Assembly: GCA_022764465.1 (NCBI GenBank)
Contig: JALERL010000015.1
Coordinates: 1 to 64,000 of the forward strand
Direction of reading: 5' to 3'
Length of the DNA stretch: 64,000 nt
From: Lachnospiraceae bacterium
GTDB lineage: Bacteria; Bacillota; Clostridia; Lachnospirales; Lachnospiraceae
A program made the translations under genes and the position numbers. Position 1 is the first letter of the stretch, and each line of letters opens with the position of its first letter. Below are positions 1 through 64,000 of the stretch, piece by piece. The notes beneath the pieces were generated by a model that made no database searches, was not told the DNA's origin, and saw only the letters and a program-made list of their open reading frames with translations.

Positions 1-173
1 TTCAATGTCTCAACCACCTGTAAGTTCTTATGTATCGCCTGTCCCTTCTGATACCCGGCGATCCATTTCGTCACCAGATACGTGATCACAAGCACAAATA
101 CAAAGATCAGCAACACTCCTAAGAGCTGAAAAAAGCCTCCCCCTATGGATGATCCCGTGCTTAAAAGTATCAT
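1..173 (-). CDS. fliO: FliO/FliZ-like flagellar biosynthesis protein, N-terminal part (runs off window)
   Basis: Reverse-strand ATG at 173 gives MILLSTGSSIGGGFFQLLGVLLIFVFVLVITYLVTKWIAGYQKGQAIHKNLQVVETL; single TM plus position after cheY in the fla operon. Confidence 0.7.
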   Translation of the reverse strand, partial: MILLSTGSSIGGGFFQLLGVLLIFVFVLVITYLVTKWIAGYQKGQAIHKNLQVVETL

Positions 174-176
174 TGC

Positions 177-539
177 TTAGCCTACTACTTTTTTCACAGC
201 TTCAAGAACACGTTCAGCCTGGAATGGCTTAACAATGAAATCCTTCGCTCCTGACTGGATTGCTTCGATTACCATTGCCTGCTGTCCCATTGCGGAACAC
301 ATAATTACACATGCATTTGCATCTGCTTCTTTGATTTTCTTTAAAGCCTGGATTCCATCCATTTCCGGCATGGTAATATCCATCAGTACCAGATCCGGAT
401 TCGTCTCTGCATACTTTTCGACCGCTTTTACACCATTTTCTGCTTCGCCTGCAATGTTGTATCCATTTTTTGTAAGAATGTCTTTGATCATCATTCTCAT
501 AAATGCTGCATCATCACAAATTAAAATATTCTTAGCCAT
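177..539 (-). CDS. cheY: CheY-like response regulator
   Basis: Receiver domain: ILICDDAAFMR, LVLMDITMPEMDG, C-terminal KPF. Confidence 0.93.
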   Translation of the reverse strand: MAKNILICDDAAFMRMMIKDILTKNGYNIAGEAENGVKAVEKYAETNPDLVLMDITMPEMDGIQALKKIKEADANACVIMCSAMGQQAMVIEAIQSGAKDFIVKPFQAERVLEAVKKVVG

Positions 540-569
540 ATTAATTCTCCTCGTTTTTCATCGTTATTA

Positions 570-1763
570 TTATTTTATAATTTCAGTGATTCTGACACCG
601 AAACTCTCTTCAATTACTACTACTTCGCCCTTTGCAACATACTTGCCGTTCACAAGCACATCAATCGGTTCTCCAGCAATCTTATTTAACTCGATAATCG
701 TTCCCGGCGAAAAATCAAGTATCTCCTGTATGGACTTGCTTGTTCTTCCAAGTTCTACCGTAACCTCAAGCGGCACGTCCATAATCAGATCTATATTCTC
801 TTTTTGAAGTACCGGATTCAGATTTCCGGCAAATGCAGAAAACTGTGCCGGCTGTACATTTACCTGCTGACCACCTGCATACATCTGCGACATATCTGCC
901 ATCTGTGGATTCATCATTGTCTGCCCCATCATTGTCTGCCCCATCATTGGTTGTCCCATTACTGGTTGACCCATATTTGTCTGATTCATTACCTGTTGCT
1001 GCATATTGACCTGTTGTGGCTGTGGCTGCGGTTGTTCCACAGGCTGTGGTTCCGGTTGTGACGGTTCGTCTTCCGATCCCATACTCTGTGTAATATTTTT
1101 ACACATTGCCTTTGCAAAGGAACATGGATACAACTGCATGATCTCACTGTCTACCAGATCTCCAATTTCCATTTTAAATGATATCTTTACGAACTTGCCT
1201 GTGAGGAATGCATCAATCTCTTCTTCATTGACAGGTTCCTGCATATCTACCAGATTTGCTTCCGGCGGACTGATATCAATCGTCTTATTCAGCATGGAAG
1301 AAAGAGAAGTGGCAGCCGATCCCATCATCTGGTTCATTGCTTCACTGATCGCACTCAAGTGCAATTCTCCAAGTTCTCCGTCTGTATTGGTTCCATCACC
1401 GCCCATCATAAGATCAGTAATGACTTTTACATCCTTTTCCTTTAAAACCAATAAGTTACTTCCATCTAATCCAACGGTATATTTGATACGAATGAAAACA
1501 CATGGCCGCTCATACTGCTCCATCAGGTCATCCCATGTCGCCGTTGATACAACCGGTGTTGATATCTCCACCTTACGATTAACCAGGGAAAACAGCGTCG
1601 TTGCCGCAGTTCCCATACTGATATTGGCAATTTCTCCAATTGCGTCTTTTTCAGAATCGGTTAACTCATCTGGATCATTCGCAGTATCCGTACCTGTATT
1701 CGCATCCGCATCCGGACTGTTCAATAAGGCATTGATTTCTTCCTGCGATAATACTCCATCCAT
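570..1763 (-). CDS. fliY: Flagellar motor switch phosphatase FliY (CheC-like plus FliN domain)
   Basis: N-terminal LSQEEINALL, CheC-like EIANISMGTAATTL, C-terminal FliN-like domain (VPLEVTVELGRTSKSIQEILDFSPGTIIEL), Q/M-rich linker. Confidence 0.93.
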   Translation of the reverse strand: MDGVLSQEEINALLNSPDADANTGTDTANDPDELTDSEKDAIGEIANISMGTAATTLFSLVNRKVEISTPVVSTATWDDLMEQYERPCVFIRIKYTVGLDGSNLLVLKEKDVKVITDLMMGGDGTNTDGELGELHLSAISEAMNQMMGSAATSLSSMLNKTIDISPPEANLVDMQEPVNEEEIDAFLTGKFVKISFKMEIGDLVDSEIMQLYPCSFAKAMCKNITQSMGSEDEPSQPEPQPVEQPQPQPQQVNMQQQVMNQTNMGQPVMGQPMMGQTMMGQTMMNPQMADMSQMYAGGQQVNVQPAQFSAFAGNLNPVLQKENIDLIMDVPLEVTVELGRTSKSIQEILDFSPGTIIELNKIAGEPIDVLVNGKYVAKGEVVVIEESFGVRITEIIK

Positions 1764-1766
1764 TCC

Positions 1767-2747
1767 TTACTGCTCCTCTCTAATTACTGATGTAACTCTT
1801 ACTGCATATTGATCACCAGAAGCTCCCGGCAGGGCAGTAAACTTTTCTATATTACCCACATATACTGCAAGCTCGTGATCAACCTTTGAATCCAATCGTA
1901 TAATATCGCCAACCTGAAGATTTACAAAATCATTCACAGATATCATACTGTTTCCCAGAATCGCTTTTACCGGAATCGGTGCTTTTGCGATCAGTGATTC
2001 GATTGCCTCCGAATACTCCTGACTATCATGATCCTGCATGGTAGAAAACCAGTACTTGGTATTCAGCTTATCCATGACACTTTCCAGTGTCAGATATGGC
2101 AGACAGATATTCATCAATCCTTCCACATCTCCAATTTTAACATTTATTGTAACAATTGCAATCATTTCACTCGGCGATATGATCTGTGCAAACTGGGAGT
2201 TTGTCTCAATACGATCCAGCCGCGGACTTAAGTCCACAACATTTTCCCATGGTTCCCGCATCAGATTCACGCAGACATTCATGATTCTCTCAATAATCAG
2301 AAGCTCAATCTCCGAAAACTCTCTGCTCTTATCAAGCGGAACACCGCTTCCTCCCAGCATTCTGTCTACCATTGCATACCCAAGATTCGATGCGATCTCT
2401 AAGATCACCGAACCCTTTAACGGAGCAAAATTCACAATTCCAAGTAAAACCGGATTCGACAACGCATTCGAAAACTCCGAATACGTAACCGCTTCCGAAT
2501 TCATCACCTCTACCTGTATATTCTTGCGCAGATATACCGGCAGATTCGTAGACAAAAGTCTTCCATAATGTTCAAAGATAATTTCAAGAGTTCTTAAATG
2601 TTCCTTCGAAAACTTGGACGGTCTGGCGAAATCATAGTTCTTAACAGCCTTTTCACCATTGTCCTTCATCTCTTCTACATCTAACTCGCCACTACTTAAT
2701 GCCTGTAGCAAATTGTCTATCTCATTTTGAGATAATACCTCACCCAT
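1767..2747 (-). CDS. fliM: Flagellar motor switch protein FliM
   Basis: LSQNEIDNLLQAL, YDFARPSKFSKEHLRTLEIIFEHYGRLLSTNL. Confidence 0.96.
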   Translation of the reverse strand: MGEVLSQNEIDNLLQALSSGELDVEEMKDNGEKAVKNYDFARPSKFSKEHLRTLEIIFEHYGRLLSTNLPVYLRKNIQVEVMNSEAVTYSEFSNALSNPVLLGIVNFAPLKGSVILEIASNLGYAMVDRMLGGSGVPLDKSREFSEIELLIIERIMNVCVNLMREPWENVVDLSPRLDRIETNSQFAQIISPSEMIAIVTINVKIGDVEGLMNICLPYLTLESVMDKLNTKYWFSTMQDHDSQEYSEAIESLIAKAPIPVKAILGNSMISVNDFVNLQVGDIIRLDSKVDHELAVYVGNIEKFTALPGASGDQYAVRVTSVIREEQ

Positions 2748-2787
2748 GAACTCTCACCACCTAAACTAACTTGTCTGTTTCTGTCAT

Positions 2788-3300
2788 CTATTGATATGTC
2801 ACCTGTTTAAATCCAACACCTACAATAAAGTCGGAATCAAACAACTTCTGAAGATCTGCCTGAATCTCTTCCTGCACACTCTCCTGATCTGCTTTCATTT
2901 CTTCAATTGTATACTTACCTACGATATTGTTGATCTCGCTGGCAATCAGACTTGCCTTCTCATCCAGCTTCTCACCGTAAGTCTTATAACCATCCGACTC
3001 GGTATTCATAGAAAGTGTAACCGCAATGATCGCATAATGGGATGATCCATCCTTGCTGTCCTTCAGATTAATGGTAAGACTATCGGCAAGGTCATACGTT
3101 GCAAGCTTATCCATTGGTACGGAGGATGCATTCTTCATCTCACCGCTTTGCAGTTCAAGGTCGATTGCGCTGCACACTTTTTCAACCAGTTCATTCGATT
3201 TCTTTGCCTGTGGCAGTACGGTTATGGTAAGAATAGCCGTCAAAACCAGATTCACAACCACAAGTGCCAGTATCAGTACTGACATTAGATTTTTCTTCAT
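2788..3300 (-). CDS. fliL: Flagellar basal body-associated protein FliL
   Basis: Single N-terminal TM, FliL-like size and C-terminus, position between motB and fliM. Confidence 0.85.
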   Translation of the reverse strand: MKKNLMSVLILALVVVNLVLTAILTITVLPQAKKSNELVEKVCSAIDLELQSGEMKNASSVPMDKLATYDLADSLTINLKDSKDGSSHYAIIAVTLSMNTESDGYKTYGEKLDEKASLIASEINNIVGKYTIEEMKADQESVQEEIQADLQKLFDSDFIVGVGFKQVTYQ

Positions 3301-3311
3301 ATGCTCTCCTT

Positions 3312-4229
3312 CTATTCCGCTACTGTGGAATCATCTGTATTCTCCGAATCCGTCACATCTGTAGAATTGTAAGAATTATAAATCTTAATCTCTACACGGC
3401 GGTTTCTTGCTCTTCCCTCTTCTGTTGCATTATCTGCGACCGGAACATATTCGCCACGTCCCGATGACACAATGTATGCCGGGTTTAAGGATGTCGTTGC
3501 ACGGATATGATCTGCTACCGTCAACGCCCGGTACATAGAAAGAACATTATTATTCTCAAAACGCGTAGAACGCGTAATTGGAACATTATCTGTATGTCCC
3601 TCAATATCTATGATATTGCGATCATAGATCTCGAGGATCTTTCCTATCTTGTCTACCAGTGGGACAGCATCTGCACGGATATCTGCCTGACCGGAATCAA
3701 AAAGGATTGCTCCGTTTAAGGTAAGCAACACATATTCTGCATTAAAGTCAACCTCCACCTGATCCTGAACACCATAAGTACTTAACTGCTGTTCAATCTG
3801 TTCTGCCATTTTCTCTGACTCAGCAAGGCTCTGACTTTCATATGCTTTCTCGATATCTTCTTCCGACATCTGTTCCGATGACTGGTTCTGATCTTCTGTA
3901 CTTGTCACATCTTCTTCGTCCGAAGAAGATCCGCCTTCTTCATCCCCCTTGCTGTTCGTCGATTCATGATAATAGATATCAAAATTCTCCAGCTGGCTGA
4001 TTCCGGATGAAATCAACTGTCCTTCTCCAATCGAAGAACCACCTGCCGGAAGAATGTTAAAACTACTCTGCAGGGAGGCGATTACCATTTCAAACTTCTC
4101 AGCATCTACCGTAGACATTGAAAACAGTAACACGAAAAAACATAAAAGCAAATTCATCAGATCGCTGAAGGTCGCCATCCATGCCGGTGATCCGCCCTTG
4201 GCTGCTTCTTCCTTTTTCTTTCTTGCCAC
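3312..4229 (-). CDS. motB: Flagellar motor protein MotB (OmpA-like domain)
   Basis: PAWMATFSDLMNLLLCFFVLLFSMS and OmpA-like IEGHTDNVPI...GRARNRRVEIKI. Confidence 0.95.
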   Translation of the reverse strand: MARKKKEEAAKGGSPAWMATFSDLMNLLLCFFVLLFSMSTVDAEKFEMVIASLQSSFNILPAGGSSIGEGQLISSGISQLENFDIYYHESTNSKGDEEGGSSSDEEDVTSTEDQNQSSEQMSEEDIEKAYESQSLAESEKMAEQIEQQLSTYGVQDQVEVDFNAEYVLLTLNGAILFDSGQADIRADAVPLVDKIGKILEIYDRNIIDIEGHTDNVPITRSTRFENNNVLSMYRALTVADHIRATTSLNPAYIVSSGRGEYVPVADNATEEGRARNRRVEIKIYNSYNSTDVTDSENTDDSTVAE

Positions 4230-5038
4230 TATTCTTCACCCCCGCCAGTTTCTCCACCGTTCATGCTTTCACGGGCTGCCGGTGATAAGAACGACTTCAG
4301 TTTTTCCTCTATAACACGTGGATTTTCACCTGCCTGAATTGACAGAAGACCTTCCACAGTTACTTCCTTCATCATAATTTCATTTGCGTTGTTCACAGAC
4401 AGCTTTGCGGCCGTCGGAGAACATAACCAGTTCGCGATCAGGGAACCATACAGTGTGGTAATCAGTGCAACCGCCATCTGAGGTCCAATTGTAGATGGGT
4501 CACTCAACTTGTTTAACATGTTTACCAGGCCAATCAAAGTACCGATCATTCCCCAGGCAGGACCTAACTCTGCCCATTTTTCCCAGAAGCCGATTACCTT
4601 CTTATGTCTGTCTTCAATACAGGCAAGATCCGTCTCTAAGATCCCTCGTACCAGCTCCGGATCTGTACCATCTACAACAAGCATAACACCTTTTTTCAGG
4701 AAAGGATCTTCGATTCCATTCGCTGCTTCTTCTAAGGCAAGAAGTCCTTCCTTTCTTGCTATATTAGACAGATTGATGATATTGCTGATCGTTTCTCCCG
4801 GATTAAGTGGGTTTTCTTTAAATGTCAGTGTAATCGATTTTAAGCCGTTTATAAAATCTGCCAGCTTATGACTCGCTAGAACACCCGCTAATGAACCACC
4901 AACGGTAATGATAACCGATGTTTTATCGATGAAACTCTCTGTGAGTGCCGAAACACCACCACTCGTAATGATACCGAAAACAACCATTACAAATCCTAAA
5001 ATAATACCTGCTAAAGATGCTATATCCACTTTATCCAC
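4229..5038 (-). CDS. motA: Flagellar motor stator protein MotA
   Basis: MotA/TolQ/ExbB signature GPAWGMIGTLIGLVNML; overlaps motB by 1 nt. Confidence 0.95.
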   Translation of the reverse strand: MDKVDIASLAGIILGFVMVVFGIITSGGVSALTESFIDKTSVIITVGGSLAGVLASHKLADFINGLKSITLTFKENPLNPGETISNIINLSNIARKEGLLALEEAANGIEDPFLKKGVMLVVDGTDPELVRGILETDLACIEDRHKKVIGFWEKWAELGPAWGMIGTLIGLVNMLNKLSDPSTIGPQMAVALITTLYGSLIANWLCSPTAAKLSVNNANEIMMKEVTVEGLLSIQAGENPRVIEEKLKSFLSPAARESMNGGETGGGEE

Positions 5039-5184
5039 CTACCATCTGTTGTTTTATGTAAACATCAAAAAGTCAGAGACATCTGTCCCTTTTTCGACTA
5101 ATTCCTTCTCATTTATATAATCTTACTAAATTTTCGCTTAAATGTCTACTTCTTTTCCAAGATTTTTCTTGCCTCGTGCAATAC

Positions 5185-5215
5185 CTTAGGGAACTGCAAG
5201 GTACAGTTCCCTAAG
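5185..5215 (-). other. Perfect 12-bp stem-loop 3' of flgE
   Basis: CTTAGGGAACTG-caaggta-CAGTTCCCTAAG, 18 nt after the flgE stop; no U-tract on the minus transcript. Confidence 0.8.
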
Positions 5216-5233
5216 TAAAGTTATTGCTATCTG

Positions 5234-6868
5234 TTATCGTTTCAGGTTAATCAGCTCTTCCAATAAGGTATCAGAAGTCGTAATAACTCGTGAATTTGCC
5301 TGGAATCCACGCTGTGTTGTGATCATCTCCGTAAATTCGGAAGACAGGTCTACATTTGACATTTCCAGTTCTCCGGTTGACATTTTTGAACCATCTGCTG
5401 TAATCTCAACGCCAATTCCGTCGAAGTCGCCGGAGTTTAAGGTTGTGGTATAACAGTTCTCACCGACTTTTTCGAGTCCGGCTGCATTGGCAAACTGTGC
5501 AACTGCAATCTGTCCTAATAATACGGTATTACCATTGTCATAAGAACCGTAGATCTTACCACTGGTATCTACGGAAAGTCCGGTCAGCGCACCTAACTTC
5601 TTACCAAGTCCGGTTACACCGTCCTTTGCACCCTTGTCCATACCGATCGTAGACTTACCGCCATTATCTGCATTGATCATCTGTGAGAAGTCAACAGAGA
5701 TATTGGAGAACTGTCCTCCTAATGCAGACATATTAAAGGATACGATTCCGTTTGTATTTCCTCCGACGGATTCAAACACACCGGAGTCATGATCAAACTG
5801 GAGTGTGTAATTGACAGAAGTCGCATTGATGATCGGCGGGTCTCCTGCTGTAATATTATTGATCTGTGCACCCGGCTGTAAACCGCTGTAAATATCGGAT
5901 AATGAAACTTCACTGGTCACCTGATGATTTGCATTATATACCCGTCCATCTGTACTTGCCGGATTGATATAATACACATCTCCTGCAGCATTCTGGAACT
6001 GGTAATAGTTTGTTCCCTGATAGTTTGCATTACCTACTGCCGTCCACTCCGTACTGATCGTGGAATAGTTCGCTGCTGTTCCTGCCGTACCAAACAGATC
6101 AGAAATATTATTTCCCTGTGACAGATAATCGGTCAGGATATTTTTATTGTCTGAATCTGTAATGGACTTCAACTCTACGGTATAAGTACGTGCATCTGCA
6201 TCCACGGTCTTCACTGCGAATTTTGCCGTGTACGTATATCCCAAATTATCATAGAAGTTCAGGTTCATGGTATATCCGGCTTCTGTGCTAAGATCCGTAC
6301 TATTCTTATCCACGATACCGGTTGCAACAGCATTCGTGGTAGCTTCCGGTGAACTTGTAAGATTCTTCTCCTGCATAATACGAAGCGCTGATACCGTATC
6401 CTTACGGATATCATTCGTAGTCGGATCAACCTGCCATCCCATGACCGTATATCCGGTAGAGCTCATACATAAGTTACCGCCACCATCAATATAGAAGGAA
6501 CCTGCTCTGGTAAAAAGATTTTCGGATCCGTTATTTACAACGAAGAAGCTGCTTGATGATCCGGCATCTGAAATCTTAATATCAAATGGATTTCCGGTGG
6601 TCTGTGCAGCACCCGCGGAAGTAATGTTTACCGTTGTTGATCCCGTTGTAACACCAAGACCGATCTGTTTTGCATTAACACCACCGGTTCCGGTTGTCGC
6701 ATTTGGTCCGGATGCACCTGAAATTGTCTGATACATAATCTCACTAAAAGTTACAGAGGATGATTTAAAGGCAACGGTATTTACGTTTGCAATATTGTTA
6801 CCGATTACATCCATCTTTGTCTGATGTGTCTTAAGCCCTGACACAGCAGAATACATTGATCTCATCAT
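5234..6868 (-). CDS. flgE: Flagellar hook protein FlgE
   Basis: MMRSMYSAVSGLKTHQTKMDVIGNNIANVNTVAFKSSSVTF; C-terminal ITTQRGFQANSRVITTSDTLLEELINLKR. Confidence 0.96.
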   Translation of the reverse strand: MMRSMYSAVSGLKTHQTKMDVIGNNIANVNTVAFKSSSVTFSEIMYQTISGASGPNATTGTGGVNAKQIGLGVTTGSTTVNITSAGAAQTTGNPFDIKISDAGSSSSFFVVNNGSENLFTRAGSFYIDGGGNLCMSSTGYTVMGWQVDPTTNDIRKDTVSALRIMQEKNLTSSPEATTNAVATGIVDKNSTDLSTEAGYTMNLNFYDNLGYTYTAKFAVKTVDADARTYTVELKSITDSDNKNILTDYLSQGNNISDLFGTAGTAANYSTISTEWTAVGNANYQGTNYYQFQNAAGDVYYINPASTDGRVYNANHQVTSEVSLSDIYSGLQPGAQINNITAGDPPIINATSVNYTLQFDHDSGVFESVGGNTNGIVSFNMSALGGQFSNISVDFSQMINADNGGKSTIGMDKGAKDGVTGLGKKLGALTGLSVDTSGKIYGSYDNGNTVLLGQIAVAQFANAAGLEKVGENCYTTTLNSGDFDGIGVEITADGSKMSTGELEMSNVDLSSEFTEMITTQRGFQANSRVITTSDTLLEELINLKR

Positions 6869-6943
6869 AATGAAATGACCTCCTGTTTTCGTCTGTAGTT
6901 ATCCCTTCTGTCAGTCCGGGATATTAGCCTCCGTAAGGTCCGG

Positions 6944-7342
6944 CTAAACAATTACAGCACCATCAATATTTGTAAAAATGTTATTTTCCGATTCTGCCTG
7001 ATCCATTGCCGTTACTACCGTCTTATTTGGTATATTGACAATAAATGCAAGTGAATCAACCATTACAAGTGATTCCTGTATTCCTTTCTCACCTGCTTTT
7101 TCCACTCCGGATTCCAAGCGCCTGCTCTGATCATCGGACAATTCGATCTTCCGGTTCTCCATACGCATTGCTGCGTGCTTGGAAAACTTCAGCTCCGGGC
7201 TTTGTGACACTCCCTGTTTCTGCTTTAATACTTCTGCAAAGGAAACATTCGATGTGCCAGACTGCTTTTTTGCATCCTGCGACCCCAGATACCGGTCCGT
7301 CACCTGTTCAATCGAAGTGAACTGATTTGTAATCCCTTTCAT
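6944..7342 (-). CDS. Flagellar operon protein (TIGR02530/FlbB-like)
   Basis: FSKHAAMRMENRKIELSDDQSRRLESGVEKAGEKGIQESLVMVDSLAFIVNIPNKTVVTAM. Confidence 0.85.
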   Translation of the reverse strand: MKGITNQFTSIEQVTDRYLGSQDAKKQSGTSNVSFAEVLKQKQGVSQSPELKFSKHAAMRMENRKIELSDDQSRRLESGVEKAGEKGIQESLVMVDSLAFIVNIPNKTVVTAMDQAESENNIFTNIDGAVIV

Positions 7343-7369
7343 AGGCTCATCTCCAGTTAACTATCCTTG

Positions 7370-8110
7370 TTAAGCGTTCTCGGTACTTCCTGTTTTCTCT
7401 GTATTGTCCGTCTTTTCCTCTGTACCTTCTGTCTTCTCATCCGTTTTGATATCAGATGATGTACCACCGGCTAACTTCTTTAAGACTTCCATACGGGCTT
7501 CGAGCTTCTCTAAGGTCTGCAGATCACTCTGCCTGATAAACTGCTTCTGATATGCAGTCAATCCGTTATATCCGGTTCTTGCTGCTGTAAGCTTTGCTTC
7601 ATCCGATAAGGTAAGATTCATTTCTGACGGCAATGCCGCGATTGCTGCGGAAAAGCTGTTTGCCAGTGTCTGTGCATTCATATAATCGGTATCAAGTACC
7701 GTGTCAAGATCATCTAAGGAATACAGCTTATCATTTACGGAAAGATAGGTCTTACCGTTTTCATGTACTACATAATCCACCTGACCGGACGGATAGGTTG
7801 TCTCACCTGTGGTTGCAGATGTAACCTTTAAGATTACCTGCTTGCCGACCAGATTGTTTGCTTCCGACTGTTCGAGTGTAGACTGCATATTCTGTGTCTC
7901 CTCTAACTGTGAGAAAGTTGCAAGCTGTGAAATGTATTCCGTATTATCGGTCGGCTCTAACGGATCCTGATACTTCATCTGTGCTACTAAAAGCTGTAAA
8001 AATGCATCCTTATCAAGTCCATTGCTCGCTTCACGTGTTGCAGACTGCGATGTTCCACTTGCACTCGTATCTACGAGTTTTCCATTCTGTACTGCCTGTA
8101 CAATTGCCAT
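7370..8110 (-). CDS. flgD: Flagellar hook capping protein FlgD
   Basis: LDKDAFLQLLVAQMKYQDPLEPTDNTEYISQLATFSQLEE. Confidence 0.93.
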   Translation of the reverse strand: MAIVQAVQNGKLVDTSASGTSQSATREASNGLDKDAFLQLLVAQMKYQDPLEPTDNTEYISQLATFSQLEETQNMQSTLEQSEANNLVGKQVILKVTSATTGETTYPSGQVDYVVHENGKTYLSVNDKLYSLDDLDTVLDTDYMNAQTLANSFSAAIAALPSEMNLTLSDEAKLTAARTGYNGLTAYQKQFIRQSDLQTLEKLEARMEVLKKLAGGTSSDIKTDEKTEGTEEKTDNTEKTGSTENA

Positions 8111-8131
8111 GTAGGCTCCTTTCCATGATAA

Positions 8132-9646
8132 CTATGCAATGACATCCATGCTGTTACCATTATCTTTCATAATCTGTGCTGCGATTACTTCTTCTTCGGA
8201 CATCAGTCCCGAGAGTTCATCCAGGCTGTCTCTGCTTAAGTTTCTTCTTGTAGGTCTTGCCTGCTCCTGCTCTTCGCCCTGACGCTTTTCACTCTCTGCA
8301 TGCTGCTCTAAGTTCTGCTCGAACTCATGGCTGGCAACTGTTACCTCGATTGCATCGACCTTAACACCCTGCTGGCTTAAAGTCTGTCGAAGTTCTGCCA
8401 CCTGCGTTTCTAAGGCTGCTTTTACCGCCTCATTCTGAGCTGCTAACTGTGCATGCACGGTTCCTTCCTTTGTAGTAGAAATCTGTAAATAGATCTTTCC
8501 AAGATTCTCCGGATTCAGCTGCATCTCGATAGACGAAGTATCCTGGGATACATTTACTCTGGCAAACTCTGCAATCTGATTCATAATATCTGCTACATCA
8601 ACCGTTGTCTGCACCTGTGGTGCTGTGGTCTGTGGCTGAACCTGCATGGTCTGCTCTGTTACCTGTCCAAAAATATGGTTTGCTGCCTGATCATGTCCGG
8701 ATTCTATAGTCTTATCACCCGGCTGATTCTCCCAAATGCTCTCCATGTCCTGGTCTTCCCCGGCACCCAGATCTCCGGTCTGTGCTTCGCCTTCGGTATC
8801 CGGCTGTGTCTCAGCTGTTACTTCTACGGTAACATTCTGTGCCACTTCCCCGGTATCCGGCTGCTCCTGCATTGTCACATCAGTTCTTGCAGTTTCTGTA
8901 TTCGGCTGCCGTGTAACTGTATCAGCAGCTATCTGTGCTGTCTGTACCGGTTCGTCAGCAATCTGTATATCCTGTGGGATGTCCTGTACTTTCTGCTGTG
9001 ATGTGTCTGTCATTTCAGTCACATCCGGTTCTTCTAACTTCTCCGGTATCAGTTCTGCGATCTGCGGATCTGCCATTACATCTTCTGTTGTAAGCACTTC
9101 CTGTAAATCCTCAATAGAAACGCCAAGCTGGTCTGCCAGCTGTGTTTCAAATGCACCAATCTGCTGCATCAGGTCTACAAAGTTCTCATTCATAAGAAGT
9201 GCACTGGTATCTTCCGTTCCGGTCAGTTCCATCGTCAGCTTTGCAAGATTTTCCGGATCAAACAGATCAAATACGGTGAGTCCAAGCGTTTCCATTGCAG
9301 CATTGACTTCCTCTTCTGTTACATCGAGTTCCTCTTCTACGATATCCTTTACATCATCACCAACTGCTTCCTGCTTATCCGAAAGCTTCTGTCTGATCTG
9401 TGTCGTAGGATCGGATGCCTGTCTGATCTGTGCAGTATTGCTTTTTCCCGTATCTGTTGAAATGGAAACTGTAATCTGCTCCTTGTTCTTCCCAGTCTGG
9501 TTCTGAACCGGTGCATAACCGCCTGCAGTATTCATCAGACTCGCAAATGCTTCTGCTGCTTTTTCTGTCTTTTTCGTGGTCGTTGCAGTAACTGCCTTCT
9601 GTGTGGAAAATCCACCTTTTACACCTGTTACTTCTGAACTTGTCAC
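8132..9646 (-). CDS. fliK: Flagellar hook-length control protein FliK
   Basis: Q/T/E-rich N-terminus; conserved C-terminal MQLNPENLGKIYLQISTTKEGTVHAQLAAQNEAVKAALETQVAELRQTLSQQGVKVDAIEV. Confidence 0.9.
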   Translation of the reverse strand: MTSSEVTGVKGGFSTQKAVTATTTKKTEKAAEAFASLMNTAGGYAPVQNQTGKNKEQITVSISTDTGKSNTAQIRQASDPTTQIRQKLSDKQEAVGDDVKDIVEEELDVTEEEVNAAMETLGLTVFDLFDPENLAKLTMELTGTEDTSALLMNENFVDLMQQIGAFETQLADQLGVSIEDLQEVLTTEDVMADPQIAELIPEKLEEPDVTEMTDTSQQKVQDIPQDIQIADEPVQTAQIAADTVTRQPNTETARTDVTMQEQPDTGEVAQNVTVEVTAETQPDTEGEAQTGDLGAGEDQDMESIWENQPGDKTIESGHDQAANHIFGQVTEQTMQVQPQTTAPQVQTTVDVADIMNQIAEFARVNVSQDTSSIEMQLNPENLGKIYLQISTTKEGTVHAQLAAQNEAVKAALETQVAELRQTLSQQGVKVDAIEVTVASHEFEQNLEQHAESEKRQGEEQEQARPTRRNLSRDSLDELSGLMSEEEVIAAQIMKDNGNSMDVIA

Positions 9647-9692
9647 GTCGCTCCTCCTTTCCTTGTGACTACTCCTTTTGTTTCGTCTGTAT

Positions 9693-10532
9693 TTATTCTG
9701 AAGGGTTCATAATCTTCGTCACTTTTGCTGCTGTGTCCGAATTCATATTCCCCAGAATATCAGCTCTTGCCTGTGCCTTCATATTCTCTAATATCTTGGC
9801 AACAAGATCCAGATTATCTGTCATGGTATCAAAAATGGCTGCAGCCTGCTTCGGTTTCATCTTCGAATAGCTGCTGACATAATCTGCTAACTGTTCATCC
9901 TCCTGCACCTGCTCTACCACCTGTTTGTATAACACTTCTGCATTGGCAGGATCAATACTCTCATAATACTGCTTATATTCAGTTATATCGGGTGCCTCAT
10001 CAGAAAAGACAACCTCATTATAGAACTTTTGCTTCTCTTCCTCAAATGCAGCCTCGTTTGCCTCATATTCCTTGAGTTTTTTCACTTCATCCTCTAACTG
10101 TGCCACATAGGCATCATTGTCTGATTTTCCCTTCTGGGCATCCTGAAGTTCTAACTCTAACTCCTTAATATATTTCACAGCTTCATCCAGTGTCTTATAT
10201 GGATATTCCGTGTCTGTACTCAGCTCCTCCGTCTCAGATTCCGGCAGGATCTTGTTGATATACGGAACATTTTTCAAAATCGGGGTCATAACCGTTGATC
10301 CAAAGCCACCGACATCCCATTTAATCAACAATACAAGGATTGCGAGCCATACTGCTATGATCACAAATGTCACAAAAAATACAGCCAGTTTGGAACCTTC
10401 CTGTTCTTCTTCGCCCGTGATGTCACCGCCAAGTCCGTCTAATTCACCCTTTTTCTTTTTTCTGGCTTTCTTTTCTTCTTTTCTTCTTGCCTTTTCTGCC
10501 TTTTTATCTATCTTACTCTGCTCGTCTGCCAT
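9693..10532 (-). CDS. MotE-like protein (single TM, coiled coil, MgtE-N-like C-terminus)
   Basis: TM near N-terminus, coiled coil, C-terminal YSKMKPKQAAAIFDTMTDNLDLVAKILENMKAQARADILGNMNSDTAAKVTKIM. Confidence 0.75.
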   Translation of the reverse strand: MADEQSKIDKKAEKARRKEEKKARKKKKGELDGLGGDITGEEEQEGSKLAVFFVTFVIIAVWLAILVLLIKWDVGGFGSTVMTPILKNVPYINKILPESETEELSTDTEYPYKTLDEAVKYIKELELELQDAQKGKSDNDAYVAQLEDEVKKLKEYEANEAAFEEEKQKFYNEVVFSDEAPDITEYKQYYESIDPANAEVLYKQVVEQVQEDEQLADYVSSYSKMKPKQAAAIFDTMTDNLDLVAKILENMKAQARADILGNMNSDTAAKVTKIMNPSE

Positions 10533-10559
10533 GTTCTGTCCTTTCCGGTGATATAGAAC

Positions 10560-11009
10560 TTATTCCTGTGTCCCCTTCTGGTAAGTATAACTGACCAGTC
10601 CGTCTACCACCTTATTTTCCTCATATGCAAGTTCTTCCTTGAACTGTTCAAACTGCTTTTCACGAAGCTTTTCGTGTGTCTTGCGCTCGACCATTACATC
10701 ATTTAACTTACGTCTTGCATCCTCCACCGCACGTTCTGCTGACTGCACCTGTAACAGCTGCGCCCGCATTGCCGACTTCATCGCATCGATCGCCTGTTTA
10801 TTTTCCCGGATCTCCCGGATATGGATCGATCCGCTTACCAGTTCTCTTGCCCGTTCTTCATACCGGGCTTTTCGTACCAGAATCTCCTGCAGCTTCCGCT
10901 GTTCCTCTAACAGCTTTGCATTCGCCTGACCATAAGCGATCTTCGCCTGGTTTTCTAACTTCTGCTTGATATTCAGGATATTCTGCATCGTATATACAAA
11001 CTTTGCCAC
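10560..11009 (-). CDS. fliJ: Flagellar export chaperone FliJ
   Basis: FliJ-like coiled coil beginning FVYTMQNILNIKQKLENQAKIAYGQA; directly after fliI. Confidence 0.88.
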   Translation of the reverse strand: MAKFVYTMQNILNIKQKLENQAKIAYGQANAKLLEEQRKLQEILVRKARYEERARELVSGSIHIREIRENKQAIDAMKSAMRAQLLQVQSAERAVEDARRKLNDVMVERKTHEKLREKQFEQFKEELAYEENKVVDGLVSYTYQKGTQE

Positions 11010-11025
11010 CTAACTCACCTGTCAG

Positions 11026-12336
11026 TTAATTCTCAAAAATCGCTTTCAACTGTCTGATCACATCCTCAAACTCGAACTTTTCATACATGTCCTGACATAG
11101 GAATTCATTGACCGCCTTGATCTTTTCGATCGCATAATCAATATCTGGATTTGAACCGCTCTTATAGGCGCCAATGTTGATCAGATCCTCTGCTTCCTGA
11201 TATGTAGCAAGTACATTTTTCAACATACCGGCAACTTTTTTATGTTCCTTATCTGCAATCGCACTCATAACTCGGGAGATACTCTGCAATACATCGATTG
11301 CAGGATAGTGATTCTTCTGTCCGAGCTTTCTTGATAAGACGATATGTCCGTCTAAAATGCTTCGCGCCGTATCGGTAATCGGTTCATTAAAATCATCACC
11401 ATCTACCAGTACGGTATATAATCCGGTGATCGAGCCTTTATCCGAAGTACCGGCACGCTCTAAGAGCTTTGGCATCTCCGCATAGACACTCGGCGGATAT
11501 CCTCTCGTTACCGGCGGTTCTCCGGATGCTAATCCAATCTCACGCTGTGCCATGGAAAATCGCGTCAGAGAATCCATCATAAGCAGCACATCCTTGCCCT
11601 GATCCCGGAAATACTCTGCGATCGCGGTTGCAGTCTTTGCTGCCTTATTACGGATCAGTGCCGGTTTATCCGAAGTTGCAACGATCACAACTGACCGGCG
11701 CATACCTTCCTCACCCATATCACGTTCAATGAACTCCCGCACCTCTCGTCCCCGCTCGCCAATCAGTGCGATCACATTGATATCTGCCTTTGTATTTCTT
11801 GCAAACATACCAAGAAGGGTACTTTTTCCAACACCGGAGCCTGCGAAAATACCAATTCGCTGTCCTCTTCCTACAGTAATCAGACCATCTACCGCCTTTA
11901 CACCAAGCGGAAGCACCTCACTGATGATCTTTCGTTTCATCGGATCCGGTGGCAGAGCCTCAACCGGATACTCCATTTCAAGATCTAAGTGATCGACATC
12001 CGTCGGTCTTCCAATACCATCTAAGGTATGGCCTAAGACATGATCACCCACCGGAACCGTCAATGGATGTCCGGTGTTCTCTACTACACAGCCGACACCG
12101 ATTCCTTCCACGCTGTCAAAAGGCATCAAAAGCAGTCTTTTTTCCCGGAAGCCAACTACCTCTGCCATCACATATTCTTCCTTTTCCCGGTCTAATATAA
12201 TCCGGCATAAGTCGTTTAACTTTGCATCCGGGCCAACCGATTCAATGGTAAGTCCGACTACCTTTTCTACCTTGCCTAATCTGGTCGTATAATCTTTTTC
12301 TGCTAATTGTAAATATTTTTCGAAATGACCACTCAA
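11026..12336 (-). CDS. fliI: Flagellar export ATPase FliI
   Basis: Walker A GIFAGSGVGKSTLLGM; DVLLMMDSLTRFSMAQREIGLASGEPP. Confidence 0.97.
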   Translation of the reverse strand: MSGHFEKYLQLAEKDYTTRLGKVEKVVGLTIESVGPDAKLNDLCRIILDREKEEYVMAEVVGFREKRLLLMPFDSVEGIGVGCVVENTGHPLTVPVGDHVLGHTLDGIGRPTDVDHLDLEMEYPVEALPPDPMKRKIISEVLPLGVKAVDGLITVGRGQRIGIFAGSGVGKSTLLGMFARNTKADINVIALIGERGREVREFIERDMGEEGMRRSVVIVATSDKPALIRNKAAKTATAIAEYFRDQGKDVLLMMDSLTRFSMAQREIGLASGEPPVTRGYPPSVYAEMPKLLERAGTSDKGSITGLYTVLVDGDDFNEPITDTARSILDGHIVLSRKLGQKNHYPAIDVLQSISRVMSAIADKEHKKVAGMLKNVLATYQEAEDLINIGAYKSGSNPDIDYAIEKIKAVNEFLCQDMYEKFEFEDVIRQLKAIFEN

Positions 12337-12357
12337 TGTTCTATCTCCATATCATCG

Positions 12358-13191
12358 CTAAAGAGACAGCGACTTTATATCCTTGAGTAAATTTTTCAGT
12401 TCTGTATCCATGGAACAGTCATAGATTCCATTCTCTGTCTCGATCATACATTGTGTTTCATCCAGTAACGGATCCGAAACGACACTGACCGTTGCATGTT
12501 CTCCGGCCGCTGCCGTAATCTCATCCTTATGTGTCTCTAAAAACAGATAATTATCCTGACCTACACGGATATGGAACTGGCTGGTTCCGTCCGCACCTGT
12601 CATGGTCTTTGTCACAAGATAAAGAAGAATCTCACGCTTATCGGAATACTGGATATGGAACACCCGGTCAAACACCTGGATGATCGTGTCCACCAGTTCC
12701 GGTTCCATCTGCGACAGACGCATCTCATACTGTTCCTGCATCTGCTGTCTTTCCTCTTCTAATGCATTCTTTGCCTGCTGTAACTCCAGCCCGGCCTGAT
12801 TGCAGCCTTCCTGATATCCGGCTGCATTTCCTTCTTCTTTTGCCTGCTGCCGGATTGCATCTGCCTGATTCCTTGCCTCTTCTAGTATCTGATCTGCCTG
12901 ACTTCTTGCTTCCGTCAGAATCTCCTCTGCCTGACTTCTTGCATCTTCTAACTGCGTACCATCATCAACCGGCTCTTCATCGGAATAATCCACTTCAACT
13001 TCCGTAGCAGGAATGCCCGCCTGAAACCCATCTGCATCCGGCTCGGCAAATCCTCTATGCTTCGCCTGATACTCCTGTTCTAACTTTGCTAACTTTTCCT
13101 CGACCATCTGATTCGAATTGATGACCCTTGTATGATCTGTTTCCGATACAACGAAACACTGTTTGTATAAATTAGGCAATGATCTCGTCAC
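12358..13191 (-). CDS. fliH: Flagellar assembly protein FliH
   Basis: AEEILTEARSQADQILEEARNQADAIRQQAKEEGNAAGYQEG; position between fliG and fliI. Confidence 0.88.
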   Translation of the reverse strand: MTRSLPNLYKQCFVVSETDHTRVINSNQMVEEKLAKLEQEYQAKHRGFAEPDADGFQAGIPATEVEVDYSDEEPVDDGTQLEDARSQAEEILTEARSQADQILEEARNQADAIRQQAKEEGNAAGYQEGCNQAGLELQQAKNALEEERQQMQEQYEMRLSQMEPELVDTIIQVFDRVFHIQYSDKREILLYLVTKTMTGADGTSQFHIRVGQDNYLFLETHKDEITAAAGEHATVSVVSDPLLDETQCMIETENGIYDCSMDTELKNLLKDIKSLSL

Positions 13192-14194
13192 CTCCGCCTC
13201 TGGAAATTACAATTTCTGCGGAGTCTTCCAGCTTACGGATTACACCAACAATCTTCTGCTGTGCTTCTTCAACATCCTTCATACGTACCGGACCCATATA
13301 TTCCATATCTTCCTTGATCATTGCAGCCAGTCGCTTGGACAGGTTCTTAAAGATAACGCCCTGTACTTCTTCATTCGCACCCTTCAATGCAATTCCAAGA
13401 TCATTGTTATCGACATCACGAAGAACACGCTGGATCGCTCTGTCATCAAGAAGAAGGATATCCTCGAATACAAACATCTTCTTACGGATCTCATCTGCAA
13501 GTTCCGGTTCTTCGATTTCAAGAGATTCCATAATATGCTTCTCGGTACCACGGTCTACGGTATTTAAGATATCTACGATAGCATCGACACCACCGACGAT
13601 CGTGTAATCCTGATTCAGCAGCGATGACAGCTTACGCTCTAACACACGTTCTACTTCCTTGATGATATCCGGTGAAGTACGATCCATCGTCGCAATACGT
13701 TTTGCTACATCCGCCTGTTTCTCCGGTGTCAATGCACCTAAGATCATGGCAGACTGGCTTGCGGACAGATACGATAAGATCATTGCGATTGTCTGCGGAT
13801 GCTCATCCTGGATAAAGTTCAATACCTGGCTCGGATCGGTCTTACGTACAAACTCGAACGGACGCACCTGTAAGGATGCAGTAAGCTTGGTAATAACTTC
13901 CTGCGCCTTTTCTGCGCCAAGTGCTTTATCAAGCAGCTCTTTTGCATAACCGATACCACCTTCTGCAATATATTGCTGTGCCAGACAAACCTGATAGAAC
14001 TCATTTAATATGTCCTCTTTGGTCTTCGGAGAAACACTTCTGGTATTCGCAATCTCAAGTGTTAATTCCTCAATCTCATCTTCTTTTAAATGCTTAAAAA
14101 TACTCGCTGATTTTTCCGGTCCTAAAGCGATCAGTAAAATCGCCGCCTTCTGGATGCCGGTATATTCCTCACTACTCATATGCTCTAATTCCAC
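13172..14194 (-). CDS. fliG: Flagellar motor switch protein FliG
   Basis: KAAILLIALGPEKSASIFKHLKEDEIEELTLEIA; HPQTIAMILSYL; overlaps fliH by 20 nt. Confidence 0.97.
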   Translation of the reverse strand: MELEHMSSEEYTGIQKAAILLIALGPEKSASIFKHLKEDEIEELTLEIANTRSVSPKTKEDILNEFYQVCLAQQYIAEGGIGYAKELLDKALGAEKAQEVITKLTASLQVRPFEFVRKTDPSQVLNFIQDEHPQTIAMILSYLSASQSAMILGALTPEKQADVAKRIATMDRTSPDIIKEVERVLERKLSSLLNQDYTIVGGVDAIVDILNTVDRGTEKHIMESLEIEEPELADEIRKKMFVFEDILLLDDRAIQRVLRDVDNNDLGIALKGANEEVQGVIFKNLSKRLAAMIKEDMEYMGPVRMKDVEEAQQKIVGVIRKLEDSAEIVISRGGGDEIIA

Positions 14195-15792
14195 TCCTCA
14201 TTCAGCCAGTTACGCAGCAATGACGCAACCGCTTCCGGATTTTCATCAACAAATTTCTCTATCAGTAATCTTGTCTCAGACTTCTCATTGTAGCCGATGT
14301 CCTCAAGATCATCCTGCTCTGCTTCCTTCGTTGTCTCAAGCAGGGACTCTACCGATAATTCCGGTTCCATTTCGACTGCCTGTTCCTTTCTTGTACTGCG
14401 GAATACCACATATCCAAGAAGCGCAAAGATCAGTACTGCCAATGCGATCTGTAAGTAATCTGACCAGGTACGTCCCGTCTTGTCTGAGTATACGAAAAAC
14501 GGTACGTCATAGGCAACGATTGAAATATTATTCGTTGCAATACCGGTAGCCTTTGACACCATATCATAGAAGTCCTGGTCTACCGTTCCCTTGACACGCT
14601 GTGAATTCTGTGCCACGAACTGGTCAAAAGTCATATCATCCAGTGTTCCGTCTGCCTTTAACGCATCCTCATCATAGGTCACATAATTCGTTGCAACAAC
14701 CGTAAGTGAAGAATTGTCATAATCAATATCACCAACCGATTTCTGTGTCTCTGTAATCTTCTCACTTGGTGTATAGTTCTTCTTCGAATCTGTGATCGAC
14801 TGGCTGCTGATCTCACCATTTTCCAACATATAGGCTGTATCATCATCATTTGTATCCGTACCAGGTGTCGCTGCCGCACCACCGGTTGCATTCGACTCAT
14901 AATTCGATTCGCTGCTCAGATAGCCCTGATCCTGTCCGTCATGCACATAATAATCATGATCGGTTTCCTTTACCGCATCCATGTTCAGCTTCAGATTCAG
15001 TCCGACTTCTACATTATCGTAGACATCGGTTCCAAGTACAACGTCCTTAACCGCGCCCTTCACCTTATTCTCTACCTTCGTCTGGTAAGAAAGCTGTGAA
15101 TTCGATACACCGCTGGTGGTAGTGGAATCTCCACCGGAGAATAACACATTACTGCTGGTATCCATGATCAGAATGCTGTCTGTACTCTTATTGCCAAGTC
15201 CGGTTGCCATATACTGTGCAAGTCCGGCAGCCTGATCCTCATCCATCTCACCATTTAACTTTAAGATTACACTTGCATAGCTTTCTTCGTTCCGGCTGAT
15301 AATTGTTCCGTCATCCTCCGGAATTGACAGACGGACCGAGGCCGTATCTACATTATCGAGCGTCTCTAAGAACTTCTTAAAACGCTCCTCCATATACAGC
15401 TGGTACTTCTTATCCTTATCTGCTTCTGTGGTACTAAAGCCCCCGCCTAATGCATCATCGATGCTGTAACCATTCGAAGGGATACTGTTTTGTCCAAGTA
15501 AAATATTGGCATTTGCCTCATCTTCCGAATGGATCGTAAAGGTTAGTCCATCATCGGAAACGGAATACCAGATACTCTCACCCGACAACAGGTCCTTAAC
15601 CGTACCTGCCTGCGCAGTATCCTCACAGGTGATCAGCTGTACGGTCGTCGGCTTTGACATCACAACATATAAAATGATAAGTGCAACAACCACAACTGCT
15701 GTAATGCTTACGATCAACATCTTCTGCTTTGTCGAAAACTTTTTCCACCATTCTGTAATTTTGTTTAATATCTCTTTTACTTTATCCGGCAT
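14185..15792 (-). CDS. fliF: Flagellar MS-ring protein FliF
   Basis: Two TM segments, YMEERFKKFLETLDNVDTASVRLSIPED; overlaps fliG. Confidence 0.95.
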   Translation of the reverse strand: MPDKVKEILNKITEWWKKFSTKQKMLIVSITAVVVVALIILYVVMSKPTTVQLITCEDTAQAGTVKDLLSGESIWYSVSDDGLTFTIHSEDEANANILLGQNSIPSNGYSIDDALGGGFSTTEADKDKKYQLYMEERFKKFLETLDNVDTASVRLSIPEDDGTIISRNEESYASVILKLNGEMDEDQAAGLAQYMATGLGNKSTDSILIMDTSSNVLFSGGDSTTTSGVSNSQLSYQTKVENKVKGAVKDVVLGTDVYDNVEVGLNLKLNMDAVKETDHDYYVHDGQDQGYLSSESNYESNATGGAAATPGTDTNDDDTAYMLENGEISSQSITDSKKNYTPSEKITETQKSVGDIDYDNSSLTVVATNYVTYDEDALKADGTLDDMTFDQFVAQNSQRVKGTVDQDFYDMVSKATGIATNNISIVAYDVPFFVYSDKTGRTWSDYLQIALAVLIFALLGYVVFRSTRKEQAVEMEPELSVESLLETTKEAEQDDLEDIGYNEKSETRLLIEKFVDENPEAVASLLRNWLNEEWN

Positions 15793-15809
15793 TTTCTACA
15801 CCCTACCTG

Positions 15810-16121
15810 CTAAATCTGCATATTCATAATTTCTTTGTAAGCATCTAACACTTTATCCCGGACTGCTACGGTATAGGATAATGCAATATTTGCCTTTTCC
15901 TGCGCAATCATAAGGTCATGTGTACTGGTAGCCTCTCCTAAGGCGAACTGAATCTCTGCGGATTCTGCACTGTTCTGGTAGTCATTTGTCTCATTTACCA
16001 TATTCAAGGCATTTGAAAATATTGAATCAAAGCTCTCATCCTTTGGCTGTGCCGCCTGATTGTTCTTCACAGCAGACTGGATGACATCTGATGAGACATT
16101 CGTTAACGCTGAAATATCCAT
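15810..16121 (-). CDS. fliE: Flagellar hook-basal body complex protein FliE
   Basis: C-terminal THDLMIAQEKANIALSYTVAVRDKVLDAYKEIMNMQI. Confidence 0.95.
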   Translation of the reverse strand: MDISALTNVSSDVIQSAVKNNQAAQPKDESFDSIFSNALNMVNETNDYQNSAESAEIQFALGEATSTHDLMIAQEKANIALSYTVAVRDKVLDAYKEIMNMQI

Positions 16122-16149
16122 TTTCTTCCTCTTTTCCCATTACATTTTA

Positions 16150-16590
16150 TTATTTACCGATCTGAAGACCTGCCTGTGCAATACTCTTGCTTGCGTCAAA
16201 GGCTGTTACATTCGCCTCATAAGCACGGCTTGCATCGATCAGATTCGTCATCTCTGTTACAATGTTCACATTCGGATAAGAAACATATCCGTTCTCATCT
16301 GCATCCGGATGGGACGGATCGTATTTCATTGTAAAATCTGTTGAAGTGTCATCTGCTACCCTGCTGACCTTTACACCGTTTCCCACCTGCGTCTGTCTGG
16401 TATTCGCAAGCACATTGCTAAACGGGGTTACATCTTTCTCCTGAAAGGTGACGATCTTACGACGGTATGGTGTACCGTCTGCGGTTCTTGTTGTATTCAC
16501 ATTTGCAACGTTCTCTGCAATAATATCCGTCCGGAAACGTTCTGCCGTCATACCGGACGCACTGATATTAAAAGACTGAAACATACCCAT
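16150..16590 (-). CDS. flgC: Flagellar basal-body rod protein FlgC
   Basis: MGMFQSFNISASGMTAERFRTDIIAENVANVNTTRTADGTPYRRK. Confidence 0.96.
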   Translation of the reverse strand: MGMFQSFNISASGMTAERFRTDIIAENVANVNTTRTADGTPYRRKIVTFQEKDVTPFSNVLANTRQTQVGNGVKVSRVADDTSTDFTMKYDPSHPDADENGYVSYPNVNIVTEMTNLIDASRAYEANVTAFDASKSIAQAGLQIGK

Positions 16591-16630
16591 AATATTCCTC
16601 CTGTCTAGGCTTTACCTACGATTCGCCTTG

Positions 16631-17020
16631 TTATTTCAATACAGACTTAAACCGTGCGATCTCCTGCGAGATACTGCTGGTCAGTCCGGAATAACGGATC
16701 TGTTCAGAAGCTAATTCTGCTTCCTCCGTATCTATATCTACGTTATTACCATCTAATCGGTAAGAATATCCCGATGCATCTGTATAAGTAACCGGATTCA
16801 GATGATCCATATCTGCATGATTCACCTTGTCATCCAAGGATATATATTTGGTATTGCCGAGTTCACTCTTTAAGACGCTTTCAAAATTCACGTCTTTTCT
16901 CTTAAAACCCGGTGTGTCCACATTTGCTATATTATTCGTAATCGTTGACTCACGCAGCCAGCTTGCATCAGCGGCTTTGTCCAATAAATTGATATAATTA
17001 TAAGCATTCGAATTAAACAT
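16631..17020 (-). CDS. flgB: Flagellar basal-body rod protein FlgB
   Basis: ASWLRESTITNNIANVDTPGFKRKDVNFESVL. Confidence 0.95.
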   Translation of the reverse strand: MFNSNAYNYINLLDKAADASWLRESTITNNIANVDTPGFKRKDVNFESVLKSELGNTKYISLDDKVNHADMDHLNPVTYTDASGYSYRLDGNNVDIDTEEAELASEQIRYSGLTSSISQEIARFKSVLK

Positions 17021-17073
17021 ACGCTGCTCCTTTCTCCAGGGTATAAAAATCCCTTCTTATCACATCATATTCC

Positions 17074-17101
17074 ATTATAAATTATATTCGGAAAAACTCA
17101 A
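17074..17101 (-). promoter_or_regulatory. Candidate sigma-A promoter of the flagellar operon
   Basis: Minus strand TTGAGT - 16 nt - TATAAT, upstream of flgB. Confidence 0.6.
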
Positions 17102-17171
17102 GCAAATTTTACATTTTTTTACATTATCTAGGGGCTGTCGACACGAAAAAGTACTAAATATCCGACAAACG

Positions 17172-17207
17172 CAAAAATGGAACTACAGTTTCCTGTAATT
17201 CCATTTA
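17172..17207 (-). terminator. Rho-independent terminator downstream of codY
   Basis: Minus strand AAATGGAATTACAGGAAACTGTAGTTCCATTTTTG: hairpin with one mismatch plus T-run after the codY stop. Confidence 0.8.
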
Positions 17208-17222
17208 ACTTCGCCTAATCCT

Positions 17223-18032
17223 TTAGCCATTTTGTCTTTTTAATTTTTTCAGTTCATCAAACACCACATCATTGACAACCTTAATGTAGGTTCCCTTCAT
17301 GCCGGAAGAACGTGACTCGATCACACCGGCACTTTCAAACTTCCGGAGTGCATTCACAATAACCGATCTGGTGATACCGACTCTGTCTGCGATCTTACTG
17401 GCAACCAGAATACCTTCGGTACCGTCTAACTCATCAAAAATATGGGTAATTGCTTCTAATTCTGAAAATGATAAGGTACTGATCGCAGATCTTACAATCT
17501 GAACCTTTCTCGTCTCTTCCGCATTCTCCTCGTTCACGGAGCGCATCATCTCAAGCCCGACAACCGTTGTACCATACTCACACAAAATAATATCGTCAAT
17601 ATCATACTGTCTGTCGTACCGGTATACGAACAGTGTTCCCAACCGCTCACCGGCAATGTCAATCGGTGTAATGATCGCGGAATACTTCTTCACATTATCG
17701 ATAAAACCAAGTGTCTCGAGATTCACATTCTCTTTTGTCGATAAGATTCCAAGCAGACGTTCATTTAACATGGAATCTACAAATCCGCCTACCTGATCCA
17801 CGATCAGTTCATGTAACTCGTCCACTTCATTGCACAGGCTCGTTCCTAAGACCTTGCCCTTTTTACTGATCACAAGGACATTCGAATCTAAGATCTCCGT
17901 CAACACCTGGCAGATATCATTAAATACTACCTTCGATGAACTGTTATTGTGTAAAAGCTTATTGATTTTTCTAGTCTTGTCCAGCAGCTGAACACTCATT
18001 CTTATCCTCCCGGTAACTTCTGTAAATTTCAC
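17223..18032 (-). CDS. codY: GTP-sensing pleiotropic transcriptional regulator CodY
   Basis: MSVQLLDKTRKINKLLHN...; C-terminal HTH ASKIADRVGITRSVIVNALRKFESAGVIESRSSGMKGTYIKV. Confidence 0.97.
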   Translation of the reverse strand: MKFTEVTGRIRMSVQLLDKTRKINKLLHNNSSSKVVFNDICQVLTEILDSNVLVISKKGKVLGTSLCNEVDELHELIVDQVGGFVDSMLNERLLGILSTKENVNLETLGFIDNVKKYSAIITPIDIAGERLGTLFVYRYDRQYDIDDIILCEYGTTVVGLEMMRSVNEENAEETRKVQIVRSAISTLSFSELEAITHIFDELDGTEGILVASKIADRVGITRSVIVNALRKFESAGVIESRSSGMKGTYIKVVNDVVFDELKKLKRQNG

Positions 18033-18090
18033 TAATCAGCACTTATTCTAGCATGTTAATTCTGAGAATTCAAGAATTTGCATTAAATTT

Positions 18091-20175
18091 TTATACATTT
18101 TCCGGTTGTTTTGGTTTTTCTTCTACATGGCCACATTGTTCATTGGCACATGCAAGCTTGTTTCCTTTTTCTACCATATAGCCACCGCATTCCGGACACT
18201 TTTTCTCAACCGGCTTTGCCCAGGACATGAAGTCACATTCCGGATTGTTTTCGCAGCCATAATACCGGCGTCCCTTTTTTGTCTTCTTCAGTACGATGTC
18301 TTTTCCACACTTCGGACATGCCACACCGATCTTTTCGAGATATGGCTTAGTGTTACGGCAGTCCGGGAATCCCGGGCATGCTAAAAACTTTCCGTGCGGT
18401 CCGTATTTAACAACCATATTTCTGCCACATTCTTCACAGACCACATCGGTCACTTCATCCGCAATCTGCACCTTTTCCAGTGTTTTTTCCGCTTCGTTTA
18501 CTGCCTCATCCAGATCCGGATAGAAGTTGCTCACAACGGTCTTCCAGTTAATGCTTCCTTCTTCTACCTTATCAAGCAGAGACTCTAAGTTTGCGGTAAA
18601 ATGTTCATCCACAATACTCGGGAATGCCGCTACCATAATCGAATTGACTGCTTCCCCCAGCTCTGTGACATATAGATTCTTGTTTTCCTTTACAATATAT
18701 CTTCTCGCAAGGATCGTCGTGATCGTCGGTGAGTATGTACTCGGACGTCCGATTCCAAGTTCTTCGAGTGCCTTTACTAAGGATGCCTCAGTATAATGTG
18801 CAGGCGGCTGTGTAAAGTGCTGCTTCTCTTCAAAATCAGACAGAGAAAGCTTTGTATCCTGATCAAAGGACTTTAACAATACATTGCCCTTTGTCTTTTC
18901 TTCTTCATCATTCGTATAGACGGATAAGAATCCTTCGAACTTCACCTTCGAGGCCGCGATCGTAAATACATAGCCATTCGCACCGATTTTTACCGATACC
19001 GTCTCATATCTTGCATTACTCATACGGCTTGCGGTAAAGCGGTTCCAGATCAGCTGATACAGACGGAACTGGTCTCTTGAGAGGGAATCCTTGACTGCTG
19101 CCGGTGTTCTTGTAATATCCGACGGACGGATCGCCTCATGGGCATCCTGGATCTTCGCTGTGTTTTTCTTCTCCGTCACCTGATCTGCCACATAATCCTC
19201 TCCGTAAGCAGATGCAATATAGGATCTTGCTGCCTGATCCGCTTCTTCCGAGATACGGACAGAATCTGTTCTTAAGTAGGTAATCAGACCGACTGTACCG
19301 GATCCCTTGATGTCAACACCTTCATAAAGCTGCTGTGCAAGACGCATCGTCTTTTGTGTCGAAAAGTTTAAGACCTTCGATGCTTCCTGCTGTAAGGTAC
19401 TTGTGATAAACGGAAGCGGTGCTTTTTTGATACGCTCGCCCTTTTTCACATCCGTCACTTTATACTCAGCATCCTTCAAATCTGCAAGGATCTGATCTAA
19501 CTGCTCCTTCGATTCGATCGTCATCTTTTCTTTTTCGGTTCCATAGAACTTTGCCACAACCGGCTTTTTCTCACCGGCTACCGAAAAGACTGCATCCAGT
19601 GACCAGTATTCCTGTGGGATAAATGCATTGATCTCATTTTCACGGTCGCAGATGATACGTAGTGCGACAGACTGTACACGGCCTGCACTTAAGCCACGCT
19701 TTACCTTTGCCCATAACAGCGGACTGATACGGTAACCCACCATACGGTCTAACATACGACGTGCCTGCTGTGCATTGACAAGATCCATGTCAATGTCGCG
19801 TGCCTGCTTTAAGGATGCCTTTACCGCATGCTGCGTGATCTCGTTGAAGCTGATACGGTATACCTTCTTATGTTCGAGATTGAGTGCCTTTGTCAGATGC
19901 CAGGAGATTGCTTCTCCCTCACGGTCGGGGTCGGTTGCGAGATACACTTTATCTGCCTTCTTCACTTCTTTCCGAAGCTTTGCAAGTATGTCTCCTTTTC
20001 CACGAATCGTAATATACTTCGGTTCAAAATCATGTTCCACATCAATTCCCATTCTGCTTTTCGGCAGATCACGGACATGTCCGTTCGATGCAACAACCTC
20101 ATAATTTTTCCCCAAGAATTTTTTAATGGTCTTTACCTTTGCCGGTGATTCCACGATCACAAGATACTTTGCCAT
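18091..20175 (-). CDS. topA: DNA topoisomerase I with C-terminal zinc fingers
   Basis: KYLVIVESPAKVKTIKKFLGKNYEVVASNGHVRDLPKS; C4 zinc motifs at C-terminus. Confidence 0.98.
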   Translation of the reverse strand: MAKYLVIVESPAKVKTIKKFLGKNYEVVASNGHVRDLPKSRMGIDVEHDFEPKYITIRGKGDILAKLRKEVKKADKVYLATDPDREGEAISWHLTKALNLEHKKVYRISFNEITQHAVKASLKQARDIDMDLVNAQQARRMLDRMVGYRISPLLWAKVKRGLSAGRVQSVALRIICDRENEINAFIPQEYWSLDAVFSVAGEKKPVVAKFYGTEKEKMTIESKEQLDQILADLKDAEYKVTDVKKGERIKKAPLPFITSTLQQEASKVLNFSTQKTMRLAQQLYEGVDIKGSGTVGLITYLRTDSVRISEEADQAARSYIASAYGEDYVADQVTEKKNTAKIQDAHEAIRPSDITRTPAAVKDSLSRDQFRLYQLIWNRFTASRMSNARYETVSVKIGANGYVFTIAASKVKFEGFLSVYTNDEEEKTKGNVLLKSFDQDTKLSLSDFEEKQHFTQPPAHYTEASLVKALEELGIGRPSTYSPTITTILARRYIVKENKNLYVTELGEAVNSIMVAAFPSIVDEHFTANLESLLDKVEEGSINWKTVVSNFYPDLDEAVNEAEKTLEKVQIADEVTDVVCEECGRNMVVKYGPHGKFLACPGFPDCRNTKPYLEKIGVACPKCGKDIVLKKTKKGRRYYGCENNPECDFMSWAKPVEKKCPECGGYMVEKGNKLACANEQCGHVEEKPKQPENV

Positions 20176-20217
20176 AACCCTGACTCCTTCTCAAATTTAT
20201 AACATCATATTCGCCCA

Positions 20218-21321
20218 TCATGTGCGTATATAGCAGTTTTTAAATACTTCCCTTATCATGCCTTGTTTCTGAAGTAAGATCAGGCTCTGCATGACCTCTG
20301 TAACGGTAAGTTTTGTTTTCTGCCTGATTTCTTCTATATTTTTAGGCTGTAAATCTAGTACACTATACACCAGCGATTCTTCTTTTTCAAGTAAATTTTT
20401 TGAAAATGTATGTTGTCTGCTTCTTTTCTCCATTGTAATTCCAAGGTCATCTAAAAAATCTTCCACTGATAAAAGGATCCCTGCGCCCTGCTTGATCAGG
20501 CGGTTACAGCCCGCACTCGGCACGTCTGTCATACGCCCCGGAACGGCATAAATATCCTTTCCCTGTTCTAACGCATAATCTGCTGTGATCAATGATCCGC
20601 TTTTCTCTCTTGCCTCTGCAACGATCACGATCTGACAGAGTCCGCTGATGATGCGGTTCCGCATCGGGAAACGCATCGGAACCGGCGGTGTCCCCGGCGG
20701 ATACTCCGATAAGATTCCTCCGGCCGCCTCTATTTTCTCATATAAGATCCGGTTACCCGGTGGATAGCAGATATCCACACCACAACCTAATACTGCAAAG
20801 GTAGTTCCATTTCCCCTGAGTGCGCCAAAATGCCCTGCACTGTCGACCCCCTTTGCCATTCCGCTGATCACCTGCACATCGGCGGCTGCAAGCTGCATTG
20901 CCACCTGTCCAGCCACTTCCCGTCCATATTCCGAGCACATTCTTGCACCGACGATCGCAACTGCGGGCTTACAGGGATCTGTTATTCTTCCTTTATAAAA
21001 GATCCCATAGGGCGATTGTGCAATTTCTCTTAAATCCTCCGGATACGCTTCATCCTCTCTGGTAATCAGATGAATCCCCTTCTGATGCAATTCATCTTCC
21101 TTTTTACCCGGATCCCAGTCTTCCCTGCGTTTTAATATCTTCGCTCTGTCTATGTCTGTCAGAAACGCAGCCTGCTTTAACTGTTTTTCCGTCATGTGAT
21201 AGACTTCTCTTGCACTCCCTGCAATAGCAGACAGCCGGCACAGCTTTGCTGCAGACAGTTCATCCGACAGGGATGCCAGAAAATATTTGTAGGATAAATC
21301 TTCTATCTTCTTACGCTCCAT
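20218..21321 (-). CDS. dprA: DNA processing protein DprA
   Basis: VAIVGARMCSEYGREVA, GMAKGVDSAGHFGAL, SGSLITADYALEQGKDIYAVPG. Confidence 0.95.
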   Translation of the reverse strand: MERKKIEDLSYKYFLASLSDELSAAKLCRLSAIAGSAREVYHMTEKQLKQAAFLTDIDRAKILKRREDWDPGKKEDELHQKGIHLITREDEAYPEDLREIAQSPYGIFYKGRITDPCKPAVAIVGARMCSEYGREVAGQVAMQLAAADVQVISGMAKGVDSAGHFGALRGNGTTFAVLGCGVDICYPPGNRILYEKIEAAGGILSEYPPGTPPVPMRFPMRNRIISGLCQIVIVAEAREKSGSLITADYALEQGKDIYAVPGRMTDVPSAGCNRLIKQGAGILLSVEDFLDDLGITMEKRSRQHTFSKNLLEKEESLVYSVLDLQPKNIEEIRQKTKLTVTEVMQSLILLQKQGMIREVFKNCYIRT

Positions 21322-21330
21322 GCTGCCTCC

Positions 21331-22857
21331 TTACATCCGTTCCCAGAACTTTTTATCCAGACTGCGGTAACAGACCGCCTCGTTTAAATGTTCCATACGG
21401 ATCGTCACACTCCCATCCATATCTGCAAGCGTTCTGGCGACTTTCAACAGCTTATGGTACGTACGGGCAGTCAGCTGAAGCTGTTCATAAACTTCCTTCA
21501 TATACTGTCTCTGCATCCGGTCAAGACTACAGTATTTTTCTAACAGGGAAGCTGGTATCTGGCTGTTGTAACGGATATTCGTTCCGCGAAACCGCTCCCT
21601 TTGGATCTGATGCACCGCATTGACGCGCGCCCGTATCACAGCCGAAGTCTCTCCATGCTCCTGACCGGTCAGCTCGTCATAACCAAGTGATGCTGCTTCC
21701 ACACAAAGATCCATCCTATCTAACAGGGGCTGACTTAACTTTTCACGGTATCTTTCTAAGGAAGAGACACTGCATCTGCACCGGTTCATATCCGGATAAT
21801 ATCCGCAGTTGCAGGGATTCATCGCACCGATCAGCAGAAAATCTGCCGGATACGTATAAGTTCCGCCAAGTCTTACAAGACGTACCTGTTTTTCTTCTAA
21901 CGGCTGTCTTAAGATTTCTAACGTCTCCTTTTTAAATTCCGTCAGCTCATCTAAAAATAATACCCCATTATGTGCCAGACTGATCTCTCCGGGCTTCGGA
22001 TATCGTCCCCCTCCGGCAAGCGCCTGTGGTGTGATCGTATGATGCGGACTGCGGAAGGGCCTTACTCCGATGAGTCCGCTGTCATGGTTCAATAACCCGC
22101 TGACACTATAGATCTTCGATACCTCCATCTGTTCTTCAAAGGTCATATCCGGCAGAATCGTGGGAATTCTCCCTGCAAGCATACTCTTTCCGGAACCGGG
22201 CGGCCCGACCATCAACAGATTGTGCATACCGGATACCGCCACTTCACAGGCTCGTTTTAAGAAGCCCTGTCCGTTTACATCCGCAAAATCTCCACCGGTT
22301 GTTTTCTTCTGTGCCGGACCGGTATGCAATCTCTTTTTTTCCTGTTCCATGGTCTTTTTTCCATTTAAAAGCGCGATCACTTCTGCCAGTTCTTCTACAC
22401 CATATACCGTCATGCCGGATACCAGTTCTGCTTCCGGTGCATTTTTTGCCGCAACGATACACTTTGTGATCCCCCGCCCTGCCGCATCTGCGATCATGGG
22501 AAGCACTCCGTTTACCGGCTGTATATTTCCATTTAAGGCGATCTCTCCAAGCACCAGCAGTCCTTCTAACGTTTCCTCCGGAATCACACCAAGCGCTGCT
22601 AAAAGTGCAAGCGCTATCGGAAGATCAAAGCCTGACCCTGATTTACGCAGATCTGCCGGTGAAAGATTGACCGTGATCCGCTTTGCCGGAAGAATATACC
22701 CGCTGTTTCTAAGGGCTGTCCGTACACGTTCTCCCGCCTCCTTTACTTCTGCACCTAAGAAGCCGACCATATGAAACACCGGCATCCCATCGCTAACATC
22801 TGCTTCTACGAGTACCTCCACACTGCCTATGCCACAGACAATGGCTGTTTTTACCAT
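21331..22857 (-). CDS. YifB/ComM-like Mg-chelatase family AAA ATPase (start re-assigned to MVKTAIV)
   Basis: MVGPPGSGKSMLAGRIPTILPDM, PFRSPHHTITPQALAGGG, GEISLAHNGVLFLDELTEF; ORF track extends to 22938. Confidence 0.93.
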   Translation of the reverse strand: MVKTAIVCGIGSVEVLVEADVSDGMPVFHMVGFLGAEVKEAGERVRTALRNSGYILPAKRITVNLSPADLRKSGSGFDLPIALALLAALGVIPEETLEGLLVLGEIALNGNIQPVNGVLPMIADAAGRGITKCIVAAKNAPEAELVSGMTVYGVEELAEVIALLNGKKTMEQEKKRLHTGPAQKKTTGGDFADVNGQGFLKRACEVAVSGMHNLLMVGPPGSGKSMLAGRIPTILPDMTFEEQMEVSKIYSVSGLLNHDSGLIGVRPFRSPHHTITPQALAGGGRYPKPGEISLAHNGVLFLDELTEFKKETLEILRQPLEEKQVRLVRLGGTYTYPADFLLIGAMNPCNCGYYPDMNRCRCSVSSLERYREKLSQPLLDRMDLCVEAASLGYDELTGQEHGETSAVIRARVNAVHQIQRERFRGTNIRYNSQIPASLLEKYCSLDRMQRQYMKEVYEQLQLTARTYHKLLKVARTLADMDGSVTIRMEHLNEAVCYRSLDKKFWERM

Positions 22858-22942
22858 ACTATACAATGTACCACTCCTTTTATTCACTTTTCTCTTGTGT
22901 TCTATCAATTCTTGGGATAATCGGCAGGAACCTGCCACGATA

Positions 22943-22981
22943 AAAAAGATGGAATTATCATAACACGAATTCCATCTTTTT
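22943..22981 (-). terminator. Rho-independent terminator downstream of sigK
   Basis: AAAAAGATGGAATT-11 nt-AATTCCATCTTTTT, perfect 14-bp stem with flanking A/T runs. Confidence 0.88.
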
Positions 22982-22993
22982 CAAAGAATTATT

Positions 22994-23623
22994 TCAGGAA
23001 ATATCAAAAAATGCTTTTTTCAGCTTTCCGATCGCCTTCTTTTCGATCCTGCTGACATAGGATCTTGAGATCTTCATAGACTTTGCAATCTCCCGCTGTG
23101 TCACCGGAAGCTCCCGGTTTAATCCATAACGCTTATATAAGATATCCATCTCCCGCTTCGTCAGCACCTTCGGCATCAGTTCGTAGAGTTTCCTGACGTT
23201 CTTACCATATTCCATCTGTTCGATAATATCCGGTTCTTCGTTCTCCACAATGTCAAACAGATTGATCTGGTTGCCCTCTTTATCTGTTCCGATCGGTTCA
23301 TAAAGCGAGATTTCTTTCGATGTCTTCTTCTTCGCCCGCAGATACATCAACAGTTCATTATCGATGCAGCGCGCCGCATAGGTAGCCAGCCGGTTGCCCC
23401 GCTCCGTATCATACGTGCTAATCGCTTTGATCAGGCCAATCGTTCCAATCGAGATCATATCTTCCATATCTTCTTCTACGTTCTGATATTTTTTTGCCAC
23501 ATGCGCCACAAGACGCATATTCCGTTCGATCAGTACATGTTTTGCCGGAAGGCTGCCTTCTTTCATTTGTTTCAAACATTCTTTTTCTTCCTGTGCAGAT
23601 AAAGGAGGTAGAAAGGTTTTCAA
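22994..23623 (-). CDS. sigK: Sporulation sigma factor SigK (TTG start, no pro-sequence)
   Basis: [37 protein letters not shown]...; ARCIDNELLMYLRAKKKTSKEISLYEPIGTDKEGNQI; start codon at 23621-23623 is TTG. Confidence 0.9.
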   Translation of the reverse strand: MKTFLPPLSAQEEKECLKQMKEGSLPAKHVLIERNMRLVAHVAKKYQNVEEDMEDMISIGTIGLIKAISTYDTERGNRLATYAARCIDNELLMYLRAKKKTSKEISLYEPIGTDKEGNQINLFDIVENEEPDIIEQMEYGKNVRKLYELMPKVLTKREMDILYKRYGLNRELPVTQREIAKSMKISRSYVSRIEKKAIGKLKKAFFDIS

Positions 23624-23724
23624 AGCAGCACCTGAAAGCGATTTTACTATATTCTATGAAAAGGTCAGGTTGTAAGTGCCTTTCCCTGTTTTCTTTTCTT
23701 CTATTATCCGTTATAATAGTGCCC

Positions 23725-24657
23725 ATGAAAAGAATTCTTACCTATACAATAGACGAAAAACATGATCAGTTTACCATCCGCCAGTTCTTAGAAGAGATTG
23801 GCTGTTCCCACGCCGTTCTTGTACAGCTAAAAAAGACCACGGACGGTATTTTAAAAAATGGCATCTGGGCATATGTCAATGACCGGTTAAACACCGGGGA
23901 TACATTGACCATCTCTCTGATTGAACCGGAATCTTCCAAAAATATCGTGCCGGTTCCTATGCCGCTTGCTATTACTTATGAAGATGACGATATTCTTGTG
24001 ATCAACAAGCCGGCGGATATGCCGATCCATCCTTCGATCAATAACTATGAAAATACCCTTGCAAACGGTGTCATGGATTACTTTCATTCCAAAGGAATTT
24101 CCTATACCTTCCGCTGTGTCAACCGGTTAGACCGCGATACGACAGGACTTACGATCCTCGCCTCTCATATGTTAAGCAGTGCCATACTGTCCCGCCAGAT
24201 GACAGAGCGGAAAATACACCGCACCTATCTTGCCATTGTATGTGGAGTAACCGACGAATATGGTACGATCGATGCACCGATCGCACGGAAAATGGATTCT
24301 GCGATCGAACGGGAAGTACGCGCGGACGGAGAACGCGCCGTCACGCATTACCGGCGCATTGCGGCAAATGAAGCCTACTCCCTGCTTGCCCTTCGCTTAG
24401 AAACCGGCCGGACACATCAGATCCGGGTTCACATGAAGCATATCGGTCATCCGTTAATCGGGGACTTTTTATACAATCCCACTCCGTCCCCCATGAAACG
24501 TCAGGCACTGCATTCCTTCTGTCTGGAATTCATGCACCCCATCACAGGAGAGCCCCTGACCTTTTTTGCACCACTTCCGGCCGATATGCAGGCAGTATTT
24601 CCGGAAATAGAAATGACCATGCTGATGGATGTTATCCACCGACACGGTCATGTATAG
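23725..24657 (+). CDS. RluA/RluD-family 23S rRNA pseudouridine synthase
   Basis: VNRLDRDTTGLTILA, LETGRTHQIRVHMKHIGHPLIGD; start reassigned from 23494 to in-frame ATG 23725 because the upstream part overlaps sigK. Confidence 0.93.
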   Translation: MKRILTYTIDEKHDQFTIRQFLEEIGCSHAVLVQLKKTTDGILKNGIWAYVNDRLNTGDTLTISLIEPESSKNIVPVPMPLAITYEDDDILVINKPADMPIHPSINNYENTLANGVMDYFHSKGISYTFRCVNRLDRDTTGLTILASHMLSSAILSRQMTERKIHRTYLAIVCGVTDEYGTIDAPIARKMDSAIEREVRADGERAVTHYRRIAANEAYSLLALRLETGRTHQIRVHMKHIGHPLIGDFLYNPTPSPMKRQALHSFCLEFMHPITGEPLTFFAPLPADMQAVFPEIEMTMLMDVIHRHGHV

Positions 24658-24691
24658 CCTCTTTATATACGTTCCTTCCGAATCGTTCCGA

Positions 24692-25696
24692 TTAACGGAT
24701 ACGCTCCGGGAAGCCGACTTTTTTCTGCACCTTACGGAGTGTCTTGGTCGCATAGTAATTGGCCTTCTCTGCATTCTCCTTGATGATTCCATCAATATAT
24801 GCCTTATCCTTAGACAGATCTGCATAACGCTCCTGTAACGGTCTTAATACGGATACCACGGACTCACCAACTGCAAGCTTTAAGTCTCCATATCCCTTGC
24901 CATCGAACTCACGGACTGCTTCATCCGGTGTCTTTCCGGTACATGCACAATAGATGTCAAGCAGGTTCTTTACACCCGGCTGCTCGTTACTGTAGACGAT
25001 CTGCGCCATGGAATCTGTTACTGCACGCTTAAACTTACGAATGATCGTATCCGGATCATCCATCAGATAAATGCTTGCATTCGGATTCTCATCCGACTTT
25101 GACATCTTCTTCTCCGGGTTCTGTAAGCTCATGATCTTCGCTCCGGACTTTCCGACATATGCCTCCGGTATCGTAAAGACATCTCCATAGATTCCATTAA
25201 ATCTCTGTGCAATGTCTCTTGTGATCTCTAAATGCTGCATCTGGTCTATACCAACCGGTACCACATCTGCCTGATATAATAAAATATCTGCTGCCATTAA
25301 TACCGGGTAAGTAAACAGACCGGCATTGATATTATCTGCATGCTTTGCTGCCTTGTCCTTAAACTGTGTCATACGGTTTAACTCGCCCATATAGGTAAAG
25401 CAGTTTAAGATCCATGCTAACTCTGCATGTCCTGAAACATGGGACTGGTAATAGATGCAGTTCTTCTCCGGATCAAGTCCTGCTGCAATATAAAGTGTTA
25501 ACAGCATTCTTGCTCTCTTACGAAGTTCTGCCGGGTCCTGCCTTACCGTAATGGAATGCAGATCTACCACACTGTAAAAGCATTCATACTCATCGCTTAA
25601 CTTCACCCAGTTCTGTAATGCTCCAAGGTAATTGCCCAGTGTCAGATTACCGGTCGCCTGCATTCCACTGAATAATACTTTTTTGTCACCTATCAT
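24692..25696 (-). CDS. trpS: Tryptophanyl-tRNA synthetase
   Basis: FSGMQATGNLTLGNYLGALQNW, KMSKSDENPNASIYLMDDPD. Confidence 0.97.
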   Translation of the reverse strand: MIGDKKVLFSGMQATGNLTLGNYLGALQNWVKLSDEYECFYSVVDLHSITVRQDPAELRKRARMLLTLYIAAGLDPEKNCIYYQSHVSGHAELAWILNCFTYMGELNRMTQFKDKAAKHADNINAGLFTYPVLMAADILLYQADVVPVGIDQMQHLEITRDIAQRFNGIYGDVFTIPEAYVGKSGAKIMSLQNPEKKMSKSDENPNASIYLMDDPDTIIRKFKRAVTDSMAQIVYSNEQPGVKNLLDIYCACTGKTPDEAVREFDGKGYGDLKLAVGESVVSVLRPLQERYADLSKDKAYIDGIIKENAEKANYYATKTLRKVQKKVGFPERIR

Positions 25697-25735
25697 AGTT
25701 GTGTCCTTCTTTCTACTCGAAATATCAAGATGTAT

Positions 25736-26269
25736 TTATTTTTTGTTTTTCAGAACTTCACGTCTGATATAATCATATGTTGCATCCTCGCCCTGCTCTG
25801 CGAGCATATGTAACAGCTTCTCTAACAATGCACGTGTATTCTTATGCATGATATAATGCTCTTTGCCATATTCGTAATACTGTAACGGACTACGGTCAGT
25901 GTAGGCATCCTTCTGGTAATTCTTGCTTGCACTGACGCGGTCAATGAACATCTCAACCACATACTTTACCGGCATCTCCATACCTACCATCGGTCCCTTT
26001 TCCACACCGTAATCGATCCAGTATTCCAGATGATGCTTATTTCTTCCCTTATGATGCAGCCATGCAGAGGAATATCCCTTATCCGCACGTTCTGCATTAT
26101 TCGGGCTTCGTGTTCCCTGATAATATTTGCAGCCTACCAAAAACTCTGTCGGTGAATACTTCGACAGATCATGCAGCATTCCCTGCTTATACAAGCCAAC
26201 ACGGAAACATCCTTTTCGAACGAGATTCTTATGATGTGTAATTGTACATAAATGTTTCCACGCCTTCAT
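25736..26269 (-). CDS. DUF5662-like protein
   Basis: MKAWKHLCTITHHKNLVRKGCFRVGLYKQGMLHDLSKYSPTEF; HHKGRNKHHLEYW. Confidence 0.75.
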   Translation of the reverse strand: MKAWKHLCTITHHKNLVRKGCFRVGLYKQGMLHDLSKYSPTEFLVGCKYYQGTRSPNNAERADKGYSSAWLHHKGRNKHHLEYWIDYGVEKGPMVGMEMPVKYVVEMFIDRVSASKNYQKDAYTDRSPLQYYEYGKEHYIMHKNTRALLEKLLHMLAEQGEDATYDYIRREVLKNKK

Positions 26270-26318
26270 GATATACTCCTGTTCCTTCTAAAATCTTCCG
26301 TCTCATCTTATCACATTT

Positions 26319-28190
26319 TTATCTGCCAATCAATATTTTCACAGACATCCCGGAGATCTCAAGCATATCCTGCTTGGTAAGCTCCTGCTCTTTTTCTAAG
26401 AACGGATCTTCCCTGGCTGTATCCATGACCAGATACCATTTCTTTCCTTCCTTTTGTCTTGGCAGGGCTAAAAAACGCTTTCCGTTATTAAAATTGTATG
26501 CCACATAGATGTCATCATCAAACGATCCGTCCACCTTCTTCTGATATGCACCGCCATAAAGCATTCCGGTATAGAGTCTGCCCGGTGCAAATCCTACCAG
26601 CCACGCGGCATCTCCATGATACGACAGATCCGGAAAACCGGTTTCAAGATAATCGCTTAGCTTCATCGGCTTCGCTGCACGGATCACCGGATGTTCCTTA
26701 CGGAAAGCCACCATATCCCGTACAAACCGGATCAGCTTCTCATTCTGTGCTGCTTTTTTCCAGTTCACCCATCCTGTCTTATTGTCCTGACAGTACGCAT
26801 TGTTATTTCCATCCTGGGAATTGCCAAACTCATCTCCAGAAGCCAGAAGCGGAACGCCCTGTGCTAACAGCACCATTGCGATCGCATTCCGGATCTGCTT
26901 ACGCCGCAGAGACTGGATATATTTTCTTCTTGTCGGCCCTTCCACTCCGTAATTATCGGTATAGTTAAATTCCAGACCATCGGCATTATTCTCTCCATTT
27001 GCCATATTGTGCTTATCGCAGTAAGAGAAAACATCTGCTAACGTAAAGCTGTTATTGATTGCTGCATAATTCACAAATCCACTGTATGGACGCTGCTTCT
27101 TCTGCTGGTCGACGAACTCTAAAAGTGTGCCCTCCTTATGATTCAACAGCTTTCTGAGCGGATAGAGATATTCATCCGTATAAACATACAGATGTGGATA
27201 ACTCTTCTTATCCGAAAGCAGTTCTTCCGGAAAATCCGTATAAAAGAGCTTCGTGCGGCTTAACAGGATGTCCTGTGCCATCGCTTTTACCGGAAGATTC
27301 TCCCCGATCAGATGAAAACCGTCCACATGATATTCCATCACCCAAAAACGCAGTACATCGATCATAATATTCTGGTTCATCTCCGGGTTAAAATAGATCT
27401 CCATCACACATTCCAAGGATAACGCATGCATTGCATGCACCAGATCCTTAAACTCTGTGACTTCGTTTTTCCCTGCTGCATAGGCTGCCTTTGGTGCAAA
27501 GTAATTTCCCGGAACATATCCCCAGTAATTGACCTTGCTTATCGCCTCCGGTTCTTCCTCCCCAGTCTCTTTTTTTGACTTCCATGCCACGTAATCCGGC
27601 AGCGTCTGCTGCTTTGGAAGTACCATTTCCTCGAATTCATAGGCCGGCATCAGCTCAATTGTCGTCACACCAAGCTCCTTTAAGTAAGAAAGCTTCTCCC
27701 TTATACCGGCAAAGGTTCCTCTCTTTCCTCTGGCAACCCCGTTTCCGCTATCCATCGTAAAACCGCGGACATGAAGTTTATACATCACCATATCCTCTTT
27801 GGCAGTCTCCGGCATCCGGTCATTCTCCCAGTCATATCCGGCATCTGCAAACCCGCACCACACCTGATAGGTGCTGCTGTAACGGGAAGTCTCAAACCAC
27901 TTTCTCCGTCCATCAATCCGCTTTGCATATGGATCGATGACGATCTTACCATCGATCTCATAATTATAGTCAAACTTTCTGGTGTCTAACTTTCTGATAC
28001 AGACTGACCGTAAGGAACCGATACAATACTCCTCCGGTACCACTAAGCGCATAATCTCTCCCGTTTTCTTATGGCGCAGTAAAATCGCACATTCGGACTC
28101 TTTTCTCCCCTCGAATGTGAATATCACCGCATCTTTGCTTCGGGTCACGCCCAGCTTCTCATAAGTTCCTTCTTTCATTATGTATTCCAT
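26319..28190 (-). CDS. GH13 alpha-amylase superfamily (pullulanase/isoamylase-like) protein
   Basis: YLKELGVTTIELMPAYEF, YWGYVPGNYFAPKAAYA, EYHVDGFHLIGENLP, LLASGDEFGNSQDGNNNAYCQDN; start set at MEYIMKEG. Confidence 0.85.
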   Translation of the reverse strand: MEYIMKEGTYEKLGVTRSKDAVIFTFEGRKESECAILLRHKKTGEIMRLVVPEEYCIGSLRSVCIRKLDTRKFDYNYEIDGKIVIDPYAKRIDGRRKWFETSRYSSTYQVWCGFADAGYDWENDRMPETAKEDMVMYKLHVRGFTMDSGNGVARGKRGTFAGIREKLSYLKELGVTTIELMPAYEFEEMVLPKQQTLPDYVAWKSKKETGEEEPEAISKVNYWGYVPGNYFAPKAAYAAGKNEVTEFKDLVHAMHALSLECVMEIYFNPEMNQNIMIDVLRFWVMEYHVDGFHLIGENLPVKAMAQDILLSRTKLFYTDFPEELLSDKKSYPHLYVYTDEYLYPLRKLLNHKEGTLLEFVDQQKKQRPYSGFVNYAAINNSFTLADVFSYCDKHNMANGENNADGLEFNYTDNYGVEGPTRRKYIQSLRRKQIRNAIAMVLLAQGVPLLASGDEFGNSQDGNNNAYCQDNKTGWVNWKKAAQNEKLIRFVRDMVAFRKEHPVIRAAKPMKLSDYLETGFPDLSYHGDAAWLVGFAPGRLYTGMLYGGAYQKKVDGSFDDDIYVAYNFNNGKRFLALPRQKEGKKWYLVMDTAREDPFLEKEQELTKQDMLEISGMSVKILIGR

Positions 28191-28281
28191 GTATCCATGC
28201 CTCTCTATCTGCTGTCTTACTTTCACTATAAAAACTGTAACACAAGACCCCCTGTTTGTATAGCACAAATCGACTTATTCA

Positions 28282-28310
28282 TTGACTTTTCCCGTACATG
28301 TTTCTATAAT
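28282..28310 (+). promoter_or_regulatory. Sigma-A-type promoter upstream of the HD-GYP gene
   Basis: TTGACT - 17 nt - TATAAT. Confidence 0.8.
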
Positions 28311-28344
28311 AGTTCTACTGAAGAAAATATTATGAGGTGAGCAC

Positions 28345-28653
28345 ATGCATACCGTTTCCGTCAATGAATTAAGGCCCGGAATGATTACCGCTGACCATGT
28401 CGTTTCCCGATATGGGCAGCTGATTGTTGAGAAAAACCGCATCCTGAGTTATCAGATGATTGCACACATCCGGTATTATGGAATCACAAAAGTTGCGATT
28501 ACCGATGGTGAACCACCTTCGGAAGCCATCGAGCATTTTGAAACCGAACGGAATGCCGTTTTATCTTATAATGAAAAAATCAAAAAAAGCCCTCAGTTTT
28601 TATACTTCAAAAAAGAATATGACCAGAAGGTGGATTTTTACAGGACAGCTTAA
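28345..28653 (+). CDS. N-terminal segment of HD-GYP protein (terminated by apparent frameshift)
   Basis: MHTVSVNELRPGMITADHVVSRYGQLIVEKN; ends ...KVDFYRTA* at a T5 run, while the -1 frame continues DFLQDSLNDLIVRNIPCDMDHLL. Confidence 0.8.
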   Translation: MHTVSVNELRPGMITADHVVSRYGQLIVEKNRILSYQMIAHIRYYGITKVAITDGEPPSEAIEHFETERNAVLSYNEKIKKSPQFLYFKKEYDQKVDFYRTA

Positions 28654-28685
28654 ACGATCTGATCGTCCGCAATATTCCATGTGAC

Positions 28686-29438
28686 ATGGATCACCTGCTC
28701 GAACAGACTCTTTGTCTGTTTCAGAAAAACAGTACCACGATCTCCATGTTTGACATGCTCCATAACATGCGGCGTATCAATGACTCCACCTATGCACACA
28801 GCTTAAACGTTGCGATCATCGGACGTATGATCGGCATGTGGACAGATCTTGATAAAAAGGATCTCGATGTCCTGACACTCGGCGGGCTTTTGCACGATAC
28901 CGGAAAGTGCATGATTGCGAATGAGATCATCAACAAGCCGGGGGCACTGACCGATGCAGAATATGCAGAGATCAAGAAGCATCCACGCTACGGCTATGAG
29001 ATCGTCAAGGATCTTAAGATTGATCCCCGTGTCAAAAAAATCGTCCTGAACCATCACGAGAGATGCGATGGCACCGGTTATCCGATCGGACTGTATGGGG
29101 ATGATATTGATGACTTTTCGGATATTATCTCGATCGCAGATGTCTACGATGCCATGACAGCAGACCGCTGTTACCGCAGTGGCATGTGTCCGTTTGAGGT
29201 GATTGCGACATTTGAAAAAGAAGGACTTGAAAAATATAAGCCACAGTATATTCTGACTTTCCTAGAACACATTGCAAACACCTATATCAACAATGATGTT
29301 CTGTTAAGTAACGGACAGACCGGTAAGATCGTGCTGATCAACAAACAGCATCTGACAAGACCGGTGATCCAGATGTCCGACAATAAATTTGTCAATTTAG
29401 AAACGCAGCCTGAGCTTTATGTTCAGGCAATCATCTAG
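28686..29438 (+). CDS. HD-GYP domain segment (putative c-di-GMP phosphodiesterase), probably the C-terminal part of the preceding ORF
   Basis: YAHSLNVAIIGRMIG, LGGLLHDTGKCMI, LNHHERCDGTGYPIGL; frame open upstream of this ATG back to the T5 run. Confidence 0.9.
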   Translation: MDHLLEQTLCLFQKNSTTISMFDMLHNMRRINDSTYAHSLNVAIIGRMIGMWTDLDKKDLDVLTLGGLLHDTGKCMIANEIINKPGALTDAEYAEIKKHPRYGYEIVKDLKIDPRVKKIVLNHHERCDGTGYPIGLYGDDIDDFSDIISIADVYDAMTADRCYRSGMCPFEVIATFEKEGLEKYKPQYILTFLEHIANTYINNDVLLSNGQTGKIVLINKQHLTRPVIQMSDNKFVNLETQPELYVQAII

Positions 29439-29462
29439 GCAATGCCTAAGAAAGAGGTGCAT

Positions 29463-29771
29463 ATGGGAAAACCACATAACGAAGAAGACGATGAGGATAT
29501 GTTTGTTACCTTAAGCATGGATAACGGACAGGAAGTAGAGAGCCGTGTACTTACGATCTTTGAAGCCGGCGATCAGGATTATATTGCATTACTTCCATTA
29601 GACGAAAAAGGAAATGATAATGCAGAAGGTGAAGTCTATATCTATCGTTACTTTGAAGATGAAGAAGGAAATCCTTCTCTTGAGAACATCGATTCCGATG
29701 AAGAATATGAGATCGTCTCCGACCGCTTTGATGAGCTTTTAGATGAGGAAGCGTTTGATGAGATGGACTAA
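29463..29771 (+). CDS. DUF1292 domain protein
   Basis: Acidic protein, FVTLSMDNGQEVESRVLTIFEAGDQDYIALLPLD; RBS AAAGAGG before ATG 29463. Confidence 0.82.
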   Translation: MGKPHNEEDDEDMFVTLSMDNGQEVESRVLTIFEAGDQDYIALLPLDEKGNDNAEGEVYIYRYFEDEEGNPSLENIDSDEEYEIVSDRFDELLDEEAFDEMD

Positions 29772-31600
29772 CCCTCCATCTCATCCCAGAATCTTGAGCG
29801 ATCCATTTCGTGGTTGTTGATGCTTTTGGCTGCATAGATATGCAGCCTTTTTTTTGCCCTTGTCATCCCGACATAGAACATTCTGCGTTCTTCTTCGAGA
29901 TCTTCCGCTAAGACCGCCTTTTTATAAGGAGTCAGCTTCTCGTTTACATCCACAAGATAGACCTCCTCATATTCAAGCCCCTTTGCACTGTGGAAGGTCG
30001 ATAAGACCACGCGGTTCTTCTCCTGCTGCTGCCTGATACTCTGATTCTGTAATTCTTCCTTATATTCTGTGATATGCTGCTGCCAGGCAGGATACGCCGG
30101 ATAGTCCGCTGCCGCTGTCTGAAGCTGGTCTAACAGATCCGTAAGATCATCCAGGCGGATACCGCGGTAATCGGCATATTCCTTTAGATAATCATCATAC
30201 CCGATGCCACGGCGGATATAATTGATCGCCGCATATGGTGCCATGTTCGAAAGCATCTTACAGTCATAGGCAAGCCGGTCGATCCGTTCTGCGATCCATT
30301 CCTGATCGTTTTTCGCATAATAATCTGCCCACACATCAAATGCTACTGTCTTTTCTTCTAAGCTGTCCCGTCCGATATAACGCTTCGGCCGGTTCATGAT
30401 CTGCAAAAAGTCTGCACGGTCCCGGCTGCCCATGGCAATACGGATATAGGTAAAAATATCCTTTGCGATCCAGTGATCGTACAGGCATGGCATGCGGTCC
30501 TTCGCCTTAAACGGAATGTTATACTCCATCAGCTGTTCCATCAAAAGTCCCGGCTGTGTATTCGTCCGGTACAAAACGGCAAGATCTGCATACTGTCCGC
30601 CCTCTGCAACATAAGACTGTATTCCGCGGATCACTGCAAGATTCTGCTCTCTCTGGTTCTTAAATTCCCGTTTCTCCACTGCGTCTGCCGCTTCTGTATA
30701 TGACACGATCTTTTTTCCAAAACGCACGGTATTATGTGCGATCAGATTGCCTGCCTTTTTTACAATCTCTGTGGCACAGCGGTAATTCACATCTAAGGTA
30801 ATATGTGCGGCATGCGGAAAATCTCTCGCAAAGGACTGCATGATCCCCGGCGATGCACCACGGAACCGGTAGATGGACTGATCATCATCCCCTACTACAA
30901 ACAGATTATTCTTTGGTGCTGCAAGCATCTTTACAATCTCATATTGCAGCTTATTGATGTCCTGAAACTCATCGACTAAGATATACGGATACCGTTTCTG
31001 CCAGAGTGCTAAGATATCCTTGCGCTCCCGGAACAATTCATAAGTATAGACTAACATATCATCAAAATCGATCAGATGATGCTTTCTTAAGGTATTCTGA
31101 TACAGATCAAAAATCCGCCGGAAGGTATCTTCTGCACAGTTCGAGGAATAATAATGTGCAATATCTATCCCCTCATTTTTCACCAGACTGATCTCGGAAA
31201 GCATCTGCTCGATATATTCATTCTCATCCTCATAATCTAAGTGGAACTTCCGTACCAGCTCCCGCATCAGAATAAACTTCTGCTCTTCCCGGATAATATT
31301 GTCTGCGGAATAATGATAGGCATATTTTAAAATTGAAAAAAAGATGGCATGAAAGGTTCCGAATGTAACCGGAGCTCTCCTTTCTCCCATCAGCTTTTGA
31401 AACCGCGTCTTCATCTCCTGCGCTGCTGCCCTTGTAAAGGTAACAACTAAAATATCCGTTGGGTCTACCTGATACTGCTCAATTAAGTTTTTCGTTCTCC
31501 GGGTAATGACAAGAGTTTTACCAGAACCCGGCCCTGCCAGTGTCAGACAGGGACCGGTGTAATGACTGATTGCCGCATTTTGGCTCTCATTGAAATTCAT
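29768..31600 (-). CDS. UvrD/Rep (PcrA-like) ATP-dependent helicase
   Basis: LTLAGPGSGKTLVITRRTKNLI, YILVDEFQDINKLQYEIVKML, VVGDDDQSIYRFRGA. Confidence 0.95.
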   Translation of the reverse strand: MNFNESQNAAISHYTGPCLTLAGPGSGKTLVITRRTKNLIEQYQVDPTDILVVTFTRAAAQEMKTRFQKLMGERRAPVTFGTFHAIFFSILKYAYHYSADNIIREEQKFILMRELVRKFHLDYEDENEYIEQMLSEISLVKNEGIDIAHYYSSNCAEDTFRRIFDLYQNTLRKHHLIDFDDMLVYTYELFRERKDILALWQKRYPYILVDEFQDINKLQYEIVKMLAAPKNNLFVVGDDDQSIYRFRGASPGIMQSFARDFPHAAHITLDVNYRCATEIVKKAGNLIAHNTVRFGKKIVSYTEAADAVEKREFKNQREQNLAVIRGIQSYVAEGGQYADLAVLYRTNTQPGLLMEQLMEYNIPFKAKDRMPCLYDHWIAKDIFTYIRIAMGSRDRADFLQIMNRPKRYIGRDSLEEKTVAFDVWADYYAKNDQEWIAERIDRLAYDCKMLSNMAPYAAINYIRRGIGYDDYLKEYADYRGIRLDDLTDLLDQLQTAAADYPAYPAWQQHITEYKEELQNQSIRQQQEKNRVVLSTFHSAKGLEYEEVYLVDVNEKLTPYKKAVLAEDLEEERRMFYVGMTRAKKRLHIYAAKSINNHEMDRSRFWDEMEG

Positions 31601-31605
31601 ACTGA

Positions 31606-33063
31606 TTATTTTTCCTGACTTAATTTTTCAATTGCCTGCTTGATACGTGCAACGGATTCTTCCTTACCAAGTACTTCCATGATCTCAGTTGCTCCACCCG
31701 GTGTCATCTGCTTACCGGATACTGCAGTACGGATCGGCCATAAAACATAACCGTTCTTATAGCCCTTCTCTTTTACAAACTCAGAGATTGCCGCATACAG
31801 TGCATCGTTGCTGTAATCCTCCTGTGCCTCTAAGAGTGGCAATACTTCCTGTAATACGAGAAGTGCGCTTTCCTTCGTCGTCTTCATCTTCTTGTGTACA
31901 TACATCTCACTGTCATACTCCGGTACTTCCTCAAAGAAGTCGATATGATCTGCGATGTCCGGGAAGATCTCGATTCTGGTCTTGACCATGGCTGCGATTT
32001 TCTTTAAGTCATAATCCTTTGTAATGACTTTCTTGATGTATGGCTCTGCCTTCTCATAGAAGGTATCAAAATCCATCGCCTTGATGTATTCTCCGTTCAT
32101 CCACTTTAACTTCGTATAATCAAATACTGCCGGAGACTTGCTCATATGATGATAATCAAATGCTTTCACCAACTCCTCTAAGGAGAAGATCTCCTGATTA
32201 TCGGTCGGGCTCCAGCCAAGGAGTGCAACAAAGTTTACCACTGCCTCTGTTAAAAATCCCTGATCGATCAGGTCCTCATAAGAAGAATGTCCACAACGCT
32301 TGCTTAACTTCTGATGCTCTTCGTTCGTGATCAGCGGACAGTGTACATACTCCGGTACTTCCCAGCCAAATGCCTCATACAGACGGTTGTACTTCGGAGA
32401 AGAAGAAAGGTACTCATTTCCTCTTACCACATGTGTGATTCCCATCAGATGGTCATCGACAACGTTTGCAAAGTTATACGTCGGATATCCGTCCGATTTG
32501 ATCAAGATCATATCGTCTAATTCCGCATTATCTACCGTAATATCTCCATAAATATCATCATGGAAGGTCGTTGTTCCGGTCGTCGGATTGTTCTGACGGA
32601 TCACGTATGGGACACCTGCTGCTAACTTCTCTTCGATCTCTTCCTTGGAAAGATGCAGGCAGTGCTTATCATAGATCACAATCTCTTTTCCGGCTACTGT
32701 CTGTTTTAAGCTTTCTAAACGTTCTTTATCACAGAAACAGTAATATGCCTCTCCTTTTTCGATCAGCTTTTTCGCATATTCCAGGTAGATGCCCTGTGAC
32801 TGACGCTCACTCTGTACGTACGGGCCGACACCACCATCCTTATCCGGTCCTTCATCATGGATCAGTCCGGTTTTCTGCAGAGTACGATAAATGATCTCGA
32901 CTGCTCCTTCCACCTGACGTTCCTGATCGGTATCCTCAATTCTTAAGATAAAATCTCCACCTTCATGTTTTGCAATCAGATATGCGTACAATGCCGTACG
33001 CAGATTTCCTACGTGCATTCTTCCGGTTGGACTTGGTGCAAATCTTGTTCTTACTTTACTCAT
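31606..33063 (-). CDS. gltX: Glutamyl-tRNA synthetase
   Basis: [37 protein letters not shown]. Confidence 0.97.
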
Positions 33064-33192
33064 TTTCTCTTTCCTTTCCTGACTCTATCTCATGCCAGAG
33101 TCTTCTCTGGTATCTGATCCACTTTGTACAAACATACAACTATATAATCTAGCATACAACGCAAACAATGACAAGCTGCATGCCAGGTAAAC

Positions 33193-33387
33193 TTAATTTT
33201 TACAGCCGTTACATTCCTTACAGCCGCAGCTTTTTTCACATGTGGAGGCATGATCCGTCTTTTTCTTCGTTCCACACCCCGAACAGCCCATACAGCCACC
33301 GCTTTTTCGTACGCGTATGATCCGTATCAGGGCATACACAAACCAGACTGCAATCACAGCCACCACAATATAATCCAAAGGCTTCAT
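33193..33387 (-). CDS. FeoB-associated Cys-rich small membrane protein
   Basis: N-terminal TM, GGCMGCSGCGTKKK and SCGCKECNGCKN; follows feoB. Confidence 0.85.
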   Translation of the reverse strand: MKPLDYIVVAVIAVWFVYALIRIIRVRKSGGCMGCSGCGTKKKTDHASTCEKSCGCKECNGCKN

Positions 33388-33396
33388 CGAACTCTC

Positions 33397-35400
33397 CTAT
33401 AATAACATTCCGATATGATAGACAGCAAATGCCACGATCCATGCTACCACACACTGCATGATCACGACTAATACCGACTGCCACGCCGAGTTCATCTCAC
33501 GGCGGATCGACGCAATCGCAGCCACACACGGAGTATACAGTAAGGTAAAGGTCAGAAAGCTTACTGCCGTAAGCGGAGTAAACAGACTGCCTAAGGTCGT
33601 ACTTAAGTTCGTGATCGATGTTCCCATCAAAACGCTCATCGTACTGACAACTGCTTCCTTTGCCGTAAATCCAGTGATCAGGGAGGTGGATATTCTCCAG
33701 TCACCAAAGCCGAGCGGGGCAAAGACCGGAGCGATCCATTTTCCGATCAGTGCAAGCAGGCTCTGTGTACTCTCTTCTACCACATTCATCCTTGTGTCAA
33801 AGGTCTGCAAGAACCAGATGATGATCGTTGCGACAAAGATAACCGTGAATGCCTTCTGTAAAAAGTCTTTTGCCTTATCCCACATTAAAAGCAGGACACT
33901 TTTTAAGGATGGCAGACGGTAATTCGGAAGCTCCATCACAAACGGCATCGGATTGCCCTTAAAGATCGATGACTTAAATAATAATGCCATCAGAATACCG
34001 ACAATGATTCCACCTGCATACAATGCCATCATCACAAGTGCCTGATGCTTCTGGAAAAATGCTGCCGTAAACACTGCATAGATCGGTATCTTTGCCGAAC
34101 AGCTGATAAACGGTACTAACATAATCGTCATTTTTCTGTCACGCTCGGAAGCTAAGGTACGGCTTGACATAACCGCCGGAACACTACAGCCGAACCCGAT
34201 TAACATCGGCACAAAGCTTCGTCCGGAAAGTCCAATCTTACGTAACAGCTTATCCATAACAAACGCTACACGTGCCATATAGCCGGAATCTTCTAAGATC
34301 GATAAGAAGAAAAACAGGACAACGATGATCGGCAGAAAGCTTAAGACACTTCCGACTCCTGCAAAGACTCCATCAATTACCAGACCATGTACCACCGGAT
34401 TCATGCCATACGCAGTCAGTGCACGATCGGCTGCATCTGTTACCGCATCAATTCCTAGTGTCAGCCAGTCACTTAACTTGGCACCGATCAGCCCAAAGGT
34501 CAGATAAAATACAAGCAGCATGATCAGTAAAAACATTGGGATTGCCAGATACTTATTCGTCAGGACATTATCAATCTTCACACTCCGCATATGCTCCTTG
34601 CTCTCATGGCAGCGGATGACCGTTTTCCTACACACCTTCTCGATAAAGGTATACCGCATATCCGCAAGTGCTGCATTCCGGTCCATCTTGTGATCGGTCT
34701 CCATCTCTTCGATACTGTGTTCCATCATATCCAGCTCGTTCTGGCTTAAGCACAGACGCTTTATAATATCCTCATCCTGTTCGACGATCTTCGTCGCTGC
34801 AAATCGCGGGGACATTCCGATCTTCTGTGCATGATCCTCCACCTGATGGGAAACGGCATGGATACAACGGTGCACTGCACCCTGTTCACAAAAGTCTGTG
34901 ACAGCCGGATACTTCCGGTGCTTTGCCGTATGTACGATTGCTTTGATCAGATCTTCGATTCCCTCATCCTTTGCTGCACTGATCGGGATCACTGGGATTC
35001 CAAGTTCCACCGACATCTGTTCAAAGTCGATCGATCCGCCATTGTTACGCACTTCATCCATCATATTCAGTGCCAATACCATTGGGATGTGCATCTCTAA
35101 AAGCTGTAATGTCAGATACAGATTCCGTTCAATATTCGTTGCATCCACGATATTGATAATACCATCTGGCTTTTCGTTTAAAATAAAATCCCTTGTGACG
35201 ATCTCTTCGTTTGTATACGGACGAAGCGAATAGATACCCGGAAGATCCACAACCGAACAGTCCTTTTTCGAACGCATCTGTCCGATCTTCTGATCCACGG
35301 TTACCCCAGGGAAGTTTCCGACATGCTGGTTTGAACCGGTCAGCTGGTTAAATAACGTCGTTTTTCCACAATTCTGGTTTCCTACCAGTGCAAATATCAT
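33397..35400 (-). CDS. feoB: Ferrous iron transport protein B
   Basis: ALVGNQNCGKTTLFNQLTGSNQHVGNFPGVTVDQK; multi-TM C-terminal half. Confidence 0.97.
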   Translation of the reverse strand: MIFALVGNQNCGKTTLFNQLTGSNQHVGNFPGVTVDQKIGQMRSKKDCSVVDLPGIYSLRPYTNEEIVTRDFILNEKPDGIINIVDATNIERNLYLTLQLLEMHIPMVLALNMMDEVRNNGGSIDFEQMSVELGIPVIPISAAKDEGIEDLIKAIVHTAKHRKYPAVTDFCEQGAVHRCIHAVSHQVEDHAQKIGMSPRFAATKIVEQDEDIIKRLCLSQNELDMMEHSIEEMETDHKMDRNAALADMRYTFIEKVCRKTVIRCHESKEHMRSVKIDNVLTNKYLAIPMFLLIMLLVFYLTFGLIGAKLSDWLTLGIDAVTDAADRALTAYGMNPVVHGLVIDGVFAGVGSVLSFLPIIVVLFFFLSILEDSGYMARVAFVMDKLLRKIGLSGRSFVPMLIGFGCSVPAVMSSRTLASERDRKMTIMLVPFISCSAKIPIYAVFTAAFFQKHQALVMMALYAGGIIVGILMALLFKSSIFKGNPMPFVMELPNYRLPSLKSVLLLMWDKAKDFLQKAFTVIFVATIIIWFLQTFDTRMNVVEESTQSLLALIGKWIAPVFAPLGFGDWRISTSLITGFTAKEAVVSTMSVLMGTSITNLSTTLGSLFTPLTAVSFLTFTLLYTPCVAAIASIRREMNSAWQSVLVVIMQCVVAWIVAFAVYHIGMLL

Positions 35401-35639
35401 AAAGCAGCATCCTCACTTTCCACTTCGATCTGCCTTGCATCCTCCTTACGGATCGTCAGCTCATATCCACGGATATGCAGTTCGATCGGATCTCCCATTG
35501 GTGCGACCTTCTGCACGACGACCTGTGTTTTCGGGATCAGCCCCATATCTAAAAAACGACAGCGCAGGACACCCTCTCCACCTACTTTTGTAATTACTGC
35601 CTTCTGCCCGATTGGCAATTCATCTAATGTCATACGCAT
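35397..35639 (-). CDS. feoA: Ferrous iron transport protein A
   Basis: MTLDELPIGQKAVITKVGGEGVLRCRFLDMGLIPKTQVVVQKVAPMGDPIELHIRGYELTIRKEDA. Confidence 0.95.
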   Translation of the reverse strand: MRMTLDELPIGQKAVITKVGGEGVLRCRFLDMGLIPKTQVVVQKVAPMGDPIELHIRGYELTIRKEDARQIEVESEDAAL

Positions 35640-35833
35640 ATCCTCTCATTTCTGTATTTTGTTTCTATTCTAACGCAGCGTTTTTCTTTCTTCAACCCAA
35701 AATTGGTCTATTTTTTCAATTCCGTCATATATGCCATATTCTGTAACAAAATCCATGATTTTCCATAAATTATTATTGTAAATAAAAAGAATTGATTACA
35801 TGCGCAAATCATATGCGCAGAAAAGAGGATGCT

Positions 35834-36037
35834 ATGAATACTTGTGAACAGTGCGGCAGAAATCAGTATGCACCTTGTTCCGGAAGACTTCCGACATCGA
35901 ACAGGAGTATTGCCATGGCATATGTCCCGTGGCAGCACTTTCAGAATGTCTACGACCCGGATAAAGCCCTGCGGTGCGGCACGATTTTCCCGGAATTAAA
36001 TAAGCCATTTCTTGGAAAGCGGGGTGCCTGTCTATGA
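35834..36037 (+). CDS. cotJA: Spore coat associated protein CotJA
   Basis: AMAYVPWQHFQNVYDPDKALRCGTIFPELNKPFLGKRGAC. Confidence 0.88.
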   Translation: MNTCEQCGRNQYAPCSGRLPTSNRSIAMAYVPWQHFQNVYDPDKALRCGTIFPELNKPFLGKRGACL

Positions 36038-36300
36038 GAAATACACCAATGAACCGGGAACAGCTTTTTCACTGGATCAATGAGGTCAGCTTCGCCGTCA
36101 ACGATATTACCCTTTATCTCGATACCCACCCGGAGGACGAGGAAGCGATCAGTTACTTCAATCACTACAGCGAAATGCGCCGGAAAGCATTAAGAACCTA
36201 TGAAGAACACTATGGACCACTTACGATCGATACCGCTTCCCCAACCGGGAACTGGTGCTGGGCGACCCAGAAATGGCCTTGGGAAGGAGGAAACTGTTAA
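36034..36300 (+). CDS. cotJB: Spore coat protein CotJB
   Basis: HWINEVSFAVNDITLYLDTHPEDEEAISYFNHYSEMRRKAL; C-terminal WCWATQKWPWEGGNC. Confidence 0.92.
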   Translation: MRNTPMNREQLFHWINEVSFAVNDITLYLDTHPEDEEAISYFNHYSEMRRKALRTYEEHYGPLTIDTASPTGNWCWATQKWPWEGGNC

Positions 36301-36908
36301 TGTGGAATTATGAAAAACGATTACAGTGCCCGGTCAACATCACACAGACCAATCCAAAGATCGCACAGGTCATTATCAGCCAGTTCGGCGGACCGGATGG
36401 TGAACTTGCAGCTTCCATGCGTTATCTCTCACAGCGTTACACGATGCCGGATAACCGCGTACAGGGACTGCTCACGGATATAGGCACCGAAGAACTTGGG
36501 CACCTGGAGATTGTGGGCGCAATCATCTATCAGCTGACAAAAAACCTCTCCGTCGAGGAGATCAAGGCTTCGGGCTTTGATAAATACTATGTCGACCACA
36601 CGCTTGCACTCTGGCCACAGGCTGCCGGCGGTATCCCGTTTAATGCCTGCGAGTTCCAGTCAAAAGGCGATGCCATCACCGATCTTTTTGAAAATATGGC
36701 TGCGGAACAGAAAGCACGCACAACCTATGATAACATTCTGCGTCTGGTAAAGGACGAAGAGATCGCAGGCCCGATCCGTTTCCTGCGTACCCGTGAAGTT
36801 GTCCACTTCCAGCGCTTTGGAGAAGCACTCAGTATCATACAGGATAGTCTGGATTCGAAAAACTTCTATGCATTTAACCCTTCTTTTGATAGATGTAACA
36901 AACGGTAA
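36300..36908 (+). CDS. cotJC: CotJC, manganese catalase-like spore coat protein
   Basis: MWNYEKRLQCPVNITQTNPKIAQVIISQFGGPDGELAASMRYLSQRYTMPD; ATG overlaps cotJB stop. Confidence 0.93.
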   Translation: MWNYEKRLQCPVNITQTNPKIAQVIISQFGGPDGELAASMRYLSQRYTMPDNRVQGLLTDIGTEELGHLEIVGAIIYQLTKNLSVEEIKASGFDKYYVDHTLALWPQAAGGIPFNACEFQSKGDAITDLFENMAAEQKARTTYDNILRLVKDEEIAGPIRFLRTREVVHFQRFGEALSIIQDSLDSKNFYAFNPSFDRCNKR

Positions 36909-36917
36909 AGACAGCAT

Positions 36918-36943
36918 GAGCCGGGTGCTTTTCCACCCGGCTC
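36918..36943 (+). terminator. Hairpin downstream of cotJC
   Basis: GAGCCGGGTG-cttttc-CACCCGGCTC, perfect 10-bp stem between convergent genes; weak T-tract. Confidence 0.6.
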
Positions 36944-36962
36944 TCCTGATAATTATCCCATC

Positions 36963-38138
36963 TTATGATACGCCACACAGCTTATCGATCGACTCTAAGA
37001 TCTGTCGTACCTCCGGTATATCGGAACCGAATTCCTTCATCAGACCCTCAATCTCTTCCTTTTGTTCTAAGACCACATCCATATTGTATTCGATCCTGCT
37101 GCGAAGCTTCTGGCGGCGTTCGATCAGATTGTGCTTGATCTCTACCATCTCACGCTTATCCACTAAGGCATCCGCCTGATTCAGCCACACCTTCGGATCA
37201 TAGAGATTGAAATTACGCAGCATCCGAAGCAGCTTGCCGCTGAAATATTCCAGATCCTCGCTTGTACGCTCATACTTCTCACGTTCCCTGTTCGCTTCCA
37301 TATACTGTTCCCACAGATAATTCAGCTCATAGGAATTGTGTACATGGTATTTTTCACAGGCATAATCCACTGCATTCGTCGAATGCACGTACTTGATCTT
37401 CACCTTATTGAGCAGAGTAATTGCACGGTTCGTGTTATTCTCTGCCTTTTTGATCTCCGCCGTATTGTTCTGCATACGGATGTAAATCGCAGTTCCGGCA
37501 GCGCCTCCGGTAAAAAGCAGAATCATAAATAACAGTCTGGTGTCCATCTCAAAGCCCATCTGTAATACCAGAATCACTGCCATCAGGATAATTAGGACAC
37601 CAAACAGCACATAAGATAATCTGCGAAGCAGCTTCTGTTCCGACAAAAGTTCCCGCCTGTAATAGATCCATTCATTCTTCTCCCCATCGAGATACTGCAT
37701 ATCTTTTTTCACCAGTGCCTGATACCGTTCATTCTCCTGTAACGTCCGGATCGCAGATGTAATAATCTTCTCATCCTGCTGCATCTGGTTGTACTGGCTG
37801 TCTGTGATCTTTTTCGAGGTCTGTAAGTAATCATCCCTTGACTGGTTTAAAGTCAGGATATTCGACGCAGCATCCCGTAAAATTCCTGCTTCTTTTTCCG
37901 GCATCTCCTCAATCAGCTGGATATCCTTCAGATAAGAAGTCATCACACGGTACTCTGCCTTCTGTGCCTCTAACTCCTTGGCCGTCTCGATGATCTGCTC
38001 ACAATGATCTAATACATAGTGATGTACCTTGTGCTCGTCTTCCATTTCCTCCGGTGTGAGCACATCCTCCGTCACCTGCTCAAGAATCTCATCTATACTC
38101 TTTTGTTTCTTTTTCCATTTCCGCTTAAATAATTTCAT
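36963..38138 (-). CDS. Two-TM coiled-coil protein (fourth gene of DUF5716/DUF5717-like cassette)
   Basis: Heptad-rich flanks around two TM segments (LSYVLFGVLIILMAVILVLQMGF; RLLFMILLFTGGAAGTAIYI). Confidence 0.75.
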   Translation of the reverse strand: MKLFKRKWKKKQKSIDEILEQVTEDVLTPEEMEDEHKVHHYVLDHCEQIIETAKELEAQKAEYRVMTSYLKDIQLIEEMPEKEAGILRDAASNILTLNQSRDDYLQTSKKITDSQYNQMQQDEKIITSAIRTLQENERYQALVKKDMQYLDGEKNEWIYYRRELLSEQKLLRRLSYVLFGVLIILMAVILVLQMGFEMDTRLLFMILLFTGGAAGTAIYIRMQNNTAEIKKAENNTNRAITLLNKVKIKYVHSTNAVDYACEKYHVHNSYELNYLWEQYMEANREREKYERTSEDLEYFSGKLLRMLRNFNLYDPKVWLNQADALVDKREMVEIKHNLIERRQKLRSRIEYNMDVVLEQKEEIEGLMKEFGSDIPEVRQILESIDKLCGVS

Positions 38139-38163
38139 CTATGTTCTCCTGTGCAGCCGGCCG

Positions 38164-38931
38164 TTACACCCGGCTGTATATTCTGTATCGTTCCTTCCAT
38201 ACCGGTATCCGTTCTCTGGAGATTCCGGTATTTTCCTGCGTTTCGATCGTATCAACCGCCTGCTGCAATCGTTCCATCACACCGCTTTTCCACTCCTTCG
38301 GCGGTTCATAATCACTGACCTGCTCCTTTTGGGATACACACTGCATGGCAAAGTAACGTTCCATCTCTGATTCCGGATTGTTGTTATATTCGTATGCCTT
38401 TTTAAAACATTCCGCCGCCTGTTCATACAAAAACATCTGGGCATTTGCGACTCCCATGTTATGCCAGATACTTCCCTTGTCAAGAGCCGACAATTCTCCA
38501 TCCGGGTATGATAGCAGCCGCCGGTAACACAGAATGCTTTTGACATACTGCTTATTTTTCAGACAACGGTCCGCATTGATCCGTTCCCGCTCTGCAGTAC
38601 TCTTGTTTTCTAATTCCGCGATCTGATGGATCAGTGTCAGCCGTTCCTTCTTCGAAAAATAACTACAGCCGCCGCTCAGTATTCCGATCTGCTCCGCAAG
38701 CGATGCATGATTCTCTCTTGCCTCCTCTAACTCTTTTGCAAGCTCTGTGCAGCCTAACTCCTCTTTTATCCACTGTATAAGTTCCTGACTACAGAAGTTA
38801 TCCCCGATCCGGTCTGTTTCATGACCCAGATAATAACAAAGTTCCTCTAAGGAATAGATATTCAGATCTGTGCCCTCAATATAATACGGCATAGCTGCTA
38901 TACCGGTCTGACATAAGATTAAATCGCCCAT
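38164..38931 (-). CDS. TPR-containing cytosolic protein (third gene of cassette)
   Basis: TPR-like IWHNMGVANAQMFLYEQAAECFKKAYEYNNNPESE; N-terminal PYYIEGTDLNIYSLEELCYYL; RBS AAGGAAGGTG. Confidence 0.8.
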   Translation of the reverse strand: MGDLILCQTGIAAMPYYIEGTDLNIYSLEELCYYLGHETDRIGDNFCSQELIQWIKEELGCTELAKELEEARENHASLAEQIGILSGGCSYFSKKERLTLIHQIAELENKSTAERERINADRCLKNKQYVKSILCYRRLLSYPDGELSALDKGSIWHNMGVANAQMFLYEQAAECFKKAYEYNNNPESEMERYFAMQCVSQKEQVSDYEPPKEWKSGVMERLQQAVDTIETQENTGISRERIPVWKERYRIYSRV

Positions 38932-38944
38932 CGTATCACCTTCC

Positions 38945-40177
38945 TTATAGTTTCATCAGATATTCCCACTTCTTATCGCTGCTGCGGCAGATCTCACCAA
39001 ATCCGAGATCCCGGATCTGTACACGCACCTCATGGTCAGATACCGGCTTAGCCTGTATCCGAAGCCTTGTCATACGGTCTTCCCGCTTTGGCAGATCGGT
39101 CAGTTCCAGTGTACTGATCTTCGCCTCTCTGCTGTCCGGTGCCTGTAACCAGAAGTCGATCTCGGTAGTACCGGATAAGAGGATCTCACATTCCCCCAGT
39201 TCCTCGTACCAGTTCTCACCTGCCTGGATCAGGGAATAAAATGCCAGTTCTCCGTGATCGGTCACCTTCAGGCTGACGTTCATCTTCATCTCATTTTCAC
39301 CCATATAGATGTATTTCCAGTCCAGTACCTCTCCACTGACCGATGCCGCATAAGACGCACCCTTCGAATAAATATTTTTTCCGGCAAATACCCTTCTTCC
39401 GTTGCACAGATAGCGGACGGATTCTTCCATCCAGTCACCGTCGAATCCGTCTCCGGTCAGATAGACCGCAGAAAGGATTTTTTTCCCGATCGCATCTTTT
39501 AAAACATCCAGAAATGCAATATCTTTTCTTCCGATCAAAGGTCCATAGTTCTTCCCATAGATCGTCACAAGCTGAGGTGTCGTCTTCTGATTGCGTTCCA
39601 TCGCAAAAAAGCGCAGATCCGTATGACTGTAATCAAACAGTACCGCATCATGCAGCCATAATTCCTGCTTCTGTGCCAGCGCGTAATAATAAAAGCTTTC
39701 TTTATGATCGATGACTAAAAAATGTCCCGGCATCATATCTAACTTCTCCATCACTGCAGAAAACAGCGTCATATTCTCCCGGTTTAAGGATTCCGTTGTA
39801 AGAACAAGCTGTTCGATCGAGACATTTGGATCGAGTCTTGCAGGGATCAGCAGCATTTTTTTCAAAAATAAGGCAAACAGTTCTACATAGGTATAGGTCT
39901 GCCCATCGACCGCAGCTGTTTCCTTATGTAATGCCCGTTCGTAAAGCTGATGCAGTACCGGCTCGCCTGCACCTTTTGCCATCAGTGCAGCTTCTTCTCC
40001 ATAGAACCACTGTCCGATCCCACTCCTTTTATATAGAAGCATCGGAATCTGGTAGACCTCACTTCCTGCAACCCGGCTTACCGTCTCCGGCTCTATCATA
40101 TCCGCTGCATAATAGCTTAACATCGCATATTCAGTTCCTATATCAAGTCCTACATACAGTTTCCGCTTCTCTGCCAC
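38945..40177 (-). CDS. Hsp70/actin-superfamily ATPase-like protein (DUF5716-like)
   Basis: LYVGLDIGTEYAMLSYY resembles the phosphate-1 motif; VYLTGDGFDGDWMEESVRYL...KGASYAASV resembles the adenosine region of Hsp70s; GTG start at 40177 preceded by AAAGGAGCAGAC (ORF track starts 40213). Confidence 0.75.
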   Translation of the reverse strand: MAEKRKLYVGLDIGTEYAMLSYYAADMIEPETVSRVAGSEVYQIPMLLYKRSGIGQWFYGEEAALMAKGAGEPVLHQLYERALHKETAAVDGQTYTYVELFALFLKKMLLIPARLDPNVSIEQLVLTTESLNRENMTLFSAVMEKLDMMPGHFLVIDHKESFYYYALAQKQELWLHDAVLFDYSHTDLRFFAMERNQKTTPQLVTIYGKNYGPLIGRKDIAFLDVLKDAIGKKILSAVYLTGDGFDGDWMEESVRYLCNGRRVFAGKNIYSKGASYAASVSGEVLDWKYIYMGENEMKMNVSLKVTDHGELAFYSLIQAGENWYEELGECEILLSGTTEIDFWLQAPDSREAKISTLELTDLPKREDRMTRLRIQAKPVSDHEVRVQIRDLGFGEICRSSDKKWEYLMKL

Positions 40178-40215
40178 GTCTGCTCCTTTCGGGATCTGAT
40201 TTTCTCCCGGCAAAA

Positions 40216-43200
40216 TTATAACATATGAAACAGCAGATCATTTAACCGTTCATGGCGGTCATACTGCCACATCATAGCTTCTAAGTCTGCTTCTTTTCCC
40301 ATTGTCTGCTCAAGCAGCATTGCATTGAGCTGCTCATAACGGTTCTTTGCGCTGTGATCACACACATGATGACAGGTCAGTCTGCCACTCTCTGTCACGT
40401 TTGTCTCATGCCCCTTATTCTCGGTAATATAATACTCCACCGATTCATCGATAAAGAGTATGAAATCCTTTACGAAAATACCTTCGAACATATCTGTCAT
40501 CTCTTCGGTGATAAATTCCCTGTCTCCGTTTTCATAACGGTAATGCAGCACCACACGCCTGCCCGGTGCTGTCCGGTATTCAAAAAATACCTTATCATAA
40601 AAATAGAACTGCTCCTGTACAGCTACCGGAAGCTTCTGATAGAATCCAAAATACAGTTTCCGGTCAACAAATTCACGCAAAAGCGGAAGCAGAACGGCTT
40701 CTTTTTCCTTCGTCCATTCCTCTTCGGCTACAACATAAGAAAGCAATGCCAGTTTTGCCACATCTGCCACTTCCTGTTCTTCGCAGACCATTTGCCGGAT
40801 ACCGGAAAAGATCTGTTCCGGCACAACCACCTGTTTTACCAGATGCAGATACGCAAAATAATTCAGGAATGCCTTCTGTACCAGATCGCTTCCACCATGC
40901 GCACAATAACTTGCATATACATCCTCTATGTGTTCTACAAATTCTGAGGTATAAAGCATCTGTACGATCAGACGTTCTTCTAATTCAAAGGCATCCACTT
41001 CAAAGGCAGTGCACGCCTGCCAGAGCCGGTACATACTCTTGGTTGTGCCGCCAAAATAATGAACCAGATAATCTAACATCATCACATCATACTTGCCCTG
41101 TAAAAAAACATAGGAAGTAAGTGAGATGAGAAAATCATCTTCTTCACCCTCACATGATACGATTGCATAACTGCAAAGCGGTACCAGTGCAGCCGGTTTT
41201 AACTGTCCGGCACCATAACGGTTGATGTACTGATACGCCAGTTCATACTGATGGCAGGCAATCAGCTGTTCCACGCAGTAGATCCTGTCATTTCTGCTGC
41301 AGTCTGTAACCGGTGCCGGCAGAAGATACGCTTCAAACAGTTCCGTTTCATCCAGGTGTTCCAAAAAGCGAAGCACCTGGGCATAGAGCGATGCCCGGTA
41401 TTCTTTTCTTAGTTTTTCACTTTTAATCAGCAACAGCAGGTAATCCTTATCCTCAGGCAAAAACATCGTACTCTTGTTACGATCTGCAAAATACTGAAGT
41501 AAAAATGCCGTTTCATATGGTGCATATGCAAGACACTTCCGGAAATAGGTACGTGCACGGATCAGCCGTTCTAACTGATAATTCATGCCCTTTACATACC
41601 GGTTGCCGGATGCATCTTCTAATACGATCACATAATCCTTCGTATAGACCTGAAAATATGCCTCTCCACGGATTACCGGTACAACCTGGATATCCTTAAG
41701 CTGCCAGTGGATCACATAGGCACGGACCGCCTGTCCGAATACCGTCATCTTACGCGTATATAAGATCTTCGCAAGGGATGGAACCAGTTCCTTTTTGATC
41801 ATGCCACGGTCTAATACCTCTGCATAGATCACCGCCAGATTATCATCCATATGTCCTTCCAGGATCTGTTCAACGGCAAACCGCTCCATAACCTCTCTGT
41901 AACTCTGGTAAATCTCAGGTTCTTCTTCCTTTCCTGCTATGATATTTACGAACAATGCTGCCTTCTGCTTATATGGCAGTGAGGTATCGTAGCGGAAATA
42001 CATCTGGATCATCTTTGGCATACGATGGATCTTTCTGCCATCCATCGACATCAGATATGCTTCATTGATCCCGGCAATCCGAAGATCCTTTTCGATTCCC
42101 GCCTCATACCAGCTATGGTATCTGGTGGAAAAGCGCTGCGTCCGCACCAGATACGAACAGATTGCCGCAAGCAGCTCATCCCCCGGATCATGGGCATATA
42201 CCTTCTCTAATACCTTATATAACAACGGCTCGAATGTCCGCACACTACCTAAAAGTCCAGGCACTGCCAGTGTAAGATCCTTCGTAAAGACCTCCTGCCT
42301 GCATGCCCAGTTTAAGACCTGTATTTCAAAGTCTCCCAATCTCGTTAAAAGATATGGATTCTGCCAGAAGATATAATAAGCTTCCAGATACAGAAAGGGA
42401 CTTGCAAAACCGTCACTGACCCTCTGCTCAATCGCCCTAATGCGTGATGCCGGATTCGTATGGAACTCTTCCTTTAAAAACAGACGGATCCAGAACAGCA
42501 TCGGATCTTCACTGTGCAGATGATAAATCTCTTCTACCTGTCTGCTCAGCCGGTCCACATACCCCGGTTCCCGCTCTGCTAATGTACACACATACAGATA
42601 ATATCCGTATAACGGTGTCTGTTTCTCCTTCTGATTCTTTTTAAAATCCGTCAGTATCCACTCCGCTTCCTGCCGCTGCCCGCTTAATAAAAATGCCTGT
42701 GCCCGCATCAGTTCATACCATGCCATATCAGCAGCATACGCCGCATCCTGTGGTATCAGTGATATCAGATGGTTTAATACCTGAAGGCTTCTCTTTGCAC
42801 ACATCGCAGTTCCGATCTTTTTTAAGCGGCAGTCGATATAAAGCTTCGTCAGTTCGATCTTCGCTTCCCGGATCTCTCTCGTATGTTCATCCGCGCGTCT
42901 TCCACTGCCCTGATAAACATAGACCGTCACTTCTTCCTTCTGGTAAGCATTTTCTAAAACCAGCCGTCCAAAGTTTTTCCCTGCATGCAGCTTCGCAGGA
43001 TCGATCAGATACTCGAGCTTACAGGTACTTCCTACGAAGTCCTCCGTCGTAAGCCTCTGCTTTAACAGTACTAAAAAGTCTGCATCCGAAGATACGGTTA
43101 TCTCTAAGTAACCCCACTGATTCTTGATCAGTGGAATTTCTTCCTTCTCTGTCTCAATGATTCCGGCAAATTCATATGCATTTTTCTTTGCATAAAAATG

Positions 43201-43773
43201 CACCGTTTCTTTTTTCCTGATGGAAACTAAGAACTCTTCCATTGCTGTCTTTGATCGCATTCCGCCGGATAATCCCTCATAAAGCATCCGCTCGGTAATC
43301 TCATCCCTGCGGATCAGATTCTTAAAGTTCCCGGATACAAACAGGTGGTAGGCCTCCTCATAATCTTCTCTTGCCAGATTCGCAAAATCAGACAGATTGC
43401 GGATTCTTCCGGTTGACATCTTCGGATAGAGGCGTACAACGGACACAACAAAAGAAAGGTTATATTCTCCCTGGTTACAGATAATGAAAAATTCTCCCTT
43501 TTGAATATCCCCTTCGATAAATCCTTCACTGTGAAATTGATAGCGAATCCTAATCTCATTCCCCTTAAACTGCGGTGTCAGACACTCCATATGCGGATTC
43601 GAAGAATATACCAGACCCTTGACAGCAGAATCCGTCTGACTGCTTATTACAAACTCCCCTGTATAGTCCTGACCTTCTAATACCTCAAGCTCTATCTTAT
43701 CCGTAGAAAGTGCGAGAACAGGTTCTTCATGTTCAAAACTCCCCATTGCCAGCTTCTGAATCCGTTTACGCAA
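40216..43773 (-). CDS. 1185-aa protein, N-terminal beta-sandwich-like region plus long helical repeat region (DUF5717-like)
   Basis: N-terminal LEVLEGQDYTGEFVISSQTDSAVKGLVYSSNPHMECLTPQFKGNEIRIRYQF; long repeat-like helical body; immediately upstream of the Hsp70-like gene. Confidence 0.75.
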   Translation of the reverse strand: MRKRIQKLAMGSFEHEEPVLALSTDKIELEVLEGQDYTGEFVISSQTDSAVKGLVYSSNPHMECLTPQFKGNEIRIRYQFHSEGFIEGDIQKGEFFIICNQGEYNLSFVVSVVRLYPKMSTGRIRNLSDFANLAREDYEEAYHLFVSGNFKNLIRRDEITERMLYEGLSGGMRSKTAMEEFLVSIRKKETVHFYAKKNAYEFAGIIETEKEEIPLIKNQWGYLEITVSSDADFLVLLKQRLTTEDFVGSTCKLEYLIDPAKLHAGKNFGRLVLENAYQKEEVTVYVYQGSGRRADEHTREIREAKIELTKLYIDCRLKKIGTAMCAKRSLQVLNHLISLIPQDAAYAADMAWYELMRAQAFLLSGQRQEAEWILTDFKKNQKEKQTPLYGYYLYVCTLAEREPGYVDRLSRQVEEIYHLHSEDPMLFWIRLFLKEEFHTNPASRIRAIEQRVSDGFASPFLYLEAYYIFWQNPYLLTRLGDFEIQVLNWACRQEVFTKDLTLAVPGLLGSVRTFEPLLYKVLEKVYAHDPGDELLAAICSYLVRTQRFSTRYHSWYEAGIEKDLRIAGINEAYLMSMDGRKIHRMPKMIQMYFRYDTSLPYKQKAALFVNIIAGKEEEPEIYQSYREVMERFAVEQILEGHMDDNLAVIYAEVLDRGMIKKELVPSLAKILYTRKMTVFGQAVRAYVIHWQLKDIQVVPVIRGEAYFQVYTKDYVIVLEDASGNRYVKGMNYQLERLIRARTYFRKCLAYAPYETAFLLQYFADRNKSTMFLPEDKDYLLLLIKSEKLRKEYRASLYAQVLRFLEHLDETELFEAYLLPAPVTDCSRNDRIYCVEQLIACHQYELAYQYINRYGAGQLKPAALVPLCSYAIVSCEGEEDDFLISLTSYVFLQGKYDVMMLDYLVHYFGGTTKSMYRLWQACTAFEVDAFELEERLIVQMLYTSEFVEHIEDVYASYCAHGGSDLVQKAFLNYFAYLHLVKQVVVPEQIFSGIRQMVCEEQEVADVAKLALLSYVVAEEEWTKEKEAVLLPLLREFVDRKLYFGFYQKLPVAVQEQFYFYDKVFFEYRTAPGRRVVLHYRYENGDREFITEEMTDMFEGIFVKDFILFIDESVEYYITENKGHETNVTESGRLTCHHVCDHSAKNRYEQLNAMLLEQTMGKEADLEAMMWQYDRHERLNDLLFHML

Positions 43774-43943
43774 AATTCCACCTGTTTCCCACCGGCATTC
43801 CCAACCGCCGGTTGCTTTTTCTTCTATTAAAGTTATAATAGATTATAAACTATTTTAGGGATTCATGCAACCGGCATATCCCTTGTGAAATTATGAGAAC
43901 CCGGCTTGAAATATACCGGCTGAAAGAAAGGCATGGTTACGAT

Positions 43944-45047
43944 ATGATAAAAGCAAAGGAACATTTTCATGGCAGCGATCTTGAAAAAATTGAACAGATC
44001 TATGGTATTAAAAAGGAAGATATTGTAAGCTTTTCCGCAAATGTCAACCCACTGGGTGTCTCTCCACGGCTTCGTGAGACACTTGCAGAACACATCGATG
44101 CGATCACAACCTATCCGGACCGCGAATATACCTCACTTCGCAAATGCATGGCAGAATATGCAGGCACAGTACCGGAACACATTATCGTAGGAAACGGTTC
44201 TACCGAACTGATCTCTCTTCTCATCCAGATCAGGCATCCAAAAAGGGCAATGATCCTTGGGCCGACCTACTCCGAATACGAACGTGAGATCACACTAGAA
44301 GGCGGCACAACACTCTACTATCCCCTGCGTGAGGAGGATGACTTCCGGTTAGATGTTTCTGACTTTTCCTCGCATTTAAACGAGCAGATCGATCTTCTTG
44401 TACTCTGCAACCCGAACAATCCGACTTCTTCGTGTATCACGAACCGGCAGATGCGGCAGATCTTAGATGTCTGCAAGCAGTATGACATCTTCGTTATGGT
44501 AGATGAGACTTATGTCGAATTTGCTCCGGAAGTAGAAAAGATCACTTCCATTCCGCTTACCCACTACTATAACAATATTCTGATCCTGCGTGGCACTTCT
44601 AAGTTCTTTGCTGCACCGGGACTGCGTCTTGGCTATGCCATCACCGGTAATCAGGATCTGATTCAAACCATAAACACCAGAAAAAATCCATGGATGATCA
44701 ACTCCCTTGCAGCGATCGCAGGCGAGATCATGTTCCGGGACAGCGACTATATCAGACAGACGAAAGAACTGATCTCTTCGGAACGCGCACGTTTATATGA
44801 GCTGTTTGACAAACATCCGGCCTTTCAGGCCTATCCACCATCCGGCAACTTTATGCTGCTTCGTATCCTGCGTGATGATCTGACCTCACAGGATCTGTTT
44901 GATGCCGCTATCCGGCAGAATATGATGATCCGTGACTGTTCGACATTTCCGTTCTTAGACGACCACTATATCCGTTTCTGCTTCATGAATCCGGAAGATA
45001 ATACAAGACTTGCGCAATGTCTTTTTGATCAGGTCAAAGAAAAATAG
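43944..45047 (+). CDS. PLP-dependent class I/II aminotransferase (HisC/CobD-like)
   Basis: FSANVNPLGVSPRLRETLAEHIDAITTYPDREYTSLR, CNPNNPTSSCI, VDETYVEF, RGTSKFFAAPGLRLGYAI; start at MIKAKEHF. Confidence 0.87.
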   Translation: MIKAKEHFHGSDLEKIEQIYGIKKEDIVSFSANVNPLGVSPRLRETLAEHIDAITTYPDREYTSLRKCMAEYAGTVPEHIIVGNGSTELISLLIQIRHPKRAMILGPTYSEYEREITLEGGTTLYYPLREEDDFRLDVSDFSSHLNEQIDLLVLCNPNNPTSSCITNRQMRQILDVCKQYDIFVMVDETYVEFAPEVEKITSIPLTHYYNNILILRGTSKFFAAPGLRLGYAITGNQDLIQTINTRKNPWMINSLAAIAGEIMFRDSDYIRQTKELISSERARLYELFDKHPAFQAYPPSGNFMLLRILRDDLTSQDLFDAAIRQNMMIRDCSTFPFLDDHYIRFCFMNPEDNTRLAQCLFDQVKEK

Positions 45048-45057
45048 CAGATTTCTC

Positions 45058-45104
45058 TTGACAAAATCGTCCGCTCGTATTATTGTATTACTTAGGTAGT
45101 ACAA
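45058..45104 (+). promoter_or_regulatory. Promoter and GntR/YtrA-type operator
   Basis: TTGACA-17-TATTGT; near-palindrome TTGTATTACTTAGGTAGTACAA at 45083-45104. Confidence 0.75.
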
Positions 45105-45129
45105 CAATACAATAGAAAGAGGTGAAACT

Positions 45130-45501
45130 ATGCCGTGGAATCTTACATCAGACAGACCGATTTTTATCCAGATCATCGAACGGATCCAGATGGACATTAT
45201 CTCCGGCACTTACCAGCCGGGCGAAAAGCTGCCATCGGTTCGTGAACTTGCCAGTATTGCTGCCGTGAATCCAAACACGATGCAGAAGGCATTAACCGAA
45301 CTCGAAAGGACAGGTCTTGTCTATTCACAGCGCACCAGTGGTCGATTTATAACGGAGGACACAAAAATGATCGAAGATTTAAAATCCAGTCTTGCACAGG
45401 AGAAAATAACAGAATTCTTTGAAAGCATGCACAATTTAGGATTTAAAAAAGAAGAAACACTTTCTTTAATCGAAAACTGCATCAAGGGGGATGAAAAATG
45501 A
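45130..45501 (+). CDS. GntR-family (YtrA subfamily) transcriptional regulator
   Basis: PIFIQIIERIQMDIISGTYQPGEKLPSVRELASIAAVNPNTMQKALTELERTGLVYSQRTSGRFI. Confidence 0.93.
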   Translation: MPWNLTSDRPIFIQIIERIQMDIISGTYQPGEKLPSVRELASIAAVNPNTMQKALTELERTGLVYSQRTSGRFITEDTKMIEDLKSSLAQEKITEFFESMHNLGFKKEETLSLIENCIKGDEK

Positions 45502-46196
45502 GCACATTATTAGAATGCAAGGAGCTGACCAAAAAGTTTGGCAAAAAAGCCGCTTTAGATCAGATTGACCTTACTTTAGAAAGCGGCCATATCATTGGTC
45601 TGCTTGGACCAAACGGAAGTGGTAAGACTACATTGATCAAGATCATCAATGGTCTTTTAACACCAAGTTCCGGATCTGTTACCGTAAAGGGCGCACCAAT
45701 CGGTGTCGAGAGCAAAAAGGTGATCTCTTACCTTCCGGATCACACCTATCTGAACATGGGACTTAAGGTACGTGATATCATTGATTACTTTGAGGACTTC
45801 TATGCGGACTTTGATACCGTCCGTGCATATGACATGTTAGCAAAGCTTTCCATCAATCCGAATGACAAGTTAAAAACCATGTCAAAGGGAACAAAGGAAA
45901 AGGTACAGTTGATCTTAGTTATGAGCCGTCATGCTGATCTCTATGTGCTTGACGAGCCGATCGCCGGTGTCGATCCTGCTGCAAGAGATTACATATTAAA
46001 TACCATCCTTGCAAACTATGATGAAAATGCAACGATCCTGATTTCCACGCATCTGATCGCTGATATTGAGAATATCCTAGATCAGGTCATCTTTATCAAA
46101 AACGGTCATATCTGCCTGAACTCTTCGGTAGATGAGATCCGGGAAGAAAAAGGAACATCGGTTGATGCTTTATTCAGGGAGGTATTCAAATGTTAG
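45498..46196 (+). CDS. ABC transporter ATP-binding protein
   Basis: GLLGPNGSGKTTLIKIINGLL; overlaps the regulator stop. Confidence 0.95.
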   Translation: MSTLLECKELTKKFGKKAALDQIDLTLESGHIIGLLGPNGSGKTTLIKIINGLLTPSSGSVTVKGAPIGVESKKVISYLPDHTYLNMGLKVRDIIDYFEDFYADFDTVRAYDMLAKLSINPNDKLKTMSKGTKEKVQLILVMSRHADLYVLDEPIAGVDPAARDYILNTILANYDENATILISTHLIADIENILDQVIFIKNGHICLNSSVDEIREEKGTSVDALFREVFKC

Positions 46197-47005
46197 GAAA
46201 ATTATTCAAGCATGAATTCAATAACACAGGGCGCATCTTACTGCCACTGAATCTGATCCTGATCGGATTTACACTACTTGGCATGATCATGTTAGGTCTT
46301 AAGGTATTCAGCAACTCCTATATGGGCTTTGCCGCAGTTGCCATGTTAGTCATCTATATCTTCGGTATTATTGCATTATTCATCGTAACTTATGTCTTTC
46401 TGATGGTACGCTTTTACCGCAGCATGTATTCCGCAGAAGGGTACCTCACACATACGCTTCCGGTTTCCCCGCTTGCAACCTTAAATACCAAGCTTGCGGT
46501 TTCCGCCTTCTGGGTATTCTTATCCATGGTCTTATGCTTTGGTTCTGTTTATGCACTGGTTGCTACTGCAATCCGTACCTATACAGGAGAATTCAACAGC
46601 GCGGACTTTTTTGCGGGATTTGAAGACGCACTTGGTATTTCTGCAGGTACCGCACTTGCCTGGGCGTTACTCTTTATGGTACTCAGCAGTCTCTCCGGTA
46701 TCCTGATGATCTATTGCAGCATCTCGATCGGACAGTTGTTCAATAAGTATAAGATCCTTGCTGCGATCGTTACCTATGTGATCTTCTATCTCATCCTTCA
46801 GGTGGTAAATATGATCATCATGGTACGTTCAAGCATCAGCTCTGCCGAAGAAATACCCCTGGTTGATAATGCAGACCAGTCCTTCTTAGCAGACTTCTAC
46901 GGAGATGTGATCGGTATTCCGACCATGATCCAGTCTGTTATCATGATCGTTATTTTCTATGCGATCACTGCTTATATCAGCAAAAAACGTGTGAACTTAG
47001 ACTAA
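46190..47005 (+). CDS. ABC transporter permease
   Basis: Multi-TM protein overlapping the ATPase gene. Confidence 0.85.
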   Translation: MLGKLFKHEFNNTGRILLPLNLILIGFTLLGMIMLGLKVFSNSYMGFAAVAMLVIYIFGIIALFIVTYVFLMVRFYRSMYSAEGYLTHTLPVSPLATLNTKLAVSAFWVFLSMVLCFGSVYALVATAIRTYTGEFNSADFFAGFEDALGISAGTALAWALLFMVLSSLSGILMIYCSISIGQLFNKYKILAAIVTYVIFYLILQVVNMIIMVRSSISSAEEIPLVDNADQSFLADFYGDVIGIPTMIQSVIMIVIFYAITAYISKKRVNLD

Positions 47006-47041
47006 TCTGTTTCTAAAACAGAACGGAATTTTCTATACAGC

Positions 47042-47076
47042 AAAAAAGCTGCCACAGAAATGTGACAGCTTTTTTG
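47042..47076. terminator. Bidirectional terminator between convergent genes
   Basis: AAAAAAGCTGcCAC-agaaat-GTGaCAGCTTTTTT. Confidence 0.88.
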
Positions 47077-47100
47077 ATTCTATTTTCTTATGTGTGGAAA

Positions 47101-48483
47101 TTATTTGCTTAAGAATTCGTGAATTCCCTTTGCGGCAGCCTTTCCGGCTCCCATTGCAAGAATAACGGTTGCAGCACCTGTTACTGCATCACCACCGGCA
47201 TATACACCATTTTTGGTGGTTGCTCCGGTCTCTTCCTCTGCAATGATACATTTTCTGCGGTTTACATCTAATCCCTTTGTAGTAGAAGAGATCAATGGGT
47301 TTGGTGATGTACCAAGAGACATGATCACGGTATCAAGCTCTAAGTCAAACTCAGATCCGGCAACTTCTACCGGGCTTCTACGTCCGGATTCATCCGGCTC
47401 ACCAAGTTCCATACGGACACAGGTCATTCCCTTTACCCAGCCGTTTTCATCTACTAAGATCTCCTTTGGATTTGTCAGAAGGTCAAAGATGATTCCTTCT
47501 TCTTTTGCATGATGTACTTCTTCTACTCGTGCAGGAAGCTCTGCTTCACTTCTACGATATACGATGTGTACCTCAGCACCAAGTCTTAAGGCTGTTCTTG
47601 CAGCATCCATAGCAACATTACCGCCACCTACGACTGCAACCTTCTTACCTCTCATGATCGGTGTATCATATTCTTCCTTGAATGCCTTCATCAGGTTATT
47701 TCTGGTTAAGAACTCATTGGCAGAGAATACACCGTTTGCCTGCTCACCAGGGATTCCCATGAATCTTGGAAGACCTGCACCGGAACCGATGAACACTGCT
47801 TCAAAGCCTTCCTCTTCCATTAACTCATCAATCGTAGTTGCCTTACCGATGACAACGTTTGTCTCGATCTTAACGCCTAATGCTTTTACATTCTCTACTT
47901 CTGCTGCAACTACCTTCTGCTTTGGCAGACGGAACTCCGGAATACCATAGCTGAGTACACCGCCTGCCTCATGTAATGCTTCAAAGATCGTAACATCATA
48001 GCCTAATTTTGCAAGGTCACCTGCACAGGTAAGACCTGCAGGGCCGGAACCGATTACGGCTACCTTATGACCATTTAATTTCTCAGCCTTCTTTGGCTTG
48101 ATTCCATTCTCTCTTGCCCAGTCGGCAACAAAACGCTCTAACTTACCGATCGCAACCGGCTCACCCTTGATACCACGGATACATTTTCCTTCACACTGGC
48201 TCTCCTGTGGGCAGACACGTCCACATACTGCCGGAAGTGCAGAAGACTCACTGATGATGTGATATGCTTCTTCAAAGTTACCAAGCTTGACCTGCTCTAC
48301 AAATGCCGGGATATTGATAGAAACCGGACATCCCTTCATACACTGTGCATTCTTACAGTTTAAGCATCTCGAAGCCTCTTCCATTGCTTCTTCTTTATTA
48401 TATCCAAGACATACTTCTTCAAAATTCGTTGCTCGTACTTTTGGATCCTGCTCACGAACTACTACTCTTGTCATTGCATCCAT
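47101..48483 (-). CDS. NADPH-dependent glutamate synthase small-subunit-like / NfnB-like flavoprotein
   Basis: Cys-rich N-terminus CLNCKNAQCMKGCPVSINIP; VAVIGSGPAGLTCAGDLAKLGYDVTIFEA. Confidence 0.9.
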   Translation of the reverse strand: MDAMTRVVVREQDPKVRATNFEEVCLGYNKEEAMEEASRCLNCKNAQCMKGCPVSINIPAFVEQVKLGNFEEAYHIISESSALPAVCGRVCPQESQCEGKCIRGIKGEPVAIGKLERFVADWARENGIKPKKAEKLNGHKVAVIGSGPAGLTCAGDLAKLGYDVTIFEALHEAGGVLSYGIPEFRLPKQKVVAAEVENVKALGVKIETNVVIGKATTIDELMEEEGFEAVFIGSGAGLPRFMGIPGEQANGVFSANEFLTRNNLMKAFKEEYDTPIMRGKKVAVVGGGNVAMDAARTALRLGAEVHIVYRRSEAELPARVEEVHHAKEEGIIFDLLTNPKEILVDENGWVKGMTCVRMELGEPDESGRRSPVEVAGSEFDLELDTVIMSLGTSPNPLISSTTKGLDVNRRKCIIAEEETGATTKNGVYAGGDAVTGAATVILAMGAGKAAAKGIHEFLSK

Positions 48484-49370
48484 TATTTGTCACCTCCACA
48501 ATGTCCACATCCGCCGTGATGTGTATCTCCTTCTAATTCCTTTAACATTGCTCTTCCTTCTTCTGTCTTATAAATCTGCTGACGCTTCATTGCCTGGTCA
48601 AAATCAACCAGATGTCCGTCAAACTCCGGTCCGTCTACGCATGCAAACTTCACTTCGTCACCTACGGTCAGACGGCATGCGCCGCACATTCCGGTTCCGT
48701 CAACCATGATCGGGTTCATGGATACAACCGTCGGGATATTTAACTTCTTTGTTAAGATACATACGAATTTCATCATGATCATCGGTCCGATCGCAACACA
48801 CAGATCATAGGTATTTCCTGCATCCACTAACTCCTGTAACTGATTGGTTCCCATACCATGGAATCCATAAGATCCATCATCTGTTGTAACATACAGATTA
48901 CCGGCAACCTTACGCATCTCTTCAACTAAGATCAGAAGATCCTTTGTCTTTGAACCCATAATAACATCACAGGATACTCCATGCTCATGCAGCCATTTTA
49001 CCTGTGGATAAACCGGTGCTGTTCCAACACCGCCTGCGATAAACACGATCTTCTTTTTCTTTAACTCTTCTATATCTGTCTTAATCAGTTCGGATGCACA
49101 GCCAAGTGGTCCGACAAAATCACGGAATGCATCTCCGACCTCTAACTTTGACATACGCTCTGTCGAAGCACCAACGGTCTGGAATACGATTGTGATCGTT
49201 CCTGCCTCTCTGTCATAATCACAGACGGTAAGCGGAATTCTCTCGCCTTCCTCGTCTATTTTTACGATAATAAACTGTCCTGGCTCACAAGACTTTGCAA
49301 CACGCTCAGCCTTAACTTCCATAAGATAAATCTTATCGGCCAGTTTTTCTTTTCTTACGATTGGATACAT
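48483..49370 (-). CDS. NfnA-like FAD/2Fe-2S ferredoxin-NADP reductase subunit
   Basis: FAD-binding RIPLTVCDYD, GGVGTAPVYPQVKWL, cluster motif CGACRLTVGDEVKFACVDGPEFDGHLVDF. Confidence 0.9.
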   Translation of the reverse strand: MYPIVRKEKLADKIYLMEVKAERVAKSCEPGQFIIVKIDEEGERIPLTVCDYDREAGTITIVFQTVGASTERMSKLEVGDAFRDFVGPLGCASELIKTDIEELKKKKIVFIAGGVGTAPVYPQVKWLHEHGVSCDVIMGSKTKDLLILVEEMRKVAGNLYVTTDDGSYGFHGMGTNQLQELVDAGNTYDLCVAIGPMIMMKFVCILTKKLNIPTVVSMNPIMVDGTGMCGACRLTVGDEVKFACVDGPEFDGHLVDFDQAMKRQQIYKTEEGRAMLKELEGDTHHGGCGHCGGDK

Positions 49371-49476
49371 AACATACCTCCAGATTTTCCTAAAATAACA
49401 TACACCAACGTTATGGCTTTACAGCCATTAACTTCTATAATAAAGGAATAGCAAACAAAATTCAACAATTTTTCCA

Positions 49477-49520
49477 CAAAAAATGGATATCTGACTGCTT
49501 TTACAGCCAAATATCCATTC
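49477..49520 (-). terminator. Terminator downstream of the 49555-49986 gene
   Basis: Minus strand AATGGATATTTGGCTG-loop-CAGTCAGATATCCATTTTTTG. Confidence 0.8.
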
Positions 49521-49554
49521 ATCTTCCATTCATTCCTTCGAAAAGCTCTTTTTC

Positions 49555-49986
49555 TTAACAGAACGCCTTCATTTCTTCCATAAAGTCCTCTTCGATCTGA
49601 ATCAGCTTTCGTGCAATTTTCTTGCTTTTCTCCGATGCGGACGGATACGCATTGATCTTCTCACTGATCGCCTGGATTCCCATGTTGCAGCCGTCCATCA
49701 TGATCTTTGCGATCTGACTACTGTCCTCCTGCATCATCAGCTTGACCCCGGTACTCGTCTTTGCAAAAGCCGATGCCATGACACCCGGCTCCTTTGTCTT
49801 TTGTCCATCGCCCTCTAACAGCTCTGTTGTCTCCTTTTCGATCTCCTTATGCTTGTCCTTATAAGCACTTAACAGATCAAGGAGCTTTCCATCTGAGGCA
49901 TGTTCACACACCTGATCAATACTTTTTACCGCCATCTTTGCACCGGCATTGCATTCCTGCAACAGCTTTCTTTCTGCGTCTTCCAT
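49555..49986 (-). CDS. Helical protein of unknown function
   Basis: Start set at MEDAERKLLQECNAGAKMAVKSIDQV, preceded by AAGGAAGG; ORF track extends to 50136. Confidence 0.6.
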   Translation of the reverse strand: MEDAERKLLQECNAGAKMAVKSIDQVCEHASDGKLLDLLSAYKDKHKEIEKETTELLEGDGQKTKEPGVMASAFAKTSTGVKLMMQEDSSQIAKIMMDGCNMGIQAISEKINAYPSASEKSKKIARKLIQIEEDFMEEMKAFC

Positions 49987-50107
49987 GCTCTTCCTTCCTT
50001 TTTCTTCTAATTCATGCTCCATACAGCTCATATCCATGCTATAATTTACATTCTGTAATCTGTATGCTTTACATAAATTATCCGCAAAAAGGAACGATCT
50101 TATACAT

Positions 50108-50881
50108 TTAATTTCCGCATTCGATGCTGATCTCATTAAAGGTTCCTAAGATATCCTCTACCTTCATCGCCTGCTTCTCGCTGCCTGCCTTATCAATGAT
50201 CGCCTTGCCCTGATGCATCATTAACAGCCGGTCACCGTATTCTACCGCATAGCGGAGATTGTGTGTTACCATGATCGTCGTTACGTGCTTCTGCTTTACG
50301 ATCCTTCCGGTCAGTTCCATAACGATCTCTGCGGTCTTCGGATCAAGTGCTGCCGTATGCTCATCTAAGATCAGAAACTCGATCGGATTCATCGTTGCCA
50401 TTAAAAGTGCAAGTGTCTGTCGCTGTCCACCGGAAAGTGCACCAACCTTCGTGTGCAGCTTATCCTCTAGGCCAAGGTTCATGCCGGAGAGCAGTTCCTT
50501 ATAGTAGCTGATCCTTGCCTTATTCGTTCCTCTGCCAAGTCCATAGCCCTTACCCTTATTATCTGCGATCGCAAGATTCTCTAAGATCGTCATTTCCGGG
50601 CAGGTTCCCTTAGACGGATCCTGGAATACTCTTCCGATCCGGCGGTGACGGATAAAGTCCTTCTGCTTTGTGATATTGGTTCCATTCACAAGGATCTCAC
50701 CCTGATCGATCGGGATCGTTCCACAGATAATATTTAAAAGGGAGGTCTTTCCGGAACCATTACTTCCGACTACAGATACGAACTGTCCATCCTCTACCGT
50801 CAGATTAAACTTGTCAAACAGACAGATTTCATTGATCGTGCCCGGATTATATGATTTTGTAATATTCTTTAACTCAAGCAT
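50108..50881 (-). CDS. ABC transporter ATP-binding protein (predicted Trp-type)
   Basis: SVVGSNGSGKTSLLNIICG, LSGGQRQTLALLMA; operon with 50874-51758. Confidence 0.93.
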   Translation of the reverse strand: MLELKNITKSYNPGTINEICLFDKFNLTVEDGQFVSVVGSNGSGKTSLLNIICGTIPIDQGEILVNGTNITKQKDFIRHRRIGRVFQDPSKGTCPEMTILENLAIADNKGKGYGLGRGTNKARISYYKELLSGMNLGLEDKLHTKVGALSGGQRQTLALLMATMNPIEFLILDEHTAALDPKTAEIVMELTGRIVKQKHVTTIMVTHNLRYAVEYGDRLLMMHQGKAIIDKAGSEKQAMKVEDILGTFNEISIECGN

Positions 50882-51758
50882 TCTTCTTCACCTTCTTCTT
50901 TCTGTCCATTCCAATAACAAGGATTACCAAAAACAGAACTGCTGTGATCAGCTTTAGATCCTGTGACGGCATACCAAGCTTGATCGCGATCGCTACACAT
51001 GCCTTATAGATAATAGAACCGATCACTACACTTGTCGTAATCCGAAGGAAGCTTACCTTTTTCAACAGGCTCATTCCAATGATAACGCTCGCAAGTCCGA
51101 TAACCATCGTTCCGGTTCCCATGGAAATATCAAAATATCGCTGCTGCTGTGCAAAAATACAGCCGCTTAAGGTTACAAGTCCGTTTGCAACAGCAAGACC
51201 GATGATCTTTACGATTCCCTTGTCGACACCCATCGAGGTCACGATCGTCTCGTTATCACCGACTGCACGAAGCAGATAACCGGACTTGGTGCTCATATAC
51301 CAGTCTAATAAGAACTTCATGATCAGTGTGATCACTAAGATAATAATGACATTGGCAAATGGTGCAAGTGCACCTGTGAAAATCTTTGATACAAATCCGT
51401 TTTCAAACAGTGTTGTCATATTATAGAGTGGAAGGTTCGCTCTTCCTGCTATTCTGAGATTCACCGTATATAATGCTGTCATCATAATGATTCCCGAAAG
51501 CAGATCACGGACTTTTAATTTTACATGGATCAGACCGGTGACCGTTCCTGCCAAAGCACCTGCAAAAAAGGATGCGACAAGTGTCAGGATTGGATTCACT
51601 CCGTTTGTGATCATAACTGCTGAGAGGGCAGCTCCAAGTGGGAAGCTGCCGTCCACGGTCAGATCCGGGAAATCCAGTATTGTATATGTGATATAAATTC
51701 CTAATGCCATAATGGCATATATCATACCCTGTTCAAAAACACTAAGTACCAATGTCAT
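50874..51758 (-). CDS. ABC transporter permease (branched-chain-like, TrpY-like)
   Basis: Multi-TM, YAIMALGIYITYTILDFPDLTVDGSFPLGAALSAVM. Confidence 0.9.
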   Translation of the reverse strand: MTLVLSVFEQGMIYAIMALGIYITYTILDFPDLTVDGSFPLGAALSAVMITNGVNPILTLVASFFAGALAGTVTGLIHVKLKVRDLLSGIIMMTALYTVNLRIAGRANLPLYNMTTLFENGFVSKIFTGALAPFANVIIILVITLIMKFLLDWYMSTKSGYLLRAVGDNETIVTSMGVDKGIVKIIGLAVANGLVTLSGCIFAQQQRYFDISMGTGTMVIGLASVIIGMSLLKKVSFLRITTSVVIGSIIYKACVAIAIKLGMPSQDLKLITAVLFLVILVIGMDRKKKVKKNA

Positions 51759-51783
51759 GGTGTTACCCCCATATTTCTTACGT

Positions 51784-52839
51784 TTATTCTACTGTGATCT
51801 CATCAAAGGTCTCTGCTGCGTCCTTGATGTAATCCTCATCTAACTTTAAGCCAACCTTATCTGCTGCTGCCGTATTTACATAAAGCTCCGCCTTAGATGC
51901 AGTGATGTATGGTGTTTCTTCTGCTTTGCTCTCGCCCTTTAAGATCTTAGCTGCCATCTGACCGGTCTCGATTCCAAGTTCATAATAATCGATTCCCATA
52001 GATGCCACACAACCGGATCTTACCTGCTCGATCTCACTTCCGAATACCGGAATACCTGCTCCGTTTGCCTTATCTAAAACAGTCTGTAATGCATTTACAA
52101 CGGTGTTATCTGTTAAGTTACACAGACAGTCTACCTTCGATACGAGGTCTGTAGCTGCAAGCTCAATATCTGCGGATGTATTGATTCCGGATTCTACGAT
52201 CTCAAAGTCATAGTTACCTGCAAGGCTTTTATACTCTTCGATCGTACTGCAGGAGTTCGCTTCACTGGTTGTATATAAGATACCGATCTTTTTTGCATCC
52301 GGCATCATCTCACGGATCATTTTTAACTGCTCTTCTACCGGAAGGACATCGGATGAACCGGTAATATTTCCAACATTAGAACCATCCTCATTTGCAAGTC
52401 CCGCTGCAACCGGATCGGATACTGCGGTATAGATAACCGGAATATCGGTTCCCAGACAGGAATTATATGCACTTGCTGCACACGGTGTTGCGATCGCACA
52501 GATCAGATCCTTTTTCGCTGAAACAAAGCTGTCTGCGATCGTGCTTGCTGTACCGGTATCGGTCTGGGCATTCTGATAATCGATCGTCAGATTGCTTCCT
52601 TCTACAATTCCCTCTCTGGAAAGACCTTCGATAAATCCCTCTCTGCAGTTATCAAGAGAACCATGCTCTGCAAACTGTGAGATACCGATGGAATAGCTTA
52701 CCCCGTCTACCGGAGCTGCAACCGTCTCGGAATCCTTTGCGGAACTGTTCTGGTTCTTATCGGAGGATGATCCACATCCTGACATCATTCCCATTACACA
52801 TGCAACACTAAGTACAACTGCCAACATTTTCTTCTTCAT
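51784..52839 (-). CDS. ABC transporter substrate-binding lipoprotein (TrpX-like)
   Basis: Lipobox MGMMSGCGSSSDK; SIGISQFAEHGSLDNCREGFIEGLSREG. Confidence 0.9.
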   Translation of the reverse strand: MKKKMLAVVLSVACVMGMMSGCGSSSDKNQNSSAKDSETVAAPVDGVSYSIGISQFAEHGSLDNCREGFIEGLSREGIVEGSNLTIDYQNAQTDTGTASTIADSFVSAKKDLICAIATPCAASAYNSCLGTDIPVIYTAVSDPVAAGLANEDGSNVGNITGSSDVLPVEEQLKMIREMMPDAKKIGILYTTSEANSCSTIEEYKSLAGNYDFEIVESGINTSADIELAATDLVSKVDCLCNLTDNTVVNALQTVLDKANGAGIPVFGSEIEQVRSGCVASMGIDYYELGIETGQMAAKILKGESKAEETPYITASKAELYVNTAAADKVGLKLDEDYIKDAAETFDEITVE

Positions 52840-53059
52840 AATTTTTCCTCTTTTCTTATAATAGATTTATTATAAGATCACCGTCTGGACACTTTTGTAC
52901 TGATTGGTTATCTTCACAATCTTTTGTGAAAAACACGGATTGTTCCGTGCCCCGCACTCTCACAATAAAGTGTGCGCCTGCCGCACACTCTCGCGCCCGA
53001 GCGGATGCATCGCATAATCTTCCACTCCGCGAGGTGCGCATCGTTGCAAGCTTGCTTGC

Positions 53060-53093
53060 TTTTGCTGTATAGGATATTTCCTATACAGCAAAA
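53060..53093. repeat. Perfect 15-bp-arm palindromic repeat abutting the T-box terminator
   Basis: TTTTGCTGTATAGGA-tatt-TCCTATACAGCAAAA. Confidence 0.9.
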
Positions 53094-53121
53094 ACCGCCT
53101 CAAGCTATTGCTTGAGACGGT
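53090..53121 (-). terminator. T-box intrinsic terminator
   Basis: Minus strand ACCGTCTCAAGC-aata-GCTTGAGGCGGTTTTT. Confidence 0.9.
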
Positions 53122-53354
53122 AATAAATTCATATTATCGCGGTACCACTCATATTGACAAAAAGTCCACTCTCTCATGTACATACTATACATGCCGAATT
53201 GATAACGGGTACGGTTCCCGGTGACGCCTACTATTGATTCAGGTCACCCTCAAAAGTCCATTCAGCAGATTCTTCCATGCCGCAATCCCACCACATGCAG
53301 CTCTCTGAGATTTCCGAATAAGCTTACTACTCTTCTTCAACGGTTTCACTTATT
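53090..53354 (-). ncRNA. T-box riboswitch leader, specifier UGG (Trp), of the Trp-type ABC transporter operon
   Basis: T-box core GAGTGGTACCGCG (53138-53150), Stem I with AGTA motif and CTGAA-TGG-ACTTTTGAG specifier loop (TGG at 53258-53260), downstream terminator. Confidence 0.92.
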
Positions 53355-53360
53355 ACATAT

Positions 53361-53389
53361 AATTTAATCCCTTTTGTGCATTTTGTCAA
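53361..53389 (-). promoter_or_regulatory. Promoter of the T-box leader
   Basis: Minus strand TTGACA-17-TAAATT. Confidence 0.7.
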
Positions 53390-53403
53390 TAACTTTCTGT
53401 ATT

Positions 53404-53805
53404 TTATTCATCGCCTGTCTGTTCTTCGATCGTCCGCAGCAGTTCCTCGCTCTTCTCCGATAAGATCTTATCAATCTGTTCCTTTGCGACCTCATCCCTT
53501 ACTTCTTCCCTGCCATACTCACCGGAATAAGAATTGGTCGTCGGATTATAATAAGCCTCCCGTTCCTTCTGCCGCTTTACTTCCTCGATCGTATCCTGCA
53601 AGGCAGCTTCTCCTGCTGCATCATCTGCCGCAAGGCGTTCGGCGATCTCGGCTGCTCTTTTTCTTGCCTCTTCTTCCTTTTGGCGGTCTAATTCCGCCTG
53701 TGAGATATAATTTACATTTTGTCTCTTAATGATGCTGTGCGCAACCTTCTCCCTGAAGTTACGCTCATCAATCTGATCCATTCTGATTCCATTATGATTC
53801 ATCAT
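53404..53805 (-). CDS. Small charged hypothetical protein
   Basis: ORF rich in E/K/R/A with codon usage like neighbours; no recognised domain. Confidence 0.5.
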   Translation of the reverse strand: MMNHNGIRMDQIDERNFREKVAHSIIKRQNVNYISQAELDRQKEEEARKRAAEIAERLAADDAAGEAALQDTIEEVKRQKEREAYYNPTTNSYSGEYGREEVRDEVAKEQIDKILSEKSEELLRTIEEQTGDE

Positions 53806-53957
53806 CTATTTCCATTCTTTCGTTTCTTTTGTTTTGTATATATTCTGATGTCAGGTTCTGTTTTCTAAGCTCTCTCTATTATAAAACAAAGATCCTCTGA
53901 ATAAAAGATAAAATTTTTGCACATGATGTAGGTATCAACTTTCCGGAGGTACGCATC

Positions 53958-54743
53958 ATGTCTGTCTACAAAGTAGAAATCTGCGGAGTCAATACAGCAA
54001 CACTCCCGATACTGAAAGAGGAAGAAAAGGAAGCACTGTTCCAAAAGATCAAGCAAGGAGATACCGATGCAAGAGAGACCTACATCAAAGGCAATCTCCG
54101 TCTGGTGCTAAGTGTCATCAAACGCTTTTCAAATCACCACGAAAACATCGACGATCTTTTTCAGATCGGATGCATTGGTCTGATCAAATCCATTGACAAC
54201 TTCGATTCCAATCTCGGCGTGAAATTCTCCACCTATGCAGTTCCCATGATCTTAGGGGAAGTCCGCCGCTACCTGCGTGATAACAACAGCATCCGTGTCA
54301 GCCGTTCCCTGCGTGACACCGCCTATAAAGCGCTCCATGCAAAAGAGATCCTGCAAAAAAATTCCATGCAGGAGCCTACCTTAGATGAAATCGCAGACGC
54401 GACCGGTATCCCAAAAGAAGAGATCGTCTATGCCTTAGATGCGATCCAGAGTCCGGTCAGTCTCTACGATCCGATCTATACGGACGGTGGTGATACCCTC
54501 TATGTGATGGATCAGATCAGCGACAAGAAAAACAAAGAGGAAAACTGGGTAGAAAACCTCTCCTTAAGCGATGCCATGGCACGCCTCAACGAACGTGAAA
54601 ACTATATCATCCGCCTGCGTTTTTTTCAGGGGAAAACCCAGATGGAGGTTGCAGATGAAATCCACATCTCACAGGCACAGGTCTCAAGGCTGGAAAAATC
54701 AGCCCTGAAAACCATGCGTAATTACCTGTCCCTGCGAAAATAA
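53958..54743 (+). CDS. sigG: Sporulation sigma factor SigG
   Basis: KVEICGVNTATLPIL; IDDLFQIGCIGLIKSIDNFDSNLGVKFSTYAVPMILGEVRRYLRDNNSIRVSRSLRD. Confidence 0.95.
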   Translation: MSVYKVEICGVNTATLPILKEEEKEALFQKIKQGDTDARETYIKGNLRLVLSVIKRFSNHHENIDDLFQIGCIGLIKSIDNFDSNLGVKFSTYAVPMILGEVRRYLRDNNSIRVSRSLRDTAYKALHAKEILQKNSMQEPTLDEIADATGIPKEEIVYALDAIQSPVSLYDPIYTDGGDTLYVMDQISDKKNKEENWVENLSLSDAMARLNERENYIIRLRFFQGKTQMEVADEIHISQAQVSRLEKSALKTMRNYLSLRK

Positions 54744-54748
54744 CGGAC

Positions 54749-56350
54749 TTATCTGTCCCACTTATCACATAAGGAATTAATCTGGTCTGCGAACTTCGCG
54801 ATATCCTTATTCGGAATACCCTCATTCTTATGGATCACACTCATCAGGCGCTGTCCCGCAGCCACAAGTCTTGCAAAGACATTGGTGGCTGCCTTGATAT
54901 TCTTCTCCTTCTTCTGAATGACCTCGCGGCTGCCTGCCTTTACCTGCTCACCGCTTAACAGATCATACGTATCACCGCTGTATGGTGCAATGGCATCATA
55001 GCCAAGTTCTTCCTGCAGATGCTTCGCAAATTCATCCGTCACTGCATCTTCCCCATGGACAATAAATACCTTCTTTGGCTTCTCCTCAAAGGCGGCTGCC
55101 CATTCCGTCAGCTTTGCCCGGTCTGCATGCCCGCTGATACCCGGAAGATTCTCGATCTTTGCATGTACCTGGATTGTCTCACCAAACAGCTTCACTTCCT
55201 TGGCACCGCCAAGCAGGGAATGTCCTAAGGTTCCAGGGACCTGATATCCGACAAACAGGATCGTGGATTCGGCTCTCCAGAGATTATGTTTTAAATGATG
55301 CCGGATTCGTCCGGCCTCACACATACCGGATGCGGAGATGATTACAACCGGCTTCTTCTCGAAATTGATCATCTTCGATTCATCGCTCGTGACTGCTGTC
55401 TTAAGTCCCGGGAAACTGATCGGGTTAATGCCCTGTTCCACCAACTGCTTTGCCTCATCACTGAAGCAGTCCTCAACACTCTTATGGAAGATATTCGTTG
55501 CCTCCACGGAAAGCGGACTGTCGATGTATACCTCAAAGCCTTCGAACTCCGGAAGCAGATGCTCTGTCTTGATCCTTCTTAAGAAATATAACATCTCCTG
55601 TGTTCTGCCGACAGAAAATGCAGGGATGACCAGATTACCACCTCTTGTAAATGTATCACGGATGACTCGTGCAAGCTCAGGTGCATAATCAGGCGGGGAG
55701 GTATGCAGTCTGTCTCCATAAGTAGACTCCATGATCACATAGTCAGCTTCCTTTAAAAAGGTCGGATTCTTGATCAGTGGCTTATTGCCATGACCAATAT
55801 CTCCGGAAAAGACTACCTTTACTTCCTTCCCCTCTTCACGGATCCAAAACTCAATACTCGAAGATCCAAGCAGATGACCGGCATCCACAAATCTGACATC
55901 TAAATCCTCACAGATATTATACTTATGATCGTATTCACATGGAACAAAATGCTCTAACACACCCTGTGCATCTTCCATGTCATACAATGGTACCACTTCC
56001 GGCTTACCCGCTCTTTTTGCCTTACGGTTTCTCCACTCAGCTTCAAACATCTGGATATGTGCACTGTCCTTAAGCATGATATCACAAAGTTCACAAGTCG
56101 CTGTTGTTGCAAAAATCTGTCCACGGAATCCTCTGCTGTATAACAATGGCAGAAGACCGGAATGATCAATATGTGCATGTGTAACAAAAACATAGTCAAT
56201 CTCGGCCGCATTCACGGGAATATCCTGATTAACGTACAGATCCGGACCCTGTTCCATACCGCAGTCAACAAGCAGATGCTTATCTCCAAACTTTAAGTAA
56301 TGACAGCTTCCGGTAACCTCATGGGCAGCCCCTAAAAATTCCAATAACAT
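54749..56350 (-). CDS. MBL-fold, beta-CASP RNA metallohydrolase-like protein
   Basis: FVTHAHIDHSGLLPLLYSRGF, SGDIGHGNKPLI, SASGMCEAGRIRHHLKHNLW; start set at MLLEFLGAAHEVTGSCHYL. Confidence 0.92.
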   Translation of the reverse strand: MLLEFLGAAHEVTGSCHYLKFGDKHLLVDCGMEQGPDLYVNQDIPVNAAEIDYVFVTHAHIDHSGLLPLLYSRGFRGQIFATTATCELCDIMLKDSAHIQMFEAEWRNRKAKRAGKPEVVPLYDMEDAQGVLEHFVPCEYDHKYNICEDLDVRFVDAGHLLGSSSIEFWIREEGKEVKVVFSGDIGHGNKPLIKNPTFLKEADYVIMESTYGDRLHTSPPDYAPELARVIRDTFTRGGNLVIPAFSVGRTQEMLYFLRRIKTEHLLPEFEGFEVYIDSPLSVEATNIFHKSVEDCFSDEAKQLVEQGINPISFPGLKTAVTSDESKMINFEKKPVVIISASGMCEAGRIRHHLKHNLWRAESTILFVGYQVPGTLGHSLLGGAKEVKLFGETIQVHAKIENLPGISGHADRAKLTEWAAAFEEKPKKVFIVHGEDAVTDEFAKHLQEELGYDAIAPYSGDTYDLLSGEQVKAGSREVIQKKEKNIKAATNVFARLVAAGQRLMSVIHKNEGIPNKDIAKFADQINSLCDKWDR

Positions 56351-56454
56351 ATGAATCACCCTTTCTACGTACACCCTTTTTCTAATAATAAGTATAACAC
56401 AGGATTCATTTTTTGTCACTTTTTACTTTAAATTCTTTGATTTTAATTTTGTTT

Positions 56455-57195
56455 TTATTCAAATCTTACAATTTCTCTTTTCAATCGTTTCATAATTTTC
56501 TTTTCCAGTCTTGAAATATAGGACTGGGAAATACCCAGCAGATCTGCGACTTCCTTCTGAGTCAGTTCATTCCCATCCGGCGTATTCAGCCCGAATCTGA
56601 GTTCCACAATTGTACGCTCCCTGCCGGACAAATGTGCGATCGCTTTGTTTAACAGCTTGCGCTCTACCTCATTTTCGATATCCTTATAAATAACATCTTC
56701 ATCCGTCCCGAGAATATCGGACAAAAGCAGTTCATTGCCATCCCAGTCCACATTCAGCGGTTCGTCGATTGATACCTCCAGACGCGTCTTGCTGTTTCTG
56801 CGCAGATACATTAAGATCTCATTCTCAATACAGCGTGATGCATACGTGGCAAGCTTGATCTTCTTATCCGGATTAAAAGTATTGATCGCCTTGATCAGCC
56901 CGATCGTTCCAATAGAAATCAGATCTTCTACTCCGACACCGGTATTATCAAATTTTTTGGCTATGTATACCACAAGACGCAGATTGTGCTCAATCAGCTT
57001 TTTTCTTCCTTCCTCCTTCTCTTCTGCAAGAAGCTGCGCAATACAATCACTCTCTTCCTTGGCTGTCAGTGGTGCCGGGAGCACATCTGCCCCTCCGATA
57101 TAGTGAACCTCCCGTCTTCCCCGTTTCAACAGTTCCATAAACGACGGCATCATCTTAAACTGAAAATGCTGTGGTACATTAACTTTCATATACAT
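56455..57195 (-). CDS. sigE: Sporulation sigma factor SigE precursor
   Basis: [20 protein letters not shown] (pro-region junction), [55 protein letters not shown]. Confidence 0.95.
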
Positions 57196-57210
57196 ACAAA
57201 TCCTACCTCT

Positions 57211-57993
57211 CTATTCCTGCAATCTATGATTCAGTATCATCTGATAGGAACTCCCGGAAAAAAGTGCATCTGCTGCAACTCCGATCACCGGATGTTCTAT
57301 CCGAATCTGCTTTTGTCGTTTGTCAATCACAAGCTTATCGAGTGTATAGATCTCAAGCAGCCCGTCTGTCTGCCCAAGGCTCGTATATGGGATCAGACGT
57401 GCATGCTTTTTTTCCTCCTGTAAGTACGGACGCACAGTCCGCTCTGCGATAATATGTACCGGCTTATGGCTGTACGGATCTTCTAACAGATTCCCGGTAT
57501 CATGATAGGCCGAAAGTGTCAGTTCCCTGTCCCCGATCCAGAGATGCACCAAAATGATCTGCATCCCCACTTCCATCTGCCACTTCAGATAACAGGCTGC
57601 CAGAAGTCCGATTCCAGCCACAAGAAAGATCGCCCCCATCCGGTTCTTCCCTGCAAACAGGCTCATATGTACCCATTCCATCACACCGCCAAGCAGAAAA
57701 TATACCAGATAGACCACAAGGACATCCCGGACAAATGTACCGATCCGCTTTTCCCGGAAAGTCAAAAAGACCAGAAGCGGATGGACAATCACATATAAAA
57801 TACCCAGATACCAGAGATAATGATGCATCCATAAAAACAGGATAGCAGAGCAGATGGTCGATAACGCTGCCATCCCACAAAGCCTTCTGATTTTCACTTC
57901 CTTTTTCAGCAGTACATCCGCAAGAAACAGTGCTTCAAAGTCCAGGCAGAAGCTGGTAAATAAAAATACATCTATGTATAACTCATAACGCAC
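57211..57993 (-). CDS. spoIIGA: Sigma-E processing peptidase SpoIIGA
   Basis: N-terminal TM domain VRYELYIDVFLFTSFCLDFEALFLADVLL; aspartic protease motif AYHDTGNLLEDPYSHKPVHI; GTG start with GGGAGGT RBS (ORF track extends to 58074). Confidence 0.88.
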   Translation of the reverse strand: MRYELYIDVFLFTSFCLDFEALFLADVLLKKEVKIRRLCGMAALSTICSAILFLWMHHYLWYLGILYVIVHPLLVFLTFREKRIGTFVRDVLVVYLVYFLLGGVMEWVHMSLFAGKNRMGAIFLVAGIGLLAACYLKWQMEVGMQIILVHLWIGDRELTLSAYHDTGNLLEDPYSHKPVHIIAERTVRPYLQEEKKHARLIPYTSLGQTDGLLEIYTLDKLVIDKRQKQIRIEHPVIGVAADALFSGSSYQMILNHRLQE

Positions 57994-58090
57994 GTTCCAC
58001 CTCCCGTCCATTATTATAGCGGATATGCGCTTTCTTTTTTGTCGAAACACATACGGCATTTTTCTGTAACTCATCTACAAAAAACGCCAT

Positions 58091-58389
58091 GAGGCTTGCT
58101 TTTGCAGTATAGGGTTCAGGTATCAAAAGATGCTTTCCAATTATATAAATAACAAAATGCACAAAATATGTTCCGCAAACATTTGCAACGCTCATCATGA
58201 ACTAACTGCTAACTACAACCATACAAGTTCAGAGGAGGCTTCACTTGTGGTTTTCGTAAGCAGTGGATTTCATTCGAGCTAAAAACGCAAATAAAAGTTT
58301 GCTTTACATATTTTGTGCATTTTGTCCTTTTGATTTTTACAAAACAGCTTTTGACACCTGAACCCTGTATAACAAAAAAGCACCGCCTC
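58091..58389. repeat. Roughly 300-bp near-palindromic (inverted-repeat) element between ftsZ and spoIIGA
   Basis: Left arm 58091-58171 and reverse complement of right arm 58306-58389 share GGGTTCAGGT(A/G)TCAAAAG and ACAAAATGCACAAAATATGT; central part also folds on itself. Confidence 0.85.
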
Positions 58390-58466
58390 TGTACCCTTGT
58401 ACAAAAGCGATGCTCTATTAACGGATTACTTCCACGGAATTATTTTCGCGAAATTATTTTGGCGGA

Positions 58467-59687
58467 TTACTTCCGTGTACTCTTTAAGAACTCAGGAATC
58501 TTAATGTCCTTCTCCGGTACACTGCTCTCTGGTCTCTTTGGCTTCTGGATGCCGCTGAAGGATGGCATAACCGGTGTCTGTGTCTGCTGTGGCATAACCG
58601 GACGTGACTGTGTCATTCCGGAAGATACCGGAGCGGTACGGTTTACCATACCATTGCCTACACCTGCATTTGTTCTCGGTGTAACCGGCTGCTGATATCT
58701 GAGACCCGGCATGATCTTACTTTGCTGCTGTACCGGTGCATTCTCAAGACCGGTTGCAATAACCGTGATCGTTGCTTCATCGGTCTTTGTCTCATCATAC
58801 TTCGCACCGAAGATGATGTTCGCATTCTCACCGGCAAGATCCTGTACATAACTTGCTGCATCATTTGCATCCATCAAGGAAATATCACCGGAAATATTGA
58901 TGATAACATGGGATGCTCCTGTGATCGTTGTCTCAAGAAGCGGGCTGGCTACTGCAAGCTTCACTGCCTCAATTGCCTTATCATCACCCTGCGCCATACC
59001 AATACCGATATGTGCAAGACCCTTATCCTTCATAACGGTCTGTACATCTGCAAAGTCTAAGTTGATCAGTGCAGGTAAATTGATCAGGTCAGTAATTCCC
59101 TGAACTGCCTGCTGCAGGACCTCATCTGCCTTCTTCAATGCATCCGGGAAGGTAGTTCTTCTGTCAACGATCTCTAATAACTTATCATTCGGAATTACGA
59201 TCAGTGTATCAACGCTCTCTTTTAAACGTTCTACACCGGATAAGGCGTTTACCATACGTGCCTTTGCCTCAAACTTAAATGGCTTCGTAACAACACCAAC
59301 GGTTAAAATACCCTGCTCTTTGGCAATCTTAGCGACAACCGGAGCTGCACCGGTACCGGTTCCGCCACCCATACCACAGGTAACGAATACCATGTCAGCA
59401 CCCTTAATTGCAGCGGCAAGCTCCTCTGCGCTCTCCTCTGCAGCCTTCTCACCAACCTCAGGCTGTGCTCCTGCGCCCAGTCCCTTTGTCAGCTTCTCGC
59501 CAATCTGGATCAGTGTCGGTGCCTTACATAACTGTAATGCCTGCTTGTCTGTATTCACTCCGACAAACTCTACGCCACCGATATTTTCATCAATCATTCT
59601 ATTTACAGCATTATTTCCTGCGCCTCCAACACCAATTACAATTATTTTAGCACTGGAATCTGCTTCTGTTGTTTTAATTTCAAGCAA
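58467..59687 (-). CDS. ftsZ: Cell division protein FtsZ
   Basis: [27 protein letters not shown]-terminal [12 protein letters not shown]. Confidence 0.98.
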
Positions 59688-59804
59688 GGTAGTTCCTCCT
59701 TCTCTCCCACATAAATATATGTAAATTATATTCTAAACCTAATCATATACTCTATAATATATTTTTTTATGTAAATAATCAACCTTTAATTTAAAAATTT
59801 TACA

Positions 59805-60554
59805 CTACTGCGCCTTTTGAAACGTAATGTCCGTTGTGTCCGGTGTCCAGTCCTCAAGATGCAGTGTTCCGGCAAGTCCGTCCAGATTCGGCATGATCTT
59901 TTCGAGCCGTTTGACCTTCTCCGTCAGGTAATCGGTACTTCCCACCTTCACTAAGATCTGTCCGTAGCTTAATTCCAGATCCTCTGAGGAAACATATTCG
60001 ATCGAATCCGGCACAAGCTTATATTTTTTTAACGTCTGCGTCAACGACAGCAATATTTTTAATGCCTTTTTATCGTCTAACTTCAGCTTCTCATAAAGAA
60101 TAATATCCTTACAGCTTAAACCATTGATACGTGGAACTCCTTCGATCACATCCGAGGAGGTCTCCACCACAAAACCATCCTTGTCAAAATAGACATTCTG
60201 CCCAACGGAATCCATATACAGATAGCCGAGCAGCCCCTTTTCATAGACCTTGATCGCAAGTGTATGCGGAGACTTTAAGCTGACTTCCATGGTATCAATA
60301 AACGGAACTTCCTTCGTCTTTGTAAAACGGTACTTCAGGTATACATACAGGGAATTCCAGGAATAATCATCATTTAAGACCCATTCCTTAATCTGCTTGT
60401 CCTCATACAGCTTATTCCCCTCCACTTCCACATTCTGTACGGTAAAGACCTTAAAAATAATCAATACCGCCAGAGCAAGCAAAAGCAGAAATGTCAGAAA
60501 TCCAAGCAGGAAATGTTTTCTTCTTTTTCGTTTTCTACGTTTATCCCGAATCAT
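59805..60554 (-). CDS. ftsQ: Cell division protein FtsQ/DivIB (POTRA domain)
   Basis: Basic N-terminus plus TM, VFTVQNVEVEGNKLYEDKQIKEWV. Confidence 0.88.
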   Translation of the reverse strand: MIRDKRRKRKRRKHFLLGFLTFLLLLALAVLIIFKVFTVQNVEVEGNKLYEDKQIKEWVLNDDYSWNSLYVYLKYRFTKTKEVPFIDTMEVSLKSPHTLAIKVYEKGLLGYLYMDSVGQNVYFDKDGFVVETSSDVIEGVPRINGLSCKDIILYEKLKLDDKKALKILLSLTQTLKKYKLVPDSIEYVSSEDLELSYGQILVKVGSTDYLTEKVKRLEKIMPNLDGLAGTLHLEDWTPDTTDITFQKAQ

Positions 60555-60562
60555 AATCTGTC

Positions 60563-61675
60563 CTATCCCTCTAATCGTATTTTCCGTGACACACTAAACG
60601 CAAGCCCGAGTTCTGCCAGCAAAAAAGATGCCGACGTACCACCATAACTGATCAAAGGCAGCGTAATACCGGTGTTTGGAACAGTATTCGTTACAACCGC
60701 GATATTTAAAATAACCTGGATCGCAATGTGTGCCATAATACCAACTACCAAAAGTGCGCCAAACAGATCCGGTGCATTATTTGCGATTACCATAAACCGC
60801 CAGATCATAAGTAAGAACAGCAGAATAACACAAACTGCACCAAACAGTCCAAGTTCCTCACAGATAATGGAAAAGATCATATCATTCTGCGCCTCCGGGA
60901 CAAATCCAAGCTTCTGCATACTTCCGCCAAGCCCTTTTCCGAACAGTCCGCCGGAACCGATCGCATACAATCCCTGCAGAGTCTGATATCCCTTATCGTA
61001 TTTTTCCGGATGCAGCCAGATCTTAATTCGGGTTGCACGATACCCGGCAGTCAGAATAAAGACCGCTATACCCGAAGCGGCAATCAGAATCAAAACGATA
61101 AAATGCTTCCACTTCGGACTTGCCACAAAAGTCAGTGCCATTGCAATTCCCGCAATGATGACCGCGGTACTTAAGTTCGTGTAAGCAACCGGTCCAAGGA
61201 TCGGAACCAGTGATGCAAAAATAATGATGACCGTCTTAAAATCCGCCATCTTCTTTGGTATCCGGCTGATGATCTTTGCAAGAAAAATAATAACTGCAAT
61301 CTTTGCAAACTCAGACGGCTGGAAAGATAACGGGCCAAGCCGAAGCCATCTCGACTGTCCATGCGATTCCGATCCGGCAAAAATTACAAGCACACACAGA
61401 CCGAATGCAACCAGATATGCAACTCCTGCAAAATGTGTCCAGACATGGTAATCGATCCGCGAAATAATAAACATTGCAGCAAATCCAAGACCTGTTGCAA
61501 ACATCTGCTTTTTCAGATAATATGCATCATCGCCATACTTAAGCTGTGCATTATAGGAACTCGTACTATACAGCATAACAAGACCAAAGCATACAAGAAA
61601 AATGATGATAAACAAAAGTGTATAATCAAAATATTTAATTGTTTTTTCTTTTTTCTTCCGCGGTCCTCTGCTCAT
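60563..61675 (-). CDS. ftsW: FtsW/SpoVE-type SEDS glycosyltransferase
   Basis: LGPLSFQPSEFAKIAVIIFLA, NTVPNTGITLPLISYGGTS. Confidence 0.93.
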   Translation of the reverse strand: MSRGPRKKKEKTIKYFDYTLLFIIIFLVCFGLVMLYSTSSYNAQLKYGDDAYYLKKQMFATGLGFAAMFIISRIDYHVWTHFAGVAYLVAFGLCVLVIFAGSESHGQSRWLRLGPLSFQPSEFAKIAVIIFLAKIISRIPKKMADFKTVIIIFASLVPILGPVAYTNLSTAVIIAGIAMALTFVASPKWKHFIVLILIAASGIAVFILTAGYRATRIKIWLHPEKYDKGYQTLQGLYAIGSGGLFGKGLGGSMQKLGFVPEAQNDMIFSIICEELGLFGAVCVILLFLLMIWRFMVIANNAPDLFGALLVVGIMAHIAIQVILNIAVVTNTVPNTGITLPLISYGGTSASFLLAELGLAFSVSRKIRLEG

Positions 61676-61679
61676 GCGC

Positions 61680-63041
61680 TTACTCCTTCAAATTACGAAC
61701 GATGTCCTTAAAGATTCTTCCTCTTTCTTCATAGCTTTTGAACATATCCCAGCTTGCACATGCCGGAGAAAGCAGTACCGCATCTCCCGCTTCGGCATTC
61801 TGATAACAGATCGTAACCGCATCCTCTAAGCTGTCTGCGAATTCAATATCCGTAAATCCATGCCGTCTTGCACATTCTGCGATCTTTTGTGCGGTAACAC
61901 CGATTAAAACCAGCTTTTTCACCTTGCCGTCAAAGGCTTCGATCCAGTCATCGTATTCAGACTGCTTATCATAGCCGCCACCGATCAGAAGCGTCTTACG
62001 GTTCATGGCGCGGATACCCTGGATTGCAGCATCCGTATTCGTTCCCTTCGAATCATTGTAAAAACGCACGCCACGTTTTTCTGTTACATATTCTATTCTA
62101 TGCTCTACTGCCTGAAAACGAACTAAAACCTCACGGATTTTCTCCAGCGGTACACCAAAACTGACTGCCATGGCAGTTGCTGCCATTACATTTTCGTAGT
62201 TGTGTACACCAAGCAGATTCAGATCATTTACATTGATCACAAGCTCTGCCTTACCATCTGTGGCATAATAGATGTTTTCTCCATCCAGATAAAAGCCGTT
62301 TTCTAACTTCCGCTTACTGCTGAAATAAACTACCTTCGTATGCAGTGTTTTTCCAAACTCACGTAATACCGAATCTTCATAATTAAGTACACAGGTCTGA
62401 TCGGCAGTCTGGTTCTTCGTAATGCTCTCTTTCACCCGGATATAACATTCCATCGTATGATGGCGGTTTAAATGATCCGGTGTGATATTTAAGATTGCAG
62501 ACACCTCCGGTGTAAATTCCTGCGTTGTCTCTAACTGGAAGCTGCTGATCTCTGCAACCGTTACGGTATCCTCCGCCGTCTCTCTTGCCACACTGGTATA
62601 AGGGATTCCGATATTTCCAACGACCTTTACATCAGCAAAGTAGTTTTTCATGATCTCGCCAACCAGTGCGGTTGTCGTTGTCTTACCGTTTGTTCCTGTA
62701 ATTGCAAGTACCTTACCCTTCGAAAGCTGGTATGCCAGTTCAATCTCGCCAAGGATCAGCACCCCTGCATCCCGCATGGTACATACCATTGGAATATCGG
62801 TTGGTACACCCGGACTTAATACTGCCATATCAAAGCTCTTTAATTCTTCATCTGCCATCTCACCGATCACGATCGGAATATCCGCAAAGGCCTCAGACTT
62901 TTTACGGATCTCCTCCGGATCGGCATCCTTATTACCTTCAAACAAAACAACGTCTGCTTTTTCTTCCTTCAACAGTCCACAGGCTGCCACTCCGCTGATT
63001 CCGGATCCGACAACCAGTATCTTTTTTCCCTGAAATTCCAT
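61680..63041 (-). CDS. murD: UDP-N-acetylmuramoylalanine--D-glutamate ligase
   Basis: AITGTNGKTTTTALVGEI, ILNITPDHLNRHHTMECYI, NDSKGTNTDAAIQGI. Confidence 0.97.
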   Translation of the reverse strand: MEFQGKKILVVGSGISGVAACGLLKEEKADVVLFEGNKDADPEEIRKKSEAFADIPIVIGEMADEELKSFDMAVLSPGVPTDIPMVCTMRDAGVLILGEIELAYQLSKGKVLAITGTNGKTTTTALVGEIMKNYFADVKVVGNIGIPYTSVARETAEDTVTVAEISSFQLETTQEFTPEVSAILNITPDHLNRHHTMECYIRVKESITKNQTADQTCVLNYEDSVLREFGKTLHTKVVYFSSKRKLENGFYLDGENIYYATDGKAELVINVNDLNLLGVHNYENVMAATAMAVSFGVPLEKIREVLVRFQAVEHRIEYVTEKRGVRFYNDSKGTNTDAAIQGIRAMNRKTLLIGGGYDKQSEYDDWIEAFDGKVKKLVLIGVTAQKIAECARRHGFTDIEFADSLEDAVTICYQNAEAGDAVLLSPACASWDMFKSYEERGRIFKDIVRNLKE

Positions 63042-63077
63042 GATTCCCTCTTTTCTGTGTCTAGCAATTTACACCTT

Positions 63078-64000
63078 TTATAATGCCAGTAATGCAATCA
63101 GACAAAGGATTGCTGTTACGATCGAAAATACAGCAACCACTCTTGTCTCTGACCAGCCGCCAAGTTCAAAATGATGATGGATCGGTGCCATACGGAAAAT
63201 CCGCTTTCCACCGGTCTTTTTAAAGTAAGTTACCTGAATGATAACAGAAAGTACCTCTACTAAGTAGATCAGTCCGACGATCAGAATAAAGATCGGCATC
63301 TGAAGCATATATGCAGTACCTGCCACGAAACCGCCAAGTGCAAGTGAACCGGTATCACCCATAAAGACGCTCGCAGGGTATACATTAAACAGTAAGAATC
63401 CGGTCAACGCACCTACCACTGCACAGGTGATCGGTTCGATCCCGCTGTTCATTCCAACCGCTACAACCGAGAAGAAAGTCGCAACCATGATCGTCACGCT
63501 CGATGCGAGGCCATCTAATCCATCGGTAAAGTTTGTTCCGTTTACCGTTCCGATCACAACGAAAAACATCAGTGGAATTGCAACCCAGCCGATATCCCAG
63601 TACTTTCCACCGGAAAACGGAACTAACATTGCAAGGGATACACCGGAATATTTCCACATATATACGGCAAAGACCGCAGTTACAACAATCTGACAGAGCA
63701 TCTTCTGCCATGCTAACAATCCGTCTGATCTTCTTAATACTACCTTTAAATAATCATCTAAGAATCCGATCACACCAAATGCAACGGTTAAAAACAGGAT
63801 CGGGACAATCTTCGGATAGTCCTTAATATAGAAAAGACTCGTAATGATAATACTTGCCAAGATCATAAGTCCACCCATGGTCGGGGTTCCCATCTTCTTC
63901 TGATGTGACTCAAGTTCCTTACGTTCTGTCTGCCCTACCTTTAACTTTCTAAGGAACGGGATTACAACCGGTCCGAGCAATGCACTGATTGCAAATGATA
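63078..64000 (-). CDS. mraY: Phospho-N-acetylmuramoyl-pentapeptide transferase, 5' end beyond window
   Basis: SHQKKMGTPTMGGLMIL, NGTNFTDGLDGLASSV; frame stays open (SFAISALLGPVV) to the window edge. Confidence 0.96.
   Translation of the reverse strand, partial: SFAISALLGPVVIPFLRKLKVGQTERKELESHQKKMGTPTMGGLMILASIIITSLFYIKDYPKIVPILFLTVAFGVIGFLDDYLKVVLRRSDGLLAWQKMLCQIVVTAVFAVYMWKYSGVSLAMLVPFSGGKYWDIGWVAIPLMFFVVIGTVNGTNFTDGLDGLASSVTIMVATFFSVVAVGMNSGIEPITCAVVGALTGFLLFNVYPASVFMGDTGSLALGGFVAGTAYMLQMPIFILIVGLIYLVEVLSVIIQVTYFKKTGGKRIFRMAPIHHHFELGGWSETRVVAVFSIVTAILCLIALLAL

Follow-up and report, generated by a model that had tools for sequence, protein, structure and literature searches.

Four tightly packed genes occupy the minus strand between positions 36963 and 43773 of the window, the whole 64,000-nucleotide stretch of Lachnospiraceae DNA that was analysed; all features of this cassette are given on that strand. 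In the list of open reading frames they follow each other in the order G, H, T and C, the labels used here for a DUF5717 giant, a DUF5716 protein, a TPR protein and a coiled-coil protein with two transmembrane helices. G (40216..43773, 1185 aa) starts with TTG and has AGGTGG upstream. The longest open reading frame of H (38945..40213, 422 aa) starts at TTG 40213, 2 nt past the end of G. GTG 40177, with a product of 410 aa, is probably the better start because it is preceded by AAAGGAG and because 410 aa is also the length over which H aligns with its counterpart in the sister genome L032. T (38164..38931) encodes 255 aa and C (36963..38138) 391 aa. With H starting at GTG 40177, the intergenic gaps are 38, 13 and 25 nt, close to the 14-40 nt given in a preliminary description of this DNA, which had the position and the order of the four genes right.

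According to Pfam, DUF5717_N and DUF5717 (PF18984 and PF18983; E-values 4e-272 and 1e-96) together cover the whole of G, H matches DUF5716_C (PF18980; 1e-102) and T has one TPR match. G and H exceed the curated cut-offs of their families by far and over the full profiles, in agreement with the families named for them earlier. A search against NCBIfam gave no family, and scans for promoters and terminators yielded nothing of use. Compared with L032, a Lachnospiraceae rumen MAG and the closest named relative, the dN/dS ratios are 0.10 for G, 0.04 for H, 0.09 for T and 0.01 for C. These ratios point to strong purifying selection on each of the four genes, which are hence not chance open reading frames. 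Next to C, in convergent orientation and beside feoA/feoB, lie the spore coat gene cotJB and the manganese-catalase-like cotJC (window 35792-36908).

The relationship of H to Hsp70 is visible at the level of both profile and structure. A single-sequence phmmer search of DUF5716 against PDB found no match, and the family profile alone, built from 54 members, matched DnaK chains (E-value 1.2e-6). The AlphaFold model of H (pLDDT 94.3, pTM 0.90) was compared with PDB by Foldseek. Every one of the best 50 matches is an Hsp70 or an assembly that includes one, with a top E-value of 2.5e-19 and with both the nucleotide-binding domain (NBD) and the substrate-binding domain (SBD) covered; the ribosome-associated-complex structures 6sr6 and 5mb9 are among these 50. 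The Hsp70/actin fold proposed in the preliminary description thus came out as Hsp70 in both structure prediction and fold search. Model, fold matches and profile agree on an NBD of the actin superfamily followed by a beta SBD without the alpha-helical lid, the beta domain being the end of the protein in the model. This SBD-beta-like domain (residues 300-422, 38945..39316) ends in a conserved DLGFGE hairpin, which in alignment A1 is better conserved than any other motif of the family. The sequence otherwise diverges fast, except at a few G, D and F positions. The likeness of the C-terminus to a reduced SBD, noticed earlier, is borne out by the model and by whole-length Foldseek matches.

The nucleotide site is another matter. 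None of the 54 H relatives has K70, E171, T199, E267 or K270; T11 survives in one and T12 in five, and the phosphate-2 GGGT is lost. The phosphate-1 loop retains D8 in 45 of the 54, and D194 persists in 35, while G341, the CONNECT-2 glycine and the structural G6 are present in all. D194 and G341 lie 60 residues apart in the H of the window and 60-78 across its relatives, versus 143 in DnaK of the same genome and a median of 144 in HspC, the related protein described below. Together with the structural elements of the AlphaFold model, this spacing locates the deletion of subdomain IIB approximately at H residues 223-229 (39526..39547); the subdomain takes up about 70-85 residues in other Hsp70s and is the lobe of Hsp70 that contacts GrpE and adenosine. 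Since K70, E171, T199 and subdomain IIB are lost, ATPase activity of H is unsupported, and by its residues H is a pseudo-Hsp70, not a working ATPase. It may still bind nucleotide without hydrolysis, given the frequent retention of D8 and D194. The GLDIG motif that had suggested a P-loop-like ATPase is instead the phosphate-1 loop typical of actin/Hsp70 superfamily proteins.

The AlphaFold model of G has a pLDDT of 87.4 and an overall pTM of 0.62, so that the relative placement of its domains is uncertain. In the model, two beta-sandwiches of the ASH/PapD-like type surround a helical domain; then come a long alpha-solenoid, which carries a beta insert, another beta-sandwich and a helical tail. 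The first sandwich (ASH/HYDIN PapD-like) comprises residues 1-115 (43429..43773). The second, recognised from the model and from profile alignments, comprises residues 190-290 (42904..43206) and closes the portion that is encoded separately (cl6) in most other families. The solenoid spans residues 294-1055 (40609..42894) with its insert at 673-740 (41554-41757), and the C-terminal sandwich residues 1060-1135 (40369..40596). Foldseek matches to the sandwiches, taken together and not assigned to individual ones, include HYDIN PapD-like 2e6j (TMt 0.68), CEP192 SPD-2 and central-apparatus chains. The solenoid matches the TPR scaffolds SKI3, Ctr9 and IFT-A, with weak TPR profile matches in addition. 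G resembles only scaffold proteins in this search, and the large alpha-solenoid scaffold suspected in the preliminary description is supported by both the model and the matches.

T was expected to be a TPR protein and is one, with a correction: a single recognisable TPR unit (38377-38469, Pfam) is preceded by a conserved N-terminal helical domain (alignment A3). The two TM helices ascribed to C are present as an adjacent hairpin, at residues ~175-193 and ~202-220 by hydropathy (37560-37616 and 37479-37535). C also has homologues in the extended operon described below, at the loci L061, L065, L073 and L077. A first C HMM suggested a 485-aa neighbour as a further homologue; this was an artefact of a 950-aa open reading frame in L059, and the neighbour is gltX. 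In that locus (L059:5764-8613) C and gltX share the 950-aa frame, either as a natural fusion or through an assembly or sequence error.

Conservation was surveyed in 150 genomes of the family (Lachnospiraceae, code f1), 125 of them good. DUF5716 and DUF5717 are each found in 145 of the 150. Both are present in 122 of the good genomes, and the remaining three (G550, G611 and G618) have neither. At least two of these three retain spoIVA, and they could reveal what replaces the system. Few genes of the family are as constant as the two DUFs, which are present in 144 of 149 sampled genera, and they occur in no genome of the class sample outside the order of the window. The gene maps of about 60 family loci show the order G-H-T kept nearly everywhere, frequently with a 4-nt overlap of H and T. 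In five genomes (L084-L088) H and T are fused into one protein of 684-723 aa, which the tree explains by two changes: the fusion arose twice, or it was gained once and lost once. H is single-copy in the genome of the window. C is found in 66 of the 150 genomes. Thus, G, H and T constitute a single-copy, family-wide core operon with C as an optional member, and the conserved co-occurrence predicted earlier holds for three of the four genes. A cassette of typical f1 type was also seen on a short contig (G167:C40, L056) of a family f8 genome with 5% contamination; it is probably a contaminant.

Elsewhere in the order, in families other than f1 (L061, L064-L083), the DUF5716 profile matches a larger operon. 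The order there is DUF5717 N-part, DUF5717 rest, HspA, coiled coil-GrpE, HspC, HspB, HspD-VWA and TPR; in some cases C and a gene of ~880 aa, taken to be alaS by its length, come after the TPR gene. For the L064 operon, Pfam assigns four proteins to HSP70, one to GrpE and the first two to DUF5717. We found no description in the literature of this eight-gene operon, which is without a J-protein (L064:5612-19596 and L065-L083). By profile alignments, the split cl6 and cl2 genes are homologous to G, and a separate fusion of DUF5717 exists in family f24 (L066). HspA, HspB and HspD retain K70, E171 and the GGGT loop, and the intact Hsp70s match MreB_Mbl as well. HspD carries a VWA domain at its C-terminus in place of the lid. 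HspA (L064:14037-15716 and orthologues) is longer than DnaK by about 37 residues in the stretch that links the phosphate-2 loop to the second adenosine motif.

HspC connects this operon to H. It matches both HSP70 (1.8e-14) and DUF5716_C (2.2e-33), and it has lost K70, T199 and, mostly, E171 while retaining subdomain IIB. In the tree H is nested in the HspC clade (SH-aLRT 100), where the HspC proteins of f4 and f22 are its nearest relatives; HspB branches as the sister of HspC plus H. Because the other families of the order keep three intact Hsp70s, GrpE, TPR and a split DUF5717, the operon of the window most likely arose by reduction of a four-Hsp70/GrpE machine, a relationship that the preliminary description had missed; the direction of the reduction rests on this quick tree, with SH-aLRT support only and long HspC branches. 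Of the 84 genomes outside f1 that match DUF5716_C, 79 have a full coil-GrpE, whereas all 33 f1 genomes in this sample are without one; in f4, the family nearest to H in the tree, coil-GrpE is just 279 aa long. Weak A4 matches in f1 and elsewhere were read as canonical GrpE rather than coil-GrpE (E-values of about 1e-4 to 1e-8, mostly over ~70-80 positions, in short frames near 200 aa). The simplest history would be stepwise: HspC would have degenerated first, followed by loss of GrpE and the active Hsp70s. The operon comparison suggests that H would also have lost subdomain IIB and that the halves of DUF5717 would have fused.

On balance we lean towards deriving the cassette from a multi-Hsp70 chaperone machine by reduction; what is left would work without ATP, as a peptide-binding scaffold complex. 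G, with its ASH-like domains and TPR-like solenoid, would be the scaffold on which H docks, and H would dock on T as well, as the H-T gene fusions suggest. The beta SBD of H would then be held permanently in place to bind peptides or partners, as in Ssz1; peptide binding by H is an assumption of this model. C, where present, would anchor the complex in the membrane, and any ATP-driven step would need the canonical DnaK of the cell. The conserved G-H-T order, the overlap and fusions of H and T, and the joint loss of G and H all support the existence of a complex. More tentatively, and at somewhat less than an even prospect, such an ATP-independent chaperone-like complex built on a pseudo-Hsp70 and derived from the four-Hsp70 machine may exist family-wide, a bacterial counterpart of Ssz1 in which an ASH/TPR scaffold replaces the J-protein. 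In sum, the DUF assignments, the Hsp70 fold, the scaffold and the conserved gene group of the preliminary description stand, while its ATPase and its polymer are not supported, and a membrane tether cannot be general (the C anchor is confined to 66 of the 150 family genomes).

The strongest rival to this reading is a purely structural scaffold, in which H binds no peptide and is a rigid adaptor joining G and T, with an envelope or division complex as one possible setting. The lost catalytic residues, subdomain IIB and lid would all fit an adaptor, as would the scaffold-only matches of G and the fast divergence of H outside a few G, D and F positions. However, a whole beta SBD with its DLGFGE motif is retained, which an adaptor does not obviously need, and we consider this explanation unlikely. 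A working Hsp70-type ATPase chaperone with a TPR co-factor, as proposed in the preliminary description, could draw on the Hsp70 fold, on D8 in most relatives and on the intact Hsp70s and GrpE of the extended operon. With K70, E171 and T199 in none of 54 relatives, GGGT lost, subdomain IIB deleted together with the adenosine-binding E267/K270 and the GrpE partner gone, it is nevertheless very unlikely. A conflict or defence system related to the GAP1-N2 systems (PMC7159879) is similarly improbable: the extended operon does contain similar parts (HSP70s, GrpE, a degenerate HSP70 and a beta-sandwich/TPR protein), but no GTPase or GAP1 was seen among the genes of the cassette and of the L064 operon, the operon of the window is single-copy and near-universal in the family with a vertical pattern, and PADLOC gave no specific match, its one candidate model, PDC-M61B, matching a pair of canonical Hsp70s from the extended operon. 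The adjoining cotJB/cotJC and a spoIVA gene in the same genome might suggest a sporulation-specific machine. This is disfavoured to the point of being extremely unlikely, since spoIVA is absent from 47 of the 150 family genomes, yet DUF5716 is present in 145; moreover, at least three of the five genomes lacking DUF5716 (G550, G618 and G664) have spoIVA. Finally, an actin-like, MreB/ParM-type polymer has in its favour the actin-superfamily NBD of H and the MreB_Mbl matches of the intact Hsp70s, but with the best 50 fold matches being Hsp70s or Hsp70-holding assemblies, a second domain that is SBD-like and a destroyed nucleotide site, its probability is negligible.

If the chaperone-derived, ATP-independent reading is right, two families with no function in Pfam would become a testable chaperone system, with DUF5716 as a pseudo-Hsp70 and with sister families that keep the four-Hsp70/GrpE/VWA form. 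The cassette would also represent a natural experiment in which a pseudo-chaperone has outlived its active partners, a situation known mainly from eukaryotic Ssz1 and Hsp110. No publication on the function of DUF5716/DUF5717 was found in the open-licence literature, where DUF5716 is named only in an unrelated motif-search mention. This analysis adds the link from DUF5716 to Hsp70 and the existence of DUF5717 in a split form.

Among known systems, G and H are full members of the DUF5717 and DUF5716 Pfam families. H shares with Hsp70/DnaK (PF00012) the nucleotide-binding fold and the beta SBD, but it is without the key catalytic residues, subdomain IIB and the alpha lid. Unlike the filament ATPases MreB and ParM, it has an SBD and its nucleotide site is not intact. 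The GAP1-N2 GTPase systems combine HSP70, GrpE and a truncated HSP70 and are centred on a GTPase and GAP1 (PMC7159879, section 29). The inventory of the extended operon is similar, with HSP70, GrpE, a degenerate HSP70 and a beta-sandwich protein fused to TPR; Pfam found neither GAP1 nor TRAFAC GTPase components among all genes of the cassette and of the L064 operon, and the operon of the window, in contrast, is a single-copy core trait of its family. Ssz1 of the yeast ribosome-associated complex is a non-canonical Hsp70 acting through a dedicated partner, the J-protein Zuo1 (PMC8476630, PMC7083937). H likewise appears to be an Hsp70 fold without catalysis, judged from its residues only. However, Ssz1 is eukaryotic and works with Zuo1, whereas Pfam found no J-domain in the cassette of the window or in the L064 extended operon, and H is also without subdomain IIB. 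H thus resembles Ssz1 in principle and is not a member of the ribosome-associated complex. The extended operon of the other families (L061, L064-L083) has orthologues of G, H (as HspC), T and sometimes C with their gene order kept, in some cases also beside the presumed alaS gene, but it keeps HspA, HspB, HspD-VWA and coil-GrpE and encodes G in two genes.
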